Source: Micavibrio aeruginosavorus EPB (GTDB taxonomy: Bacteria > Pseudomonadota > Alphaproteobacteria > Micavibrionales > Micavibrionaceae). Taken from it: a DNA stretch of 64,000 nt. The notes under the pieces were generated by a model, which had not been told where the DNA came from, did no database searches, and was given only the letters and a program-made list of their open reading frames with translations. A program made the position numbers and the translations under genes. The stretch is taken from assembly GCF_000348745.1 (NCBI RefSeq), contig NC_020812.1, positions 1,807,444 through 1,871,443 on the forward strand, written 5' to 3'. Positions 1-64,000 of this stretch are shown in pieces. Every line of letters begins with the position of its first letter. Within the stretch, counting starts at the first letter, position 1.

Positions 1-790
<790 letters not shown>

Positions 791-796
791 TTATCC

Positions 797-825
797 TGTA
801 TAGCAGAGAAAAAATGGCTTTTCAC
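797..825 (-). promoter_or_regulatory. Possible mreB promoter
   Basis: On the minus strand GTGAAA (820-825) and TATACA (797-802) are 17 bases apart, about 50 bases ahead of the mreB start and downstream of the rpmJ terminator. Each box matches the sigma-70 consensus at four of six bases, so this is a weak, position-supported guess. Confidence 0.3.
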
Positions 826-851
826 CTGCTTTTCTTCATTATTGCGGACAT

Positions 852-886
852 GAAAAAAGGCTGGCGGCACCAACAGTGTCCCAGCC
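852..886 (-). terminator. Rho-independent terminator of rpmJ
   Basis: On the minus strand GGCTGG (881-886) pairs with CCAGCC (859-864), followed by a run of six T (853-858). It lies 24 bases beyond the rpmJ stop codon. Confidence 0.75.
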
Positions 887-910
887 TCTGATCCTGTGTC
901 ACAAGAGCAA

Positions 911-1036
911 TTAGCCCTGACGCACTTTCATGCGCGGGTTTTTCTTGTTGATGATGTATACGCGGCCACGGCGACGCACCATTTTGCAGTTGCGGTCACG
1001 GGATTTCAGCGTTTTCAGCGAGTTCACGACTTTCAT
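911..1036 (-). CDS. rpmJ: 50S ribosomal protein L36
   Basis: Small basic component of the large ribosomal subunit. The 41-residue product begins [15 protein letters not shown] and ends [11 protein letters not shown], the longer form common in alphaproteobacteria (usual length 41). It keeps one cysteine ([14 protein letters not shown]) and lacks the full zinc-binding cysteine set of the short 37-38 residue form. It stands alone between DUF3307 and mreB, with its own terminator. It was found by direct translation because it is very short. Confidence 0.95.
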
Positions 1037-1166
1037 GGCACAATTCCATATATGTCCAAAATTCTTACAGAGGCCGCACAATAGCCATCGCCCGCCCCCC
1101 TGTCAAGCGTTCCTGCCCGACTTTTTTAAGAAAGAAAACGTATGTTTATCAAAGCATTAGGAAGGA

Positions 1167-1559
1167 TCAGGCCGCCACGCTCAGTAAAACAAGCATGATA
1201 TAAGCGAAATGAGTCAGGTTATGGGCCTCCTGATCCAGCCCAAACGACCACCAGAACCATCGGTCATTCGGGCCCCAGCCATACCGGCGGGTCACCATCC
1301 CCTTGGTCCGGTCAATCGTTCCATGCACCACGCAATCCACCAATCCCAGCCACCACAGGCCCGGCGCGAAGACCAACATTATCAAAAATGTCATCGCCCC
1401 ATGAATAACCGCATGGATCGCCAGAGCCGTATAGCCCGCAAGCCCGGGCGCGCCCTTGTTCATCGCCATCCAGTCGGTTTGCAGCAGGAAATCCCCCGCA
1501 AACTGCTTGGCACGGAAGGTGATATAGAGCAGCGGTAAAAGAATAACCCACGATGTCAT
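1167..1559 (-). CDS. DUF3307 family membrane protein
   Basis: A 130-residue integral membrane protein of unknown function. Family marks seen: a conserved start with K-Q-F-x-G-D-F-L-L-Q (about residues 18-27), a histidine-containing helix (AIHAVIHG), and a C-terminal DQEAHNLTHFAY segment. Three or four hydrophobic stretches are visible. DUF3307 proteins are often encoded near SatD-like regulators, but none is seen here. It is transcribed away from the CNB-EAL gene, so the two share a short intergenic control region. Confidence 0.75.
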   Translation of the reverse strand: MTSWVILLPLLYITFRAKQFAGDFLLQTDWMAMNKGAPGLAGYTALAIHAVIHGAMTFLIMLVFAPGLWWLGLVDCVVHGTIDRTKGMVTRRYGWGPNDRWFWWSFGLDQEAHNLTHFAYIMLVLLSVAA

Positions 1560-1587
1560 ACATATGTCCCCGTCATCGGCCCCTGCA

Positions 1588-1618
1588 TATAATTATGGAA
1601 GCAATCTGCGATGCCGTC
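1588..1618 (+). promoter_or_regulatory. Possible -10 box and translation start region upstream of the CNB-EAL gene
   Basis: A perfect TATAAT lies at 1588-1593, but no good -35 box is found 16-18 bases upstream. GGAAG at 1598-1602 precedes an ATG at 1611 with 8 bases between them. That ATG opens a 63-codon frame that stops at 1802 and is not in frame with the CNB-EAL coding sequence. Confidence 0.3.
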
Positions 1619-1752
1619 CAGCAAAGGATTGATTTCGTACGATTGCACCCGTTTTGTTAACCATCCATTCACCGACCTGCCCCATTATGGTGTGGGGGAA
1701 ATGCCCGAATACTCTGTTGCGACCATCACTTCAAAACCTGCGGACTTCGACT

Positions 1753-2994
1753 TTGACAAAATCCGATTCAAACGGCGCCAGCCATTCCAAACGCAGCTTT
1801 GACACCGGCGAAATCATCATGCGCCAGGGTGATGCGGGCGATTGCGCCTATATCATCGAAGAAGGCACCGTCGAAATTCTGATCGAAAAACCCGATGGCC
1901 GTGTTCAGCACGTGGGCACGCGTGGTCCCGGCGCATTGATCGGCGAAATGGCCATTGTTGACAGCGCACCCCGCACCGCAACCGTGCGCGCATTGAAACC
2001 ATGCAAGATGCTGGAAATCACGATGGAGGATTTCACCAGCCGCCTGACCGGCACCGATCCGGTCATGCAAATGATTATGCAGGTGATCCTGACCCGGTAT
2101 CGCGATACGCTGACACGCGCCGATATTTTACACGACAGCGATTCATTCCCGCCCCCAGAAATGCTGGAACAGGATCTGGCGGAAAAAGCCGATGTTGTTG
2201 AATCCATCAAAATCGCCAACGAATTTCAAACCGCGCTGGAAAAGGGCGAACTGTCCCTGCACTATCAACCGATCATTGATTTGACGCGCGGCAATGTTGT
2301 CGGGTTCGAAGCGTTGATGCGCTGGATCCACCCGGAGAAGGGATTTATTTCCCCCGGCGTCTTTATTCCCATCGCCGAAAAGAATGGATTGATTGTTCAG
2401 GCCAGCCGTTGGGCGCTGGGTGAATCATGTCGCGCCCTGCGCCGGATCGAGGCCCGCGTTGGCGCCGATCGCGAAATGTATATGAGCGTCAACTTCTCCT
2501 CGACCGATTTCGCGTCGGAGAATTTTATCGACCACCTCTATAACATCATCAGCGAAAGCGATGTCCTGCCGACACAGGTCCGTTTGGAAATCACCGAACG
2601 CCTGCTGATTCAGCAACCGGATAACGCCAAAGCGATGTTGCAGATGTGCAAAGATGCCGGCATGGGCATTGCGATTGACGATTTCGGGACGGGATACTCC
2701 TCGCTCAGCTATCTCTACTACTTCCCGATTGATACGTTGAAAGTGGACCAAAGCTTCGTTCGCGCGATGCAGCGGGATGAAAAAAGCCTGGAACTGGTTA
2801 AATCCATCGTCGGGCTGGGCAAAAACATGAAAATGTCGATTATCGCCGAAGGTGTTGAAACTGTTGAAGAAGCCCGCCTGTTGCAGGATATGGGCTGTGA
2901 CAAGGTGCAGGGTTACTATTTTGCGAAACCGATGCCGGAAAAAGACGTCATCGAGTTCCTGCGCAATTATCAGCCGGTCAAATTGCGGGCGTAA
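1753..2994 (+). CDS. Cyclic-nucleotide-binding domain / EAL c-di-GMP phosphodiesterase
   Basis: Predicted cytoplasmic enzyme hydrolysing c-di-GMP to pGpG, with an N-terminal cNMP sensor. Residues about 15-130 form a CNB domain (GEIIMRQGDAGDCAYIIEEG, then a GEMAIVDSAPRTATV phosphate-binding cassette). Residues about 160-400 form the EAL domain with the signature EAL at 186-188, VNFSSTDF, LEITERLL, DDFGTGYSSL (D309, D310), the catalytic-glutamate segment IIAEGVET and QGYYF. All metal and catalytic positions I can recognise are present, so activity is likely. The start is uncertain: I chose TTG 1753; the frame is open back to 1654, and a different frame (1611-1802) looks equally coding upstream. 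It is next to a secreted adhesin-like gene and a cyclase-T1SS operon, which suggests a shared signalling role. Confidence 0.85.
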   Translation: MTKSDSNGASHSKRSFDTGEIIMRQGDAGDCAYIIEEGTVEILIEKPDGRVQHVGTRGPGALIGEMAIVDSAPRTATVRALKPCKMLEITMEDFTSRLTGTDPVMQMIMQVILTRYRDTLTRADILHDSDSFPPPEMLEQDLAEKADVVESIKIANEFQTALEKGELSLHYQPIIDLTRGNVVGFEALMRWIHPEKGFISPGVFIPIAEKNGLIVQASRWALGESCRALRRIEARVGADREMYMSVNFSSTDFASENFIDHLYNIISESDVLPTQVRLEITERLLIQQPDNAKAMLQMCKDAGMGIAIDDFGTGYSSLSYLYYFPIDTLKVDQSFVRAMQRDEKSLELVKSIVGLGKNMKMSIIAEGVETVEEARLLQDMGCDKVQGYYFAKPMPEKDVIEFLRNYQPVKLRA

Positions 2995-3023
2995 CACGCG
3001 CCCTACGCTTTTGAATTCTCATT

Positions 3024-3052
3024 AAAATCCGCAGGTTTTCTGCGGATTTTTT
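3024..3052 (+). terminator. Rho-independent terminator after the CNB-EAL gene
   Basis: TCCGCAG (3028-3034) pairs with CTGCGGA (3040-3046), followed by six T. A preceding AAAA extends the stem with the T run. It lies 30 bases past the stop codon. Confidence 0.85.
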
Positions 3053-3255
3053 AATGGATAAAATTTTATCTATATCCGCCTCAAGTCCTTCAAAGATTTC
3101 AATAAAATGCAGGACAATAATTACACGAAATTAAACAATGTCCGGGATAATGGGAGAATGCGGCACAGGTGTATGCACCCGTCCGCATCGTGTGCATCGC
3201 GGATCAAATGGGGATTTCGCGGGTGAATTTGGGGAATATCAAAGGGGTTTAAAAG

Positions 3256-6200
3256 ATGGCACGGAATATTGATGGCAGTGTCGAAGGCGTTTCCAGTTCC
3301 GATCAGGGAACAGTGAAAACAATCGATGCCAGCGGACAGACGAAAATCGATCTGCCGGATTCCAGCTTCATCACGGATGTAACGATGACGCGCGACGGGC
3401 AAGACCTGACCCTGCGCAATGATGATGGCCAAACCATCACCATCGAAAATTATTTCAGCGCCGACACCGCCCCCGTGTTGAGCAGCCCGAATGGCGCCAT
3501 CCTCAGCCCCGCGATGGTCAAATCTTTTGTTCACAGTGAAACCGCAGGACAATACGCGCAAATGGGCTCCGTCGATGACGTCAGCCCTGTTGGCGAAATC
3601 ACCGAATTGAATGGCAACGCAACCGTTACCCGCGCCGATGGCACAACCGAAACCATCACGCTGGGAACGAAAGTTTTCCAGGGTGACGTGATTGAAACGC
3701 AGGGTGATGGTGCGGTCAATATCACCTTCATCGATGAAACCAGCTTCGCCGTATCCGAAAACGCCAAACTGGCGATTGACGAATATATTTTCGACCCGGC
3801 CAGTGGATCGGGGAAAACGGATTTCTCGGTTTTGAAAGGCGTGTTCGTGTTTACGTCCGGACTGATCGGACGTGAAGATCCGGATGACGTGACAATCGAC
3901 ACCCCTGTCGGGTCCATCGGTATTCGCGGCACAACCATCATGGGCGATATCGACCCCAGCGGTCAGAGCCAGATCACCGTGGTCGAAGGGGCCATCGTCG
4001 TGCGCACCGAAGCGGGTGAACGCACATTGGCCGAACAATTCGAAACCGTCACACTGACCGGACAGGACAGCGAACCCGCCTATCAAGGCACGCTGGATGC
4101 CAACCGCGTGACCGATGATTACGGTGCCGTAAAATCCGTATCCGGTACGTTGTTCAGCGCCTTTGGGACGGGTGATGCCCCATCCGCGGACACCGCAGGC
4201 GAGGCCCCGGCCGATGCCGCCGCACCGGACGCGTCCGAAACGACCGTTCCCGAGGGTGAAGATGACGGTGCCGCACAGGAAAGCACCCCGGCAGAGACAG
4301 CCCCGCAACAAGATGGCGCGTTGAACGTTGCCCCCAAGACAGACACAGCTCTGGTCGGTGATGATAGCATGACCGGCGGACTGGATAGCGGGTTTGACCG
4401 CGCCGCCGATACGGGCACCACACTGACCAACGCAACAGGAACAGTCGGCAACACCGTTGGGACGATTGTAAACACAACGGGCGGGATCTTGGGATCCACA
4501 ACAACCAACACCGCGCCCGCCATCACAACACGACCAACGGACACAACCAGCCCGACCGATCCGTCTGTCCTGCCCAACACGGGCACGGATACGGGAACGG
4601 GTTCGGGCGGCGGGAGTGTGACAACACCGCCACCACCGACCTTGGCCCTGAACCTGAACATGCTTGGAAACCTGAGCGATATCAGTCTGTCCGGCGTTGT
4701 TGTCGGGACGGTGTCGACAACCGTGGCCTATACTGAAACATTGAACTTTGTTTTGAATTCCCCCTTAAGCGGCGGTGGGGATCCACTGTTCCAGCTGGTA
4801 TCCACGGGTCCGGATTCAGCCAATATCGTTCTGACCCCCGCGGGGGCCCTGCATCTACTGGCCAACCAGACTTATAATCTGAGCGTGACCGTGACCGAGC
4901 CATCCTCTGGACGCACGGCATCCACGGCCAACACCGCCCCGGTTATGGATGAGGCCGATATTTCCCTGAACGATATTCTGGGGGCCGGGTCCACAGCCGA
5001 TGGACGGTATATCCCGTCCATATCCGCGGGATCACACCACGCCCAAGCGGTGGCCGCCGTCGGCGATACGGATGGAAATGGCACCGCAAATTACATTTTT
5101 GCCAGCAACAATACGTTGTTCCTGGACGATAATGGCGGCAACATTTCACAATACAGCCTGTCAACACTGGGATTTGACAACACCGAGGGCCTGTCGATCA
5201 ACGGGGTCGGTGACGTGGATGGCGACGGACTTTTGGATTATATCGTCGGTGGCCGAAACACATCCAGTGGCGAAGGCCGCGCCGTATTGATCAGCGGAAA
5301 TGGCACCACATCCGGGGTCGATGGATCGTCAGGCGTAAGCCATTTTGGCCATGAAGCAATTGGTATTGGCGACATTAACGGCGATGGATATGCCGATGTG
5401 ATGATCACCTCCCCCAGTGCATCCGTCTATGGTAAGGCCGGAATTTATCTGGGTGGCAGTGATTTCAGCAATATTTTGACAACCACGCCGGATTACGTGA
5501 TCAACGGTCCGTCGACAAACAGCAATCTGGGCCGTGAAGCCGCCAGCCTGGGCGATTTGAATCAGGATGGATTTGACGATTTCGCTGTTACAGTACCGAA
5601 AACAGCCGGCGCCATGAACGGTGAAGTCTGGATTTATAACGGCGGCAACACATTAAACACGGCCACCCCGTTCAAAATCACCGGGTTGCAGACCGGATCC
5701 GACGGCGGATTGGGCCTGATCAATCTGGGCGACATGAACGGCGGGTATAAAAACGATTTCGCCATTTATGAAAGCGGAACCGACACAATTCACGTGGTCT
5801 TTGGTGAAGGAAAAACGTTCACCGCCGGTGGAACAACAACGATCAGTACCGTGTCTGATTTACGCATTACGGCCAGCGACGCCAATTCAAAAATTGAAGG
5901 CGGCGGCAGTGTTGGTGATTATAACGGTGATGGGCGCGATGACATGGCGGTTGCCGTTCGCACCGATTCCACGATGGATATTTACGTGGTTTACGGTCGC
6001 GCCGGTGTCGCAGGTTCGATTGATCTGGATAATTTGACATTGGAAAAACACCAATACGAACATATTCGCATCAATCTGGCCGACCCGGCTCTGGGACTGG
6101 GCAACCCCACGACCGACCCATTTGATGTTGAGATCACCGCGCTCGGCGACTTGAACGGCGACGGATATGATGATTTCGCCATTGGCACACCGGACAGCAA

Positions 6201-6816
6201 TGGTGGTGATGGTGGATTATACCTGATGTACGGACAATCCGATGGCGGTTTGACGTCCACCGGGCAAGCCCTGGTCACCGGAACAAACGCAACGGCCACG
6301 GCCGCGGGTCAGGCCGTTGTTGGAACGAACGCCAATGACACGTTGTCGGATGGCGGGACATTTTCGAACGTTGCCATTAATGGCGGTGCCGGGAATGACG
6401 TGATCACCCTCTTCTCGGCCAACACGCGTCACGTTGATGGTGGGTCGGGATACGATCAGGTTAAACTGAACAGTTCCGGCTTGATCGACCTGAGCGGTGC
6501 CGATGGAGGGGCGAGCAGCAACAGCCTGATGAACGTCGAGGAAATCACCTTGATGCAGGCGTCCAGCACATTAAAGATGGACATGGCCGACATTTTCAAA
6601 CTGTTGCAACAATCGGCCGATAACCAGCTTTATATCAACACCGAAGGAACATTGAGCGGATCCCTGCAATTATATGAAGGCGGCACGGTTGAATCCCTGA
6701 CCAATGCCGGGTTCACGCAAACCGGAACATCCAGCGTTGGCGGAACCGATTACAATGTGTTTGAAATGGGTGGGTACCAATTATATGTCGACACAAACGT
6801 CGCTGTGACCGTCTAA
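3256..6816 (+). CDS. Large secreted FecR-domain / FG-GAP beta-propeller / RTX-like protein (probable T1SS substrate)
   Basis: The 1186-residue product has no Sec signal. Residues 1-110 resemble the N-terminal module of large alphaproteobacterial T1SS adhesins (SSFITDVTMTRDGQDLTL; ENYFSADTAPVLSSPNGA). A FecR domain follows (about 118-260; DETSFAVSENAKLAIDEY), then an Ala/Glu/Thr/Pro-rich linker (about 300-460) and a cadherin-like stretch (about 460-555). Seven FG-GAP calcium loops follow (GDxxGDG type near residues 602, 651, 705, 764, 823, 886, 963), which is a full seven-bladed integrin-alpha-like propeller. Next come degenerate RTX motifs (NGGAGNDVITLF, HVDGGSGYDQV) and a glycine/aromatic C-terminus fitting a type I secretion signal. 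Blade 5 has an imperfect loop (DMNGGYKND). The T1SS operon is convergent with 3 bases between stops. A surface or released adhesin is inferred. Confidence 0.85.
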   Translation: MARNIDGSVEGVSSSDQGTVKTIDASGQTKIDLPDSSFITDVTMTRDGQDLTLRNDDGQTITIENYFSADTAPVLSSPNGAILSPAMVKSFVHSETAGQYAQMGSVDDVSPVGEITELNGNATVTRADGTTETITLGTKVFQGDVIETQGDGAVNITFIDETSFAVSENAKLAIDEYIFDPASGSGKTDFSVLKGVFVFTSGLIGREDPDDVTIDTPVGSIGIRGTTIMGDIDPSGQSQITVVEGAIVVRTEAGERTLAEQFETVTLTGQDSEPAYQGTLDANRVTDDYGAVKSVSGTLFSAFGTGDAPSADTAGEAPADAAAPDASETTVPEGEDDGAAQESTPAETAPQQDGALNVAPKTDTALVGDDSMTGGLDSGFDRAADTGTTLTNATGTVGNTVGTIVNTTGGILGSTTTNTAPAITTRPTDTTSPTDPSVLPNTGTDTGTGSGGGSVTTPPPPTLALNLNMLGNLSDISLSGVVVGTVSTTVAYTETLNFVLNSPLSGGGDPLFQLVSTGPDSANIVLTPAGALHLLANQTYNLSVTVTEPSSGRTASTANTAPVMDEADISLNDILGAGSTADGRYIPSISAGSHHAQAVAAVGDTDGNGTANYIFASNNTLFLDDNGGNISQYSLSTLGFDNTEGLSINGVGDVDGDGLLDYIVGGRNTSSGEGRAVLISGNGTTSGVDGSSGVSHFGHEAIGIGDINGDGYADVMITSPSASVYGKAGIYLGGSDFSNILTTTPDYVINGPSTNSNLGREAASLGDLNQDGFDDFAVTVPKTAGAMNGEVWIYNGGNTLNTATPFKITGLQTGSDGGLGLINLGDMNGGYKNDFAIYESGTDTIHVVFGEGKTFTAGGTTTISTVSDLRITASDANSKIEGGGSVGDYNGDGRDDMAVAVRTDSTMDIYVVYGRAGVAGSIDLDNLTLEKHQYEHIRINLADPALGLGNPTTDPFDVEITALGDLNGDGYDDFAIGTPDSNGGDGGLYLMYGQSDGGLTSTGQALVTGTNATATAAGQAVVGTNANDTLSDGGTFSNVAINGGAGNDVITLFSANTRHVDGGSGYDQVKLNSSGLIDLSGADGGASSNSLMNVEEITLMQASSTLKMDMADIFKLLQQSADNQLYINTEGTLSGSLQLYEGGTVESLTNAGFTQTGTSSVGGTDYNVFEMGGYQLYVDTNVAVTV

Positions 6817-6819
6817 CGC

Positions 6820-9078
6820 CTATTTCGACGTCGCTTCAAAAACACCGTCCCAGCCATCGCCGGGGCGGTTGTTTTTTAAGGTCCGAATACGGGACAGGAA
6901 TACATCATAATACCCGTTCATCTGCGCATTCGATGCCGACCGCGCCTGAACCAAGGCCTGTTCCGCACCGTCAAAATCCGCCGCCCGGTACAGATCAAGC
7001 ATGGATTGATGCGCGACCATCCAAGCCATAAAATCTGGCGTCATGGCATAGGATTCATCACCGACCAACGTAAAGATGCGCACGGGTTCTGTTTTCCCCT
7101 TCACGCGCAGCAAGTCCAGTTCGACAAAAGCCAAAGGCCCCGCCGCATTCTTCGTACGCTCCGACACCAGAATTTGCACACCATAAGCCTTGGTCTGCCC
7201 TTCCAGCCGCGAGGCCAGGTTCACGGAATCGCCCAAAGCAGAATACGCAAAACGTTGTTTCGATCCCATATTGCCGACGGATGTCATGCCCGTATTGACG
7301 CCGATTCCCGCGCTCAAGACCAAGGGCTTTTGTCCATTTTGTGCGGCCCGTTCCGCCAATGCGGCATTGATCGGGGCCAGCGCGTCATTCATCTGCAACG
7401 CCGTCAGGCAGGCGCGGCGCGCATGGTCCGGGTCATCCAGCGGCGCGTTCCAGAACGCCATCATGGCGTCCCCCATATATTTGTCGATGGTGCCCCGATT
7501 TTCCATGACCAATGACGACATCGGCGTCAGGAAATCATTCATCAGCTGGATCAGCTCTTCCGGGCTCAACCGTTCGGAAATACTGGTGAAGCCGCGAATA
7601 TCCGTAAACATGATGGACAGTTCACGCACTTCCCCGCCCAAACGCAGCTTGTCCGGGTCGTTGGTCAGCTCCTTCATATAGTCGGGCGAAATATACAGGC
7701 CAAACGCCTGACGAATCTGGCGGCGATCGGCCTCCATCCGGATATAGGCCAACAAGGCGGACGCCATAAAAATCACGCCCAGCGCCAGGGACGGATAAAA
7801 CACATCAATCAACTGGCCATGATTCAGGAAGGCATACCACCCGCCATACACCCCACCCCCGACCAGCAGGGTCACCATCGCCGCCTGACCAAAGGCCCCG
7901 ATAAACGGTGCCAAGCCGACGATCAATAACCCCGCGACCAGGATGGCCACAGCCTCCAGCCCCTCAACCTCGATTGAGCGGTGCAGGAATTTTTCCTGCA
8001 AAATCTGGTCAATAATATTCAGGTGAACCTCAACCCCCGGACGGAATACGTCCAATGGCGTGGCCCGGATATCTTTTAGTCCGATGGCGCTGGTTCCGAT
8101 CAAAACGATTTTACTGCGGATCAGGGACGGATCGACCGTGCCATCCAGAACGCTGGCCGCCGACACATACCAATCGTCGCGCGACTTGGCGAAATAGGCG
8201 AGGAAATTGCCCTGTGCATCCGTGGGAATCAGAACCTTGTTTTTCAGGAAGCGTAGCCCCTCTACCCCGAAGCGGCTGGAATCCAGTTCCGCAAACCGCT
8301 CATCCGCCAATTCAATGGACAGGGCCTTTTCACCCAACAGATAACGCACAACCTCCAACGACAAGGACGGATAGAAGAAGGATATATCACCCCCATCCTT
8401 GCCCTGATCCTGCATCGCCACGACCATCGGCACGCGACGAATAACGCCATCGGTATCCGCCGTAACGAAGAAGCTGCCTTCGCCATAGGCCCCTTTGCTA
8501 ATCACGGGTAAATTGACCGTGGCATTGTTCATGATACGGACGTAACGCTCAGCATTTTTCTGGCTGAAAAAGGCTTTTTGCATGGGCCGATTGCCGGTTT
8601 CTTCGGTGACGAAGGAAAATCCGGTAATGACATTGCCCGCCTTGGCGATGGCGTCCCCGAAAACCGTGTCGTTATCGGGCAATTTCTCAATCGCTGCGCG
8701 CAAATCACCGGCCCCGTCTTCCGTCGGTATATAAGAGAGCAGACGTTGCGGGCTGACCCGATCATGTTCAGGAAAAACGGTATCGAACGCGATGACCAAC
8801 GCGCCCTGCTCATTCAATTTCTCAACCAACTGCGCCAGCACATCGCGCGGCCAGGGCCATTGCCCCAATTCAGGCCGCGCCATTGATGCTTCGTCAATAT
8901 CGACAATCACCACATTATTGCCGGGATCGCGTGGCTTCAGAATATTGTAGTAATCAAAGGTAAAATGACGAATTTCCTGCCGCCAGCGGGCGTTGGAAAA
9001 ACTCAACCCCACAGCCACCGCCACCAAAACCAGCAGCAGGCACAAATGGAACCAGCGATTGATGGCAAGGCGCATCAT
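6820..9078 (-). CDS. CHASE2-domain class III adenylate/guanylate cyclase
   Basis: The 752-residue membrane protein starts with one transmembrane helix, followed by a large extracytoplasmic CHASE2 sensor (about 30-370; KPRDPGNNVVIVDIDEAS, WPWPRDVLAQLVEKL). Three further membrane helices (about 375-450) lead to a cytoplasmic class III cyclase domain. The two metal-binding aspartates are present (D493 in MFTDIRGFT, D537 in KYMGDAMMAFW), as is SALGDSVNLASRLEG with the base-contacting Asp and transition-state Asn/Arg. I cannot firmly tell cAMP from cGMP output. It is the last gene of the tolC-ABC-hlyD operon, 6 bases after hlyD, so it is made together with the secretion machine. Confidence 0.92.
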   Translation of the reverse strand: MMRLAINRWFHLCLLLVLVAVAVGLSFSNARWRQEIRHFTFDYYNILKPRDPGNNVVIVDIDEASMARPELGQWPWPRDVLAQLVEKLNEQGALVIAFDTVFPEHDRVSPQRLLSYIPTEDGAGDLRAAIEKLPDNDTVFGDAIAKAGNVITGFSFVTEETGNRPMQKAFFSQKNAERYVRIMNNATVNLPVISKGAYGEGSFFVTADTDGVIRRVPMVVAMQDQGKDGGDISFFYPSLSLEVVRYLLGEKALSIELADERFAELDSSRFGVEGLRFLKNKVLIPTDAQGNFLAYFAKSRDDWYVSAASVLDGTVDPSLIRSKIVLIGTSAIGLKDIRATPLDVFRPGVEVHLNIIDQILQEKFLHRSIEVEGLEAVAILVAGLLIVGLAPFIGAFGQAAMVTLLVGGGVYGGWYAFLNHGQLIDVFYPSLALGVIFMASALLAYIRMEADRRQIRQAFGLYISPDYMKELTNDPDKLRLGGEVRELSIMFTDIRGFTSISERLSPEELIQLMNDFLTPMSSLVMENRGTIDKYMGDAMMAFWNAPLDDPDHARRACLTALQMNDALAPINAALAERAAQNGQKPLVLSAGIGVNTGMTSVGNMGSKQRFAYSALGDSVNLASRLEGQTKAYGVQILVSERTKNAAGPLAFVELDLLRVKGKTEPVRIFTLVGDESYAMTPDFMAWMVAHQSMLDLYRAADFDGAEQALVQARSASNAQMNGYYDVFLSRIRTLKNNRPGDGWDGVFEATSK
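6844..6877 (+). terminator. Terminator of the secreted-protein gene, inside the 3' end of the convergent cyclase gene
   Basis: ACCGTCCC (6844-6851) pairs with GGGGCGGT (6862-6869; one G-T wobble), then TG and six T (6872-6877) on the plus strand. It is 28 bases past the stop of the 1186-codon gene and overlaps the last codons of the cyclase on the other strand. Confidence 0.6.
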
Positions 9079-9084
9079 CAGCGA

Positions 9085-10398
9085 TCAAATCTCTGTAAAG
9101 GCTTTATCTTTAGCCATGAGAACAGGCTTGGCCAGATACTCAAGAATGGTACGACGGCCCGTGATGACCTCAATCATCGCCACCATACCCGGCGTGATAG
9201 GCAACGGGTTTTCCGCCGTCCCCAGATAGTTTTTATCGGTCTGCACTTCGACTTCGAAAAATGTATTGCCTTCCTCATCGGCAATGCTGTTCGCACCGAT
9301 CCGGACCAGTTTCCCATGAAGACTGCCATAACGCTGCGCGTTATAGGCGCTGATCTTCACTTTTACATCCTGCCCAACATCCAGAAACGCAATATCATTC
9401 GGCGATACGCGGGCGGTGATTTTCAATTCCGGTTCCGCCGGAACAATTTCCACCAATTGCTGGGCGGGCTGGATCACGCCGCCGATGGTTTTAATCGCAA
9501 TGTTGTTGACCACACCATCAACGGGCGATTTGATTTCTGCGCGCGACACCCGATCGCCAATGGATTTCAAGCTTTCTTGTAAACGGGAAATTTCGGTTTC
9601 AACGGCGTTCATCTCGCTCAAGGCCTGGGACCGGAAACGATCCTGCTGGTCTTCGGCTTCTTTCTTTGCCGCGCTTAATTGCGCCTCCAACCCGGTCATT
9701 TTTTGACGGTTGGCGTTTAATTGCCCCTGAATATCATTCAATTCACGTTCCAGCCGAATTTGCTCCAACTTCGGCACGGCCTTTTGCTCGACCATTTTGC
9801 GGGTAATGGCCAATTCCTGATTCAACAACCCTGCGCTGGAGCTCAGACGATTGATTTGCGCCTTGGTTTCGGCGATCTCGGCATTGGCCTTTTCAATCTT
9901 GTCTTTGGTAATAGAAGTCGCATTGGCTAGTTCGCGCTGACGCGATTCATACAGCGCCTTTTCATTGGCCGCGATTTGCGGTGCATCCTTCACAATGTCG
10001 GCGGGCAGAGCCAACGCGGCCCCGGTTGATTCCGCTTCCAGCCGTGCGCGTTTGGCACGCAGAGTCAGGCTCTGCGCCTGTGCGCCGCCTTGTTCCGATG
10101 AATAAAACACGTCGGACAGACGCATCAGAACCTGATCCTTGGCCACGCGGTCGCCTTCACGGACCAAAAGGTCCTGTAAAATGCCGCCCTCCAGACTTTG
10201 CACAATCTGGATTTCGCTGGTCGGAACCACCTGCCCCTGACCGCGCACCAGCATGTCGACCTTGGAAAATCCGGCCCAGAGAAAGAACAGAACAATCAAA
10301 CCGACAACGCTATACAACATAATGGCCGATGCACGGGCCGGACGCATGCGCGTTGCCGCTTCCAATTCGGACATATAATCAGTTTCGCGGATGGTCAT
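9085..10398 (-). CDS. HlyD-family type I secretion periplasmic adaptor
   Basis: Membrane fusion protein linking the inner-membrane ABC exporter to the outer-membrane TolC channel. The 437-residue product has a short cytoplasmic N-terminus, one transmembrane helix (about 25-45; VVGLIVLFFLWAGFSKVD), a biotinyl-lipoyl half-motif (VQSLEGGILQDLLVREGD), a long coiled-coil hairpin (about 100-290), and the closing half (RAEIKSPVDGVVNNI) with a beta-barrel and C-terminal region (ITPGMVAMIEVITGRRTILEYL). Its length is normal for HlyD/LapC proteins. The start overlaps the stop of the ABC gene by 4 bases, implying translational coupling. Confidence 0.95.
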   Translation of the reverse strand: MTIRETDYMSELEAATRMRPARASAIMLYSVVGLIVLFFLWAGFSKVDMLVRGQGQVVPTSEIQIVQSLEGGILQDLLVREGDRVAKDQVLMRLSDVFYSSEQGGAQAQSLTLRAKRARLEAESTGAALALPADIVKDAPQIAANEKALYESRQRELANATSITKDKIEKANAEIAETKAQINRLSSSAGLLNQELAITRKMVEQKAVPKLEQIRLERELNDIQGQLNANRQKMTGLEAQLSAAKKEAEDQQDRFRSQALSEMNAVETEISRLQESLKSIGDRVSRAEIKSPVDGVVNNIAIKTIGGVIQPAQQLVEIVPAEPELKITARVSPNDIAFLDVGQDVKVKISAYNAQRYGSLHGKLVRIGANSIADEEGNTFFEVEVQTDKNYLGTAENPLPITPGMVAMIEVITGRRTILEYLAKPVLMAKDKAFTEI

Positions 10399-12578
10399 GC
10401 CGATGCTCCAGTCTTCGGTGCGGAAACACCCTGCGCCAAGGCCTGGATCACCTTGTCACGCGGCCCGTCGATCAACACACGCCCTTGATCCATAACGATC
10501 AAACGATCCACCAGCGTCAGCAAATGTTGGCGGTGCGTGATCAGGATCAGCGTTTTTCCTTCGGATTGTCCGCGGATATGGCGAACGAAAGCTTCTTCGG
10601 CCTGCATGTCCATGGCGTTGGTCGGTTCATCACACACCATGATGGCGGGGCTGAGCAACATGGCGCGCGCCAGCGCAATCGCCTGACGCTGGCCACCGGA
10701 CAGGCCCGCACCCTGTTCACCCACCGGCGCGTCATACCCCATGGGGTGACGTGACACAAATTCATGCACGCCTGATGCCATGGATGCAGCCAGAATTTCT
10801 TCCTCGGTCGCCTGCGGGCGGGCGATGGAGATATTTTCACGCACCGACCCGCGGAACAGAACGATGTCCTGCGCGATATAGGCAATGTTCCGGCGCAAAT
10901 CCGCCGGATCAATCTGGCGGTAATCGGTATCATCGGCAAATAATGTGCCGGCCTTCGGTTCATACAATCCCGTAATCAACCGGGCAACCGTGCTTTTTCC
11001 CGACCCCACACGCCCGACAATACCAACCTTTTCGCCGTGTTCGATGGTGAAGGTCACATCGCGCAGAATATCGCGATCGGTATGCGGGTATGCAAAGGTT
11101 ACGTTTTCAAATTTGATTTTTCCGTTCAACACCGGGCGATGCAGGAAATTTTTATGCGGCGGGCGTTCCACCGGATTGGCCATAAATTCATTCAGCGATT
11201 TCAGCGCACGCATCGTCTGGTGATACCGCGACATCAGCCCGGCAATCTGCCCGATCGGGGCGATGGCCCGCCCGCTCAGCAACACACAGGCAATCAGCGC
11301 ACCCATGGTGATGGACTGGTCACGCACCAGATACATCCCCAGCAACACCGCCGCAATGCTGGCCGATTGTTGCAGGAAGGTGGCAATGTTGACGCCCATG
11401 GCGGAATAAAAACGCGATGTTTGTGCGTGTGCCGCGGCATCGGCCGCCATTTCGCCATAGCGGGCACGCAGACGACCATCGGCCCCAATCGCCTTGATGG
11501 TTTCCAGACCATGGATGGTTTCAACCAAAAGACCATGTTTGGATTCCGCCGTGTACATGGTTTTGCGCACCGCGGCCTGTAACGGAATTTGCACCATCCA
11601 GCCCACCGCCGCCGCCACCGCAATCAACGACCCCAACAACAATGCAATCGGACCACCCAGAACCCAGATGACCGCCAGAAACAGCAACGTAAACGGCAGA
11701 TCAACCAATGTAGTCAGCGTCGCCGACGTCATAAATTCGCGAACGGAATCAAATTCGCGCAACATGTTGGCAAACGCCCCGCCCGACGGCGGACGGGCGG
11801 ACAGTTTCATATCCAGCAATTGACCGTAAATGCGGCGCGCCGCCACGACGTCAATTTTACGTCCGGCGAAATCGATAAAATACCCGCGCAAGGTCCGCAT
11901 CAGGAAATCGAAACCAAAAATGGTCAGTGCCCCAATCCCCAACACCCATCCAGTTTCAACCGCGGCATTCGGAATGACGCGGTCATACACCGTCATGATA
12001 AAAATCGGGCTGGTCAGCGCGAACATATTGATCATCACGGCGGCCAAGCCAACCTGCCCGTAAATGGCGCTGTTATTCAGGAACGGGCCCCAGAACCAGT
12101 GACGATCCGTATCTTGTAAATGCGGGGCCTGCGGATCATGAAATTCGGCGTTCGGGTGAATATAAATGGCATATCCACCGTAATTTTTGTCCAGCGCATC
12201 AATCGCCACATCTTTTTCCGCGCCGGTTTCGGGCAGGAATACGCGCGCCGTGTTTTTATCATTGTCAAGCGCCAGCAAGACACAGGCCCCGCCCCCCTGC
12301 ATCACCAGAACGACAGGCAAGGCATAGGATGAAATATGCGTCACGGTCTTGCGTTTCACGATACTGGTTTTCAAACCAATACGGCCCGCAGCCTCGCAAA
12401 ACAAATTCGGCCCCATGCCGCGTTCATCATACGGCATGCCGGCATGAAGAGCCTCGGCAGAACGTGCATGGCCGAAATGTCCGGTCAGAAAGACCAGACA
12501 ATTCAAAAGCGGATCGACCGATTGCGCCGCGGAAATAACGGAAGATGGGGTTGACGGATCCACGGGTGCGTCATTCAT
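10395..12578 (-). CDS. Type I secretion ABC transporter, LapB-like, with degenerate C39 domain
   Basis: Inner-membrane permease-ATPase that powers one-step export. The 727-residue product has an N-terminal C39-peptidase-like domain (about 20-145), a six-helix ABC membrane domain (about 170-450) and a nucleotide-binding domain with Walker A (GRVGSGKST), signature (LSGGQRQ), Walker B (IMVCDEPT) and H-loop (LITHRQH). In the N-terminal domain the catalytic Cys position appears to be Pro (VDPLLNCL), so it should bind rather than cut its substrate, as in HlyB/LapB. The ATG at 12578 sits within the end of tolC (8-base overlap). An open frame continues 57 bases upstream, but that stretch is basic, lies inside tolC, and is unlikely to be translated. 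Confidence 0.94.
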   Translation of the reverse strand: MNDAPVDPSTPSSVISAAQSVDPLLNCLVFLTGHFGHARSAEALHAGMPYDERGMGPNLFCEAAGRIGLKTSIVKRKTVTHISSYALPVVLVMQGGGACVLLALDNDKNTARVFLPETGAEKDVAIDALDKNYGGYAIYIHPNAEFHDPQAPHLQDTDRHWFWGPFLNNSAIYGQVGLAAVMINMFALTSPIFIMTVYDRVIPNAAVETGWVLGIGALTIFGFDFLMRTLRGYFIDFAGRKIDVVAARRIYGQLLDMKLSARPPSGGAFANMLREFDSVREFMTSATLTTLVDLPFTLLFLAVIWVLGGPIALLLGSLIAVAAAVGWMVQIPLQAAVRKTMYTAESKHGLLVETIHGLETIKAIGADGRLRARYGEMAADAAAHAQTSRFYSAMGVNIATFLQQSASIAAVLLGMYLVRDQSITMGALIACVLLSGRAIAPIGQIAGLMSRYHQTMRALKSLNEFMANPVERPPHKNFLHRPVLNGKIKFENVTFAYPHTDRDILRDVTFTIEHGEKVGIVGRVGSGKSTVARLITGLYEPKAGTLFADDTDYRQIDPADLRRNIAYIAQDIVLFRGSVRENISIARPQATEEEILAASMASGVHEFVSRHPMGYDAPVGEQGAGLSGGQRQAIALARAMLLSPAIMVCDEPTNAMDMQAEEAFVRHIRGQSEGKTLILITHRQHLLTLVDRLIVMDQGRVLIDGPRDKVIQALAQGVSAPKTGASA

Positions 12579-13995
12579 GCGCCGCGCCCGCCGCCATTTT
12601 CGCGTCTTCTTTTGCTTCGTTCTGCGCATTTTCATAGGCAGACACGATGCTCATCACATCCTGCAAATGCCCCATATGGGCCAGAACCGCATATTGCGCG
12701 GCCAGATGACGGTAATCGGCATTCACAACACCCAGACGGGCATTAAAATTGTTGTTTTCCGCCTGCAACAGATTCAGCAACGTCACCTTTGCCGCTTCAA
12801 ACTGCTTTTCATAGGTGGTCAACAAATCCTTGGTCACACCAACGCGGTCGCGCCCATTGTCCAGACGGTCTTTGGCGGCCTGCATTTCGGCATAGGATGT
12901 ACGAATCTGGCGTTCAATGTTGCGGCTGATTTCATCGCGGCGGGCCTGGCTTTCGGCATAGCGGCTGGTCGCCTTGCGAATGCGGGCCAACTCTGCCCCA
13001 CCGGTTGAAAATGTCCAATCCATCCGCACGACGGCCTTGGCGTCCACCACTTCACCGCCGATGATGTCGGCCTGATCTTTTTTCAGGTAAGACAGCTCAC
13101 CACTGAAATCGGGGTACAGCGCCCCTTTTTCCGCATCGGCATCACGGGCGAAGGCTTCCTTCGTTTCATCCGCCACGCGCAGCGCCGGATGTTCCTGCAA
13201 CGCCAGAATGACCGCCTCGTCCACATCCGCCAAAACGGTATCGGACGGCAAATCGGGGCGGATCAGCGGGTCGGTCGGCACCTGTCCCACCACTTCGCGA
13301 TATTCGGCAACGGCCTTGGCAAATTCGCCTTCGATTTCGGATTGCGTACTGTCCAACTGGATTTGAATATCGTGCGCCTGCACGGCCATGGATTCATCGG
13401 CGGCACCCTGCTCCACCATGGAGTCAATGCGGGTGCGGTAATCGGCGATCAATTTATTGTGATCGGTGATCATGGCCACAGCTTCACGAGTTCGCAGCAC
13501 ATCGAGATAGGCGAGCACAACACGCAAGCCCAGATTTTCCCGCACATCGGCCACATTGCTTCCGGCGGACCGCACACGCGCATCGGCGGCACCGACACGA
13601 TTGACTGTTTCCAATCCATCCCAGAGCGTCTGGCGCACGGCCACGCTGCCTTCATACAGCCATGAATACCCAGCCCCTCGCTCCACGGTCAGGCCGCGGC
13701 TGGTGCTGTTGTCGCCATAAATACGCCCCATGGACCCGCTGGCGTTCAATTCAGGGAAGTAACCGGAACGCTGTTCCTGTTTCTCCTCGGCATAATAATC
13801 CCGACTTTTCATCGCCGCCTGCACCGTGGGGTGCGCGTTCAGGGCCGATACCATGGCCTCCTGCAACGTCTCGGACTGTGCGGATGTGGCAAACCCAAAG
13901 GCCGAAGCCCCTGCAAGCACAGCAAACACCGCCGTGCGCGCCAACAAGGAGGCCCGCAGGGGGAAAGCCGGAAAAAATTTCAATGACATGGACAT
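12571..13995 (-). CDS. TolC-family outer-membrane efflux protein
   Basis: Outer-membrane channel of the type I secretion system. The 474-residue product opens with a signal peptide (LLARTAVFAVLAGASAFGFA, cut near SAQS) and carries two outer-membrane efflux repeats (LQEAMVSALNAHPTVQAAM in the first, EAVILALQEHPALRVADE in the second) with long coiled helices, ending in a short acidic tail. I chose ATG 13995 because it places a clean signal peptide at the N-terminus; ATG 13989 is an alternative. The open frame running back to 14154 is Cys/Leu-rich and implausible. It is the first gene of the T1SS-cyclase operon. Confidence 0.93.
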   Translation of the reverse strand: MSMSLKFFPAFPLRASLLARTAVFAVLAGASAFGFATSAQSETLQEAMVSALNAHPTVQAAMKSRDYYAEEKQEQRSGYFPELNASGSMGRIYGDNSTSRGLTVERGAGYSWLYEGSVAVRQTLWDGLETVNRVGAADARVRSAGSNVADVRENLGLRVVLAYLDVLRTREAVAMITDHNKLIADYRTRIDSMVEQGAADESMAVQAHDIQIQLDSTQSEIEGEFAKAVAEYREVVGQVPTDPLIRPDLPSDTVLADVDEAVILALQEHPALRVADETKEAFARDADAEKGALYPDFSGELSYLKKDQADIIGGEVVDAKAVVRMDWTFSTGGAELARIRKATSRYAESQARRDEISRNIERQIRTSYAEMQAAKDRLDNGRDRVGVTKDLLTTYEKQFEAAKVTLLNLLQAENNNFNARLGVVNADYRHLAAQYAVLAHMGHLQDVMSIVSAYENAQNEAKEDAKMAAGAAHE

Positions 13996-14340
13996 ACAGG
14001 GGCGCGTTCGTTTTATAAGAACAAAGAATAGCCCCTTGAATCTAAACAAAAACGACGCAACAGGCAAGGCCGCAGAGCAACAGCAGACCAATTGCACCGC
14101 ACGCGTGCAGCGCGTCATGAATACCAGCACGCAAACACCGCAATAACAGTGCATTCCATAGGGGCGCAGGCTTCACAAAAAGCACCATATCTGCCATGGT
14201 TTTACCGCGTGATGACGCGCAGAGAATCAGAAGAAAAATAAAATACCATAATGATTTTTCAGAACATCGATTCTTTTCAAGCCGATTTCTGGTCCCATGG
14301 CCAGATCTAATCACTGAATTTATCAGGGGATCTTACGACC
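13996..14340 (-). promoter_or_regulatory. Divergent control region between the T1SS operon and pntAA
   Basis: A 345-base stretch without a supported gene. Toward tolC, minus-strand TTCAAG and TATAAA are 17 bases apart, ending about 15 bases before the chosen start, a fair sigma-70-like promoter. The middle is moderately AT-rich. Toward pntAA I find only the AGGGG ribosome site near 14324 and no convincing promoter. Short open frames here (for example minus 14042-14198) lack ribosome sites. Confidence 0.35.
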
Positions 14341-15522
14341 GTGAGTCTGACCATCTTTATTCCCAAAGAAACCGCCCAGGCCGAGCGCCGCGTTGCCGCC
14401 ACGCCGGACACCATCAAAAAACTGATCGCGCAAGGATGTGCCGTCCGCGTTGAAAAAGGGGCGGGTCTTGAATCCTCCATCCCTGATACGCTGTACACCG
14501 ATGCGGGCGCGGCAATCATCGACACCGCCGCCGATGGCTTTGCCCAAGCCGATATCGTCCTGAAGGTTCAGGCCCCGACCATCGACGAAGCCGCCAAAAT
14601 GAAAAAGGGCGCGTTGCTGGCCTGTATTATGGCCCCGTACCAGAACGCCGATCTGATCGCCGCGCTGGCCAAACAGGGCGTTGATGTTTTTTCGATGGAG
14701 CTGGTGCCGCGCATCACGCGGGCTCAGGCGATGGACGTTTTGTCGTCCCAATCCAACCTAGCGGGATACAAGGCCGTTTTGGACGCCACCGAACATTTCA
14801 ACCGCGCCTTCCCCATGATGATGACCGCCGCGGGCACCGTGCCCCCGGCCCGCGTCTTTATTATGGGCGTTGGCGTTGCCGGGTTGCAGGCGATTGCGAC
14901 CGCCAAACGTCTGGGTGCCATCGTATCCGCCACCGACGTGCGCGCAGCGACGAAGGAACAGGTCCAGTCCTTGGGCGCAACATTCGTGATGGTTGAGGAT
15001 GAGGAATCCAAAGCCGCCGAAACCGCCGGCGGTTACGCCAAGGAAATGTCCGATGCATACAAGGCAAAACAAGCAGCCCTGATCGCCGAAACAATCGCGA
15101 AACAAGATATTGTGATTACCACCGCGCTGATCCCCGGACGCAAGGCCCCGACACTGGTCACCGCCGCCATGGTGAAAACCATGAAACCCGGATCGGTGAT
15201 TGTTGATCTGGCCGTGGAGCAAGGCGGAAACTGCGAACTGTCGAAGGTCGGCGAAGTGGTTGATGTTGATGGCGTGAAAATTGTTGGTCACCGCAACGTG
15301 CCCAGCCGCCTGTCCGCCAACGCATCCGCCCTGTATTCCAAAAACCTGCTGAACCTTCTGGGTCTTGTTTTGAACAAAGACGGCGCGAAGGACATTCCGT
15401 GGGATGACGATATTATCAAGGGCGTGGCCCTGACCCGTGACGGTGCCTTGATCCACCCCCAATTTGGTGGCCCGCAAGCCGCACCGAAAGAACAACCGAC
15501 AGAGAAGGCAGCCGCACAATGA
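14341..15522 (+). CDS. pntAA: NAD(P) transhydrogenase subunit alpha part 1
   Basis: NAD(H)-binding domain I of proton-translocating transhydrogenase, which uses the proton gradient to make NADPH from NADH. The 393-residue product carries the family start ([21 protein letters not shown]), the RQD-loop region and a Rossmann segment ([20 protein letters not shown] followed by TDVRAA). The start is GTG, with AGGGG 13 bases before it. In alphaproteobacteria the alpha subunit is split, and this is the soluble half; it overlaps pntAB by 4 bases. Confidence 0.96.
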
Positions 15523-15944
15523 CCAGCGAATCCCAAACCGACATCAGCACCAGCGCCGTCGATCTGGCCAACGCCGCCCGTTCGCTGGCCGATCAGGCCG
15601 CCACACTGGCCATGCAGGCCGGGCAAACCATATCGGATAGCGGCGCGGCCCATGGCGGCGATGCGTTTCTGGTCACCGGGCTGACCGTGTTCGTTCTGGC
15701 CTGCTTCGTCGGGTATTACGTGGTGTGGAAGGTAACACCCGCCCTGCACTCCCCATTGATGGGTATTACGAATGCGATTTCATCGGTCATTATCGTTGGC
15801 GCATTGATCGCCGCGGGCCCGGCCGGTTTTTCATTTTCAAAAGTTCTTGGTTTTCTGGCCGTGATGCTGGCCTCCGTCAATATCTTTGGCGGCTTCATCA
15901 TCACGCGGCGCATGCTGCATATGTTCAAGAAAAAGGGAGCATAA
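15519..15944 (+). CDS. pntAB: NAD(P) transhydrogenase subunit alpha part 2
   Basis: Membrane part of the alpha subunit, contributing helices to the proton channel. The 141-residue product has a polar N-terminal extension of about 45 residues, a helix ([20 protein letters not shown]), the conserved [19 protein letters not shown] segment, two more helices, and a basic end ([14 protein letters not shown]). The start codon overlaps the pntAA stop by 4 bases. The N-terminal extension is longer than in many homologues of about 100 residues. Confidence 0.95.
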
Positions 15945-15949
15945 AAAAA

Positions 15950-16219
15950 ATGAACATGAAACCGCACCCATCCAAACCGATGGATATCACAATTAAATAT
16001 ACCGGCCCCATCAATGGCTACGCCCTGTGGGAGAAGAAAAGCTCCCTCAGCAACGCCTTCAACTCCATCTCCGGCATTCTCGCCCGTCATGGCGCGACGA
16101 TATACAAGGACAGCTGGTCCCTCCACGATCCGACTGCGGATGGATCTGTGCCGACCGCAAATGCTCGCGCCCTGTTGTTCGAACTGCGCCCGCTGGGCTT
16201 TATCGTCAAACGCGGCTGA
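15950..16219 (+). CDS. Hypothetical protein inserted between pntAB and pntB
   Basis: An 89-residue protein (MNMKPHPSKPMDITIKYTGP...) that I do not recognise. It starts 6 bases after pntAB, with AAAGGGAG 8-15 bases ahead of ATG 15950, and codon use looks like its neighbours, so translation is likely. No membrane helix or signal is visible; a mixed alpha/beta soluble fold seems likely. Because it lies inside the pnt operon it should be co-expressed with the transhydrogenase, but a functional link is only inferred. It ends LLFELRPLGFIVKRG. Confidence 0.7.
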   Translation: MNMKPHPSKPMDITIKYTGPINGYALWEKKSSLSNAFNSISGILARHGATIYKDSWSLHDPTADGSVPTANARALLFELRPLGFIVKRG

Positions 16220-16255
16220 TACACAAAAAACATCCAGTTTTAGGAATAGATAAAA

Positions 16256-17653
16256 ATGGCATCGCTTGCCCCCCTCTTCTACCTGATTGCGTCCGTCTGC
16301 TTCATCATGGCGCTGCGCGGATTGTCCAGCCCGGAAAGCGCACGCCGCGGCGTCGTTTACGGCATGGTGGGCATGGCGTTGGCCGTGGCCACCACATTGA
16401 TGATGCCGGGCGTTGTATCCTATTTCTGGATTATCCCAGCCATCGTGATTGGCGGGTCGATCGGGACGGGCATTGCCCTGAAAATCCAGATGACGGCTTT
16501 GCCGCAATTGATGGCGGCGTTTCACTCGCTGGTCGGTCTGGCGGCTGTGTTCGTGGCCTCCGCCGCCTTCACAAATCCGGAAGCCTATAATATTGGCCAA
16601 TCCGGCGCGATCCGCCTGAACAGCCTGATTGAAATGGCGCTGGGCACCGCGATTGGTGCGGTCACATTTACTGGGTCGATCATCGCCTGGGGCAAATTGC
16701 AGGGCACGATTTCCGGCAAGCCCCTGACCTTCCCCGGCCAGCATAAACTGAACGCCCTTCTGGGCTGCCTGCTGCTGTTCTTCCTGATCATGCTGTGCGT
16801 GACGCAAAGCAGTATCTGGTTCATTGCCATTGTTGCCCTTGCTCTGGCCCTGGGCGTTCTGATGATCGTTCCGATCGGCGGCGCGGATATGCCGGTGATT
16901 GTGTCGATGCTCAACTCCTACTCCGGCTGGGCCGCGGCGGGTATTGGCTTTACCCTGCACAATAACTTGCTGATCATCGTCGGCGCGCTGGTCGGGGCAT
17001 CGGGTGCCATCCTGTCCTATATCATGTGCAAGGGGATGAACCGGTCCTTCCTGAACGTCCTGCTGGGCGGATTTGGCAATGATGCGTCGGCATCCGGCGG
17101 GCCGGCGGCTGATGCGGGTGATCGTCCGGTGAAAATCGGGTCCGCTGATGATGCCGCCTACATCATGAAAAACGCATCCAGCGTGATCGTGGTTCCGGGA
17201 TACGGCATGGCCGTGGCCCAGGCCCAGCACGCTTTGCGCGAAATGGCCGACATTTTGAAGAAAGAAGGCGTCAGCGTTAAATACGCCATTCACCCCGTCG
17301 CGGGCCGCATGCCCGGCCACATGAACGTCCTGCTGGCCGAAGCCAACGTGCCGTATGACGAAGTGTTCGAGCTGGAAGACATCAACCGCGACTTCGCACA
17401 AACCGATGTCGTCTATGTCATCGGCGCCAACGACATCACCAACCCGGCGGCGAAAACCGACCCGACATCACCAATTTACGGCATGCCCATTCTGGACGTG
17501 GCGAAAGCAAAAACGGTTTTGTTCGTCAAACGCTCGTTGGGCTCGGGTTACGCCGGCGTGGACAACCCGATGTTCTATCAGGACAACACCATGATGTTGT
17601 TGGGCGATGCCAAAGCCATGACGGAAAGCATTGTCAAAGGCTTAGAACACTAA
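16256..17653 (+). CDS. pntB: NAD(P) transhydrogenase subunit beta
   Basis: Membrane domain II plus NADP(H)-binding domain III. The 465-residue product has about nine hydrophobic helices in the first 270 residues (including GGADMPVIVSMLNSYSGWAA), then the NADP-binding domain with VPGYGMAVAQAQHALREM, AGRMPGHMNVLLAEANVPY, VIGANDITNPAA and GSGYAGVDNP, all canonical. Length is normal. It completes the complex with PntAA and PntAB and is followed by a strong terminator. Confidence 0.97.
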   Translation: MASLAPLFYLIASVCFIMALRGLSSPESARRGVVYGMVGMALAVATTLMMPGVVSYFWIIPAIVIGGSIGTGIALKIQMTALPQLMAAFHSLVGLAAVFVASAAFTNPEAYNIGQSGAIRLNSLIEMALGTAIGAVTFTGSIIAWGKLQGTISGKPLTFPGQHKLNALLGCLLLFFLIMLCVTQSSIWFIAIVALALALGVLMIVPIGGADMPVIVSMLNSYSGWAAAGIGFTLHNNLLIIVGALVGASGAILSYIMCKGMNRSFLNVLLGGFGNDASASGGPAADAGDRPVKIGSADDAAYIMKNASSVIVVPGYGMAVAQAQHALREMADILKKEGVSVKYAIHPVAGRMPGHMNVLLAEANVPYDEVFELEDINRDFAQTDVVYVIGANDITNPAAKTDPTSPIYGMPILDVAKAKTVLFVKRSLGSGYAGVDNPMFYQDNTMMLLGDAKAMTESIVKGLEH

Positions 17654-17684
17654 CGCATTATAAAAAATCACAAAAATACACCAA

Positions 17685-17720
17685 ATGGGGCGCAAAAATC
17701 ACATTTTGCGCCCCATTTTT
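17685..17720 (+). terminator. Rho-independent terminator of the pnt operon
   Basis: A 13-base perfect stem, ATGGGGCGCAAAA (17685-17697) with TTTTGCGCCCCAT (17704-17716), followed by T residues, 31 bases after the pntB stop. Confidence 0.92.
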
Positions 17721-17789
17721 GCCCCTTTCGACCCCGAGAATGGGAACATAAGGTTTTCAACCGTCGGATCATCAATCGGAGTGGGATCA

Positions 17790-18173
17790 ATGAAAAATAT
17801 GAAATTATACGTTCTGGGTACTGTTCTGGTCAGCGCGCTGAGCGTGCCTGTTGCTGTGCGCGCCGAAGACGTTGCCGGTAAAGCCGCCAACGACGCGATG
17901 AAGCGCCCGCCCGCTGGCGAACGCATGATCGAAGCCCTGGATACGGACAAATCCGGCGATGTGTCGCTGGAAGAGTTTCAGGCCAAACACGCCGAACAAT
18001 TCAAAACCATGGATGCCAACGCTGATGGCAAATTGACCAAGGATGAAATTGGCCAGGCCCACGAAGCCCACAAAGCCAAGATGAAAGAGCGCATGCAGGA
18101 AAAACACGAAAGAATGAAAGACAAGGCTGAAAAAGAAGCCGCCCCTGCGGAAGAGGCCCCGAAAGCCGAATAA
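17790..18173 (+). CDS. Periplasmic EF-hand calcium-binding protein
   Basis: A 127-residue exported protein. Residues 1-25 are a signal peptide ending AVRA. Two EF-hand loops are complete: DTDKSGDVSLEE (51-62) and DANADGKLTKDE (75-86). The tail is rich in Lys, Glu and His with an Ala/Pro/Glu end (APAEEAPKAE). GGAG 8 bases before ATG 17790 supports the start. A calcium-buffering or sensing role in the periplasm is typical for the family; partners are unknown. It lies after the pnt terminator and has its own terminator. Confidence 0.88.
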   Translation: MKNMKLYVLGTVLVSALSVPVAVRAEDVAGKAANDAMKRPPAGERMIEALDTDKSGDVSLEEFQAKHAEQFKTMDANADGKLTKDEIGQAHEAHKAKMKERMQEKHERMKDKAEKEAAPAEEAPKAE

Positions 18174-18263
18174 CGCATACACCGTTCCCCGCACGGACTT
18201 GTTTTGGGCCTTGTTCCTCCTCCCCCGTTGGTGGCCCTCTCACAAACAATCCGTGAACCCGAA

Positions 18264-18300
18264 CCCCGGATCAGTGTCCCCCCTGATCCGGGGGTTTTTT
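18264..18300 (+). terminator. Rho-independent terminator of the EF-hand gene
   Basis: CCCCGGATCAG (18264-18274) pairs with CTGATCCGGGG (18283-18293), followed by G and six T. It lies 90 bases after the stop. Confidence 0.88.
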
Positions 18301-18304
18301 ATGT

Positions 18305-18372
18305 GCGCGTTGCAAGACAACGCTTTTTTATCGGCGCGTTGCGGAGCAACGCTGGGGGGCCTGATCCGGGGG
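18305..18372 (+). repeat. Tandem short hairpin repeat after the EF-hand terminator
   Basis: GCGTTG...CAACGC occurs twice: 18307-18323, followed by a T run (second terminator-like hairpin), and about 18336-18351. The half-motif CTGATCCGGGG, present in the terminator at 18283, recurs at 18361-18371. The rest of the 375-base gap (18174-18548) holds only the promoter listed next. Confidence 0.5.
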
Positions 18373-18408
18373 GGGTATGCAGACTTCGCACCGCAAAACC
18401 CCGAAAAC

Positions 18409-18437
18409 TTGACAATTCTATTGGTTTTCATAACAAT
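18409..18437 (+). promoter_or_regulatory. Probable promoter of the S33 hydrolase genes
   Basis: A perfect TTGACA at 18409-18414 is followed after 16-17 bases by TAACAA/AACAAT (18431-18437). It stands about 110 bases ahead of the first hydrolase start and downstream of the EF-hand terminator. The -10 box is only a partial match. Confidence 0.45.
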
Positions 18438-18548
18438 GAAACCAAGTTTTAAGGCCTGCCCTGCTACAACAAGGGCATCACAAGAAAAACAGGCCATAAA
18501 CAGGGATTAACCCGGACATACGCACCGGGTTCTGCGTGGGGAAAGCAT

Positions 18549-19643
18549 ATGCCGGCAATCCGGAGCCTAACCGACAGTTTTAATCGCGTCAGCATGCCGC
18601 CCACGGGTTGGCACGAGGCCATGTTCGTCAATGCGGACAACCAGCGCATACGGTATGCACAAATCCCGGCCCACACAGCCCCCGGTGAGTCACCACGCGG
18701 CACCATTGTTCTGACCCATGGCTATGGTGAATTTGCCGATCTGTATTACGAAGCCATCAAGGAATATCAGGCTCAGGGTTTCAATGTCTGGGCCATGGAT
18801 TGGCAGGGCTTTGGCGGATCCGACCGTGACAATCCCAAGAAGCCCCATTTGGTCGACGCCCAGGGCATGAACCAACACGTCCGTGATCTGGATCAGTTTG
18901 TACGCACCGTCGTTCAGCACGATAAAAATACCCCCCTGATCATGTCGACCCACTCCATGGGTGGGCACCCCGGAATGTTGTATTTGCAACGCCATCCCGG
19001 CGTTTTCGATGCCGCGGTGATGAGCGCGCCAATGTTTGACATTCACCGTTTGGGGGCCGGCCCATGGGCGCGACCTTTGGTACACGCCATTTTTAATGCG
19101 GCATCCCATATCGGTTTACAAAATCGCCCCGTCCCAGCATTGGAAGGTGTTCTGGCCAAAGTCGGACAATGGCGTGAAGAAGATGGACGCCGCACCGTCG
19201 GCATGCACAATGTGCGCGAGGTCTGGAGCAACGCGGTTCGCGCCAGCGCCCCCGAACACAATATCGCCCGCCCCAGTTTTGGATGGATCAATTCCGTTTA
19301 CGACACCGTGAATGAATTGAACGACCCCACCAATTTGCGCAAGGTCACCATTCCCGTTCTGATTGGCAGCGCCGGGCACGAAACATTGGTCGATAATGGT
19401 GCCCATGCCCGCGCGGTGGCGGCCCTGCCCAACGCAAAACACATTACACTGCCCACGGCGGGCCACAGCCTGTGGCTTCAGGATGAACCAAATTATACGC
19501 GCTGGGCGTCGGGCGTGAATGGCTTTCTGGAGGCGACGGTGAATGATTTTTACAGCCGCCGCAATGCACCAACGCCCGCCCCGCCACCCGACCCGGCCCA
19601 GATCGTGACGCGGAGCCCGCAACACGCCCCGTTTGCCGCATAA
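18549..19643 (+). CDS. Alpha/beta hydrolase, S33 / lysophospholipase-like
   Basis: The 364-residue product is a serine hydrolase of the Hydrolase_4 (monoglyceride lipase / PldB) type. Seen: the oxyanion segment VLTHGYGEFADLY, WAMDWQGFGGSDR, nucleophile elbow THSMGGH, a late Asp (ETLVDNG) and a catalytic His (TAGHSLW). The Pro-rich C-terminal 30 residues (PTPAPPPDPAQ) look disordered. There is no clear signal peptide, so a cytoplasmic or membrane-surface lipid substrate is likely but unproven. GGGGAAAG precedes ATG 18549. A second, related hydrolase follows after 101 bases. Confidence 0.88.
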   Translation: MPAIRSLTDSFNRVSMPPTGWHEAMFVNADNQRIRYAQIPAHTAPGESPRGTIVLTHGYGEFADLYYEAIKEYQAQGFNVWAMDWQGFGGSDRDNPKKPHLVDAQGMNQHVRDLDQFVRTVVQHDKNTPLIMSTHSMGGHPGMLYLQRHPGVFDAAVMSAPMFDIHRLGAGPWARPLVHAIFNAASHIGLQNRPVPALEGVLAKVGQWREEDGRRTVGMHNVREVWSNAVRASAPEHNIARPSFGWINSVYDTVNELNDPTNLRKVTIPVLIGSAGHETLVDNGAHARAVAALPNAKHITLPTAGHSLWLQDEPNYTRWASGVNGFLEATVNDFYSRRNAPTPAPPPDPAQIVTRSPQHAPFAA

Positions 19644-19744
19644 AAAGCCATAAAAAGCGGGAGGACACGGCCTTCCTCCTTGCATAAGGTACAGGGCCGA
19701 TTTACCCTTCTGAGTTGCCACATTTTGGGCCTTAGCATCAGACC

Positions 19745-20749
19745 ATGGACCGTAAAACAGATCATCCCGATCTTAACCCCCGCTTTCTGCAACCCGATGG
19801 GTGGCGGTGGCACAATTTTACCAATCCGCAGGGCCGTATCCTGCGTTTTGGTACAATCAGCCCGCGCGATAAGATTCCCGATGCTGTTGTGGTTTGCCTG
19901 CCGGGTCTGTCTGAATTTGGTGAAAAATATTTTGAATTGGCCCATGACATGCTGGACCGCAATCTGGCTTTCTGGATTTTGGACTGGCAGGGCCAGGGGA
20001 AATCCCACCGCCACCTGAACGACACCCATCGCCGTTATTCCACCGGATTTGATGATGATGTCGCCGATTTGCATTTCTTCCTGAACGAATACGTGAAACA
20101 CGCCGCGGTTCAACCCGATGTCGGGCGGATTCCACTGGTCATGCTCGCCCATTCCATGGGGGGAAATATTGGCCTGCGTTATTTGTCGCATCATCAGGAT
20201 ATGTTTGCCTGCGCCGCGTTTTCGGCCCCCATGCTGGGTATTCAGGCTTTAAATATTCTGCCACACCGTGTGCGCCTGCTGTTGACCGGGATTTTTAATG
20301 AAATCGCCGGAACCCAGTATGTTTTCGGAGGAAAGGGGTGGTCGCCGGCCGAACGTGATGACCCAAAACGCAATATCTTTTCATCCCATCCCGGACGCGC
20401 CGCCATTCACAATGCGTGGAGCCGCTTTGACCCCGCTTTACAGGTCGGGAACGTCACGTTCCGCTGGTTGTACGAAGCCGTAAAATCCTGCGCACTTCTC
20501 GAACAGAAGCATATCCTGGAAGATATTCACACGCCCTGCTTCATGGCCTGTGCCGGAAATGAAAAATTGGTCGATAACCGCGCCACGCATAATGCAGCCA
20601 CACGCATGCCCCATGCAAAGGTCATTGACCTGCAGGAATCCCTGCATGAAATCTTGATGGAGCGCGACCCGATCCGGAACGCGTTCTTGAACGGTTTTGA
20701 TGAATTGTTACAACACAACAAAATACGCACGCAACGCACACCCTTTTAA
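19745..20749 (+). CDS. Alpha/beta hydrolase, PldB-like (second copy)
   Basis: The 334-residue relative of the preceding gene has VCLPGLSEFGEKYFELA, WILDWQGQGKSHR, nucleophile elbow AHSMGGN, NEKLVDN carrying the probable Asp, and LQESLHEIL with the probable catalytic His. The typical GHS around the His is replaced by SLHE, as in E. coli-type PldB lysophospholipases. The two genes appear to be an old tandem duplication, since similarity is limited to the catalytic core. No strong ribosome site is seen before ATG 19745. Confidence 0.85.
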   Translation: MDRKTDHPDLNPRFLQPDGWRWHNFTNPQGRILRFGTISPRDKIPDAVVVCLPGLSEFGEKYFELAHDMLDRNLAFWILDWQGQGKSHRHLNDTHRRYSTGFDDDVADLHFFLNEYVKHAAVQPDVGRIPLVMLAHSMGGNIGLRYLSHHQDMFACAAFSAPMLGIQALNILPHRVRLLLTGIFNEIAGTQYVFGGKGWSPAERDDPKRNIFSSHPGRAAIHNAWSRFDPALQVGNVTFRWLYEAVKSCALLEQKHILEDIHTPCFMACAGNEKLVDNRATHNAATRMPHAKVIDLQESLHEILMERDPIRNAFLNGFDELLQHNKIRTQRTPF

Positions 20750-20779
20750 AAACAAGAAGAACAATAAATGGAGTCAACC

Positions 20780-21034
20780 ATGACCACCCCGATCGATCGA
20801 AAAGCCATGCGCGAAGTCCGACTGAGCGATCGCATTCTGTATGCACTGGAACTGGCGCTGGAACAGGAAGATGTGCAGGTGGCCGATATGCTGACCCGTG
20901 CATTGGAAATGTCGATGACACGCAACACCGGTGGTGGTGAATTCGTTGAACGCCGCGATTACCCGGCAGAGATCGAAGAAGCCATGCGCAAATTGCACGC
21001 ATTGAAAGCCCGCAAGGGCGTTGCCGGGCACTAA
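20780..21034 (+). CDS. Small conserved-type hypothetical protein
   Basis: An 84-residue, mostly helical and charged protein (MTTPIDRKAMREVRLSDRIL...) with no membrane segment. I chose ATG 20780 because GGAG 7 bases upstream is well placed; an earlier in-frame ATG at 20768 would contain that ribosome site in its own codons. Segments such as LYALELALEQEDVQVADML look like a regular helical pair. I believe similar small proteins occur in other alphaproteobacteria but cannot name a family. It ends 3 bases before the convergent ligA stop. Confidence 0.7.
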   Translation: MTTPIDRKAMREVRLSDRILYALELALEQEDVQVADMLTRALEMSMTRNTGGGEFVERRDYPAEIEEAMRKLHALKARKGVAGH

Positions 21035-21037
21035 GAC

Positions 21038-23113
<2,076 letters not shown>

Positions 23114-24787
23114 CTACCCCGCCTTCGCTTCCAGCAATTTATCCGCCGCCGCGCGGGCTTCGGTGGTGATGGTGGCACCGGACAACATCCGCGCAATTTC
23201 CTCGCGGCGTTCGGCCAGTTCATCCAGCGGGATGATTTTCGTGGTCAAATCCGCCCCGCCCGATTTCATCACAATCAAATGATGGTTGGCGCGGGCCGCC
23301 ACTTGCGGCGAATGGGTGACGACCAGAATTTGTTTTTGCCCCGACAAACGGGCCAGGCGTTCACCCACGGCATCCGCGGTTGAACCACCGATACCGGTAT
23401 CCACCTCGTCAAAGATCAAGGTGTGGGCCGCACCCGTATCGGCCATCACAACCTTCAGCGCCAGCATAAAGCGTGCCATTTCACCGCCCGAGGCGATTTT
23501 GTTCAATGGCCCCGGATCAGCCCCCGGATTGGTGGCGACCAGGAACTGCACCCGGTCCATACCCGTCGGGCCCCACAATTGTTCATCATCCACCGCATCG
23601 ACACGGGTGAAGAACCGCGCCTTGTCCAATTTCAGCGGCGGCAATTCGGCGGCGACCAGCGTATCCATTTTCTTCGCGGCTTTGGCACGGGCATCGGAAA
23701 TTTTCTGCGCTGCTGTTTTATATTTGGCGCGCGCGGCATCCACCGCCTTCATCAGGTCGGCCAGAATATCATCGGTGCGATCCGCCAGACGTAATTTTTC
23801 GGCCATCTCCGCATGCAGGCGCGGCAGATCATCCGGGCGGCACCCGAACTTACGCGCCGCACCGCGCAGGGCGTAAAGGCGATCTTCCGCCGCTTCCAAC
23901 GACATGTCGCCGTCGCTTAAAGACGATGTCATGGATTCAATATCGCGCACCGCATCCTGCAACGCGCTGGCGGCGTTATCCAAAGCGGCCAGAACAGGGT
24001 CGATCGATGCCGGAGCCTTGTCCCCAATCCGCGTCACAACACGGGCGGCGGCGGCGATGCGCATTTCGGCCCCGTCATCGGAGCTGATTGCCTGCCACGC
24101 TTCATCCAGGGCGCTTAAGACATGCGCCTTGTGCTTCATCGTTTCACGAATGGTCAGAAGGGCATCTTCCTCACCCTCTTCCGGGTTGAGTTTGTCCAGT
24201 TCGGCCACGGAATGGCGCAGATATTCTTCTTCGGCACGCGCTTTTTCCGCTTCGATCTGCGCGGTTTTCAACGCTGCACGGGCGTCCGACCATATATCCC
24301 AGAGTGATTTCAGAACCCGCACATCGTGATGCAACCCGGCATAATCATCCAGCAAATCACGGTGCGTGGTCGGGTCCAACAGGCCGTGCGTATCAAACTG
24401 ACCATGGATTTCCACCAATTGGTCGCCCACCTGTTTCAACAGGCCGACGCCCACGGGCTGATCATTGATAAAGGCCCGGCTGCGCCCATCGGCGCCCAGC
24501 ACACGGCGCAGGATCAACGTGTCATCCGCGGCAATGCCCTGTTCGTTCAACAGAGTCAGAACGGCATGCTTGGAATCAATGTGGAATTCGGCGGTGACGC
24601 TGGCTTGATCCTGCCCCTTGCGGACCAGACCGGAATCGCTGCGCGCACCCAGAGCCAGACCGAGCGAGTCGAGCAAAATGGATTTCCCCGCGCCCGTTTC
24701 ACCGGTCAGCGCGCAAAAGCCATGGTCAAACCCGACCGTTAACTGGTCGATCAAAACAATATTGCGGATGGTCAGCGTGACGAGCAT
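23114..24787 (-). CDS. recN: DNA repair protein RecN
   Basis: SMC-like ATPase acting in double-strand-break repair. The 557-residue product has Walker A (TGETGAGKSILLDSLGLALG), long coiled coils (about 160-380), an ABC signature (ASGGEMARFMLALK) and Walker B (TLIFDEVDTGIGG). Length fits the family (about 555). It starts MLVTLTIRNIVLIDQL. It lies between bamD and ligA in an arrangement common in alphaproteobacteria. Confidence 0.97.
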   Translation of the reverse strand: MLVTLTIRNIVLIDQLTVGFDHGFCALTGETGAGKSILLDSLGLALGARSDSGLVRKGQDQASVTAEFHIDSKHAVLTLLNEQGIAADDTLILRRVLGADGRSRAFINDQPVGVGLLKQVGDQLVEIHGQFDTHGLLDPTTHRDLLDDYAGLHHDVRVLKSLWDIWSDARAALKTAQIEAEKARAEEEYLRHSVAELDKLNPEEGEEDALLTIRETMKHKAHVLSALDEAWQAISSDDGAEMRIAAAARVVTRIGDKAPASIDPVLAALDNAASALQDAVRDIESMTSSLSDGDMSLEAAEDRLYALRGAARKFGCRPDDLPRLHAEMAEKLRLADRTDDILADLMKAVDAARAKYKTAAQKISDARAKAAKKMDTLVAAELPPLKLDKARFFTRVDAVDDEQLWGPTGMDRVQFLVATNPGADPGPLNKIASGGEMARFMLALKVVMADTGAAHTLIFDEVDTGIGGSTADAVGERLARLSGQKQILVVTHSPQVAARANHHLIVMKSGGADLTTKIIPLDELAERREEIARMLSGATITTEARAAADKLLEAKAG

Positions 24788-24805
24788 TCACCAACCCCAA
24801 ACCCA

Positions 24806-25642
24806 TCAATTCGGTTTAAACAGGGAATCGACCGTACGATCGACAAATCCGCGCTCGTCCATAATCTTCTGGCGCATCGCGGGGTCGAGCAATTCATACG
24901 TATCTTCGTACCATTGGCTGCCCGGATAGTTGTAACCGAGAACAGCGGCCACACGCGTGGCTTCATCCGTCAGGCCCAGCGTGATATAGGCTTCGACCAA
25001 GCGGTGCAGCGCCTCGGGCACATGGGTGGTGGTTTGGTAATCCCGCACAACAACACGGAACCGATTGATGGCGGCGTTGATTTCGCCGCGGGTCAGATAA
25101 TAACGCCCGATTTCCATTTCCTTACCGGCCAAGTGATCCAGCGTCAGATCGCGTTTCAGGATGGCATCACGTGTGTAACGGCTGTCCGGGAAACGGCGGA
25201 TCAACGTGTCAAAGGCCTTCAATGCCTCATCCGTCATATACTGGTCGCGGGCCACGTCACTGATTTGTTCATAGAAGCACAGGGATTTGAGATACAAGGC
25301 GTAATCAATGTCCTTGTGCCCCGGGTGCAGTTCAACGAACCGGTCCAGCGACAGGATGGCTTCGTCATACCGCATGCTTTCATACTGGGCATAAGCCGCC
25401 ATCAATTCCGCGCGCACGGCCCATTCGGAATACGGGTGCTGGCGCTCAACTTCCTGGAACAGGCGGGTGGCTTCGCGGTAATTCTTGGCATCCATCGCGG
25501 CGGCGGCATTGGTGTACAATGTTTCCACCGGCGTATCGACTTCGGTCTTTGTGTCTTCCTTGTTGCCCGTGCTGGAGCACGCAGCCGTAGCCAGCAAAAC
25601 CGGCACGCACAGAATGGGGAGAATTTTGTTCAAACGCTTCAT
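24806..25642 (-). CDS. bamD: Outer-membrane assembly lipoprotein BamD
   Basis: Lipoprotein of the BAM complex that folds outer-membrane proteins. The 278-residue product starts MKRLNKILPILC with a lipobox ending TAAC (Cys22), then tetratricopeptide repeats (RLFQEVERQHPYSEWAVRAE; AILSLDRFVELHPGHKDIDY; FDTLIRRFPDSRYTRDA). An open frame extends upstream to 25918, but ATG 25642 places the signal peptide correctly. The bamD-recN-ligA order is typical for alphaproteobacteria, often with lpxC upstream, as here. Confidence 0.95.
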   Translation of the reverse strand: MKRLNKILPILCVPVLLATAACSSTGNKEDTKTEVDTPVETLYTNAAAAMDAKNYREATRLFQEVERQHPYSEWAVRAELMAAYAQYESMRYDEAILSLDRFVELHPGHKDIDYALYLKSLCFYEQISDVARDQYMTDEALKAFDTLIRRFPDSRYTRDAILKRDLTLDHLAGKEMEIGRYYLTRGEINAAINRFRVVVRDYQTTTHVPEALHRLVEAYITLGLTDEATRVAAVLGYNYPGSQWYEDTYELLDPAMRQKIMDERGFVDRTVDSLFKPN

Positions 25643-25751
25643 GACACACCCGGTCAAAATCAACGGAAATCCATTGAAATTCATAGCCCGAAGCCCCCCG
25701 GATTGAAAGGGGGAACGGGGCAGAAAAGCCCCCTTGTCAACAGGTCGATTT

Positions 25752-26765
25752 TCAATAAAACCGGGTCCGGGTCCGGTGCGGCGGTGTGGCCATATAACGC
25801 GGGTCTTCAACCGAGCGGTGCCACAGCACATGGTCAATATCCATGACCCGCACACCCTTGATGGCGCAAATGCGCTCCACCGCCTCAACCGCGCAGGCGC
25901 GCAGCTCGATTTCCTCATCGCTGCCCGCGGGGATAAACACCCCGGCAGCTATCCGGGCGGCCAGATCGTCGGACAGGGTCAGCACCCCGTCGGTCACCAG
26001 CACATGGGGCACGGCATTGTCGGCAAACAGGGTCAGACGGTCCATATCCCCGAACAAGGGGCGGCCATGGCGGACAAAGGCCAGATGCAAATCCGCCGCC
26101 GCGATCTGGGCCCGTTTATACAACGGGATGGCTCGGCCATGGTAATTGTGAACATCCTGAAACCCCGGCAATTCGACCATACGGCACACCAGCCGCGCCG
26201 CGTGCCCATCGGCATCCTGCACCAGTTTCAGGAACGATCCATCAAAATGATCGCGGACAAAGGTCCCCAATTCGTTCAGGGCGGCGGCAAACAACACCGC
26301 CACCTCCGTCCCTACCGTGCGATGGGGGAGGCCGAACATGCGATGACAATCCAAAACACTTAAATTCGCCATGGTGGCCGCATCCATCGGCCCCTGGCTT
26401 TCGAAATGATATTTCAGCGCCGTGGACACGGTGTAGTAAATGGAATGGTCGCGCAGACGCCACCCCTCCTCCACCAACGCGGCTTCATACCCCGATCCGA
26501 AATTGATCGCCTCCAGCGCCATGATATAGGCGGCCAGAGATTCCAGATCGTTGCTGTCGTAATGGTGATCGAGATCGAGAACATTATTCGGCGCGCGCGG
26601 GGATAATGTTTGCGCGTAATCACGCAGGACCCAGTCATTGATTGTGACATGCTGGGCATGATCGGCAACGAAACGGCACCCCTCACGCACGCGGCCAAAA
26701 ACATCGCAAGGCACACCCGGATTATTCAATACGCTCTGGTTCGTTTTTTTGCGAAAGGGCCACAT
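25752..26765 (-). CDS. Queuosine salvage family protein (DUF2419 / Qng1-like)
   Basis: Predicted queuosine 5'-monophosphate N-glycosylase-type protein that would release the queuine base for reuse. Recognised features: the internal HYDSNDLESLAAYIMALEA / INFGSGYEAAL block, YTVSTALKYHFESQGP, IPLYKRAQIAAADLHLAF, FADNAVPHVLVTDGVL, and a C-terminal ELRACAVEAVERICA. The chosen ATG 26765 gives 337 residues, near the family's usual length; an upstream start at 26831 is possible but the added residues look non-coding. It sits between lpxC and bamD, not with tRNA-modification genes. The enzyme activity is family knowledge, not shown here. Confidence 0.72.
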   Translation of the reverse strand: MWPFRKKTNQSVLNNPGVPCDVFGRVREGCRFVADHAQHVTINDWVLRDYAQTLSPRAPNNVLDLDHHYDSNDLESLAAYIMALEAINFGSGYEAALVEEGWRLRDHSIYYTVSTALKYHFESQGPMDAATMANLSVLDCHRMFGLPHRTVGTEVAVLFAAALNELGTFVRDHFDGSFLKLVQDADGHAARLVCRMVELPGFQDVHNYHGRAIPLYKRAQIAAADLHLAFVRHGRPLFGDMDRLTLFADNAVPHVLVTDGVLTLSDDLAARIAAGVFIPAGSDEEIELRACAVEAVERICAIKGVRVMDIDHVLWHRSVEDPRYMATPPHRTRTRFY

Positions 26766-26928
26766 ACAGGTTCTACTTCGTATCGTATTGACGAAAACGC
26801 GATAAAAAACACGCCCCAAGCCCACCGTCAAGAGAGTCTTGAAGCATGTCGCATAACATCTTGTTTTTCATGGAAATCAAAGCCCGGCGCGATTGCGAAA
26901 CGATCCGCACCGGAACATGTTTTTAAGA

Positions 26929-27864
26929 TCAGGCAATCGCCACGGAACCAACACGCGCATCATCCGGAACGGCGGACAACACACCATCATTCATCGCATC
27001 ATATTCGACGAACAAATCGACCGGAACCCAAGCCCCCGGCGTGGAAAACAGAACGTGCAGGATCTGATTGTTCAGGGCATGACCAGCCTTGAACCCGTCA
27101 TATTCCCCGATGATCGGGCCACCGGCCAGATACAAATCGCCGATCGCGTCCAACAATTTGTGGCGGATGAATTCATCCACGAACCGCAGGCCACCATCAT
27201 TCATAACGCCCGCGTCATTCAACACGATTGCGTTATCCAGCGAACCGCCGCGTGCCAAACCTGCTGCGCGCAGGGCCTCGACTTCCTGTACGAAGCCAAA
27301 GGTGCGGGCATCGGCAATGTCGTGACGGAAATTGCCGTTGACCAGACGCGTTTGGTACGTCTGGTGCCCGATGGACGGGTGGTTAAAATCAATGGCGCCG
27401 CCGAACACGGCCCCGTTGGACGGGCGCAGACGCACGACCTTGTCGCCGTCACGCACTTCGACTTCTTTCAATACGCGGATGGCGCGGCGCGGTGCTTCCT
27501 GCGCCTTAGTTCCGACGGAATCAATCAGGGCCACGAACGGTGCGGACGAACCATCCATCACCGGAATTTCCGGGCCGTTCAGTTCGATCAACGCGTTGTC
27601 CACGCCGCAACCGCGCAAAGCGGCCATCAAATGTTCGATTGTTCCAACGCTGGCGCCATTTTTATTGGCGACCACAGTGCACATGCGCGTATCGACCACA
27701 TGATCCCAGCGGGCGGGAATGCGGTTATCACCGTTCGTCACATCGGTCCGAACAAACACAATGCCATGATCGGTCCCAGCCGGGTTGATCACCATGGTGA
27801 CGTCGACCCCGGAATGAAGGCCCACACCAACGCATTGTACGGATGATTTTAAAGTCTGTTGCAT
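26929..27864 (-). CDS. lpxC: UDP-3-O-acyl-N-acetylglucosamine deacetylase
   Basis: Zinc enzyme for the committed step of lipid A synthesis. The 311-residue product starts MQQTLKSSVQCVGVGLHSG. The zinc ligands are visible: H78 in TIEHLMAALRG and the H-x3-D pair in RHKLLDAIGDLYLAG, plus the catalytic-region GHALNN. The frame is open upstream to 27957, but family alignment and the promoter at 27925-27952 support ATG 27864. As in many proteobacteria it follows ftsZ, but the strong terminator after ftsZ means it is transcribed on its own. Confidence 0.97.
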   Translation of the reverse strand: MQQTLKSSVQCVGVGLHSGVDVTMVINPAGTDHGIVFVRTDVTNGDNRIPARWDHVVDTRMCTVVANKNGASVGTIEHLMAALRGCGVDNALIELNGPEIPVMDGSSAPFVALIDSVGTKAQEAPRRAIRVLKEVEVRDGDKVVRLRPSNGAVFGGAIDFNHPSIGHQTYQTRLVNGNFRHDIADARTFGFVQEVEALRAAGLARGGSLDNAIVLNDAGVMNDGGLRFVDEFIRHKLLDAIGDLYLAGGPIIGEYDGFKAGHALNNQILHVLFSTPGAWVPVDLFVEYDAMNDGVLSAVPDDARVGSVAIA

Positions 27865-27924
27865 ACGCGCATTACACCACCGGAAGGCCCGGCCCATTGG
27901 AAAAGAGAGATCTCGTAGAGTGAC

Positions 27925-27952
27925 TATATAAGACTCTGATTTTCCAAAACAA
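27925..27952 (-). promoter_or_regulatory. Probable lpxC promoter
   Basis: Minus-strand TTGTTT (27947-27952) and TATATA (27925-27930) are 16 bases apart and lie about 60 bases ahead of the lpxC start, downstream of the ftsZ terminator. Confidence 0.55.
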
Positions 27953-28028
27953 ATCACGCTTTATTGCGGTTTGTTACAAACGCTAACGTCTTGATTTTAA
28001 TGGATTAAACCCCAACCACCCTCCCAGC

Positions 28029-28062
28029 AAAAAAAGAGGGGGCTGGATAAACCAACCCCCTT
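28029..28062 (-). terminator. Rho-independent terminator after ftsZ
   Basis: On the minus strand a GC-rich stem (GGGGGTTGG with CCAGCCCCC, one mismatch) has a five-base loop and is followed by seven T (28029-28035). It lies about 37 bases beyond the ftsZ stop and closes the dcw cluster. Confidence 0.88.
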
Positions 28063-28098
28063 GGAAGGAGAGGCCAACGCCCCTGATGAAATCAGGGA

Positions 28099-29949
28099 TT
28101 AATTGGCCTGGCGACGCAAGAAAGCCGGAATATCCAGGTCTTCATCATTTTGCAGACCCGGCTTGGTGGCCACAGGCGCATCAATCGCCAGGGCTTGCTG
28201 AACCGGAGCATGGTGCCCGGCGCGCAGACCACCCGCATTATTGTGGCTTTCGCCAGCCTGCGGAGCGGCTTGTTCACGAACATCCAGCACGTCCTCTTCT
28301 TCGTGGCGGCGTGTAAACCGCTCGAAAATGGACGGCGTGCGTTTTTTCGGCTGGGCCGCCTGTTGCGTGGCCACAGATGGCGGACGCAGGGTCAGACCAG
28401 ACGGTTGTACCGGGGCCTCGACCGTGCGGTGCATCGGTGCGGGGGCGCCATAGGACACAACATCCGGCTGGCGTTCCGGTTCAACGGCGCGCGGCGGGAT
28501 AAAGGATTCACCGTAACGGCTACCACGCATCGAGTCTTGGGTCGGACGGGTTACCGGTTGCGGTGCGGCTTGTTGCTCATACTGATGATAGTACGATTGC
28601 TGGGCCTGAACTGTTTCTTGGACCTGAACCTGGGTTTGTTCCTGCACATAGGCTTGAACCGGGGCCACTTCGACGGCCTGCTGTTCAAACATATCCATTT
28701 CAACGGCCTGATCCATCTTGCGTACAGCGGAACCAACCATCGAACCGGATACCGCGGACGTTGCCGTCGTGCGCGCCGGAGCGGACACAGCCGCATGCGT
28801 CGTCGTCGGACGAACCGGCGCAGACGTTTGTGCCGGAGCCGTCAGCTTTGCAGCCGGAGCCACAACAGCATCCGCCGGACGGGCGGTGCGGTCAACGCGA
28901 CGTTCAGCCTGTTGCGCACTGGTCAGCGCGTTCAGAACCGTGTTGGTTACGTTTTTTGGGCCACGTGATTTGGCAACAGCCTCAACATCGATACCCGTTG
29001 CGAAAACGGATACGCGCATCACGCCGTCCAATGTGCCATCGAACGTGGAACCGAAGATGATATTGGCATTCGGGTCAACTTCGTCACGGATGCGGTTACA
29101 GGCCTCGTCCACTTCGAACAGGGTCATGTCGTAACCGCCGGTCACGTTGATGATCACGCCATGGGCGCCCTTCATCGATACGTCGTCCAGCAACGGGTTG
29201 TTGATGGCGGCTTCGGCAGCTTCGACAGCACGGCGTTCGCCAGTGGCTTCGCCCGTGCCCATCATCGCCTTGCCCATTTCCATCATCGCGGTGCGGATGT
29301 CGGCAAAGTCCAGGTTGATCATACCCGGCATAACCATCAAATCGGTTACGCCACGTACACCGGATTGCAAAACACCGTCCGCCATTTTGAAGGCATCGGC
29401 AAAGGTGGTTTTTTCGTTCGCAACACGGAACAGATTCTGGTTCGGAATAACGATCAGCGTGTCGACATAATCCTGCATCTCGGCGATACCAGCCTCGGCC
29501 ATCTTCATGCGCAGGGCGCCTTCGAAATGGAACGGCTTGGTCACAACACCGATGGTCAGAATACCCTTGTCGCGGCAGGCTTTGGCGATAACGGGTGCAG
29601 CGCCCGTCCCCGTGCCACCGCCCATACCGGCAGTGATAAAGGCCATGTTCGCACCATCAAGAAAGCGCAGAACATCATCCAGAGATTCTTCAGCAGCCGC
29701 GCCGCCGACTTCCGGTCGCGCACCCGCGCCCAGACCGCCGGTCACCGCCATACCCAACTGAACCTTGTTTTCACACAGGGACCCGTCGAGCGCTTGCGCA
29801 TCTGTATTGCAGACCACGAACTCCACACCTTCCAGACCGGAGGTGATCATATTATTGACGGCATTGCCGCCCGCGCCGCCGACACCGACGACTGTAATTT
29901 TCGGAGACAATTTCTTAACCTCTTTATGCTGCATTCTTACATTGATCAT
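28099..29949 (-). CDS. ftsZ: Cell division GTPase FtsZ
   Basis: Tubulin homologue forming the Z ring. The 616-residue product has the GTPase core (about 15-330) with [11 protein letters not shown], the tubulin signature [10 protein letters not shown], the T7 loop NLDFAD and [14 protein letters not shown] long variable linker follows, including a Gln/Val-rich stretch (about 415-460), then the conserved C-terminal peptide ([13 protein letters not shown]) that contacts FtsA and other partners. It is much longer than E. coli FtsZ (383), as in several alphaproteobacteria. GGAGG 10 bases upstream supports ATG 29949. It has its own promoter region and a strong terminator. Confidence 0.98.
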
Positions 29950-30190
29950 TTTGAAAGGACCTCCGTGGACGCGGTGGAGTTGACTACTCGTGATTCTATG
30001 GGGGATGATTCGCCATTAAAAGAGCCTTCGCGCCGCAGAAGCGCAGGAAAGCCCTGAAATACGTGCCATTTTACCCGTTTAATTCATTGTTTTTCAGGTG
30101 AGGACGAACCGCTAAGTGATTCATCCGACTCAAGACTTCGCCAGTGTGGCAAACCCACATTGATTCGGAAAGAGTCGCGCGGCGTTTTCC

Positions 30191-30239
30191 TGTGGATAAA
30201 TATTGATTCTGTGCATGGATTCAATACGATTCGTCCACA
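30191..30239 (-). promoter_or_regulatory. ftsZ upstream promoter flanked by DnaA-box-like sites
   Basis: This lies in the 356-base gene-free stretch 29950-30305. Minus-strand TTGAAT (30219-30224) and TATTTA (30197-30202), 16 bases apart, make a plausible promoter. A perfect DnaA 9-mer (TTATCCACA on the minus strand, 30191-30199) overlaps the -10 box, and a related TCGTCCACA (plus strand, 30231-30239) lies upstream of the -35, giving an inverted CTGTGGA...TCCACAG pair. DnaA control of ftsZ is known in Caulobacter. The rest of the gap (about 240 bases of leader) shows nothing else I can name. Confidence 0.5.
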
Positions 30240-30305
30240 GGCATCAGGGGATGAAGCGCGGGATAAAGCTGCGGATGATTCAGAAACACCGCCAAGACAG
30301 GCGTT

Positions 30306-31094
30306 TTAAGCCCCAACCCCATACAGCGCCAGCCACAGATCGGCGCGCGGGCCGTGCTGATGCCGTTCAAATTCACGCCGCCGCTGGGCCGCATCCGCAT
30401 CGGTGAAAATTTCCGGATCAAACGTCACAACCTGCCCGTTCGGCAAAATGCCGACATTCTGTGGTTCGGCATCATAATCAAACCAGTCACGCGGATAGGC
30501 TTTGTTCGTCCCCCACGACAGATCCACAATGGCATTGGTGTAGGCGCGACCACCCTCCGACACCAGACGTTCGGGCAGGCGCGTCAGCGGAACCACTTCG
30601 GGCAACATTTCAATGCGCACCTGATCAAAATCATCCAACATATTCTGGTTGCTGGAAAAAGCCTGCAACACGGTCGAATGAAGGGGGCGCGGTTGGCGGC
30701 AATGATGATCGCCCTCAACCCGCACCACGCGCATTTCGCCGCTGGCGCTATGCCGGGCCCGCAACGCCACGGCCCGCCCGCCATTGCCCAGATAGGATAA
30801 ATCGGTATAGCCATGATCAGCGACGAAATCCGTCATGCGCGCCCGCACGACATCGGGCATCGGAGCCCACGCCCGCACCGCCAGATTTCCACCTAGATTA
30901 GAGAAGGTCGGCGCCAATTGATTCAAAGCGTTAAACGCATCGCTTAACGTGGCATAGCGGGTTGCGGGCACATCGTTTTTGGGTTGCCAGATCGCATCGT
31001 GATTGACCATGCCATCCGCATGAAAACTGGCCCACGCCTGTGCGCGCATCCATTCAATCCGCCCGTTCCATGTCCGTAAATTGGGTTTTGCCAT
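30306..31094 (-). CDS. Putative kinase-fold protein between ftsA and ftsZ
   Basis: I do not recognise a named family. The 262-residue product reads like a small APH / protein-kinase-like fold: a glycine-rich turn (YLGNGGRAVAL, 101-111), a following strand (RVVRVEG, with Arg where the ATP-binding Lys is expected), a D-x4-N catalytic-loop look-alike (D208 to N213 in YDAEPQNVGI) and a possible Mg-binding Asp in VVTFDPEIF (D226). The N-terminal 90 residues are unassigned. No signal or membrane helix is visible. ATG 31094 was chosen; an in-frame upstream start at 31154 would reach into a repeat element. It breaks the usual ftsA-ftsZ adjacency. Confidence 0.6.
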   Translation of the reverse strand: MAKPNLRTWNGRIEWMRAQAWASFHADGMVNHDAIWQPKNDVPATRYATLSDAFNALNQLAPTFSNLGGNLAVRAWAPMPDVVRARMTDFVADHGYTDLSYLGNGGRAVALRARHSASGEMRVVRVEGDHHCRQPRPLHSTVLQAFSSNQNMLDDFDQVRIEMLPEVVPLTRLPERLVSEGGRAYTNAIVDLSWGTNKAYPRDWFDYDAEPQNVGILPNGQVVTFDPEIFTDADAAQRRREFERHQHGPRADLWLALYGVGA

Positions 31095-31148
31095 GGGGTT
31101 GGTTATAGCGGAGGTTTCAAACCCGAACAAGCAATCCAGCCCCCTATG

Positions 31149-31219
31149 CGTCATCCCGGCGAAAGCCGGGATCTTCCAGCCATAAGGGACGAAGACCCCG
31201 GCTTTCGCCGGGGTGACGA
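31149..31219. repeat. Palindromic dispersed-repeat pair (CCCGGCGAAAGCCGGG type)
   Basis: Two palindromic units lie head to head: one with CCCGGCGAAAGCCGGG (about 31155-31170) and its near inverse with CCCCGGCTTTCGCCGGGG (about 31196-31213), each flanked by GTCAT/GTGACGA ends. Units of this sequence are scattered in intergenic spaces of many alphaproteobacterial genomes. It could also act as a terminator or RNA-stabilising hairpin after ftsA. Confidence 0.75.
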
Positions 31220-31239
31220 CTCAATCGGTAATCACGATT

Positions 31240-32508
31240 TTACCAGTTTTCCCGCAACCACAAACGCACGCGGTCGAACAGGTTGCCCGGCTCGGCCTGG
31301 GCCATGATGGCGGCGGGCATTTCGTCGGCATGTTCGGAGATGAAGGTCAAAAGACCGGCGGTCGTGGCAAAAGCCGGGCCGCTCACCGCTTCGGGTAAGG
31401 CCCCGACGCGCAGAGGACGCCCCAAGCGCACCTGTTTATCCAAAACATGCTGCCCCAGATCGCGCAGGCCCGGCAGCTGGCTGGCTCCGCCCGTCAAAAC
31501 CACACGGCGGCCAATGGCCGAGCCCAAACCGGAATCATCCAGACGGGCCCGCACCAATTCAAAAATTTCTTCCAAACGCGGCTGGATAATCCCGACCAGC
31601 AAGGACCGCGGTACATGGTTGGGCGCGACATCCGGGTCTTCACCGATTTGCGGCACGTCGATCAATTCGCTTTCATCCGTCGAGGACGCCATGGCCGAGC
31701 CATACAGCGTTTTCAACCGCTCGGCCGCCGCCATGGTGGTGGTCAATCCGCGCGCCACGTCACTGGTGACATGTTGGCCGCCGACGGGAATGGAATCGGC
31801 GTAAATCATTGATCCGCCTTGGAATACAGCCAGCGACGTCACGCCCCCGCCCATATCAATGACGGTACAGCCCAGCTCCATCTCATCCTCCACCAGACTG
31901 GCCAGACCAGCGGCATAGGAGGACAGGCACATCGCCGTAATATCCAGATGCGAACGTTCAATGCATGTCGCAATATTGCGCAACGCCCCGGTATCCCCCG
32001 TCACCAGATGGATATGAGCCTGCATTTTTTGTGTGAACAATCCGCGCGGATCGCGCACGCCACCATGGCCATCAACGGTGAATCCCGTGGCTATGGTGTG
32101 GACCAGTTCGTGATCAGTGCTGAGCGCTTGCGTCTGCGCCCGGGCCAGCGCGCGGCGGATATCGTGATCCGTCACCTCGTGTCCCAGAACGTCAATATCA
32201 ACGCCAAAGGAATGCGATTGCGCATGAATGCCGGGAACGTTGATCACAACTTCGCGCAAGGGATAGCCCTTGATCGTCTGCGCCGCCATGTGTTCGGCCG
32301 CATTCACCGCCTGACGGATAGAAGCTTCGGCCGCCTCCAGATCAATAACGGTGCCGCCCTTGATTCCGTTGGAGGCCTGATGACCAATGCCCAAAACTTC
32401 AAACCCGCCCTCGTCATCAATAATGCGCGCGATAAAGCATGCAATCTTGCTGCTGCCAATATCCAGTGCGGCAAGGACAGAGCCTTTTGGTTTTGGTTTG
32501 TGTTTCAT
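31240..32508 (-). CDS. ftsA: Cell division protein FtsA
   Basis: Actin-like ATPase that anchors FtsZ to the membrane and recruits division proteins. The 422-residue product shows the phosphate-1 motif (AALDIGSSKIACFIA), the 1C domain typical of FtsA, phosphate-2 (CTVIDMGGGVTSLAVF), the adenosine motif (VLTGGASQLPGL) and a C-terminal amphipathic end (LFDRVRLWLRENW) suited to membrane binding. It starts 23 bases after ftsQ. Unusually it is separated from ftsZ by a repeat and a kinase-fold gene. Confidence 0.97.
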   Translation of the reverse strand: MKHKPKPKGSVLAALDIGSSKIACFIARIIDDEGGFEVLGIGHQASNGIKGGTVIDLEAAEASIRQAVNAAEHMAAQTIKGYPLREVVINVPGIHAQSHSFGVDIDVLGHEVTDHDIRRALARAQTQALSTDHELVHTIATGFTVDGHGGVRDPRGLFTQKMQAHIHLVTGDTGALRNIATCIERSHLDITAMCLSSYAAGLASLVEDEMELGCTVIDMGGGVTSLAVFQGGSMIYADSIPVGGQHVTSDVARGLTTTMAAAERLKTLYGSAMASSTDESELIDVPQIGEDPDVAPNHVPRSLLVGIIQPRLEEIFELVRARLDDSGLGSAIGRRVVLTGGASQLPGLRDLGQHVLDKQVRLGRPLRVGALPEAVSGPAFATTAGLLTFISEHADEMPAAIMAQAEPGNLFDRVRLWLRENW

Positions 32509-32531
32509 AAGCTTATACGCCGTTCATACCC

Positions 32532-33416
32532 TTAAATATCATTCTCGCCAGACGTGCTGAAGCTGGCTTTATATTCCTGAACCCGCCCCGGCGCGGTGCG
32601 CACGGTGATGCGATTGCTTTCACGCAAATCAACAATCGTAATGTCTTTTTTCAACAAACCATCTTCGGCATCGGCCTTGGCCAGACGGGACAGCGCCAAG
32701 GCTACATCCCCCTCCGGCAAACGAACAACCACGCCGTTTTTCATTTTCAAATCCCAACGGCGTTCACCCACCCAGGTGATGGCCTCGACCTGATCACGAA
32801 TGGTTGGCTCGCCGCCCAGCAGGCCGATCAACGGCGCGGCGTGGAATGGCGCATCTTCGCCCACGATCAAGGGCAGATCACGGAATTTTGCCAGATTGGT
32901 TTCGGCCAGAACCGCACCCTTGCCATCCACCAGACGGACTTTCCCCTGATGCTGCCACAGAGCCAACGGCACACGTTCGGTCAAGCGCACGTAAATCGTA
33001 TCGGGCAACCGGCGTTCCACATGGGCGCTTTCCACCCATGATACGCGTTCAAGTTGGTTTTTCACCTGAACCGGGTCGAACGCCATAATCGGGTCGCCCC
33101 GGCGGACATTGATCAACCCCAACAGCACATCCGGATCGGCGTTCACGCGCCCTTCGACCAACACGTTTTGAACGGCATAGCCCGCTTCGGCGGCGGAGGA
33201 TTGGAACGCCTGTTCGGCATTATCCATCGTGCGCGTCACCGTGCCGGACATCCACAGCCATGCACCACCCCACGCGCTGGTCACGACCAGCGCGGTGATA
33301 AAACCAAAACGGCGTAACGCGTTAATTATGCGCGTTTTTTTTGCGTTGCGGCTGCGCCGTCCGAGGACGGAGCTGCGCCGTGCGCCGTTTGATTTGCCTG
33401 ATCGAGAGCGTGGCAT
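32532..33416 (-). CDS. ftsQ: Cell division protein FtsQ
   Basis: Bitopic divisome protein linking early and late division proteins. The 294-residue product has a basic cytoplasmic N-terminus, one transmembrane helix (FGFITALVVTSAWGGAWLWM), a POTRA domain (VQNVLVEGRVNADPDVLLGL) and the FtsQ beta domain (DTIYVRLTERVPLALWQHQG). ATG 33416 lies inside ddl, giving a 91-base out-of-frame overlap; a later GTG start in the basic tail would shorten the overlap, so the exact start is uncertain. Confidence 0.92.
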   Translation of the reverse strand: MPRSRSGKSNGARRSSVLGRRSRNAKKTRIINALRRFGFITALVVTSAWGGAWLWMSGTVTRTMDNAEQAFQSSAAEAGYAVQNVLVEGRVNADPDVLLGLINVRRGDPIMAFDPVQVKNQLERVSWVESAHVERRLPDTIYVRLTERVPLALWQHQGKVRLVDGKGAVLAETNLAKFRDLPLIVGEDAPFHAAPLIGLLGGEPTIRDQVEAITWVGERRWDLKMKNGVVVRLPEGDVALALSRLAKADAEDGLLKKDITIVDLRESNRITVRTAPGRVQEYKASFSTSGENDI

Positions 33417-34324
33417 CGGGCATTCTCCACAAGGTGGGCACAAAGTTCGGCAAAGGTTTTGCCGTTGCGAATAACCTGGGACGGACCGATGGATTCAGCC
33501 GTGCATCCAGGTTGGGTGTTAATTTCGAGGAAGCACAACCCCGTCGCGCCCGCCTTTGAATCATCATAGCGGAAATCACAACGGGCCAGCCCTTCGCACC
33601 CGAGAACATCGTAGACACGCTTCGCATAGTCAAGCGCCGTGTTGTAAACATCATCCGAAACCGGGGCCGGCATGACGTAGGATGTGCGGGTGTCGTGGTA
33701 TTTGGCTTCGTAATCAAAGAAACGGGTTTGCGATACAATCTCGGTCACGGCCTGGGCCACGCCGTCCAGAACGGCCACGGTCAGTTCGCGCCCCGGGATA
33801 TAGCGTTCAACCAGAACGGTTTCACCGTAAACCCAGCTTTCAGCATCCAGCGGCGGGTGATTGTCGTTTTCCAGCACGATGCGCACGCCCACGCTGGAGC
33901 CTTCGTTCGTCGGTTTCACAACATAGGGCGCATCCATAACCTTGCCGGACAGCACTTCATCCTTCGTCGCGACGCGGCCCTCGGCCACGGGCACGCCAAC
34001 CGACGCGGCCAGACGGCGGGCAATCGGCTTGTCCATGCCAATCGCGGAGGCCAGAACACCGGAATGGGTGTAGGGAATTTCGAGCATTTCCAAAACGCCC
34101 TGGATCACGCCATCTTCACCGCCGCGGCCATGCAGGTTATTGAAAACCGCATCCGGTTTCGGCGTCAGCGCGGCGATCAGGGCCGGAATATCTTTTTTCA
34201 CATCAATAACGGTCACGTCATAGCCCGCTTCGATCAGGGCTTTCTCGACGGATTTTCCTTTATCCAGAGACACTTGACGTTCGGCAGACCAACCGCCAAC
34301 CAGCAATGCAACCTTCTTCGCCAT
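33326..34324 (-). CDS. ddl: D-alanine--D-alanine ligase
   Basis: ATP-grasp enzyme making the D-Ala-D-Ala dipeptide used by MurF. The 332-residue product starts MAKKVALLVGGWSAERQVSL, with LHGRGGEDGVIQGVLEML, YVVKPTNEGSSVGV, EGLARCDFRYDD and the metal-binding FLEINTQPGC. AAAGGGG lies 8 bases before ATG 34324. The C-terminal tail (from about 305) is Ala/Ser/Gln-rich and is encoded in the stretch that overlaps ftsQ; it probably lies outside the enzyme fold. Confidence 0.96.
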   Translation of the reverse strand: MAKKVALLVGGWSAERQVSLDKGKSVEKALIEAGYDVTVIDVKKDIPALIAALTPKPDAVFNNLHGRGGEDGVIQGVLEMLEIPYTHSGVLASAIGMDKPIARRLAASVGVPVAEGRVATKDEVLSGKVMDAPYVVKPTNEGSSVGVRIVLENDNHPPLDAESWVYGETVLVERYIPGRELTVAVLDGVAQAVTEIVSQTRFFDYEAKYHDTRTSYVMPAPVSDDVYNTALDYAKRVYDVLGCEGLARCDFRYDDSKAGATGLCFLEINTQPGCTAESIGPSQVIRNGKTFAELCAHLVENARCHALDQANQTAHGAAPSSDGAAATQKKRA

Positions 34325-34358
34325 GATGAGCCCCTTTCGTTTCCGTGACCTGTTACCA

Positions 34359-35345
34359 TCATTGCAGATGTTGGGGGTCGGGGACAAGCGCCGGATCGGG
34401 CAAAACATCACCAATACGGCGAATTTCCCACCGCAACGTCACCCCGGTTTGATCCAGCACGCGGCGGCGGATTTCTTCGCCCAGATTTTCCAGATCAGCG
34501 GCCGTGGCCGTTCCGGTATTGATCATGAAATTACAGTGCAAATCCGACATCATCGCCCCACCGATGGTCAGACCCCGCCCCCCGACGCGGTCGATCAATT
34601 GCCAAGTCTTCGTGCCGTCGGGCAATCCGGCGGCGGCCAGTTCATCGGCGGATGGGTTGGCAAAGGTCGACCCGCCCGTTTTTTCCCGGATCGGTTGCGT
34701 CGTCGCCCGTTTGGTTTTGATATCGGCGATATGTGCGCGAATGGTGTCCGCATCACCCGGCGTGCCGCGGACCACCGCATGGGTAAAAATCCAGTCTTCT
34801 GGAACATCGGTATGGCGGTATGTCATGTGCATATCGGCGGGCGTTAATTGACGCACGCATCCAACACGATCCACCGCCGTGGCGTGGACCAGAACATCTT
34901 TCGTTTCCGTACCATAGGCCCCGGCATTCATGCGCAATGCGCCACCAATCGTGCCGGGCACGCCGCTTAAAAATTCCAACCCCGCCAGCCCCGCATCGGC
35001 GGCGACAGTGGCCACATTGCCATCCAACGCCGCGGCCCCGGCGAATACGTCGTGCCCATCAAAGCGGATATCGGCAAATTCACGCCCCAGACGAATGACC
35101 ACGCCGCGCAAACCCCCATCACGCACGATGGTGTTGGACAACACGCCCAACGTCGTTACCGGAATATCCGCCGGACATGCCGACAGGAACGCCACCAGAT
35201 CATCCAGATCCGCCGGCTTGAACAACACATCCGCCGTGCCGCCACACCGGAACCACCCCACGCTACCCAGCGGGGCATTGTCGGTATAACGCCCGCGCAC
35301 GGACGGCAATTGTGTGGATGCGATTTTAACGGCGGATTTTGTCAT
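34359..35345 (-). CDS. murB: UDP-N-acetylenolpyruvoylglucosamine reductase
   Basis: FAD enzyme reducing UDP-GlcNAc-enolpyruvate to UDP-MurNAc with NADPH. The 328-residue product has the PCMH-type FAD domain (VTTLGVLSNTIVRDGGLRGV, FLSGVPGTIGGALRMNAGAY) and the C-terminal domain with catalytic Ser (GGSTFANP) and Glu (LRWEIRRIG). Length is normal. It sits between murC (8 bases upstream) and ddl (34 bases downstream), the classical order. Confidence 0.96.
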   Translation of the reverse strand: MTKSAVKIASTQLPSVRGRYTDNAPLGSVGWFRCGGTADVLFKPADLDDLVAFLSACPADIPVTTLGVLSNTIVRDGGLRGVVIRLGREFADIRFDGHDVFAGAAALDGNVATVAADAGLAGLEFLSGVPGTIGGALRMNAGAYGTETKDVLVHATAVDRVGCVRQLTPADMHMTYRHTDVPEDWIFTHAVVRGTPGDADTIRAHIADIKTKRATTQPIREKTGGSTFANPSADELAAAGLPDGTKTWQLIDRVGGRGLTIGGAMMSDLHCNFMINTGTATAADLENLGEEIRRRVLDQTGVTLRWEIRRIGDVLPDPALVPDPQHLQ

Positions 35346-35353
35346 GGCGGGTT

Positions 35354-36799
35354 TTACGCAACGCTTCCCGATTTTTTCGTTTGGCCGCGTAAATTTTCAA
35401 TCTGCCCCGGCAGGGCGTACGCCCATTTGGTAATGTCCCCGGCGCCCAGGCAGACCACGTAGTCCCCCGGCTTCGCCACAGCATTGATCGCCACCGGCAA
35501 CCCTTCCGGCCCCGCCAGAACGGCCACGCGATGGTGACCGGATTGTTCAACCCCTTCCGCCAAAATCTGGTGATCAACGCCATTGATCGGCGTTTCACCG
35601 GCGGCATAGACGGGCGCGATAAACACGTAATCCGCATCGGCAAAGCAGGCACAGAATTCGTCAAACAACGACGACAGGCGCGAATAACGGTGCGGCTGCA
35701 TCACGGCCAGAACACGCCCACCCGTTTCGGACACAGCCATCCGGGCCGCCTTTAACACGGCGGTGATTTCAATCGGGTGATGGCCGTAATCATCAATCAC
35801 GGTAATGCCATCAACCACACCTGTGCGGGTAAAGCGGCGTTTCACCCCGGCGAAATTCGACAAGGCTTCGCGCATGGCGCTTTCGGAAAAGTTCAATTGA
35901 TGGCCAATGGCCAGCGCCGCCAGGGAATTTTGCACGTTGTGCAAGCCCAGCATTGGCAGGCGCATATCACGCAAAATCAAACCATCATCAAAAATCACAT
36001 CGAAAACGGACACGCCATTTTCAACGCGCACATTTTCGGCCCGCACATCGGCATCATCCGCGAAGCCATAGGTGATGATTTTGCGGTCGGTGACGGATTC
36101 GGCCAGGTCGCGCACTTCCGGATGGTCAAGACACAAAACCGCGAAGCCATAGAACGGAATATTTTGCACATATTGGCGATAGGATTCACGCACGGCATCA
36201 AAATCGCCGTAATGGTCCATATGTTCCGGGTCAATGTTGGTGACAACGACATGCGTTGCGGGCAGACGCGTGAATGTTCCATCACTTTCATCCGCCTCGG
36301 CCACCATCCAATCCCCAACGCCCATACGGGTGTTGGTGCCATAGGCATTGACGATACCGCCATTGATCACCGTGGGGTCCAGCCCGCCGGATTCCAGCAT
36401 TGCCCCCACCATGGATGTCGTGGTGGTTTTACCGTGTGTGCCGCCAATGGCAATGGCCCGACGCAGACGCATCAATTCGGCCAGCATATCCGCCCGGCGC
36501 ACCACCGGCAGGCGCGCATCCCGTGCGGCGACCAATTCCGGGTTTGTGGATTTCACCGCGGATGACACAACGACAACCGCCGCCATATCACCCTTGGGCG
36601 TTTGCAAATTTTCCTCTGCATGACCAATCGACACATGAATGCCTTTGTCCCGCAGGCGTTGCACATTGGCGTTTTCGGATTGGTCCGATCCCTGCACGCT
36701 GTAGCCCATGCCGTGCAGAATTTCGGCGATCCCGCTCATGCCAATGCCGCCGATACCGACGAAATGCAATGTTCCGGTGTCGCAGGGAATAATACGCAT
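35354..36799 (-). CDS. murC: UDP-N-acetylmuramate--L-alanine ligase
   Basis: ATP-dependent addition of L-Ala to UDP-MurNAc. The 481-residue product starts [20 protein letters not shown], has the UDP-binding [14 protein letters not shown], the ATP loop [22 protein letters not shown] and a C-terminal domain with [10 protein letters not shown] and QPHRYSRL. The ATG at 36799 follows GAGG by 9 bases and lies 1 base after the murG stop; the longer open frame to 36853 would overlap murG. Confidence 0.97.
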
Positions 36800-36800
36800 T

Positions 36801-37955
36801 TTATTTATCCTCGTTACTGGGCGTCGGGCCCTGCGGGCGCATGGCTTCGCCATCCCAACCGGAGGCCACGGCCATCACCAGATTGCCCAAACGCCGCGCC
36901 GCATCGGGGCGGCCCACACTGCGCGCCGCTTCCGCCGCGCGGAACAATGTTTGCGGGTTTTGCAGGAAGGTTTCAATGCGGGCCAGCAGTGCTTCCTCGG
37001 TAAATCCGTTCTGGGTCATCACCCATGCGCCACCGGCATCGGCCACCATATCGGCGTTGGCTTTTTGTTGTTGGTCGGCGTGGTGCGGGTACGGCACAAA
37101 AATCGCCGGGCGGCCCGCCGCGGTAACCTCGGCCACCGTGCTGGCACCGGAACGGCCAATCACCAAATGCGTGTGTGCCAGACGGTCCGGCACATCACGG
37201 AAAAATGTTTCCAATTCCGCCTTGATCCCCGCCGCATCATAAATGCGACGCACGTTTTCAATGTCGCTTTCGCGGCATTGCTGTACCACTTCGATCCGCG
37301 CGCGGTAATCCGGGGACAGGCGCGACAACGCCGCCGGAACCACATCGGAAAACACATGCGCCCCCAGCGATCCGCCCATCACGAAGATGCGCAGGATGCC
37401 ATCCGGCTGGATGATGGGATAGGGTTTGTAGCTTAACGACGAAATTTCTTCGCGCACCGGGTTGCCCGTGACAACGGCCCGGGCATTATCCGCCGGCTCC
37501 AACCCATGCACATGCGGCATGGACAGGGCAATGCGGCTGGCGCGCCCGGCCAGCATGACATTGGCACGCCCAACAATCGCGTTTTGTTCGTGGATGATTG
37601 TATCAATCTTCATTCCCTGCGCCGCGAACACGGCGGGGAACGACGGATACCCACCAAACCCGGCGACAACAGCGGGTTTCAATTTTTTTACCAGCTTGCG
37701 CGCCTGTAAAATACCGAAGGCCAATCCGGCCGCGCCACGCACCTTGCCTACCAGCCCACGGCCCAGCGTTCCCGCGCTGATTACATGAACGGGGATGTCT
37801 TCGAAAATATTGGCGAACTTGCTGCCGCGTGCATCGGTGACCAGTTCGACGCGATAGCCGCGCGAAATCAGGTCGCGTCCCAACGCCGCCGCTGGAAACA
37901 CATGGCCGCCGGTCCCACCGGCACTCAAAAGAATCAGTTTGGATGTATCTGTCAT
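36801..37955 (-). CDS. murG: UDP-GlcNAc:undecaprenyl-PP-MurNAc-pentapeptide transferase
   Basis: GT28 enzyme converting lipid I to lipid II on the inner face of the membrane. The 384-residue product has the first glycine loop ([19 protein letters not shown]), a second loop ([17 protein letters not shown]), the UDP-GlcNAc site ([16 protein letters not shown]) and [15 protein letters not shown]. Length is slightly above the usual 355-360. It lies between ftsW (74-base gap) and murC. Confidence 0.97.
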
Positions 37956-38029
37956 AATGACGTTTTACTGCCTGAAAACGGGTCTGTACAGACCTGCATC
38001 ATGCCACAAACCCGCCTTATCCCAAAGGT

Positions 38030-39223
38030 TTAGGAGGCATTCATCTGGGTTTTGGGGGCCATGCCGCCTTTGGCAATGGTGGATCGCCCCTGACGCCGGG
38101 TTAAAGCCAGCAAAAACCCCATGCCGATTCCCACCGCCACCAGCGACGATCCGCCATAGCTCAAGAAAGGCAGGGTCATGCCCTTGGTCGGGATCAGGGC
38201 CAGATTCGACCCCATATGAACCAAACTTTGGCATCCGAACATGGTCAACAGGCCCCCAGTGCCCAGAATAACAAACATGTTATCCGAATCCATCACACGG
38301 TTCAGACCACGCAAAATAACCCAGGCAAACAGGCCGATGATGATCAGCAACAGGACCAACCCCATTTCTTCACCCGCGACTGAAAACACGAAATCGGTAT
38401 GCGCATCGGGAATGGCCAGCTTGACCGTCCCCTGCCCCGGACCGGCGCCAAATGCGCCGCCTTCCTGAAACGCTTGCCGCGCCAAATCGATCTGATACGT
38501 ATCGCCCGTTTCGGGATTGAGGAAACGGTCAATACGGCTGCGCACGTGGTGCAGGCCGAAATACGCGCCAACGCCGCCCAAGGCCGCGACACCACCCAGC
38601 CCAACAACCAGGCGCAACGGCAGCCCCGCCAGAAACACCTGCCCCACGATAATGGCGGTGACCAGCATCGACATCCCGAAATCGGGTTGCAGGATCAGCA
38701 GTGAAATCAGCAACGCATACAGCCCCGCCGCCAGACGATCGCCGGGGAACCCCGGCTGGTCTTTCTGCCGTGCCATAAACCAGGCGATGACAACGGCAAA
38801 AGCAGGCTTGGCAAATTCACTGGGCTGAATGGACCCGAAGGGTAAGTGAATCCAACGCTGCGCGCCCTTCACTTCCGCCCCGGCGACCAGAACGAACGCC
38901 ATGCACAAAATGCTGCCCGCCAGAATAACACTGGCAATGCGCCAGATGGTCCGGTGCGAACACATCGACAACCCCACCATGGCCAGAAGCGATGGCACCA
39001 AAAACACCATATGGCGTTTAAAGAAATAATATTGATCCAGCCCCAGCCGTTCCGCCACCGGCGGCGACCCGGTCACCACCATCACAATCCCGATTCCGGC
39101 CAACGCCAGCATGATGGACAGCAACACGCGATCCACCGTCCACCACCATTGCCCGACAATGGATTGGTCGGTCCGGGAAAACATGCGCCCGGTGCGGTTA
39201 TGGTTGGCAGATAAACCGATCAT
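38030..39223 (-). CDS. ftsW: Peptidoglycan polymerase / division protein FtsW
   Basis: SEDS-family membrane glycosyltransferase that works with FtsI at the septum. The 397-residue product has about ten hydrophobic helices, with marks such as KGAQRWIHLPFGSIQPSEFA, QPDFGMSMLV and the C-terminal LPFLSYGGSSLVAVGIGMG. The catalytic-loop region is present (WIHL and surrounding). The start overlaps the murD stop by 4 bases. Confidence 0.96.
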   Translation of the reverse strand: MIGLSANHNRTGRMFSRTDQSIVGQWWWTVDRVLLSIMLALAGIGIVMVVTGSPPVAERLGLDQYYFFKRHMVFLVPSLLAMVGLSMCSHRTIWRIASVILAGSILCMAFVLVAGAEVKGAQRWIHLPFGSIQPSEFAKPAFAVVIAWFMARQKDQPGFPGDRLAAGLYALLISLLILQPDFGMSMLVTAIIVGQVFLAGLPLRLVVGLGGVAALGGVGAYFGLHHVRSRIDRFLNPETGDTYQIDLARQAFQEGGAFGAGPGQGTVKLAIPDAHTDFVFSVAGEEMGLVLLLIIIGLFAWVILRGLNRVMDSDNMFVILGTGGLLTMFGCQSLVHMGSNLALIPTKGMTLPFLSYGGSSLVAVGIGMGFLLALTRRQGRSTIAKGGMAPKTQMNAS

Positions 39224-40623
39224 GCCTTGTCCCCCTCGGGCAGAGCCATGACCATTTTCGTAAATTCGTCGCCCCGGTGTTCAAAGGACCGGAACTGATC
39301 AAACGACGCGCAGGCCGGGGACAGCAGCACAACGCCCGCCCCGCCCGGTTCGCCCCGTGCGGATTGCGCCGTGATGTGAGCATCACTGACCGCGCGATCC
39401 AACGTTTCACTGCGCACATAATCAACGCCGTGATTGTCCAGCCACTTGCAAAAATCATCCATCGCCGCGCCGATCACGAAGGCTTTGCGCACGCGGTCCA
39501 TAAACGGTTCCAGACCGTTCAGGCCGCCATCCTTGGGCTTGCCCCCGACGATCCAGCAGATATTGCGATAGCAGACCAGAGCCTTCGCCGTGGCATCGGC
39601 ATTGGTGGCCTTGCTGTCATTGACATAGGCGACACCATTGATCACGCGCGTCATAAACTGACGGTGCGGCAGGCCCGGATAGGTTTTCACCGCGTTCATA
39701 ATCGTATCCGCATCCAGCCCGGACAATCGTGCGGCAATATAGGCCGCGCAAATGTTCTGGTGGTTATGCACGCCGGGCAATGTCGAAAACGCGGAGACAG
39801 ACCCGATTTCACGCGCATCCCCATCCATGCAGTCAAACAACACGCCGTTTGACACATACGCGCCGCGTTCCACCGGATTGACGACAGAAATCGCGTACAC
39901 ATCGCGCTCGCCCGCCTCCTGCACCTGTTTGAACATGGCGCGGGATGGTTCGTCATCCACACCGATAATGGCGGCCCCGGCCCCGCGGAAAATCCGCATC
40001 TTCGCCGCCGCATATCCGGCCATGTCGCCATGGCGGTCCAGATGGTCGGGCGTTAAATTCATATGCACGCCAATCTCGGGGGCAAAGGTCGGGCACAGAT
40101 CCAGCTGATAGGACGACAATTCCAGAACGATCACGCCGTCCTTCGGTGGCAATTCGATATCCAGTGCCGCGCGGCCAATATTCCCGCCGACGGACGCCGT
40201 TATGCCGTTGGCATTCAGAACATGCCCGATCAATGCCGTGGTTGTCGATTTACCATTTGTGCCGGTAATGCCGATGGTTTTGCGGCCATGATGAACCCGG
40301 TGCAACAATTCAACATCGCCCAGAATTTCCACGCCAGATTCCTGCGCCCGTGCCACAACCACATGCGGTTCCGGGTGCGTCAGCGGAATACCCGGCGCCA
40401 CGACCAGCATGGCAAAACCGGACAGGTCCGCAATACTCAGGTTGGTGATGGTTGCACCTTCGGACGCCGCTTGCGTCCGTTTGGTTTCATCATCGTCCCA
40501 GGCCGTGACGGACACACCCGCCCGCACAAAAGCCGAAACGGTGGCCAGGCCGGACAACCCCAACCCGAACACCGCAACAGGACGACCACCCAAACCGGCG
40601 GCTATAGACGATAAATCAATCAT
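39220..40623 (-). CDS. murD: UDP-N-acetylmuramoylalanine--D-glutamate ligase
   Basis: Adds D-Glu to UDP-MurNAc-L-Ala. The 467-residue product starts [20 protein letters not shown], with the ATP loop [28 protein letters not shown] and the C-terminal [10 protein letters not shown] and [11 protein letters not shown] 40623 overlaps the mraY stop by 4 bases (ATGA). The frame is open farther upstream but inside mraY. Confidence 0.96.
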
Positions 40624-41705
40624 CGCAATTTCAATGTTGAAAGCCCGATCAAAGCCAGAATAACCGCAATGATCCAGAAACGGATCACAACGGTCGGTTC
40701 CGACCACCCTTTTTTCTCGTAATGATGGTGCAGCGGTGCCATACGGAACACGCGTTTGCCCGTCAATTTAAACGACGCCACCTGAACGATCACCGATACG
40801 GTTTCCAACACAAACAGGCCGCCGATAATGGCCAGCACCAGTTCGTGTTTCGTAATCACCGCCATCGCGCCCAGAACGCCGCCCATGGACAACGATCCCG
40901 TGTCACCCATAAACACCATCGCCGGGGGCGCGTTGTACCACAAAAATCCCATCGCCGCGCCAACCAATGCACCGCACAGGATGGCCAGTTCACCCGTACC
41001 CGGCACAAACGGAATTTGCAGATAGTTGGAGTAAATGGCGTTACCGACCAGATACGCAATCAACCCGAAACAGGCCGCCGCAATCGCCACCGGAACAATC
41101 GCCAGACCATCCAGGCCATCGGTCAGGTTGACCGCATTCGACGCCCCCACCATCACCACAACCGCCCAGGGGATAAAGAACCAGCCCAAATTCAGGAACA
41201 GCGATTTAAAAAACGGAATCGCCACATGATGGTTCAGCGTTTCCGGCGCCACGTGCATGATCCACAGCGTGGCGATCAGGCCAATGCTCACCTGCGCCAC
41301 CAGTTTCAACTTACCGGACAGACCTTTGGAATTTTTCTTGGTCAGTTTCAGATAATCATCACCAAAACCAATCAAGCCAAACCCGACCATAACCATCAGC
41401 GCAATCCACACATAATGATTGGACAAATCCGCCCATAACAATGTGGAAATGGTGACGGAAATCAACACCATCAAACCACCCATGGTCGGGGTACCGGCCT
41501 TTTTCGCGTGGGCTTCTTCCAGATATTCACGGATATTGCTGGCGCTGCCCTGTTTGGATTTCAACCAGCGGATCATACCGGGACCGATCAGGAAACAGAT
41601 CACCAGCGCCGTCATAATGGCGCACCCGGTCCGGAAGGTCAGGTACCGAAACAGGTTGAAAAAGATAAAATCATCGCCCAGCGGGGCCAGCAAATTATAA
41701 AGCAT
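40620..41705 (-). CDS. mraY: Phospho-N-acetylmuramoyl-pentapeptide-transferase
   Basis: Integral membrane enzyme making lipid I from UDP-MurNAc-pentapeptide and undecaprenyl phosphate. The 361-residue product has ten hydrophobic helices, [17 protein letters not shown], the catalytic Asp pair in [28 protein letters not shown] and the histidine loop [16 protein letters not shown] 41705 lies 11 bases inside murF. Confidence 0.97.
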
Positions 41706-43191
41706 CTTCAACCTCGCGGCGTGATGTGTTTGCGTTTTTCTTTTGTTTTCGGGTTTGTGGTAGATGGCGCAGTGTTTCCACCACAACATCCATCCGGCTG
41801 CCGTGTGATCCCTTGACCATCACGACGTCGCCGGGCACCAGAACTTCGGGCACAATCTCGGCCAGCTCGGTGCTGGTCGCGCGGTGCGCGCCACGTTGTT
41901 CCGGCGGCAAAGCATCATGCAGGTTTTTCATCAACGCCCCGCATGTATAAACCAAATTCACATCCGCCGCCTGTAATGGCAAAGCCAGTTCAGCATGCAA
42001 ACGCGCGCCATCATCACCCAGTTCCAGCATATCGCCCAGCACCGCAATACGGCGACCACCCCGGCCCGGATCAATCAGGGCCAGAACCTTGAACGCCGCC
42101 TGCATCGCCACGGGGGATGCGTTATAGCTTTCGTCGATCAATGTGACAGGATTACGGCGATCACCGATATTGATACGCTCGCGCCGGCCACGCCCCACGG
42201 GCGGTTCGACTTTTTCCAATGCTTTCGCGGCCTTACGCACATTTCCACCGGCGGCGGATACGGCCAGCAAAACGGCAATCGCATTCATGGCGATATGGCG
42301 TCCGGCGATCAACAGGGTGAAGGACACTTCCTCCCCGCAAATAATCGCCTTCACACGCGACCCATTGGATGCCAGCAGGCATTCCACCAACCGCCCATCA
42401 ACCTGATCCCCGCCGCCAAAAGACAGAATTTTGCCAACACCGCATTGGCGGGCAACCTGAGCCAATTGATCGAAATGCGGGTTATCCGCATTCAAAATGG
42501 CCACGCCGCTGGCATCCATACCTTCAAAAATTTCGGCCTTCGCCGCCGCGATGGCTTCGGTCGTGCCAAAATGTTCCAGATGGACCGGCTCAATCGTGGT
42601 GATAATCGCAATATCCGGGCGCACCTGTCGCGTCAGGTTCGACAATTCACCGGCATGGTTCATGCCCATTTCAAAAATGCCGTAATCACATCCCGCATGC
42701 ATGGTCGACAACGATAATGGCACGCCCCAATGGTTGTTATGGCTGGCTTTGCTGTAATGGGTTTGGCCCAATGCGCCGAACGCCACGGCCATCATTTCCT
42801 TGGTCCCGGTTTTACCGACCGATCCGGTGACCCCAATAATTTTTGCAGCCGTGCGATTGCGCGCCCCCTGGCCCAACGCCTGCATGCCGGTGAACGTATC
42901 ATCCACCATCAAAACCGGCGCATGTTCGGGCAATCCGTCAACCGGATGCGAAATCATCACCGCCGCGGCACCCTTGTCCAATGCCATTTTGGCATAGGCA
43001 TGGCCATCGCTGGCATCGCCCTTGATCGCGATGAACAGGTCACCCGGCTGTAATGTACGGGTGTCAATCGACACACCCGTTGCCGCCCAATCCCGTGCGC
43101 CCAGCAACCGTCCGTTCGTGGCGTTCGCCGCGTCGGATGCGCTCCAGATCACGTGCGATGCTGGCTTCTGCCTGTGCTTACAAAATAACAT
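41695..43191 (-). CDS. murF: UDP-MurNAc-tripeptide--D-alanyl-D-alanine ligase
   Basis: Adds D-Ala-D-Ala to complete the UDP-MurNAc-pentapeptide. The 498-residue product has [18 protein letters not shown], the ATP loop [25 protein letters not shown], and a C-terminal domain with [14 protein letters not shown] and [15 protein letters not shown] 43191 is preceded by GGGGAAG; a TTG at 43206 would overlap murE. The C-terminal Lys/Asn-rich tail is a modest extension. Confidence 0.96.
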
Positions 43192-43192
43192 T

Positions 43193-44656
43193 TTATGCTT
43201 CCCCAAGCCCGATATTCAAAATTGCTGTGGTGGCCTCTTCGACGTCGTCGAACGGGTCCACCCGATTCCCAATAATTTGCCCCTGCTCATGCCCCTTGCC
43301 GGCAATGACCAGAACATCCCCATCCTTCAACATGCCAACGGCATGCTGGATCGCCACGTGGCGATCACCGATATTTTCGGCGTCATTCTTTGTCACACCC
43401 GCCATAATTTCATCGCGGATCACATCGGCCTGCTCAAATCGCGGATTATCATCGGTGACAATCACATGATCGGCCAGATCGGCGGCAATCCCCCCCATCA
43501 CAGGGCGTTTGCCCTTGTCACGGTTTCCGCCACATCCAAACAGGCACACCAGTCGCCCCGTTGTATGCGGGCGCAGCGATTGCAACACATTCACCAACGC
43601 ATCCGGCGTGTGCGCATAATCGACATACACGGCCGCATTGTTCGGATGACCGGGAATATTTTGCAACCGCCCCGGTGCGCCCTGCAGACGGGACAAGCCA
43701 TCCACCAGATCATCAATACGCGACACATCCTCCGCCAGCGCCAACCCGAGCGCACACAGCGCATTCATAGCCTGAAACTGACCAACCAATGGCAAGGCCA
43801 CCGTATAATCACGCCCCAGAACACTGATCTGTAGATCTTGGCCATCGGGGCGCAGGTTGCGGGATTTTAAAATAATGTCTTGCGCCTTTTGACCGTAGGA
43901 CCATGTGCGCAGGCCGCGCGACTTACAAATATCGGCCAACGCCACAAAGGCTTCATCATCCGCATTCAACACCGCCGTTCCACCATCGCGCAGGACCGAT
44001 GAAAACAGGCGTGCTTTTGCCGCCAAATAAGTCTTCATGTCGCCATGATAATCCAGATGATCGCGCGTCAGGTTGGTAAAACCGGCCGCCGACACGCGCA
44101 CTCCGTCCAAACGGTTTTGGTCCAACCCGTGGCTGGAGGCTTCCATCGCCAGATGGGTGACGCCCGCATCTGCCATTTCGGCCATCAACGCCATCAGAGA
44201 CACCGGATCCGGCGTCGTCATGGACCCGTCACGATTAAAATGCGTTCCACGCACGCCAATGGTGCCCAAACTGGCCGATGGCAGGTTTAACCCCGCCCAT
44301 AATTGTTGCGTGAAATGCGCGGTGGATGTTTTACCGTTGGTGCCCGTTACGGCGGTAACGATCTCCGGCTGGCGACCGTAGAAGCGCGCGGCCATCACCG
44401 CGGCGACATGACGCGGATTATCATGCGCAATAAGTACAGCCTCGCCCTCAACCGTTGTCCCCACAGGCACAACAATTGCTACCGCACCCGACGCAATCGC
44501 ATCGGCAATAAAATCGCGCCCATCGACCTTCACGCCCGGAACGGCAATAAAAACATACCCCGGCTTGACCGCACGACTATCCAGCGCGATTCCGGATATT
44601 TCAATATCCGGGCCCGTGTAATGATCCAGCAGGGTCGAAAGCATCTTCGCCATCAT
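43193..44656 (-). CDS. murE: UDP-MurNAc-L-alanyl-D-glutamate--2,6-diaminopimelate ligase
   Basis: Adds meso-diaminopimelate. The product is 487 residues, with LDSRAVKPGYVFIAVPG, the ATP loop AVTGTNGKTSTAHFTQQ, NLTRDHLDYHGDM and the DNPR motif (VIVTDDNPRFEQAD) that reads meso-DAP rather than lysine. The start is uncertain among ATG 44656, 44653 and 44644; GGGGGA immediately ahead fits the last best, and the first two overlap the ftsI stop. The open frame back to 44797 is Gly/Arg-rich shadow of ftsI. Confidence 0.96.
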   Translation of the reverse strand: MMAKMLSTLLDHYTGPDIEISGIALDSRAVKPGYVFIAVPGVKVDGRDFIADAIASGAVAIVVPVGTTVEGEAVLIAHDNPRHVAAVMAARFYGRQPEIVTAVTGTNGKTSTAHFTQQLWAGLNLPSASLGTIGVRGTHFNRDGSMTTPDPVSLMALMAEMADAGVTHLAMEASSHGLDQNRLDGVRVSAAGFTNLTRDHLDYHGDMKTYLAAKARLFSSVLRDGGTAVLNADDEAFVALADICKSRGLRTWSYGQKAQDIILKSRNLRPDGQDLQISVLGRDYTVALPLVGQFQAMNALCALGLALAEDVSRIDDLVDGLSRLQGAPGRLQNIPGHPNNAAVYVDYAHTPDALVNVLQSLRPHTTGRLVCLFGCGGNRDKGKRPVMGGIAADLADHVIVTDDNPRFEQADVIRDEIMAGVTKNDAENIGDRHVAIQHAVGMLKDGDVLVIAGKGHEQGQIIGNRVDPFDDVEEATTAILNIGLGEA

Positions 44657-46413
44657 TCCCCCGCTTTCTTCGGATCGTGGATATAGCGAACCAGCTCGGC
44701 GGAAATATCCTTCTCTGCCGGCACATCTTTTGGCGGCAGCGCCAGGACCGACGCCATCGCCGTCACCACCCGCCCAACAGCCGGAGCCCCGACCCACCCG
44801 CCTGTGGCATAGCCATAGGTTGATTTGTTCCCCTGCGGCTCATCCACAATCACCAAAACGACATAGTCCGGATCATCCGATGGGAAGACACCCAAAAATG
44901 ATGACAGCAAGCGTTTGCGATCATAACCACCATGCGCACCCGGTTTTTCCGCCGACCCGGTTTTCCCACCAACCATATAACCGGGAACATCGGCTTTGCC
45001 CCCCGTACCATGGCTGACGGTCAACCGCAGCAATTGACGGATGCGGTGTGCGGTTTCCGCCGATACAACGCGGACCGATGCGTTTTCCTTGTCATCGGCA
45101 ATAGTGTCCAAAACAACATGCGGATTCACGCGCAAACCGCCATTCACGATGGAGGATGCCGCCGCAGCCACATGCAATGGGGATACCGCAATGCCGTGAC
45201 CATACGATGCCGTCAACGTGCTGGTTTCACGCCACGGCGATGGGATGATGGGCTGACCCACTTCATCAATTTCGATTTTCACCGGGGCCATAAAACCCAG
45301 ATCAGCATAGAAATTTTTCAACGCATCCGTTCCGACGGCCTGCGCCATCAGGGCCGAACCAATGTTGGACGAATACATGAAAATTTCCGGAATGGTCAGA
45401 ACACGTTTTTGCGCGTGATAATCTCGAATCGAAAAACGCCCAATGGTCAGGGGTTTTGTCGCATCAAACGTCTGGCCAATCGGCGCATTTTTTAATTCGA
45501 GATAGGCCGCGGTCGAAAACAGTTTGAACGTCGACCCCATTTCATACACGCCCAGCGACAGGCGGTTGAACAAATTATCCGGCTTGGCGGCCCCTGCGCT
45601 GTGCGGATCGAAATCGGGCAGTGACACCGCCGCCAGAATTTCACCGTCATGCACGTTCATAATCACGCCCATGCCGCCCTTGGCGTTGAACTCTTTCATC
45701 GTGCGGGAAATTTCACGGCGCAAGACATGTTGAAGGCGCACATCAATCGTCAATTGCACGGGTTCCTTACCCGCTTTCAGAACGTTGTCGAAACTGCGCT
45801 CAACCCCCGCCAGGCCGTTGCCATCCACATTGGTGTACCCCACCAGATGCGCGCCCAAGGCCCCTTGCGGATAGAGGCGGTTGGCTTCAGTTTCAAAGGA
45901 CAGGCCCGGATGCCCCAGACCCAGAACCGCATATTGATCCTGTGGCGCGAGGTTACGTTTGATCCAGACAAAACGCCCGTCACGTTGCAGCTTCTTTAAA
46001 ACATCGCCATAGGACAGATCCGGCAAAACCTTGACCAGATCGCGCGCAACCCCTTCCGGGTCCGGAATCAATTTCGGATCGGCGTACAACGATGCCGTCT
46101 GTACGGACCGCGCCAGAATAACACCGTTGCGGTCCACAATATCGGCCCGCAAATTTGTTGGAGCCGTCTTTGCCCCTTGCGCATAATCACGCGCGGGCGC
46201 TTCTTGTGAAAATCCGCTGGACAATCCCTGACTCAAACGCGGCAATTCACCCTGTAGAATTGTCAGGTCAAACCCGCGCACAGCCACCAGCACGAATGCC
46301 GATGCAAAGCACAGCCGCATAAACATGATCCGCCCACGCGCCAGATCCAAGGCGGAGCGCCGCGTTCCGATCAGCTTCATTACTTTTTGCCGGAAAAACG
46401 GGGATGGGCTCAT
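44653..46413 (-). CDS. ftsI: Division-specific transpeptidase PBP3
   Basis: Class B penicillin-binding protein cross-linking septal peptidoglycan. The 586-residue product has a short basic N-terminus, one transmembrane helix (MFMRLCFASAFVLVAV), a dimerisation/pedestal domain (DIVDRNGVILARS) and the transpeptidase domain with SxxK (GSTFK), SxN (SSN) and KTG (GGKTGSAEK). The 4-base overlap with ftsL indicates coupled translation. Confidence 0.97.
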   Translation of the reverse strand: MSPSPFFRQKVMKLIGTRRSALDLARGRIMFMRLCFASAFVLVAVRGFDLTILQGELPRLSQGLSSGFSQEAPARDYAQGAKTAPTNLRADIVDRNGVILARSVQTASLYADPKLIPDPEGVARDLVKVLPDLSYGDVLKKLQRDGRFVWIKRNLAPQDQYAVLGLGHPGLSFETEANRLYPQGALGAHLVGYTNVDGNGLAGVERSFDNVLKAGKEPVQLTIDVRLQHVLRREISRTMKEFNAKGGMGVIMNVHDGEILAAVSLPDFDPHSAGAAKPDNLFNRLSLGVYEMGSTFKLFSTAAYLELKNAPIGQTFDATKPLTIGRFSIRDYHAQKRVLTIPEIFMYSSNIGSALMAQAVGTDALKNFYADLGFMAPVKIEIDEVGQPIIPSPWRETSTLTASYGHGIAVSPLHVAAAASSIVNGGLRVNPHVVLDTIADDKENASVRVVSAETAHRIRQLLRLTVSHGTGGKADVPGYMVGGKTGSAEKPGAHGGYDRKRLLSSFLGVFPSDDPDYVVLVIVDEPQGNKSTYGYATGGWVGAPAVGRVVTAMASVLALPPKDVPAEKDISAELVRYIHDPKKAGE

Positions 46414-46895
46414 GGCGTCCCTCCACTGGGTTCCGTATCAGTCAGGCGATTGATCAGCGTATCGAAATTTTCAGACGAGGGAGAAGATGTTGCCGGAGAT
46501 GTCACAGAATCGTGAGCAGCAACAGGAGGCGGAGAACCCGCACCAGAGGAAGAGGAATTTAAAACAGCGCGACGCAGCGCCACATCAGGCTTGCGTGCGG
46601 GAATAACCGGTTCAACATGATCAGGCAGAGCCCCGCCATCACGCACCAGCAACTTCGGATCAATCGGCCCCATTTTCAAATGCTGGCGCGCCAATTCTTC
46701 CAGACGATCGGGGCGATTGAGATAATCCCATTCCGCCTCCAAAACACGCAGGGCTTCGCCCTCTTTGGTCAGTTGCGCATTCAGACCGCGCAATTGATGC
46801 TCGGCCTGCTGCACATTCTGGCTGGTCTGGAACAGCATGAATCCCGCCATCCCGGCCAGGCCGAGCGAAACAATCGACGAAAGGCGAATGCGCAT
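46410..46895 (-). CDS. ftsL: FtsL-like division protein
   Basis: Small bitopic protein of the FtsQLB/FtsWI complex. The 161-residue product has one N-terminal transmembrane helix (SIVSLGLAGMAGFMLF), a coiled-coil (QQAEHQLRGLNAQLTKEGEA) and EWDYLNRPDRLEELARQHL, which is the FtsL/DivIC signature. The C-terminal 60 residues are Ser/Pro-rich and disordered, longer than in E. coli (121 residues). Identification rests on the signature plus its place between rsmH and ftsI. Start TAATG overlaps the rsmH stop. Confidence 0.88.
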   Translation of the reverse strand: MRIRLSSIVSLGLAGMAGFMLFQTSQNVQQAEHQLRGLNAQLTKEGEALRVLEAEWDYLNRPDRLEELARQHLKMGPIDPKLLVRDGGALPDHVEPVIPARKPDVALRRAVLNSSSSGAGSPPPVAAHDSVTSPATSSPSSENFDTLINRLTDTEPSGGTP

Positions 46896-47902
46896 TATCC
46901 ACGCCCCCCTTTCGCAAATTTTTTCGATGATTCTTCATTCCATGCGGGGGCATTGGTACGGATAGCACTCCGCAATTTTGCGGATCTTGAACGGGGATTA
47001 CGCCGGGTTTCGGCATCGGTGGGATCAATCGCCTTGCGTTGCGTAAGGCGGAAGGTGGGGGCCGGATGATCGCTGTGCGCGGTCATCGGTGCGTGACGGG
47101 ACGGTGCAGGCACATCGCCCGACCGCGTTTTGAAGAAGTTTTTAACGATACGATCTTCCAGAGAATGGAACGTGACAACAACCAGACGCCCCCCCTCCTC
47201 CAGAATATGCTCGGACGCGGCCAGTGCCCGCTCCAGTTCGCCCAGTTCGTCATTCACGGCGATGCGCAGGGCTTGGAATGTCCGCGTGGCGGGGTGAATA
47301 TCGTTGGGCTTGCGCCGCCCCGGCATCGCTTTTTCAACGATGGACGCCAATGCGGCGGTTGTCTCAATCGGCGCCACAACACGCGCATCAACAATGGCAC
47401 GCGCGATGCGACGGGAATGGCGTTCTTCGCCGTAATTGTAAATCAGGTTGGCCAGATCGGTTTCATCCATATCGCGCACGATATCGGCGGCGCTTTCACC
47501 CGCACTCTGATCCATCCGCATATCCAGCGGGCCATCAAAGCGGAACGAAAAACCGCGATCGGCGTTATCGATCTGCATCGACGATACGCCAATATCCAGC
47601 ATAAAGCCCTGAACGCGATCAATTCCCGCCTGATCCAACAGGGTTTGCACATTGCCAAACGTACCGTGCAACAAAATCAGTTTATCGCCGTATGTATCTT
47701 TCCACGCCGCGGCCCGGTCATGCGCGGTTTGGTCACGATCGATACCGACAATGCGGCATCCCGGTGCGCGGTCCAGCGTTGCGCGGGAATACCCACCCGC
47801 ACCAAATGTGCCATCGACATAGGTCTCACCCGCAACGGGCGCCAAGGCCGTTAAAACTTCATCCAGCATCACCGGAATATGTGGCGCCGTATCCTGCATC
47901 AT
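46895..47902 (-). CDS. rsmH: 16S rRNA (cytosine-1402-N4)-methyltransferase
   Basis: SAM-dependent methylation of C1402 in the ribosomal P site (formerly MraW). The 335-residue product has HIPVMLDEVLTALAP, the SAM motif YVDGTFGAGGYSRA, DIGVSSMQID and the C-terminal FHSLEDRIVKNFF. ATG 47902 overlaps the mraZ stop by 4 bases. Confidence 0.97.
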   Translation of the reverse strand: MMQDTAPHIPVMLDEVLTALAPVAGETYVDGTFGAGGYSRATLDRAPGCRIVGIDRDQTAHDRAAAWKDTYGDKLILLHGTFGNVQTLLDQAGIDRVQGFMLDIGVSSMQIDNADRGFSFRFDGPLDMRMDQSAGESAADIVRDMDETDLANLIYNYGEERHSRRIARAIVDARVVAPIETTAALASIVEKAMPGRRKPNDIHPATRTFQALRIAVNDELGELERALAASEHILEEGGRLVVVTFHSLEDRIVKNFFKTRSGDVPAPSRHAPMTAHSDHPAPTFRLTQRKAIDPTDAETRRNPRSRSAKLRSAIRTNAPAWNEESSKKFAKGGRG

Positions 47903-48363
47903 GATGCCGCCCCCCCGATGATGGAGGGCAACGTCAAACCTTTATCCCGCGCATTGGCGCGCGCATGCACCTGGCGCGCCTTCAACGCGGAGGGTTCCCA
48001 CAATTGGAATTTTCGACCCAGACCGACAAACGCCACCTGTTCCGTGATCGCGGCATGGGTCAGCAAATCCGGCGTCAACGTAACGCGGCCATCACCATCA
48101 AACGCCAACGGCACAGCATCACCAAAAATGGCGGTGGCCAGATCATCCTGTTCGGCGGAAAACAAATCGAATTGATCCAGGCGCGTCGCCAGATCATCCA
48201 TCTTCGCGCCATCAAATCCTTCGAGACAGGCATGAACGGGCGAACGAAATACAACAATCCCCTGAAACGCCTGTGCGTTCAGGGCGGTGCGAAACGCCGC
48301 CGGAACGGATACCCGTCCCTTGCGGTCGACTCGATTGATGTATGTCGAAAGAAACAACGCCAT
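47899..48363 (-). CDS. mraZ: Transcriptional regulator MraZ
   Basis: First gene of the dcw cluster; family members bind GTGG-type repeats ahead of their own operon and repress it. The 154-residue product has two SpoVT-AbrB half-domains, each with the expected D-x3-R mark (VDRKGRVSVPAAFR and FDGDGRVTLTPDLL). Length is normal for the family (about 145-155). The preceding gap carries GTGG repeats and DnaA-like boxes. Confidence 0.95.
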   Translation of the reverse strand: MALFLSTYINRVDRKGRVSVPAAFRTALNAQAFQGIVVFRSPVHACLEGFDGAKMDDLATRLDQFDLFSAEQDDLATAIFGDAVPLAFDGDGRVTLTPDLLTHAAITEQVAFVGLGRKFQLWEPSALKARQVHARANARDKGLTLPSIIGGAAS

Positions 48364-48562
48364 AGGGGACGAATGCGTTCCGTTTACTGCAAAGGGTTCA
48401 TGTCAAAGAAGGTCAAAGGCCGGCCCCAGCTTCGAAGCCCCGACAAGCGCGAATCACATACGCCCGCCACGGTGAAACATGGTTCTATATGGGATATCAT
48501 GGGATGGCATGGATTTCAACGGAGCCACCATCCAAAAACCCCGGTTTTCCAAGGGTTTCCGG

Positions 48563-48587
48563 CCCACCCTTTATCCACAGCCCCCAC
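48563..48587 (-). promoter_or_regulatory. GTGG repeats, candidate MraZ boxes
   Basis: On the minus strand GTGGG (48583-48587), GTGGA (48574-48578) and GTGGG (48563-48567) recur with steps of 9 and 11 bases. MraZ is known to bind three or four TGGG-type repeats with a step near 10 bases. They lie about 200 bases ahead of mraZ, farther than usual. The middle unit is also the DnaA 9-mer. Confidence 0.4.
48571..48579 (+). promoter_or_regulatory. DnaA box (perfect 9-mer)
   Basis: TTATCCACA, identical to the strong DnaA consensus, lies in the mraZ control region and within the GTGG repeat cluster. Confidence 0.5.
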
Positions 48588-48703
48588 CCCTAAACGGGCC
48601 CGGAATAAATGCAGGGAACGCTTGTAAAACCGCATCAAAATCGCTGTTCGTGGGCTTTGGAGCCGAGGAGAAAGAGGTGCTTATCCCCCCCCAACACACA
48701 GAG

Positions 48704-48712
48704 TTATCCACA
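48704..48712 (+). promoter_or_regulatory. DnaA box (perfect 9-mer), second
   Basis: TTATCCACA again, in the same direction as the first, 133 bases away. Confidence 0.5.
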
Positions 48713-48986
48713 GATTCACCCCCATGTTTTTGAAACCCTTGGCTGGCCCCGCAAAAAAACAGGCCCGCACCCCCAAACACCCCCGGCATAACCCGCAGAA
48801 ATCCACAGTTTTCACCCCCACGCCCTCAAAACGAAATTTTATTATGAAAAAATTGATTGCCCCGCAAGATTCGTTATGGTAAACCATCGATCGTCCTGGC
48901 GACAGTGTGTGGAACCAGGGCATGTGTGTGAAAACGAAAAACGGGCGCAATACCGCGCCCACAATTTGTGTGTGGGGAGATTTTCC

Positions 48987-49118
48987 ATGATTGCTATTCT
49001 GTTACTTCTGACCTTGGCCATTAATGGCGGCCTGTATGTGGGCACCATTTTGCACACCGCTGTCGAAACCGCGCGGTTCGATCAAGTTCTGGACGTTTAC
49101 CAAAAACTTTGGGGCTAG
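48987..49118 (+). CDS. 43-residue single-helix membrane peptide
   Basis: The product is mostly one hydrophobic helix (IAILLLLTLAINGGLYVGTI) and a short polar tail ending LDVYQKLWG. GGGAG lies 9 bases before ATG 48987 and a strong terminator follows 31 bases after the stop, so the reading frame has the signals of a real small gene. It is the only plus-strand gene between pldB-like and msrA. Function unknown. Confidence 0.55.
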   Translation: MIAILLLLTLAINGGLYVGTILHTAVETARFDQVLDVYQKLWG

Positions 49119-49149
49119 GACCCGTTTCAACAACGGGGAAGCATCCAGG

Positions 49150-49182
49150 AAAAAAGCCGCCCCTTTGACCGGGCGGCTTTTT
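49150..49182. terminator. Bidirectional terminator between the 43-residue gene and rnpB
   Basis: AAAAAGCCGCCC pairs with GGGCGGCTTTTT around a short loop (CTTTGACC), with A and T runs on both sides, so it can serve either strand. Confidence 0.85.
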
Positions 49183-49200
49183 ACAAATCAAATAAAAAAA

Positions 49201-49580
49201 CCAGAGCGTCTGTAAGCCGGGTTCTGTCACCATCCGCCCCCGAAAGGACAGATGATGGATGGCCATTCATCTGGGATGCGTGTTACCACGCACCTCAAGC
49301 AACCAACCCGGGCCGCGATGCGGAAACGCACCATATGCGGCCCCTATTCGGTCTTGCGTCCGGTGGGGTTTGCCATGCCGTCCCTGTTACCAGGTCCGCG
49401 GTGCGCTCTTACCGCACCGTTTCGCCCTTACCTGTGATCCCGAAGGATCCATCGGCGGTTTGTTTTCTGTTGCACTGTCCGTCGGGTCGCCCCGCCCGGG
49501 TGTTACCCGGCACCGTGTTTCCGTGAAGCCCGGACTTTCCTCACCCATCTTGCGACAGGCGCGGCCATCCGACCCTCTGG
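49201..49580 (-). ncRNA. rnpB: RNase P RNA, bacterial class A
   Basis: Catalytic RNA that matures tRNA 5' ends. On the minus strand it begins near CCAGAGGGTCGG and contains GAGGAAAGTCCGGGC (the universal CR-I region), ACAGAAA, the GGTAAGGGCGAAACGGTG type CR-II/III segment, GAATAGGGG and the 3' ACAGAACCCGGCTTACAG. Terminal stem P1 pairs CCAGAG (5') with CTCTGG (3'), setting the ends at about 49580 and 49201. The size of about 380 bases is normal. Seven T follow the 3' end. A possible promoter (TTGCAA, 17 bases, GATGGT) ends about 6 bases before the 5' end. Confidence 0.95.
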
Positions 49581-49620
49581 CGGGCACACCATCGAGGAAA
49601 TTGAGGGGTTTTGCAAGAAA

Positions 49621-50382
49621 TTATGGCGCGGGGGCCGCGGTGACGGTGTTTTTCATCCGCAACAGCCAATGCAATCGCGCCGCCAGTTCCCGGTCACTGC
49701 GCCCACGGCGAGCCGGGTCGATAAAGGCATCGGGTTGAAAATGGCGCTGAAACGCCGGGATCAGCTCATCCAGTTTCAGACGCGGGTCATACCCATATTC
49801 CGTCAAGGCCCGGTGCAAATCCGCCGCATTGCCAAGGAAGATATCACCCAGATCGTAATCGCGCTGATCCGGTTGCGGCCACAGGCCAATGCCGCGTGCG
49901 GCCAACCATGCCCAATCCAGTTTTTCACCCGGATCGGGTTTACGCGTGGGTGCAATGTCGGAATGCCCCAGAACGTAATGCGCCGGAATCGGATTGCGCG
50001 ACAGAATACCCCGCACCAGAATGGCCAACGCATCCATCTGCGCCTGGGTGAAATCAACATATCCGTAATTGATGCCGGGGTTGACGATTTCAATCCCGAT
50101 GGAATGGCTGTTGATATCATCACGCCCATCCCACCATGACGCCCCGGCATGCCAGGCCCGTTTATCTTCGGCCACGAATTGTGTGACGGTTCCATCGTAA
50201 TCAATCATGTAATGCGGACTGACCGGACCCGGCGATTTTAGTTTCGGCGGGTTCGCGTCCATATACACGTCTTCGGCATCCTGCGCCGTTTTTGTTCCGG
50301 TGTAATGCAGGATCAGAACGGTTGGCGCAACACCGCCCGCCCGTTCATTGAAGTTTGGTGAATTTTTTGTCCGCATGGTCAT
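49621..50382 (-). CDS. N-acetylmuramoyl-L-alanine amidase (Amidase_2, AmiD/AmpD type)
   Basis: Zinc amidase cleaving the bond between MurNAc and L-Ala in peptidoglycan or anhydro-muropeptides. The 253-residue product has HYTGTKTAQDA (first zinc His), SPHYMIDYDGTVTQFV, DINSHSIGIEIVN, HYVLGHSDIAPTRKPDPG (second His and Asp), then a helical C-terminal domain like a peptidoglycan-binding module. No signal peptide is seen, which favours a cytoplasmic recycling role (AmpD-like), although the sequence has the longer AmiD layout. It is 6 bases downstream of punA. Confidence 0.9.
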   Translation of the reverse strand: MTMRTKNSPNFNERAGGVAPTVLILHYTGTKTAQDAEDVYMDANPPKLKSPGPVSPHYMIDYDGTVTQFVAEDKRAWHAGASWWDGRDDINSHSIGIEIVNPGINYGYVDFTQAQMDALAILVRGILSRNPIPAHYVLGHSDIAPTRKPDPGEKLDWAWLAARGIGLWPQPDQRDYDLGDIFLGNAADLHRALTEYGYDPRLKLDELIPAFQRHFQPDAFIDPARRGRSDRELAARLHWLLRMKNTVTAAPAP

Positions 50383-50388
50383 GGTTTA

Positions 50389-51270
50389 TTATGCCGCTTT
50401 CTTCAAACCCTTTTGCACACCCCAGTCCGAGATAAAACGCAAAACCAGTTTGGTCAGTTTTTGTCCGGCAATCGCCGCCCATTCAATGGTCTGGTCGTGG
50501 CTCAGGGCTTCTTCGCTCATACCCGCGGCCATGTTTGTGATGGCGGAACACCCGACAACCTTCAAACCGCAATGGCGGGCAATGATGCATTCGGATACGG
50601 TCGACATACCAACCGAATCCGCGCCCATCGCCTTGACCATGCGGATTTCCGCCGGGGTTTCGAATGTGGGGCCGAGGAAACCGGCATAGGTCCCTTCGAT
50701 CAGCGGCGTGCCAATCGCGGCCGCCGCATTGAACAAGGTTGCGCGCAATTCGGCATCATACGCATTGTCCATCGGCGGGAAGCGCGGCCCCCACGCATCG
50801 TCATTCGGCCCCGCCAGAACGTTCAGGCCCGTGAAATTGATTTGATCGGCAATGGCAATCAATTCGCCCGCCGGTGCTTCGTGACGCAGTGACCCTGCCG
50901 CGTTGGTCAGGAACAAAACCTCAACCCCCAGCGTTTTCATCGTGCGGATCATCACCTTCAACGGGGCCGGGCCCACACCTTCGTACAAATGCGCGCGGCC
51001 CTTCAGAAAGATGGCCGGAACCCCTTCAATGGTGCCCGCAATCAACGTGCCGGCATGCCCTTCAACACTGGGGCGCGGGAAACCGGGAAGATCGGTGTAG
51101 GGAATCGTGGCCACGACATCCGCCGCATCCGCCACCCCGCCCAGACCAGAGCCCAGGATCACGGCGATTTTCGGCTGCATCCCATTCAGATGCTTCAAAA
51201 TGATATTGGTGGATTCAGCAATCGCGATATCCAGATTCTCATTGTCTTTCTTACGGCCAAAAATGCTCAT
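50389..51270 (-). CDS. punA: Purine nucleoside phosphorylase
   Basis: Trimeric enzyme splitting inosine or guanosine into base and ribose-1-phosphate. The 293-residue product has ILGSGLGGVAD, PRPSVEGHAGTL, LKGRAHLYEGV, LTNAAGSL, MDNAYDAELR, VGMSTVSECI and CSAITNMAAGM, all in the order of the PNP-I family. The start overlaps the MFS stop by 4 bases, so transporter and enzyme are probably co-translated. Confidence 0.94.
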   Translation of the reverse strand: MSIFGRKKDNENLDIAIAESTNIILKHLNGMQPKIAVILGSGLGGVADAADVVATIPYTDLPGFPRPSVEGHAGTLIAGTIEGVPAIFLKGRAHLYEGVGPAPLKVMIRTMKTLGVEVLFLTNAAGSLRHEAPAGELIAIADQINFTGLNVLAGPNDDAWGPRFPPMDNAYDAELRATLFNAAAAIGTPLIEGTYAGFLGPTFETPAEIRMVKAMGADSVGMSTVSECIIARHCGLKVVGCSAITNMAAGMSEEALSHDQTIEWAAIAGQKLTKLVLRFISDWGVQKGLKKAA

Positions 51271-52604
51271 TCTTCGGGTTCCTCTTCTTCGTCGTGAATT
51301 GTAAACAAAAACGCCATTCCGACAATCCAGAACAGCAGAATACTGACCATACCAGCGCGTTGCGTTTCAAAGGTCGCAACGGCCAGCCCATAAACAAACG
51401 GCCCCACCATCGCCACGGCCCGCCCGGTAAAGGAATACAGACCATAAGATTGCGCGACCAGTTCCGGCGGCGACAGGCGCGCGACATAGGTCCGGCTGGC
51501 CGATTGCACCGGGCCGATAAACAGGCCAAGCGCCAGCGCCAGGAACGTAAACAGCATTTTATCCTGTGCCAGCAAGACAGCAGCCCCGGCCAAGATCAAT
51601 CCGGTCAGCGACAGGATCAACGTCTGGCGCGATCCGCGATCATCATCCATGCCCGCGAACAACGCCGCCCCGATGCCCGATGATACGTTCAACAAAATGG
51701 CAAAGATCAGCAAGTCGGTGAACGACATGGCGAACGTCGCCGCCGCGTACAATCCACCCATGGCAAACAAGGTATTCAAACCATCACGGTAAATGGCGCT
51801 GCCGATCAGGAAACGCACCATGTTTTTCTGCCGTCCAACAGTGTGGACGGATTCTTTCAACTGGCGCAAACCGCGGCGCACAGATTCCATGACGGAGATT
51901 TGTGACCGTGCCACGTCCCCCGTCCAGATCAGCATCGGGATGGTAAACAACCCAAACCACACGGCCACCAGCGGCGCGACAAGACGCAGATTCTGCCCGC
52001 CGTCTTCCGATACGGGAAGGAAGGGCGGAACATCACCAAGCCCCACCAACCCAAACAGGGACAGCGCCAGACAAATCAGCCCGCCCATATATCCCATACC
52101 CCACGCCCACCCGGACACACGGCCGATCAAACGGTGCGGCGCGATATGGGGCAACATGGCATTGTTGAACACCAGCGCAATTTCATAGGCCACGTTCGCC
52201 ATGACAAGCAACGTCAACACAAAGGCGATATTACCCGGCGAGCCATTCGGTTCGCCGAAATACATCAGGGCCGTGCAAATAATGCAAATCGCACTGAAAA
52301 TTCCGACCCAGGGTTTACGGGCGCCAAAATGGTCGGCAATCGCCCCCAAAACCGGGCTGAGCACCGCGATGATCAAACCGGAAATACCGATCGCCATTCC
52401 CCATTGCGCCGTTCCGGACACTTCGTTACCAACAATATTGCGGGCAAAAAAGACGGAGAAAATAAACGTGATAATCACCGTGGCGAAAGCCGAGTTGGCC
52501 CAGTCATACAGGCACCACGCCGCAATTGATCGCCGTGTTGTGCGATCAAGCGGTAAAGACGGCGATGGGACCGCTGGCGCGGCCATACCGGAAGACCCAA
52601 TCAT
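51267..52604 (-). CDS. MFS transporter, UMF1 / Atg22-like family
   Basis: Inner-membrane carrier of about twelve helices and 445 residues. The N-terminal AWCLYDWANSAFATVI is the hallmark of the UMF1 family. Also seen: ADHFGARKPWVGIF between helices 2 and 3, and LPHIAPHRLIGRVSGWAWGMGYMGG. The substrate is not known for the family; overlap with punA hints at nucleosides or related compounds, which is inference. AGGAG lies upstream of ATG 52604. Confidence 0.85.
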   Translation of the reverse strand: MIGSSGMAAPAVPSPSLPLDRTTRRSIAAWCLYDWANSAFATVIITFIFSVFFARNIVGNEVSGTAQWGMAIGISGLIIAVLSPVLGAIADHFGARKPWVGIFSAICIICTALMYFGEPNGSPGNIAFVLTLLVMANVAYEIALVFNNAMLPHIAPHRLIGRVSGWAWGMGYMGGLICLALSLFGLVGLGDVPPFLPVSEDGGQNLRLVAPLVAVWFGLFTIPMLIWTGDVARSQISVMESVRRGLRQLKESVHTVGRQKNMVRFLIGSAIYRDGLNTLFAMGGLYAAATFAMSFTDLLIFAILLNVSSGIGAALFAGMDDDRGSRQTLILSLTGLILAGAAVLLAQDKMLFTFLALALGLFIGPVQSASRTYVARLSPPELVAQSYGLYSFTGRAVAMVGPFVYGLAVATFETQRAGMVSILLFWIVGMAFLFTIHDEEEEPEE

Positions 52605-52670
52605 AAGGGGGCCTTTTCTCCTGTTTCCAATGAATTAGATAGTTATAATAGCTAAACGATTGGACCTGAA

Positions 52671-53351
52671 ATGAAAAGCCGGATTTCCCGATTATCCCGT
52701 CCCTTTCCGCTGATTTTATTAGCGATTTTGCTCGCTTTTTATGCGTTTGCAGCAAAAGCGACCGATGGGACCATCACGGCCAAACCCAATAACCCTGATT
52801 TGGTGAGTACCATGCCCGACAATCTTCCAAAAGCGACCTTTGCCGGTGGATGTTTCTGGTGTCTGGAAAGTGAATTCAGAAAACAGCCCGGCGTTGTCTA
52901 CACCGTCTCCGGCTATGCCGGGGGCCATGTTGAAAACCCCAGTTATGAACAGGTGAGCCAGGGCCGCACCGGCCATGCCGAAGCGCTGGAAATTTATTAC
53001 GACCCTGAAAAAACGGATTACCAGACTTTGCTCGACCACTTCCTGCGCCGTGCGCATGACCCGACAACCAAGGATGCGCAATGGGTCGATCATGGATCGC
53101 AATATCGCTCAGCGATTTTTTACCATGACGATGCCCAGAAACAGATGGCCGAGGACACCATCGCCCGGATCAATGCCGAGAAAATTTACAAAAACCCCAT
53201 CGTAACCGAAGTGGTTGCAGCGCCGACATTCTGGCCGGCGGAGGATTACCACCAGCAATATTACGAGAAGTATGAAGATCGCACCGGCCAGGCCCATGTC
53301 CGCGTGATCGCGAAAGAGAAAATAAAGTCGGAAAAATATGGCACAAAATAA
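52671..53351 (+). CDS. msrA: Exported peptide-methionine (S)-S-oxide reductase
   Basis: Reduces S-form methionine sulfoxide. The 226-residue product has an N-terminal hydrophobic segment (PLILLAILLAFYAFA) indicating export or membrane anchoring, then FAGGCFWCLESEF with catalytic C61 and the nearby C64, VVYTVSGYAGGH, SQGRTGHAEALEIYYD, HDPTTKDAQWVDHGSQYRS and AEDYHQQYYEK. It is about 50 residues longer than cytosolic MsrA because of the leader. It overlaps the DUF167 gene by 14 bases. Confidence 0.95.
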   Translation: MKSRISRLSRPFPLILLAILLAFYAFAAKATDGTITAKPNNPDLVSTMPDNLPKATFAGGCFWCLESEFRKQPGVVYTVSGYAGGHVENPSYEQVSQGRTGHAEALEIYYDPEKTDYQTLLDHFLRRAHDPTTKDAQWVDHGSQYRSAIFYHDDAQKQMAEDTIARINAEKIYKNPIVTEVVAAPTFWPAEDYHQQYYEKYEDRTGQAHVRVIAKEKIKSEKYGTK

Positions 53352-53640
53352 CGCATTGGATGGTGCCATATTGCACATCCGCCTGTCCCCCGGCGCATCA
53401 TCGGACGGATTTCGCGGGTGGATGGTGGATGAACAAGGGCGCAATATCCTGAAAATCAGCGTGACCGCCATTGCCGAAAACGGCAAAGCCAATGACGCGC
53501 TGATCAAGCTCCTGTCCAAAACACTCAAGCACCCCAAAACCGCGATTGAAATTCGTAGCGGCCACACCGACCGGAACAAGGTTTTGTATTTTGATGGATT
53601 GGATGAAAGTTTGATTGAGGCCGCATTCCCAAAAACCTAG
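53338..53640 (+). CDS. DUF167 (UPF0235 / YggU) family protein
   Basis: A 100-residue cytoplasmic protein of unknown function. Marks: ILHIRLSPGASSDGFRG, LKISVTAIAENGKANDALIKLLSK and IEIRSGHTDRNKVL, all typical of the family. It starts inside msrA (14-base overlap), so the two are co-transcribed. Confidence 0.9.
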   Translation: MAQNNALDGAILHIRLSPGASSDGFRGWMVDEQGRNILKISVTAIAENGKANDALIKLLSKTLKHPKTAIEIRSGHTDRNKVLYFDGLDESLIEAAFPKT

Positions 53641-53670
53641 CCTCTACACTCGTCATCCCGGCACAGGTCA

Positions 53671-53703
53671 AATAAAAAAGGCACCCGATTGGGTGCCTTC
53701 TTA
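53671..53703. terminator. Bidirectional terminator after the DUF167 gene
   Basis: GGCACCC (53680-53686) pairs with GGGTGCC (53691-53697), with A-rich sequence before and T-rich sequence after, so it can end both the msrA unit and the convergent DUF1761 unit. A fragment matching the dispersed repeat (CGTCATCCCGGC) lies just upstream at 53651-53662. Confidence 0.85.
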
Positions 53704-53720
53704 TTGAAGAATGTAAGCCC

Positions 53721-54152
53721 CTATGTCGCGGCTTTCAGCAAGTCGGCCATAACGATATGCGTCACCGCGAACAGGTAATACCCGCCCAATTGATACGCGC
53801 TGTCGATGGCCACGGCATTCAACGGATAACCGGTATAAAACGCGCCCATAATTGTCGGCGGCATGGCAAAAGCCACCCACAGCAAACATGCCAGCGAAAT
53901 CAAACCTGGTGCCGAATGAATATCCATCGCCACAACGAAGAAGGAGAAGAAGAACGCCGCCATCATCCACAGCATAAAGGACACAACAATCGGCAACGGC
54001 GTCGGGTGCATTTCACCCAGCCCCTTGCCGCGGGCTTCCACCCATTTCTTGCCCAAAACTTTCGGATGATACCAGAGCAAACCAAGAAGGAAGGCCGCCA
54101 TACCCGATACAACGGTTTCAACGATCGGAAACGCAAAGCCTGAAAATTCCAT
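53721..54152 (-). CDS. DUF1761 family membrane protein
   Basis: The 143-residue protein has four hydrophobic helices. The motif LLWYHPKVLGKKWVEARG near the N-terminus and the later LLWVAFAMPP match DUF1761, a family of unknown function. AGGAGG lies 7 bases before ATG 54152. It is downstream of sdhB on the same strand, 42 bases away, and probably shares its transcript. Confidence 0.78.
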   Translation of the reverse strand: MEFSGFAFPIVETVVSGMAAFLLGLLWYHPKVLGKKWVEARGKGLGEMHPTPLPIVVSFMLWMMAAFFFSFFVVAMDIHSAPGLISLACLLWVAFAMPPTIMGAFYTGYPLNAVAIDSAYQLGGYYLFAVTHIVMADLLKAAT

Positions 54153-54194
54153 TCTGATCCTCCTGATAAATTATTTTTAAAGATGACGCCCCAA

Positions 54195-54992
54195 TTATGC
54201 CTGGCGCGCCACCATCAATTTTTTCAATTCGGCAATCGCCTTCGCCGGGTTCAACCCCTTCGGACAGGCGTTGGTGCAGTTCATGATCGTGTGGCAACGA
54301 TACAGGCGGAACGGATCTTCCAGTTGATCCAGACGCTCGCCTGTGGCTTCGTCGCGGGAATCAATCACCCAGCGATAGGATTGCATCAAAATCGCCGGCC
54401 CCATGAAACGGTCACCATTCCACCAATAACTGGGGCACGATGTCGAGCAGCAGAAGCACAGAATGCACGCCGCCGGACCGCGGCCATCACTGCCGTTCAG
54501 CAGATCAGCATCTTCGGCGCTTTGCAGACGCTCGCGCGTCGGGGCCGGGGATTCCGTTTTCATCCACGGTTCAATCGATTGGTATTGCGCAACGATGTGC
54601 GTCTGGTCCGGGACCAGATCTTTCACCACCGGCATATGCGGCAACGGAGAAATTTTAGCATCGCCGCTGATCTCGCTGATCGGCTTCAAACAGGCGAGCG
54701 TGTTTTTGCCGTCAATGTTCATGGCGCAGGACCCGCAAATCCCCTCGCGGCAGGAACGGCGGAAGGTCAGCGTGGAATCGACGTCGTTCTTAATATGGAT
54801 CAGCGCGTCCAAAACCATCGGGCCGCATTTTTCCAGATCGATTTCATAGCGATCTTCGCGCGGGTTTTCATCCGTCTCCGGATCCCAGCGGTAAATCTTG
54901 AAAGTCTTTTTCTTTTTCGCGCCCTCGCCCGCGGCTTTCACCGTGCGGCCGGGTTTGACTTTGGAATGCTGAGGCAGAGACAATTGAACCAT
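54195..54992 (-). CDS. sdhB: Succinate dehydrogenase iron-sulfur subunit
   Basis: Passes electrons from SdhA to the quinone site. The 265-residue product starts [15 protein letters not shown], has the [2Fe-2S] cysteines ([18 protein letters not shown] and LAC) and the [4Fe-4S]/[3Fe-4S] sets ([16 protein letters not shown] and [11 protein letters not shown]). A GTG at 55007 would add five residues; ATG 54992 fits the family. Unusually, sdhB is about 2 kb from sdhCDA, separated by three genes and two terminator-like elements. Confidence 0.97.
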
Positions 54993-55164
54993 GATGGCAG
55001 ACGTCACATTGAAGTTTGTTGGAAAAACCCGCCCGTCGAATATTCCATAAAACAGTATAAATCGGGAGCGGTTACGCTTCCTTTAAAGTACGCTTTTGCA
55101 GGCGCAAAGAAAAGGCGAAAAAACGCCCTTTTCCTGTGAAAAATGTGCGGGTTAGACCGATTTG

Positions 55165-55542
55165 TCAGGAGGGATTGAACGACCCGGGCTTCAAAGACCG
55201 TAATGTGCCCACGGCGACACAGGCCCCCTTGATCCCCCCGTTCACAACGGTGGTGAAACGGCGGCTTAAATCGTTGATCTGCGCTTCATGGTGGGCACGC
55301 TGTACGGTGTCCAGCGTCGGCTGAAACTCCGCCTGCAGGCGCTGAATCTCATCGCCAATCGCCTTGCGGGCCTTTAACCGCAGGTCACGGGTCATGTCAT
55401 TGACTTTATCATTGAAGGCGTCCCACAGGCTCCGGCGCGGGTCCGGCGGCCCACCAGCCCCTCCGCCACGGCGTCGTTCCTCCGCCTCGACATCATGCCA
55501 GGTGGCGGCGCGCACTTTGGGAATTTCATTATAATACGCCAA
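55165..55542 (-). CDS. Hypothetical protein, TTG start
   Basis: The 125-residue product begins (M/L)AYYNEIPKVRAATW, has a basic, Gly/Arg-rich stretch (EERRRGGGAGGPPDPRR), and a long charged helix (LKARKAIGDEIQRLQAEF, then TVQRAHHEAQINDLSRRF) likely to form a coiled coil, ending in a small hydrophobic patch (GGIKGACVAVG). AAAGGA 8 bases before TTG 55542 supports this start. I recognise no family. It faces the same way as sdhB, 172 bases upstream of it. Confidence 0.55.
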   Translation of the reverse strand: MAYYNEIPKVRAATWHDVEAEERRRGGGAGGPPDPRRSLWDAFNDKVNDMTRDLRLKARKAIGDEIQRLQAEFQPTLDTVQRAHHEAQINDLSRRFTTVVNGGIKGACVAVGTLRSLKPGSFNPS

Positions 55543-55647
55543 AATCGCATCCTTTCGCGGGACGAATACGACAAGTATCGCAATAAAATACCACGAAAAG
55601 TGTTAATGCAGCAATAAAATGCCCCTGCCCTTATGGCGAGGACCGCG

Positions 55648-56568
55648 TTATTTGGGCTTGTGAATCTGCTGGATTTGCCAGGTCACAAAATCCCGAACCG
55701 ACACGGCCACGCGCCCATCCGGTCCGGCGGGGGGGAAATAATCGGGCGCGGCCCCTTCCGCCACCTGATTGAATTTCTTCAACGGGGTCAGGATGACATC
55801 GGGATTGGGATGCACGAAAAACACAATGGTCTGACGCGGGGAATGGGCTTCGACCCGGTGCCATGATGGTTTCAAATCATTGTTGGTCATCAACCCCAGC
55901 ATCATGCCGCCATTCAGGATCAGCTCGTCATCGCCCTCCGCAACGACGGCATGCTCGTGACCATCGCGTGCCGTCACGAACAAGCCCGGTTCATCCGCGC
56001 GCAACCATGTCAGGAAGTTCAGGTCGAGGTGATTGGCAGCACTGCCCGCTTTCGGGTAATGCAGCAGACGCATCATGCTCAAACTATCCTGCAATTTATC
56101 ATCAAAGAAATTTTCATCTTCGCCCATATACACAGCCAACGGCTTCACCACGCGGGCGGTCAGATCCTCAAACGCCGCATACAACGTTGTCATTGATGGC
56201 TTGAACGACGATTGACGCGGTACGGTCAGGATTTTCTGTTCCTGTCCGGCCAGTGGATGGCCCGATGGCAATCGGGTGCGAATATTCCATTGTTCTTTCA
56301 TGTCCGGAATATTTTGCCCGCGCGCCGTTTCATGGTTGCGCGAATATCCGATCAATCCTTCGTTGCCATGATGCTGGTGACGATCTTTCGTCGCCGGGCG
56401 TTTGCGGAAAAACTGACGCGCATTGTCCTCGGCCTGGGTGATGATGTCTTTTGAAATGCCGTGGCCGCGCACGCGGACAAACCCGAAATCATGGAATGCC
56501 TTGCCAAAAGCGGCGGCGAACCCAACCGGGTCGGCATCATAGTCACGCAAATCAAAAACGGGGATCAT
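55648..56568 (-). CDS. 2-oxoglutarate/Fe(II)-dependent dioxygenase, isopenicillin-N-synthase-like
   Basis: The 306-residue product has the DIOX_N start (IPVFDLRDYDADPVGFAAAFG; GFVRVRGHGIS) and the 2OG-FeII_Oxy core: metal HxD in AANHLDLNFLTWL, distal His in SWHRVEAH, and HSPRQTIVFFV in the place of the R-x-S cosubstrate motif. These match the plant-like/IPNS branch found widely in bacteria. Substrate unknown. GGGAG precedes ATG 56568. Confidence 0.9.
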   Translation of the reverse strand: MIPVFDLRDYDADPVGFAAAFGKAFHDFGFVRVRGHGISKDIITQAEDNARQFFRKRPATKDRHQHHGNEGLIGYSRNHETARGQNIPDMKEQWNIRTRLPSGHPLAGQEQKILTVPRQSSFKPSMTTLYAAFEDLTARVVKPLAVYMGEDENFFDDKLQDSLSMMRLLHYPKAGSAANHLDLNFLTWLRADEPGLFVTARDGHEHAVVAEGDDELILNGGMMLGLMTNNDLKPSWHRVEAHSPRQTIVFFVHPNPDVILTPLKKFNQVAEGAAPDYFPPAGPDGRVAVSVRDFVTWQIQQIHKPK

Positions 56569-56746
56569 GCCCGGTTACTCCCTGATAAGTGGTACTTTAT
56601 TATTTTTCATACTGATTCCACAGGGGCGGCGGGCTGTAAAGCCCTCCCCGCGCGATTCGGGGGTCAATCCCGTACTTTTCAACGCCCACAGAGTCTGGCA
56701 TCCTCGAACCCAGCCGATAACCCCGTCTTAAACAAAGGATATCCCC

Positions 56747-56938
56747 ATGCCCATCGTCCAGATCCATTTGATCGAAGGCCGCACCGTGGACCAAAAACGC
56801 GCGCTGGTCGAAAAAGTCACCGCCGCCGTCTGCGAATCCGTCAACGTCACCCCGGAACACGTCAAAATCATCCTGTCCGACATGGCCAAACATGATTACG
56901 CGATTGGCGGGGTATTGAAATTGGATGAGAAGAAGTAA
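56747..56938 (+). CDS. 4-oxalocrotonate tautomerase family protein
   Basis: The 63-residue enzyme has catalytic Pro1 after Met removal (MPIVQIHLIEGRTVDQKRAL) and the family helix (VTAAVCESVNVTPEHVKIIL). Arg at the usual position 11 or 12 is present (GRTVD). AAAGGA lies 7 bases before ATG 56747. It is alone on the plus strand among minus-strand genes and ends at a bidirectional terminator shared with sdhA. Confidence 0.9.
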   Translation: MPIVQIHLIEGRTVDQKRALVEKVTAAVCESVNVTPEHVKIILSDMAKHDYAIGGVLKLDEKK

Positions 56939-56960
56939 TCCGCACGCAAACGAACACAAT

Positions 56961-56990
56961 AAAAAAGCCCCCGTTTACCGGGGGCTTTTG
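56961..56990. terminator. Bidirectional terminator between the tautomerase gene and sdhA
   Basis: GCCCCCG (56967-56973) pairs with CGGGGGC (56979-56985), with an A run before and TTTT after, 22 bases past the tautomerase stop and just beyond the sdhA stop. Confidence 0.88.
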
Positions 56991-56995
56991 AATTT

Positions 56996-58786
56996 TTAGT
57001 ACACACGCGCTTTCGGCGGGACTGGTTCGACTTCGTTGGTCAAGGTGTGCAGGTTGACCGGGCGGTAGCCGATGGAGTGGCTGCCATCCGCACCCACCCA
57101 TGTCACACTGTGCTTCAACCAGTTTTGGTCATCGCGTTCGGAGAAATCTTCACGCGCGTGGGCGCCACGGCTTTCCTGACGGTTCAGGGCCGATTGGATC
57201 GTGGCGACGGATTGATACAACAGGTTATCCAGCTCCAGCGTTTCAACCAGATCGGTGTTGAACACCAGGGATCGATCGCTGACACCAATATCACCGCGTG
57301 CGGCAAAGCACTTCGCGATTTTCTCGCACCCTTCGGCCAGAACATCGCCGGTGCGGAAAACGGCGGCGTGGTCCTGCATCGCCTTTTGCATTTCTAGGCG
57401 CAGTTTCGCCGTCGGGGTTGAACCCGATGCGTTGCGGTAGCCATCGAAACGCGCCAGCGCGCCATCCAGATGATCGGACGGCAAGGCACGGTGCGGGGCA
57501 CCGGGGCGAACAATATCCGCCGCACGGATCGCCGCGGCCCGGCCAAACACGACCAGATCGAGCAGAGAGTTCGAGCCCAAACGGTTCGCGCCGTGAACGG
57601 ATACGCATGCCGCTTCACCAATCGCCATCAGGCCCGGCACAACGCGGTGCGGATCATTGGCGGTCGGGTTCAGCACTTCGGTATTCACGTTGGTCGGAAT
57701 GCCACCCATGTTGTAGTGAACGGTCGGCAGAACCGGAATCGGTTCCTTCGTCACATCAACACCGGCAAACACGCGGGCGGATTCGGCAATACCCGGCAGA
57801 CGGGAATGGATGATATCCGGGTCCAAATGTTCAAGGTGCAGGTGAATATGATCCTTGTCCTTGCCAACGCCGCGCCCTTCGCGAATTTCGATGGTCATGG
57901 AGCGGGATACAACGTCACGCGACGCCAGGTCCTTCGCGCTCGGCGCGTAACGTTCCATGAAACGCTCGCCCTCGCTGTTGGTCAGGTAACCGCCCTCGCC
58001 ACGCACACCTTCGGTGATCAGGCAACCGGCACCGTAAATGCCCGTCGGGTGGAATTGAACGAATTCCATGTCCTGCATCGGCAGGCCGGCGCGCAGAACC
58101 ATACCGCCGCCATCACCCGTGCAGGTGTGTGCCGACGTGCAGGAGAAATACGCACGGCCATATCCGCCCGTGGCCAGAACGGTCTGGTGACCGCGGAAAC
58201 GGTGCAATGTGCCCGTGTTCAAATCCCACGCCAAAACGCCCGCGCATTCGCCGTCCGGCGTCATGATCAGGTCGAGGGCGAAATATTCAACGAAGAATTC
58301 AGCCTTATGCTTCAACGCCTGTTGATACAGCGTGTGCAAAATGGCGTGGCCCGTCCGGTCCGCCGCCGCACACGTCCGCTGGGCCGTGCCCTTGCCGTAG
58401 TGCGTGGTCATGCCGCCGAAGGCGCGTTGATAAATTTTTCCTTCCGGTGTGCGGGAAAACGGCACGCCGTAATGCTCCAGTTCGATAATCGCCGGAATGG
58501 CTTCGCGGCACATATATTCGATGGCATCCTGGTCGCCCAGCCAGTCCGACCCCTTGATGGTGTCATAGAAGTGGAAGCGCCAGTCATCTTCACCCATGTT
58601 ACCCAGCGCGGCGGAAATACCGCCCTGTGCCGCAACGGTGTGGGAGCGTGTCGGGAACACTTTGGTGATACAGGCGGTTTTCAAACCCTTTTCCGCCATG
58701 CCGAACGTGGCGCGCAGACCCGCCCCGCCGCCACCGACAACGATGACATCATAGAAATGATCGACGATTTGATACGCGTTGGTCAT
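56996..58786 (-). CDS. sdhA: Succinate dehydrogenase flavoprotein subunit
   Basis: Oxidises succinate to fumarate with covalently bound FAD. The 596-residue product has the FAD fold ([14 protein letters not shown]), the His-flavin site ([16 protein letters not shown]), the active-site region ([20 protein letters not shown]) and [17 protein letters not shown]. Length is normal. It follows sdhD by 12 bases. A terminator directly follows it, so sdhB is not in this transcript. Confidence 0.98.
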
Positions 58787-58798
58787 GGTTATGCGCCC

Positions 58799-59197
58799 TT
58801 ACGCAAATGCGATTTTGAGGATGGAGAAAATACCGGCAACGCCAGCAGCAATAAACGCCAGACGGATCGCCGCCAGCTTCACGATTTTGAATCCTTCGTT
58901 ATGCACGTAGTCCTCAACCACCACCTGTGTGCCCAGAACGGCATGGTAGAAGGTCGACAGGATCGTCAGAATCATCAATACCGCATTGACCGGATGCGCC
59001 AGCCATACCGTGAACGTGTCATACGTCCACACCGGCATTTGCGTGACCGTCCAGATCAACCAGCCCATCAGGCCCAGGTTGGACACAGCCGTAATGCGCT
59101 GGTGCCACCAATGCGTCACACCGGAATGGGCCGCGCCCAGACCACGCGCACGCGCCAACGGGTTTTTATGCGGTGTATCGTTCCATTTCATCGACAT
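58799..59197 (-). CDS. sdhD: Succinate dehydrogenase membrane anchor subunit
   Basis: The 132-residue three-helix protein helps bind heme b and quinone. It starts MSMKWNDTPHKNPLARARGL, has THWWHQRITAVSN, and a later STFYHAVLGTQVVVEDYVH carrying the likely heme histidine and conserved Asp-Tyr. ATG 59197 was chosen over the upstream open frame because homologues begin at about this place. It lies 14 bases after sdhC. Confidence 0.94.
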   Translation of the reverse strand: MSMKWNDTPHKNPLARARGLGAAHSGVTHWWHQRITAVSNLGLMGWLIWTVTQMPVWTYDTFTVWLAHPVNAVLMILTILSTFYHAVLGTQVVVEDYVHNEGFKIVKLAAIRLAFIAAGVAGIFSILKIAFA

Positions 59198-59211
59198 GTT
59201 CAAAACCCCGA

Positions 59212-59649
59212 TTAAAATTGTTTCAGCGCGATCAGCATGGAGTCCACATCGGACCACGGGCACATATGCCACCACAACGCCGCCGTCGCCGCGAGCGCAC
59301 CCAGCACAACCAGCCAGCCGCTACTCTTCGCCGTTTTAATTTCAAAACCGCGCCCGATGTCCCAGAACAGGTGACGAATACCGTTCAACCCGTGGAAAAT
59401 CAGCGCAAAGGTCCAACCGACCAGAAACAGCGTACCCACCGGGTGCGATGCCGCCCGCTGGAAAAAGGCATAAGCCTCTGGCCCGATGGCGGCCGCAACC
59501 AGCATCCAGACCAGCACAAAGGCACCAATCGCCAGAGCGATTCCGCTCATCCGATGCAGGATGGACAGCGCCATGGTGATTTCCCAGCGATAAATCTGAA
59601 TATGGGGGGATAGCGGACGGGGCCGTTTAGACGTGGTGGTCGGTTGCAT
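59212..59649 (-). CDS. sdhC: Succinate dehydrogenase cytochrome b556 subunit
   Basis: The 145-residue three-helix heme subunit has the family signature (PLSPHIQIYRWEITMALSIL, then HRMSG) and a second histidine (FHGLNGIRHLFWD). GGAG lies 7 bases before ATG 59649. It is the first gene of sdhCDA; the promoter is listed separately. Confidence 0.95.
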   Translation of the reverse strand: MQPTTTSKRPRPLSPHIQIYRWEITMALSILHRMSGIALAIGAFVLVWMLVAAAIGPEAYAFFQRAASHPVGTLFLVGWTFALIFHGLNGIRHLFWDIGRGFEIKTAKSSGWLVVLGALAATAALWWHMCPWSDVDSMLIALKQF

Positions 59650-59692
59650 GGACGCTCCGGCAAAAGACAAAAACAGATTGAATTCAGGCGGT

Positions 59693-59721
59693 TATAATAA
59701 TACCGCGCCGCATGAATGCAA
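59693..59721 (-). promoter_or_regulatory. Probable sdhCDA promoter
   Basis: On the minus strand TTGCAT (59716-59721) and ATTATA (59693-59698), 17 bases apart, stand about 45 bases ahead of the sdhC start. Confidence 0.5.
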
Positions 59722-59786
59722 CCCTCTTTCGGCGGAGAATCCCCAAAATAAAAAGATGATTTTTGTTTTAAATCAAATAGATAGAA

Positions 59787-60302
59787 TTATTCACTGGGCT
59801 TAAACGCCAACGCCACGCCGTTCATGCAATAGCGCAAGCCCGTCGGGGCCGGGCCATCTTCGAACACGTGACCCAGATGACCGCCGCAATTGGAACAATG
59901 AACCTCGGTCCGCCCCACGCCGATTTTATAATCGGTGGACGTCCCGACCGCATCCGGGGCGATCGGCTGGGTAAAGGATGGCCAACCCGTACCGGAATTG
60001 TATTTATCCGACGATTTAAACAGGGCCTGATCACACCCGGCACAATGAAACACACCCGCCCGCTTTTCATCATTCAGTGGCGAGGTAAAAGCCCGTTCCG
60101 TTCCGTGATCGCGCAGGACGTGATAGGCCTCGGGGCTCAAGCGTTTTTTCCATTCCGCATCCGACAGAGTGAAGGGAAAGGCTTTCGTATCTTGTGTCGT
60201 TTTCTTTTCGCCGAAGAGACCCATGGCCCATGCTCCTTGTGTCAGAATGGTGGCGGCACCCACAGCCCCAATGCCAGATAAAAATGCGCGTCTGCTGATC
60301 AT
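59787..60302 (-). CDS. msrB: Tat-exported peptide-methionine (R)-S-oxide reductase
   Basis: Reduces R-form methionine sulfoxide. The 171-residue product starts MISRRAFLSGIGAVGAATIL, a twin-arginine signal. The catalytic domain has two CxxC zinc pairs (FHCAGCDQ and VHCSNCGGHLGH), GTGWPSFTQPI and the catalytic Cys in RYCMNG. ATG 60302 places the signal correctly and is preceded by AAAGGG. With the exported MsrA it would give the periplasm both stereospecific repair activities. Confidence 0.94.
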   Translation of the reverse strand: MISRRAFLSGIGAVGAATILTQGAWAMGLFGEKKTTQDTKAFPFTLSDAEWKKRLSPEAYHVLRDHGTERAFTSPLNDEKRAGVFHCAGCDQALFKSSDKYNSGTGWPSFTQPIAPDAVGTSTDYKIGVGRTEVHCSNCGGHLGHVFEDGPAPTGLRYCMNGVALAFKPSE

Positions 60303-60331
60303 GACTGATACCCTTTTCTCCCAATAAGAAT

Positions 60332-60361
60332 AGACCTCTGCCCACAAATAACCAGAGGTCT
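60332..60361 (-). terminator. Hairpin after the 179-residue gene
   Basis: AGACCTCTG (60332-60340) pairs perfectly with CAGAGGTCT (60353-60361). It is 26 bases past the stop of the upstream gene; only a broken T-rich stretch follows on the minus strand, so it is a weak terminator or a processing hairpin. Confidence 0.45.
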
Positions 60362-60387
60362 AAAAATACGCGAAAAATAAGGCGATC

Positions 60388-60927
60388 TTATGGTTGGGCA
60401 TCAAACCAGCTGCGCGGCAGGGCGTTGGGGGCCGCATATTTCTTTTCGCTGCTGACACTGCGCTCCAGATTGGCCCAAACGTTGAACACTTCCTGCAGGC
60501 TGGTCGGCCCGGCATAGGGTTCACCCCGGTTTTTCAACACGGTAAACCAGGGCAGATATTGCGTCTTTTCGATGGCATGAAAAACATCCACGACAATATC
60601 CTGTCCACACGCCGCAACATTATAAAACGCGCGCGCCGTTTTCACCGGCATCAACAACATGTTGTTTTTATACAATCGCACATCATGCGGATCGGGGGAC
60701 ATGGCAATGGCCAAACGCAACGCGTTTGTTTTTTCGCGCATAGATTCAACATCGGGCATCACAAAGCCGTTTTGAATCGCTTCCGCCACAATGGCCTGAT
60801 GCAATGTGCTGTCCAGCACGGCATCCATGCGATTTAACATCGCACAGCTTTCAAGATACAGGACCAAATAGGCCCGGTAGATCATTGGGTGGACTAAAAC
60901 GTCCCTGTTTCTTACTGGGGCACTCAT
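60388..60927 (-). CDS. Hypothetical protein (179 residues)
   Basis: Starts MSAPVRNRDVLVHPMIYRAY, with AGGAGG 8 bases before ATG 60927, a strong start. Mainly helical and soluble, with segments such as LYLESCAMLNRMDAVL, LYKNNMLLMPVKTARAFYNV and LQEVFNVWANLERSV. No motif or family is recognised and no signal or membrane helix is visible. It lies between asd and msrB on the same strand, with its own downstream hairpin. Confidence 0.7.
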   Translation of the reverse strand: MSAPVRNRDVLVHPMIYRAYLVLYLESCAMLNRMDAVLDSTLHQAIVAEAIQNGFVMPDVESMREKTNALRLAIAMSPDPHDVRLYKNNMLLMPVKTARAFYNVAACGQDIVVDVFHAIEKTQYLPWFTVLKNRGEPYAGPTSLQEVFNVWANLERSVSSEKKYAAPNALPRSWFDAQP

Positions 60928-60987
60928 TGGCTGGCCTCCTATTTTTTTATATATCCGGGCTCCCTGCACCCGGCCTTCATCAGACGG

Positions 60988-61998
60988 TTACATATACTCC
61001 CGCGCCAGAATTTCTGCAATCTGGACGGCGTTCAGGGCGGCCCCTTTCCGTAAGTTGTCCGCAACACACCAGAAATTCAGGCCATTTTCGACCGTTGCAT
61101 CCTCGCGCACGCGGCTGACGAACACGTTATCCTCACCCGCGATTTCAGCCGGGGTGACATATTCCATTTCGCTTTCCAGATCGATCAGGGTGATGCCCGG
61201 CGCGCCCTGTAACGCCCGTTTGGCCATGGTGGCATCAATATCATTTTCAAATTCTACATTCACCATGGCGGCATGGCCGATAAACACCGGAACACGCACG
61301 CAGTTGGCGCAGACCTTGATTTTCGGATCGAGGATTTTCTTCGTCTCCACCACCATCTTCCATTCTTCTTTCGTCATGTGATCATCCATGAACATGTCGA
61401 TTTGCGGAATGACGTTGAAAGCAATGGTTTTCGTGAAGACTTCCGGGGCGGGCGCATTGTTCATGAACACGCCGCGCGTCTGGTTGAACAATTCATCCAT
61501 CGCGTCCTTGCCCGCGCCGGATACGGATTGGTATGTCGACACGACAACGCGCTTCGCAATGGCCAGATCATGCAACGGCTTCAACGCGACAACCATTTGA
61601 ATGGTGGAACAGTTCGGGTTGGCGATGATGCCTTTCTTTTTGTAATCGGCAATCGCATGGGCGTTCACCTCGGGCACCACCAGCGGGACATCCGGGTCCA
61701 TGCGGAAATGGCTGGTGTTATCAATCACCACCGCGCCGGCCGCCGCCGCGCGGGGGGCGAATTCCGCCGACACCTTTGCGCCGGGGGATGACAGGACAAT
61801 ATCCGTGCCCTTGAAATCATATTTCGCCAGATCCTGGATTTTCAGCGTATCGTCGCCAAAGGATACTTCACGCCCCGCCGACCGCGATGACGCCAAAGCC
61901 ACAATATCGTCCACCGGGAAATTCCGTTCGGTCAGCGTCGCCAGCATTTCCCGCCCGACATTGCCCGAAGCCCCGACGACCGCCACTTTGTAACCCAT
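60988..61998 (-). CDS. asd: Aspartate-semialdehyde dehydrogenase
   Basis: NADPH enzyme making aspartate semialdehyde for lysine, meso-diaminopimelate, threonine and methionine. The 336-residue product has GYKVAVVGASGNVGREML, the catalytic Cys130 in NPNCSTIQM, and the substrate-binding RVPVFIGHAAMVNVEF with the active-site His. GAGGG 6 bases before ATG 61998 supports the start over the open frame to 62067. It feeds DAP to the MurE encoded earlier in the window, though the genes are 16 kb apart. Confidence 0.97.
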   Translation of the reverse strand: MGYKVAVVGASGNVGREMLATLTERNFPVDDIVALASSRSAGREVSFGDDTLKIQDLAKYDFKGTDIVLSSPGAKVSAEFAPRAAAAGAVVIDNTSHFRMDPDVPLVVPEVNAHAIADYKKKGIIANPNCSTIQMVVALKPLHDLAIAKRVVVSTYQSVSGAGKDAMDELFNQTRGVFMNNAPAPEVFTKTIAFNVIPQIDMFMDDHMTKEEWKMVVETKKILDPKIKVCANCVRVPVFIGHAAMVNVEFENDIDATMAKRALQGAPGITLIDLESEMEYVTPAEIAGEDNVFVSRVREDATVENGLNFWCVADNLRKGAALNAVQIAEILAREYM

Positions 61999-62099
61999 AA
62001 GAACCCTCATTTTCCGGTAGATGAAATTAACCTTCCTTGTGATAGGATGAACGGGTTTGGAAGACAAGCCCCCCTTAAGACAGGCCCGTACAACCCACC

Positions 62100-64000
62100 A
62101 TGTCCCGCCTTACGCAAAATCGGGAATTTTTTGAAAATGTGCCGCTGGGCCTGTGCCTGCTGCGCCGTGGTCCGGCACCGGAAAATGCGGGACCGTTGGA
62201 TATCCTGTTTGCAAACCATGCCCTGATTTACATGCTCCGCCCGCCCAAGGGGATAGAGGGCCCCGCGATCGCCGGCCCCTTCGACGTCGTTGGCTGGTCG
62301 CTGGACGACATCTGGCCCAGCCCGTCCATCTGCGATCTGGTCAAAAAGCTGAAAAGCGGGCAACCGCCACGCGACATCACCCTGCCCATCTATGATGATG
62401 ATGATGGCCGCCAACGGTGGGCCAAAATCACGGTCAGCGAAACGGAATTCGAAGGGACCCCCTGCTACGCGCTGTGGGTGACGGATATTTCCGCCACCAA
62501 AGAAGCCGAAGCAAAATTACAGCAGGCCGTGCAGGAAGCCGACCAGGCCGCCGAAATGAAATCGAATTTCCTGGCCACGATGAGCCATGAAATCCGCACC
62601 CCCATGCAATCTGTTTATGGTTTCCTCGAACTCATCTCCGAGGAAAAGCCGCCCGCCGCCATTCAAAATATGGTGGATACCGCCCGCGGGTCCGCCGCCG
62701 GATTGCTGGAAATTCTGGATGACATTCTCGATCTGGCCAAGATCGACGCCAATAAAATGGAATTGGATGTATTCGAAGTTCCCGTGCGCACATTGGTGCG
62801 CGGGATATTGGAGGCCTTGTCCGTCCGCGTCATTGGCAAGAACGTATCCCTGCTCGACAACATTGAATCCGATGTGCCGTTCGTGATCATTGGCGATCCG
62901 AAACGCTTGCGCCAGATCATCATGAACCTGGCGGGCAACGCGCTGAAATTCACGGAAAGCGGGTCCGTCACCGTGCGGGTCAGTACCAAGGCCAAAGTGT
63001 TACAGCCCAAGGATAACGGCATCGTTCTGCGCATCGAAGTTGCCGACACCGGCATGGGCATGACACCGGACGTGATGGCCCGTTTGTTCCAGCCGTTTAA
63101 TCAGGCCGACAATACAACATCGCGCAAATTCGGCGGGACCGGGTTGGGCCTGTCCATTTGCCGCCGTTTGGTTGAATTGATGGGTGGGCAGATCGGCGTT
63201 GACAGCACGCCGGGCGAAGGCTCCGTTTTCTGGTTCGAAATTCCGACGGAACAGGTCTCCACCGATTCCCCGACCGTCAACCTGCCCGCGTTGGACGGGC
63301 TGAGCATTTTGTCGGTTGAGGATCACCCGCAGGGCGCGCGCGAAATTGTCAAATCCCTGCAATCCATGGGGGCGACGGTTGAAAGTTGCGGCACGGTGGC
63401 CGAGGCCATGGATCTGGTGCAACGCCGTCCGTTCGACGTGGCCGTGATTGACCAGGGCTTGCCCGACGGGCTGGGGATCGATTTGATCCGCAATATCATG
63501 CAAATCCGCCCCTTTATGGGGTTGATCATGTACACGGTGCGGGATGACATCGGACTGCAACATACGTTGCAGTCTTTGGGCGTCACCTATCTCGCCAAAC
63601 CGGCCAGCCGTTTGGGCCTGGGCACCGCCGTGATGGATGTGGCCAGCAAGGTCAGCCGCGTCAAAATCGACGGCCCGCGCCGTTTGTTGATTGCCGAAGA
63701 TACGGCCAGCGTCCGCGCCGTTTTGGAACGCCAATTGCAAAAATTGGGCGTGGATGCCGATTTCGTTGTGAATGGACAGGATGCGCTCAATGCTCTTGAG
63801 ACCGGGCTCTACGGCATCCTGCTCACCGACCTGCATATGCCGGGTGTGGATGGATATACGGTGGTGGCCACCATTCGCGATTCTGAACGGGACCGCGATG
63901 ATGAATCGCACATGCCTGTCATCGCCCTGACCGCCGATGTACAGATGGCGCAACGCCAAACCTATCTGGCTTATGGGTTCGATGAATGTTTGTTGAAACC
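62100..64000 (+). CDS. Hybrid histidine kinase with two receiver domains (3' end outside window)
   Basis: No membrane helix is seen, so it is probably cytosolic. Domains: a PAS-like sensor (about 8-135), HisKA with the phospho-acceptor H163 (MSHEIRTPMQS), HATPase (NLAGNALKF, DTGMGM, GGTGLGLS), a first receiver domain (about 400-515; D451 in AVIDQGLPDG, Lys in YLAKP) and a second (from about 525; D577 in LLTDLHMPGVDG) cut by the window edge. All kinase and both phospho-Asp positions are intact. It is divergent from asd with about 100 bases between, and no partner regulator is visible. Confidence 0.95.
   Translation, partial: MSRLTQNREFFENVPLGLCLLRRGPAPENAGPLDILFANHALIYMLRPPKGIEGPAIAGPFDVVGWSLDDIWPSPSICDLVKKLKSGQPPRDITLPIYDDDDGRQRWAKITVSETEFEGTPCYALWVTDISATKEAEAKLQQAVQEADQAAEMKSNFLATMSHEIRTPMQSVYGFLELISEEKPPAAIQNMVDTARGSAAGLLEILDDILDLAKIDANKMELDVFEVPVRTLVRGILEALSVRVIGKNVSLLDNIESDVPFVIIGDPKRLRQIIMNLAGNALKFTESGSVTVRVSTKAKVLQPKDNGIVLRIEVADTGMGMTPDVMARLFQPFNQADNTTSRKFGGTGLGLSICRRLVELMGGQIGVDSTPGEGSVFWFEIPTEQVSTDSPTVNLPALDGLSILSVEDHPQGAREIVKSLQSMGATVESCGTVAEAMDLVQRRPFDVAVIDQGLPDGLGIDLIRNIMQIRPFMGLIMYTVRDDIGLQHTLQSLGVTYLAKPASRLGLGTAVMDVASKVSRVKIDGPRRLLIAEDTASVRAVLERQLQKLGVDADFVVNGQDALNALETGLYGILLTDLHMPGVDGYTVVATIRDSERDRDDESHMPVIALTADVQMAQRQTYLAYGFDECLLK

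Follow-up and report, generated by a model that had tools for sequence, protein, structure and literature searches.

The window, that is, the whole 64,000-nucleotide stretch of Micavibrio aeruginosavorus EPB DNA analyzed here, contains a complete type I secretion (T1SS) gene trio (ABC permease/ATPase, HlyD and TolC, all present together at the locus), a CHASE2 cyclase gene on the same strand, and two genes facing them on the opposite strand. The relevant features, with the basis of each assignment, are as follows.

1654..2994, plus strand: P0006, a predicted cNMP-binding and EAL phosphodiesterase, Bd1971-like (profiles, alignment)
3256..6816, plus strand: P0005, a probable T1SS substrate/adhesin of 1186 aa (profiles, motif scan)
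3580..4065, plus strand: constant module of P0005, residues 109-270 (MpIBP retention domain, 5ix9, and FecR/PupR fold)
5212..6228, plus strand: FG-GAP repeats of P0005, the cargo part, which differs among genomes (profile)
6820..9078, minus strand: predicted CHASE2 class III (IIIb-type) adenylyl cyclase of 752 aa (domain profiles, catalytic residues)
7087..7626, minus strand: cyclase catalytic domain (profile, residue alignment)
7747..7953, minus strand: three TM helices after CHASE2, residues 376-444 (hydropathy and model)
7969..8994, minus strand: CHASE2 ectodomain, residues 29-370, predicted to be periplasmic (profile, model)
9085..10398, minus strand: HlyD-type T1SS membrane-fusion protein (TIGR01843, E 1.4e-119, above the curated cut-off)
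10395..12578, minus strand: T1SS ABC permease/ATPase of the LssB/LapB type (TIGR03375, E 1.6e-262, above the curated cut-off)
12571..14154, minus strand: TolC-family outer-membrane protein, the first gene of the operon (OEP, PF02321)

Gene calls, spacing and conservation place tolC, the ABC gene, hlyD and the cyclase gene in a single minus-strand operon. The original prediction had put the cyclase start 6 bases past the hlyD stop and had hlyD overlapping the ABC gene by 4 bases; both spacings were confirmed, with the hlyD TGA at 9087-9085, the intervening bases at 9084-9079, the cyclase ATG at 9078 and the hlyD/ABC overlap at 10395-10398. Such spacing does not in itself establish the fixed ratio of sensor to exporter that the original prediction drew from it. 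The longest ABC ORF starts at 12635, but the ATG at 12578 is the likelier start, and the N-terminus of the product is weakly C39-like. Since this likely start overlaps the end of tolC, the cyclase is gene 4 of TolC-ABC-HlyD-cyclase. The true tolC start is probably inside the ORF (12571-14154), with orthologues being shorter, and the match of the product to TIGR01844 is under the cut-off. A separate cyclase promoter, named in the original prediction as evidence against the operon, is not indicated: the promoter-like sites numbered 8 versus 7.2 ± 3.0 expected by chance, and none of the predicted sites is found immediately before the cyclase on the minus strand. Terminator-like sites were likewise at the chance level. 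On the other side, the substrate and cyclase genes are convergent with 3 bases between their ends (window 6816-6820), and this arrangement is equally tight in other loci; therefore, the two transcripts may overlap.

The cyclase matched the CHASE2 (PF05226, E 2.5e-57) and Guanylate_cyc (E 1.4e-22) profiles. With a fourth TM helix at residues 10-28, the CHASE2 domain sits between the first TM helix and the C-terminal TM bundle, which is the CHASE2 receptor layout. The catalytic domain carries the metal-binding residues D493 and D537, the adenine-type pair K533/S613 and the transition-state residues N620 and R624, and these six residues are invariant in 35/35 orthologues of the order and nearly so outside it. 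A Lys paired with Ser/Thr is typical of class IIIb, and the nearest solved relatives are adenylyl cyclases, CyaB among them; the CHASE2 protein is thus predicted from its sequence to make cAMP. It is the sole class III cyclase in 28 of the 40 genomes that have any, and the 17 genomes without CHASE2 have none, which would make the CHASE2 cyclase the main cAMP source. A fold search of the PDB with the ectodomain gave no confident match, which does not demonstrate a new fold. In two genus mates, the cyclase ORF is split in two by an apparent frameshift (L038 of G002, 8138-10395; L067 of G003, 6949-9095), which may reflect either a sequencing error or true gene loss.

The gene for P0005 converges with the cyclase gene and lies between it and the gene for P0006. 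P0005 consists, in order, of a BapA-like prefix, the retention/FecR module, FG-GAP repeats and an RTX-like C-terminus, without a signal peptide. The model of its N-terminal part (pLDDT 90) resembles anti-sigma domains of the FecR type (Z about 14). The module model also matches 5ix9, a domain for anchoring at the cell surface (Z 8.8, 75/76 residues), which the module profile finds at E 3.8e-11 and which we take to be the domain that retains MpIBP, an ice-binding adhesin of Marinomonas, in the periplasm. Both the PDB names and PMC13090378 agree with this identification. The predicted module thus fits an N-terminal periplasmic retention domain of the LapA/MpIBP type. All 35 module proteins lack a hydrophobic N-terminus, and 17 of them, including P0005, carry an RTX motif; P0005 is a probable secreted T1SS substrate. 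The cargo differs among the proteins that share the constant module, being FG-GAP at the locus and an unrelated 470-700 aa in those encoded elsewhere. A LapG site, [T/A/P]AAG, was not found near the module in P0005, and 3/34 other proteins had a match. The LapD search matched 0/58 genomes, with control genomes giving no match either. PF06035 (LapG family) matches occurred in 55/58 genomes but are uninformative on the module, because they are mostly partial and are also found in module-less genomes.

P0006 aligns with Bd1971 of Bdellovibrio over almost its full length (E 5.6e-71) and retains the cNMP phosphate-binding motif GEMAIVDSAPRTATV (Bd1971: GEMALIDNQNRSASV) and the EAL catalytic motifs EALMRW and DDFGTG. 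Its ORF is about 40 N-terminal codons longer than its orthologues (window 1654-1770), and the real start is probably later. According to PMC6717892, the phosphodiesterase activity of Bd1971 is stimulated by cAMP and cGMP; a Micavibrio homologue is named there, and deletion of Bd1971 in Bdellovibrio is reported to have no clear predation phenotype. By analogy, P0006 would be switched on by cAMP. The genome encodes five cNMP-binding proteins in all, and the others could take the cAMP as well.

We then considered how widely the hlyD-cyclase pair recurs. Across 58 genomes of the order, including that of the window, exactly one CHASE2 protein was present in 41. Forty order loci were examined, one of which (L048) was cut. 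Of the 39 readable loci, 35 have hlyD as the immediate upstream neighbour of the cyclase in the same orientation, the exceptions being L034, L037, L056 and L057. The gap did not exceed 30 nt in 31 of the 33 measured order loci, with a median of 6 nt and six overlapping pairs, so the pairing is more than chance. Outside the order, we examined 80 of the highest-scoring CHASE2 loci in a class list (79 readable), a non-random sample in which T1SS genes (ABC or HlyD) lay within 6 kb of CHASE2 in 14/79 loci, ABC plus HlyD in 10/79 and a FecR protein in 32/79. The hlyD gene immediately precedes the CHASE2 gene, with a gap of at most 7 nt, in L083, L088, L108 and L125, and the order ABC-HlyD-CHASE2 is also found in L246 (Afipia birgiae), L235 (Afipia) and L228 (Hyphomicrobiales), as well as in L234 (Tardiphaga) and L220 (Bradyrhizobiaceae), where a FecR protein precedes the ABC gene. 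In several Bradyrhizobium, a giant FecR protein gene lies directly before the cyclase. Other families have two forms of FecR protein in the neighbourhood of CHASE2, one with FecR near the N-terminus and a hydrophobic start in 32/42, and the other with a prefix of about 90 or more residues and no hydrophobic start in 21/22. The original prediction would also have failed had the pairing not recurred in other genomes; taken together, its proposal of a CHASE2 cyclase as a fourth, non-standard gene of a T1SS operon is borne out, with recurrence in many genomes. The unit originally drawn was nevertheless too small, since the retention/FecR protein and the cNMP-EAL protein also belong to it.

The exporter, the retention-module protein, the cyclase and the cNMP-EAL protein are gained or lost jointly, even when unlinked. 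An HlyD orthologue was present in 40/41 genomes with CHASE2 vs 1/17 without, a cNMP-EAL orthologue in 38/41 vs 3/17, and the retention/FecR module, counted at E < 1e-50, in 39/41 vs 3/17; the corresponding Fisher p values, calculated over 57 relatives with the window's genome excluded and with large FecR proteins counted by ORF length, take no account of common descent. G048, G051 and G057 have the exporter, the module protein and the cyclase, all at separate loci. The exceptions are G050, which keeps the cyclase and cNMP-EAL but lacks the HlyD orthologue and the full module, G028, which has the module without the cyclase, and G057, which has the cyclase without a cNMP-EAL orthologue. Such co-occurrence shows shared function and is no proof of a signalling step. 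The cNMP-EAL gene is convergent beside the cyclase or substrate gene in 29 loci, 11 of them without an intervening substrate gene. In these 11 (L040, L041, L052, L054, L056, L060, L062, L063, L068, L069 and L070), cNMP-EAL is still beside the cyclase and the large module protein is encoded elsewhere, except for L056 (G050), which has short FecR proteins only.

The original prediction also held that CHASE2 could sense the substrate in transit or at the surface. T1SS cargo passes through a closed conduit; only an anchored N-terminus would face the periplasm. Among 31 genomes, the CHASE2 and FecR-module distances had a partial correlation of 0.00 (p 0.49) given the HlyD and catalytic-domain distances, vs 0.72 for the FecR module and HlyD, in a mirror-type test that would not detect contact via universally conserved residues. 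The window ectodomain is 43% identical to those of the genus mates G1 and G3 and 55-56% identical to those of G14, G15, G20 and G32, while its HlyD and catalytic domain are closest to those of the genus mates. In the ectodomain tree, G0/G2 grouped with G14, G15, G20 and G32 (100/99) and the genus clade was rejected (AU p 1.35e-8), whereas the HlyD tree recovered the genus clade (100/99) and rejected the alternative grouping (p 0.001), and the catalytic domain held the genus together with a support of 80 (alternative grouping, p 0.07); these p values are optimistic because the clades were named after seeing the identities. The cargo, unlike the ectodomain, puts G0 with G1, G3 and G18. A swapped or transferred CHASE2 ectodomain fits these sequence comparisons best and would point to a signal other than cargo. 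Substrate sensing by CHASE2 is thus not supported, as the ectodomain covaries with neither the FecR module nor the cargo.

We propose, with about an even chance of being right, a cAMP-to-c-di-GMP relay that is tied to a periplasm-anchored adhesin and built around the type I exporter. Judging from spacing and conservation, the predicted CHASE2 adenylyl cyclase would be made together with TolC-ABC-HlyD from the same operon, and the exporter would secrete the adjacent FG-GAP protein, or one with other cargo elsewhere; the constant N-terminal retention/FecR module of this protein would, by homology, remain in the periplasm and anchor the adhesin. A signal at the CHASE2 ectodomain would raise cAMP, which would activate the neighbouring cNMP-EAL protein, as judged from Bd1971, and lower c-di-GMP, and the lower c-di-GMP may in turn alter attachment or adhesin display. 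The history of the ectodomain speaks for a signal from outside or from the envelope rather than for cargo recognition. The predicted cyclase and the predicted cAMP-controlled c-di-GMP phosphodiesterase share their gains and losses with the exporter and its presumably anchored adhesin. In Micavibrio, the module may serve prey attachment.

Alternatively, CHASE2 might read the anchored FecR/retention module directly, with the presence or absence of this plug setting the cAMP output. Both the CHASE2 ectodomain and the FecR module face the periplasm by prediction, the module and the cyclase co-occur, the FecR proteins near 32/79 CHASE2 loci outside the order use two export routes, and CHASE2-FecR clustering has been published for Campylobacterota and Burkholderia (PMC9239204, PMC5192318). 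We nevertheless consider direct reading doubtful, given the absence of CHASE2-FecR covariation against the strong FecR-HlyD correlation and an ectodomain history that is unlike that of HlyD and does not follow the cargo. It is also unlikely that the cyclase serves the cell as a general cAMP sensor and sits in the operon for co-expression only, with other cNMP proteins mostly acting and the EAL protein incidental: cNMP-EAL adjoins the cyclase even without a substrate gene and is mostly lost along with it, although the cyclase is often the sole class III cyclase, the genome has other cNMP-binding proteins and one genome has the cyclase without an exporter orthologue. Most of the evidence comes from a single order with shared ancestry, as would be expected of a functionally meaningless operon linkage inherited in one lineage; the joint loss and retention, including in genomes with unlinked parts, and the same gene pair in other families, such as in Afipia (L246) and Tardiphaga (L234), make this very improbable.

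The proposed relay has several known counterparts. Clusters of a CHASE2-type adenylate cyclase beside a FecR-domain envelope protein are known in Campylobacterota (PMC9239204); they include a TPR protein and a cAMP phosphodiesterase, whereas here the FecR domain is on a T1SS-type adhesin, accompanied by exporter genes and cNMP-EAL. The BiofilmReg operon of Burkholderia (PMC5192318) likewise pairs a FecR protein, of the LysM-FecR type, with a CHASE2 receptor and is linked to biofilms, but its output is a histidine kinase, and a term search of PMC5192318 found no mention of T1SS. CHASE2-FecR clustering is thus already published, and its T1SS-adhesin version appears undescribed in open-access papers, where we found neither this version nor a CHASE2-T1SS link. 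A T1SS described at GMV0107-0111 in the genome paper on ARL-13 (PMC3189940) corresponds by its position to the second HlyD of G002 and not to the present locus.

In Sinorhizobium, CyaD1/CyaD2/CyaK-NsrA (PMC13001267, PMC5498481) also comprises CHASE2 cyclases that make cAMP on an outside signal; the signal comes via the outer-membrane NsrA, the output goes via the regulator Clr, and no exporter operon is described in the accessible parts of these papers. Bd1971 shares the cNMP plus EAL architecture of P0006, but the accessible part of PMC6717892 describes no tie to a CHASE2 cyclase or a T1SS. The Lap system (LapA/LapBCE/LapD/LapG; Dvh variant, PMC13090378) has, as here, a T1SS adhesin with an N-terminal periplasmic retention module, and differs in that the window protein is without a LapG site after the module. 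The locus might even form an as yet undescribed circuit of the envelope, a cAMP counterpart of LapD/LapG, in which an exchangeable CHASE2 ectodomain would monitor the anchored module in the periplasm and cAMP would switch a dedicated cNMP-EAL enzyme, coupling display to c-di-GMP, an idea that we hold tentatively and rate as improbable. In the Lap system, display is decided by c-di-GMP (PMC13090378), a feature that the proposed relay would share; control here would begin at cAMP.

Follow-up and report, generated by a model that had tools for sequence, protein, structure and literature searches.

A gene with kinase-like motifs stands between ftsA and ftsZ in the 64,000-nucleotide stretch of DNA analysed here (the window), and its place raises two questions: whether its product is built like a kinase, and whether it serves cell division. 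The gene, called X below, occupies 30306-31094 on the minus strand and encodes a protein of 262 residues (P0001), as read from the open reading frame and its translation. With ftsA upstream (31240-32508) and ftsZ downstream (28099-29949), both on the strand of X, the arrangement given in a preliminary description of this DNA was confirmed.

A constrained gene of native composition

X was found in one copy in the genome, which has 2,458,610 bases and belongs to the predatory genus Micavibrio (search at E 10). The nearest genome (G002) carried it in the identical place, with 84% identity. Between these two genomes, dS was 0.38 and dN 0.084, giving a dN/dS of 0.22, while dN/dS against G002 ranged from 0.004 to 0.062 in eight neighbours (LpxC, FtsZ, FtsA, FtsQ, Ddl, MurB, MurC and MurG). 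X was the fastest evolving among the nine genes tested, and its dN/dS exceeded that of each tested neighbour by a factor of 3.5 or more. This ratio, together with the conservation in G002, shows that X is a real, constrained gene under purifying selection. GC and GC3 of X equalled those of the adjacent genes, and recent transfer was rejected on the ground of this native base composition.

The ftsA-to-X interval (31095-31239, minus strand) contained a dispersed hairpin repeat, which was missing from the corresponding interval of G002 (43 bp). The palindromic repeat GTCATCCCSGCGAAAGCCGGGATC gave 30 matches in the genome at up to two mismatches and none in the control, and the predicted folding energy of the interval was -74.3 kcal/mol. 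An alternative start at the ATG at 31154 would give a protein of 282 residues; the 262-residue start was preferred because the longer reading begins within the repeat hairpin absent in G002. A TATAAC before X, from which came the idea of a leaderless promoter, was present only in the two nearest genomes.

Family and distribution

The X family was detected in 9 of the 142 genomes of the order with a six-member profile and was not found by that search in the other 133; P0001 alone as query matched in 6 of 58 genomes. Members fell into a short group of about 262 to 278 residues (P0001 and its counterparts in G002, G001 (L041), G027 (L043), G077 (L042) and G104 (L052)) and a long group of about 364 to 386 residues (G009 (L005), G008 (L006) and G093 (L051)). 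A search of 385 genomes of the class added one plausible relative (L054 in G191, E 1e-8) and seven matches limited to the catalytic loop, and a search of 398 genomes of the phylum gave, besides X itself, ten matches of this restricted kind. Such loop-only matches sat in open frames of about 510 to 580 residues. Seven of the eight frames scanned were ABC1/UbiB proteins (PF03109), and the eighth (L065, probably a wrong frame) matched nothing.

Genome contigs gave no match with a single-protein query and three loci with an alignment query. Pfam, NCBIfam, PHROGs and PADLOC contained no family that fits X. Searches of viral contigs (queries A2 and the long group), phages (query P0001) and plasmids (the long homologue L005 as sole query, not P0001) returned no relatives of X. 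L054, the most distant relative (1177-2067 of its locus), was located 0.26 kb from an opposite-strand gene with a Zeta_toxin domain (2329-3357, Pfam E 2e-25). Literature titles and the first parts of abstracts, in a collection outside which most subscription journals fall, held nothing on X or on a kinase gene between ftsA and ftsZ. The family is best read as divergent, protein-kinase-like, almost confined to Micavibrionaceae and apparently undescribed so far.

Kinase landmarks in the protein

A Gly-rich turn, a D-x4-N loop and a Mg-type Asp, with Arg in place of the ATP-binding Lys, had been pointed out in the preliminary description, and all were present in the protein. They go beyond chance: in an alignment of ten sequences (16 to 84% identity to the query), G105, D208, N213 and D226 made up four of the seven invariant columns. 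The glycine-rich turn GNGG (G103-N-G-G106, residues 103-106; 30777-30788) lies between predicted strands beta1 and beta2, and G105, at this turn, was present in all ten sequences. R125 (30720-30722), in the predicted third strand, aligned with the Lys of the beta3 'VAIK' motif. The catalytic-loop-like segment D208-A-E-P-Q-N213 (30456-30473) followed; its D-x4-N spacing was kept in all nine members from Micavibrionaceae and was ambiguous by one residue in L054. The equivalent of the DFG motif was D226-P-E228 (30411-30419), whose Asp was conserved in 10 of 10 sequences. All four features are encoded on the minus strand.

The two groups differed at the beta3 position, where the six short members all had Arg and the three long ones all had Lys; L054 had a residue other than Lys. 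Gly of the DFG motif was confined to the long group, which displayed D-M-G where the short group displayed D-P-E or D-P-Q (the latter in three of the six). The Lys and D-M-G of the long group are what common descent of the short group with a more canonical kinase-like form would predict. The helix-C segment of the short group (residues 128-150) contained no invariant acidic residue, and the structure model was poor there. P0001 has three Lys in all (residues 3, 39 and 198), none of them within predicted beta1 to beta3, which makes a relocated Lys of the WNK type unlikely. Since Arg replaces the beta3 Lys in all six short members, X is, judging by its sequence, probably a pseudokinase or an atypical kinase.

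Profile and structure comparisons

When a nine-member profile was compared with PDB sequences, all 16 matches were kinases, none of them significant (E 0.11 to 2). In hhalign, the wider profile A6 reached a probability of 81% (E 1e-5, score 50.3) against a set of ABC1/UbiB proteins and of 11% (score 32.4) against three Ser/Thr kinases of the order. The alignment of A3 to Ser/Thr kinases brought the Gly loop, the Lys/Arg position, D-x4-N and DFG into register over 135 columns. Column shuffling of 100 profiles gave best scores of 21.7 (UbiB) and 17.0 (kinases), so that none of the shuffles reached either real score, and the controls (reversed profile, FtsA and APH) stayed at background. It was the broader profiles A3, A4 and A6 that gave the hhalign support: the four-sequence profile A5 was weak by itself (UbiB 6.9%, kinases 0.3%), and global mode gave low probabilities throughout.

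Pfam kinase models did not match X even at E 10, and X obtained no Pfam score for PF03109 or PF00069. The proposed likeness to APH and protein kinases was supported for the kinases, through profiles and models, but not for APH: PF01636 gave no Pfam match at E 10, and 20 APH proteins from genomes of the order, compared by hhalign, scored at background.

Structure models were built with AlphaFold2 on four sequences. The model of P0001 with three homologues had a pLDDT of 54.5 and a pTM of 0.55; its Foldseek rows were all kinases so far as titles tell (three titles were incomplete), with a best E of 0.32, and Z in VIA was at most 5.3. From the same four sequences, the model of the homologue L042 had a pLDDT of 61.5 and a pTM of 0.65, many C-lobe residues being below pLDDT 50. 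Its best 50 Foldseek rows all bore titles of kinases or kinase complexes (probability 0.92 to 1.00), with E at or below 0.001 in two of them and TM-scores of at most 0.34, and the matches listed by VIA were all kinases (best Z 7.1, none at 8 or above). Against a viral structure library, most named rows were kinases, the exceptions including a nidovirus polyprotein and an uncharacterised phage protein. Fold searching thus placed kinases in the top rows, but at low model confidence, TM-score and Z. The lines of evidence for the kinase-like reading converge, each being weak by itself, and taken together they make a kinase-like fold of X highly likely.

Position of X among related genomes

Among 30 ftsA loci, X was located between ftsA and ftsZ only in the genome studied here (G000) and in G002. 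In a third congener (G001), X stood between ftsQ and ftsA, and the ftsA-ftsZ gap was empty of genes. Two other genomes of the genus with assembled dcw genes (G003 and G004) had X at neither the ftsQ-ftsA nor the ftsA-ftsZ junction, and no copy was found elsewhere in these assemblies, which are 81 to 86% complete. The preliminary description had named absence from this place in close relatives as evidence against its proposal, and such absence was seen in part, G002 keeping the place, G001 showing another and G003 and G004 being without X. In other genera, genes of the family were distributed far from the division cluster, adjoining oligopeptidase-like genes in G027 and G077 and a peptidyl-prolyl-isomerase-like gene in G104 (all named by eye).

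The ftsQ-ftsA gap was shorter than 100 bp in 24 of the 28 genomes measured. That of G004 spanned 674 bp (about 2767-3443 of L015) and encoded, on the opposite strand, a small Gly/Pro-rich protein, apparently secreted. A degenerate copy of X was sought in this gap and left no trace (best E 0.13).

In a tree of FtsA and FtsZ, G001 grouped with G003 and G004 with 100% support, and in a tree of X the three copies of the genus formed one clade, also with 100% support. Taken together, the trees make it probable that the common ancestor of the genus already had X near ftsA, that X moved past a single gene and that it was lost on at least one occasion. X touches ftsA, on one side or the other, in all three congeners that have it. 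This adjacency is the main argument for a link to division; purely accidental insertion would not predict it. The 'division-linked' part of the preliminary description was weakened nonetheless, as only the two nearest genomes share the place between ftsA and ftsZ.

The ftsA-ftsZ slot and the ftsZ leader

The 30 loci surveyed came from 57 genomes with ftsA matches. At 18 of them ftsA and ftsZ were 185 to 406 bp apart, at ten they were separated by one or two genes, and two had no ftsZ in the fetched stretch. Eight further Micavibrionales genomes carried differing slot genes, on the opposite strand in two (L016/L112, L015/L120, L024/L121, L026/L119, L027/L114, L028/L115, L031/L116 and L034/L117). 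By eye, these were a pentapeptide-repeat-like gene (G004), a cation-antiporter-like gene (G012), two opposite-strand methyltransferase/EgtB-like genes (G025) and a gene pair including one response-regulator-like gene (G009); G011, G027, G034 and G036 held uncharacterised proteins. The inserted genes of the eight genomes did not match X at E 1e-5. As the gap bears different genes across genomes, position in this slot is no evidence of a role in division.

The X-to-ftsZ interval (29950-30305, minus strand) is the leader of ftsZ: in G003 and G001 its counterpart by alignment was the ftsA-ftsZ gap, in G004 the leader. It harboured a perfect DnaA box at -250 (30191-30199), and its 356 bp contained 10 GANTC sites, compared with a mean of 0.83 per 400-base segment here (318 segments). 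Across the ftsZ leaders of L011 to L040, a perfect DnaA box was present in 26 of 28 (own leader included), the mean GANTC count was 5.4, and a GANTC pair 9 bp apart was counted by eye in 22 of 28, again with the own leader included. GcrA was also encoded in the genome. In Caulobacter, GANTC methylation is reported to activate ftsZ transcription directly (PMC3973325, available in part). The pattern suggests control of ftsZ by DnaA, GcrA and CcrM across the order, and, going by the conserved DnaA box and GANTC cluster, ftsZ is probably transcribed from a separate cell-cycle promoter that lies downstream of X. Insertion before ftsZ may be tolerated because ftsZ appears to have a promoter region of its own.

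Possible roles of X

X is best read, with reasonable but limited confidence, as an accessory gene with a divergent kinase-like fold that is not part of the division machinery, because of its occurrence in 9 of 142 genomes, its raised dN/dS, its varying genomic places and the presence of other genes in the slot. As such a gene, it would have come to lie next to ftsA in the genus ancestor. The protein would have a two-lobed, kinase-like fold and may still bind Mg-nucleotide by way of its D-N-D residues; Arg125 would touch phosphate and might pair with the third residue of 'DPE' in place of a helix-C Glu. In that case it could be a pseudokinase for nucleotide sensing or scaffolding, or an enzyme of very altered chemistry.

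A division-linked regulator, either a pseudokinase binding FtsA or FtsZ or a kinase phosphorylating them and kept near ftsA for co-expression, is unlikely. The adjacency to ftsA in the three congeners having X, their single well-supported clade and the short distance to ftsA in G002 speak for it, and RqkA of Deinococcus, which phosphorylates FtsA and FtsZ according to the accessible part of the report (PMC6052341), provides a precedent. Against these stand the two congeners with assembled dcw genes and the 133 genomes of the order in which X was not found, its remoteness from the cluster wherever another genus has it and the dN/dS well above that of each tested neighbour; synteny and evolution rate make a division role less likely. 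One specific version is quite improbable, namely that a family centred on Micavibrionaceae, with Arg for the near-universal beta3 Lys and the DPE acid doing the work of a helix-C Glu, would bind nucleotide and modulate FtsA or FtsZ of a predatory bacterium; if true, it would place a nucleotide-sensing pseudokinase in the division cluster of a predator.

Fast evolution could also be the mark of an arms race, X being an effector or toxin-like protein of kinase fold deployed during predation or against phages or rivals. This we regard as distinctly unlikely: patchy occurrence, the neighbourhood of L054 with its Zeta_toxin-domain gene and the kinase-like effectors reported from Legionella (PMC9758233, available in part) agree with it, but inspection by eye showed no secretion signal, searches of PADLOC, PHROG, phages and plasmids gave no match, and overall selection on X was purifying, not positive. 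That the fold is not a kinase fold at all, with the motif order and weak matches reflecting convergence on a D-N-D metal site, would fit the low model confidence and the lack of a Pfam match; it is very improbable, however, as profiles, structure searches with two models, shuffles and the Lys-bearing sister group all point to kinases.

The location between ftsA and ftsZ should be taken as a warning, as it does not indicate a division role in Micavibrionaceae. The X family also offers a natural series from Lys to Arg within a single bacterial family, three members having Lys and six Arg, in which the function left to a kinase fold can be studied once the ATP Lys is lost and D-N-D is retained.

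Comparison with known kinases

ABC1/UbiB proteins (ADCK, PF03109) were the best profile match to X, over the catalytic loop and the DFG segment, both sharing D-x4-N followed by a P-D-G turn and then D. They differ from X in the length of their open frames (about 510 to 580 residues, compared with 262), and X is without the beta3 Lys. Bacterial Ser/Thr kinases (PF00069) align with X at the Gly loop, the beta3 residue, D-x4-N and the DFG position, and PknB and PknA/PknB entries were among the Foldseek rows of the L042 model; X departs from them by Arg for Lys, DPE for DFG and no clear helix-C Glu.

The beta3 Lys is described as the most conserved residue of the kinase superfamily and as required for catalysis (PMC4718504, available in part). 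Arg at this site is known in bacterial pseudokinases, namely ActPs2 and the DYD family; the latter, membrane-associated kinases of actinobacteria and firmicutes, has lost the helix-C Glu, and in models the acid of its DFG-like motif forms a pair with this Arg (PMC12599244, available in part). X lacks the DYD motif, having DPE or DPQ instead, and the likeness is one of shared traits only. X resembles the DYD family in three respects: R125, apparently no conserved helix-C acid, and an acid as the third residue of its DFG-like motif (DPE).
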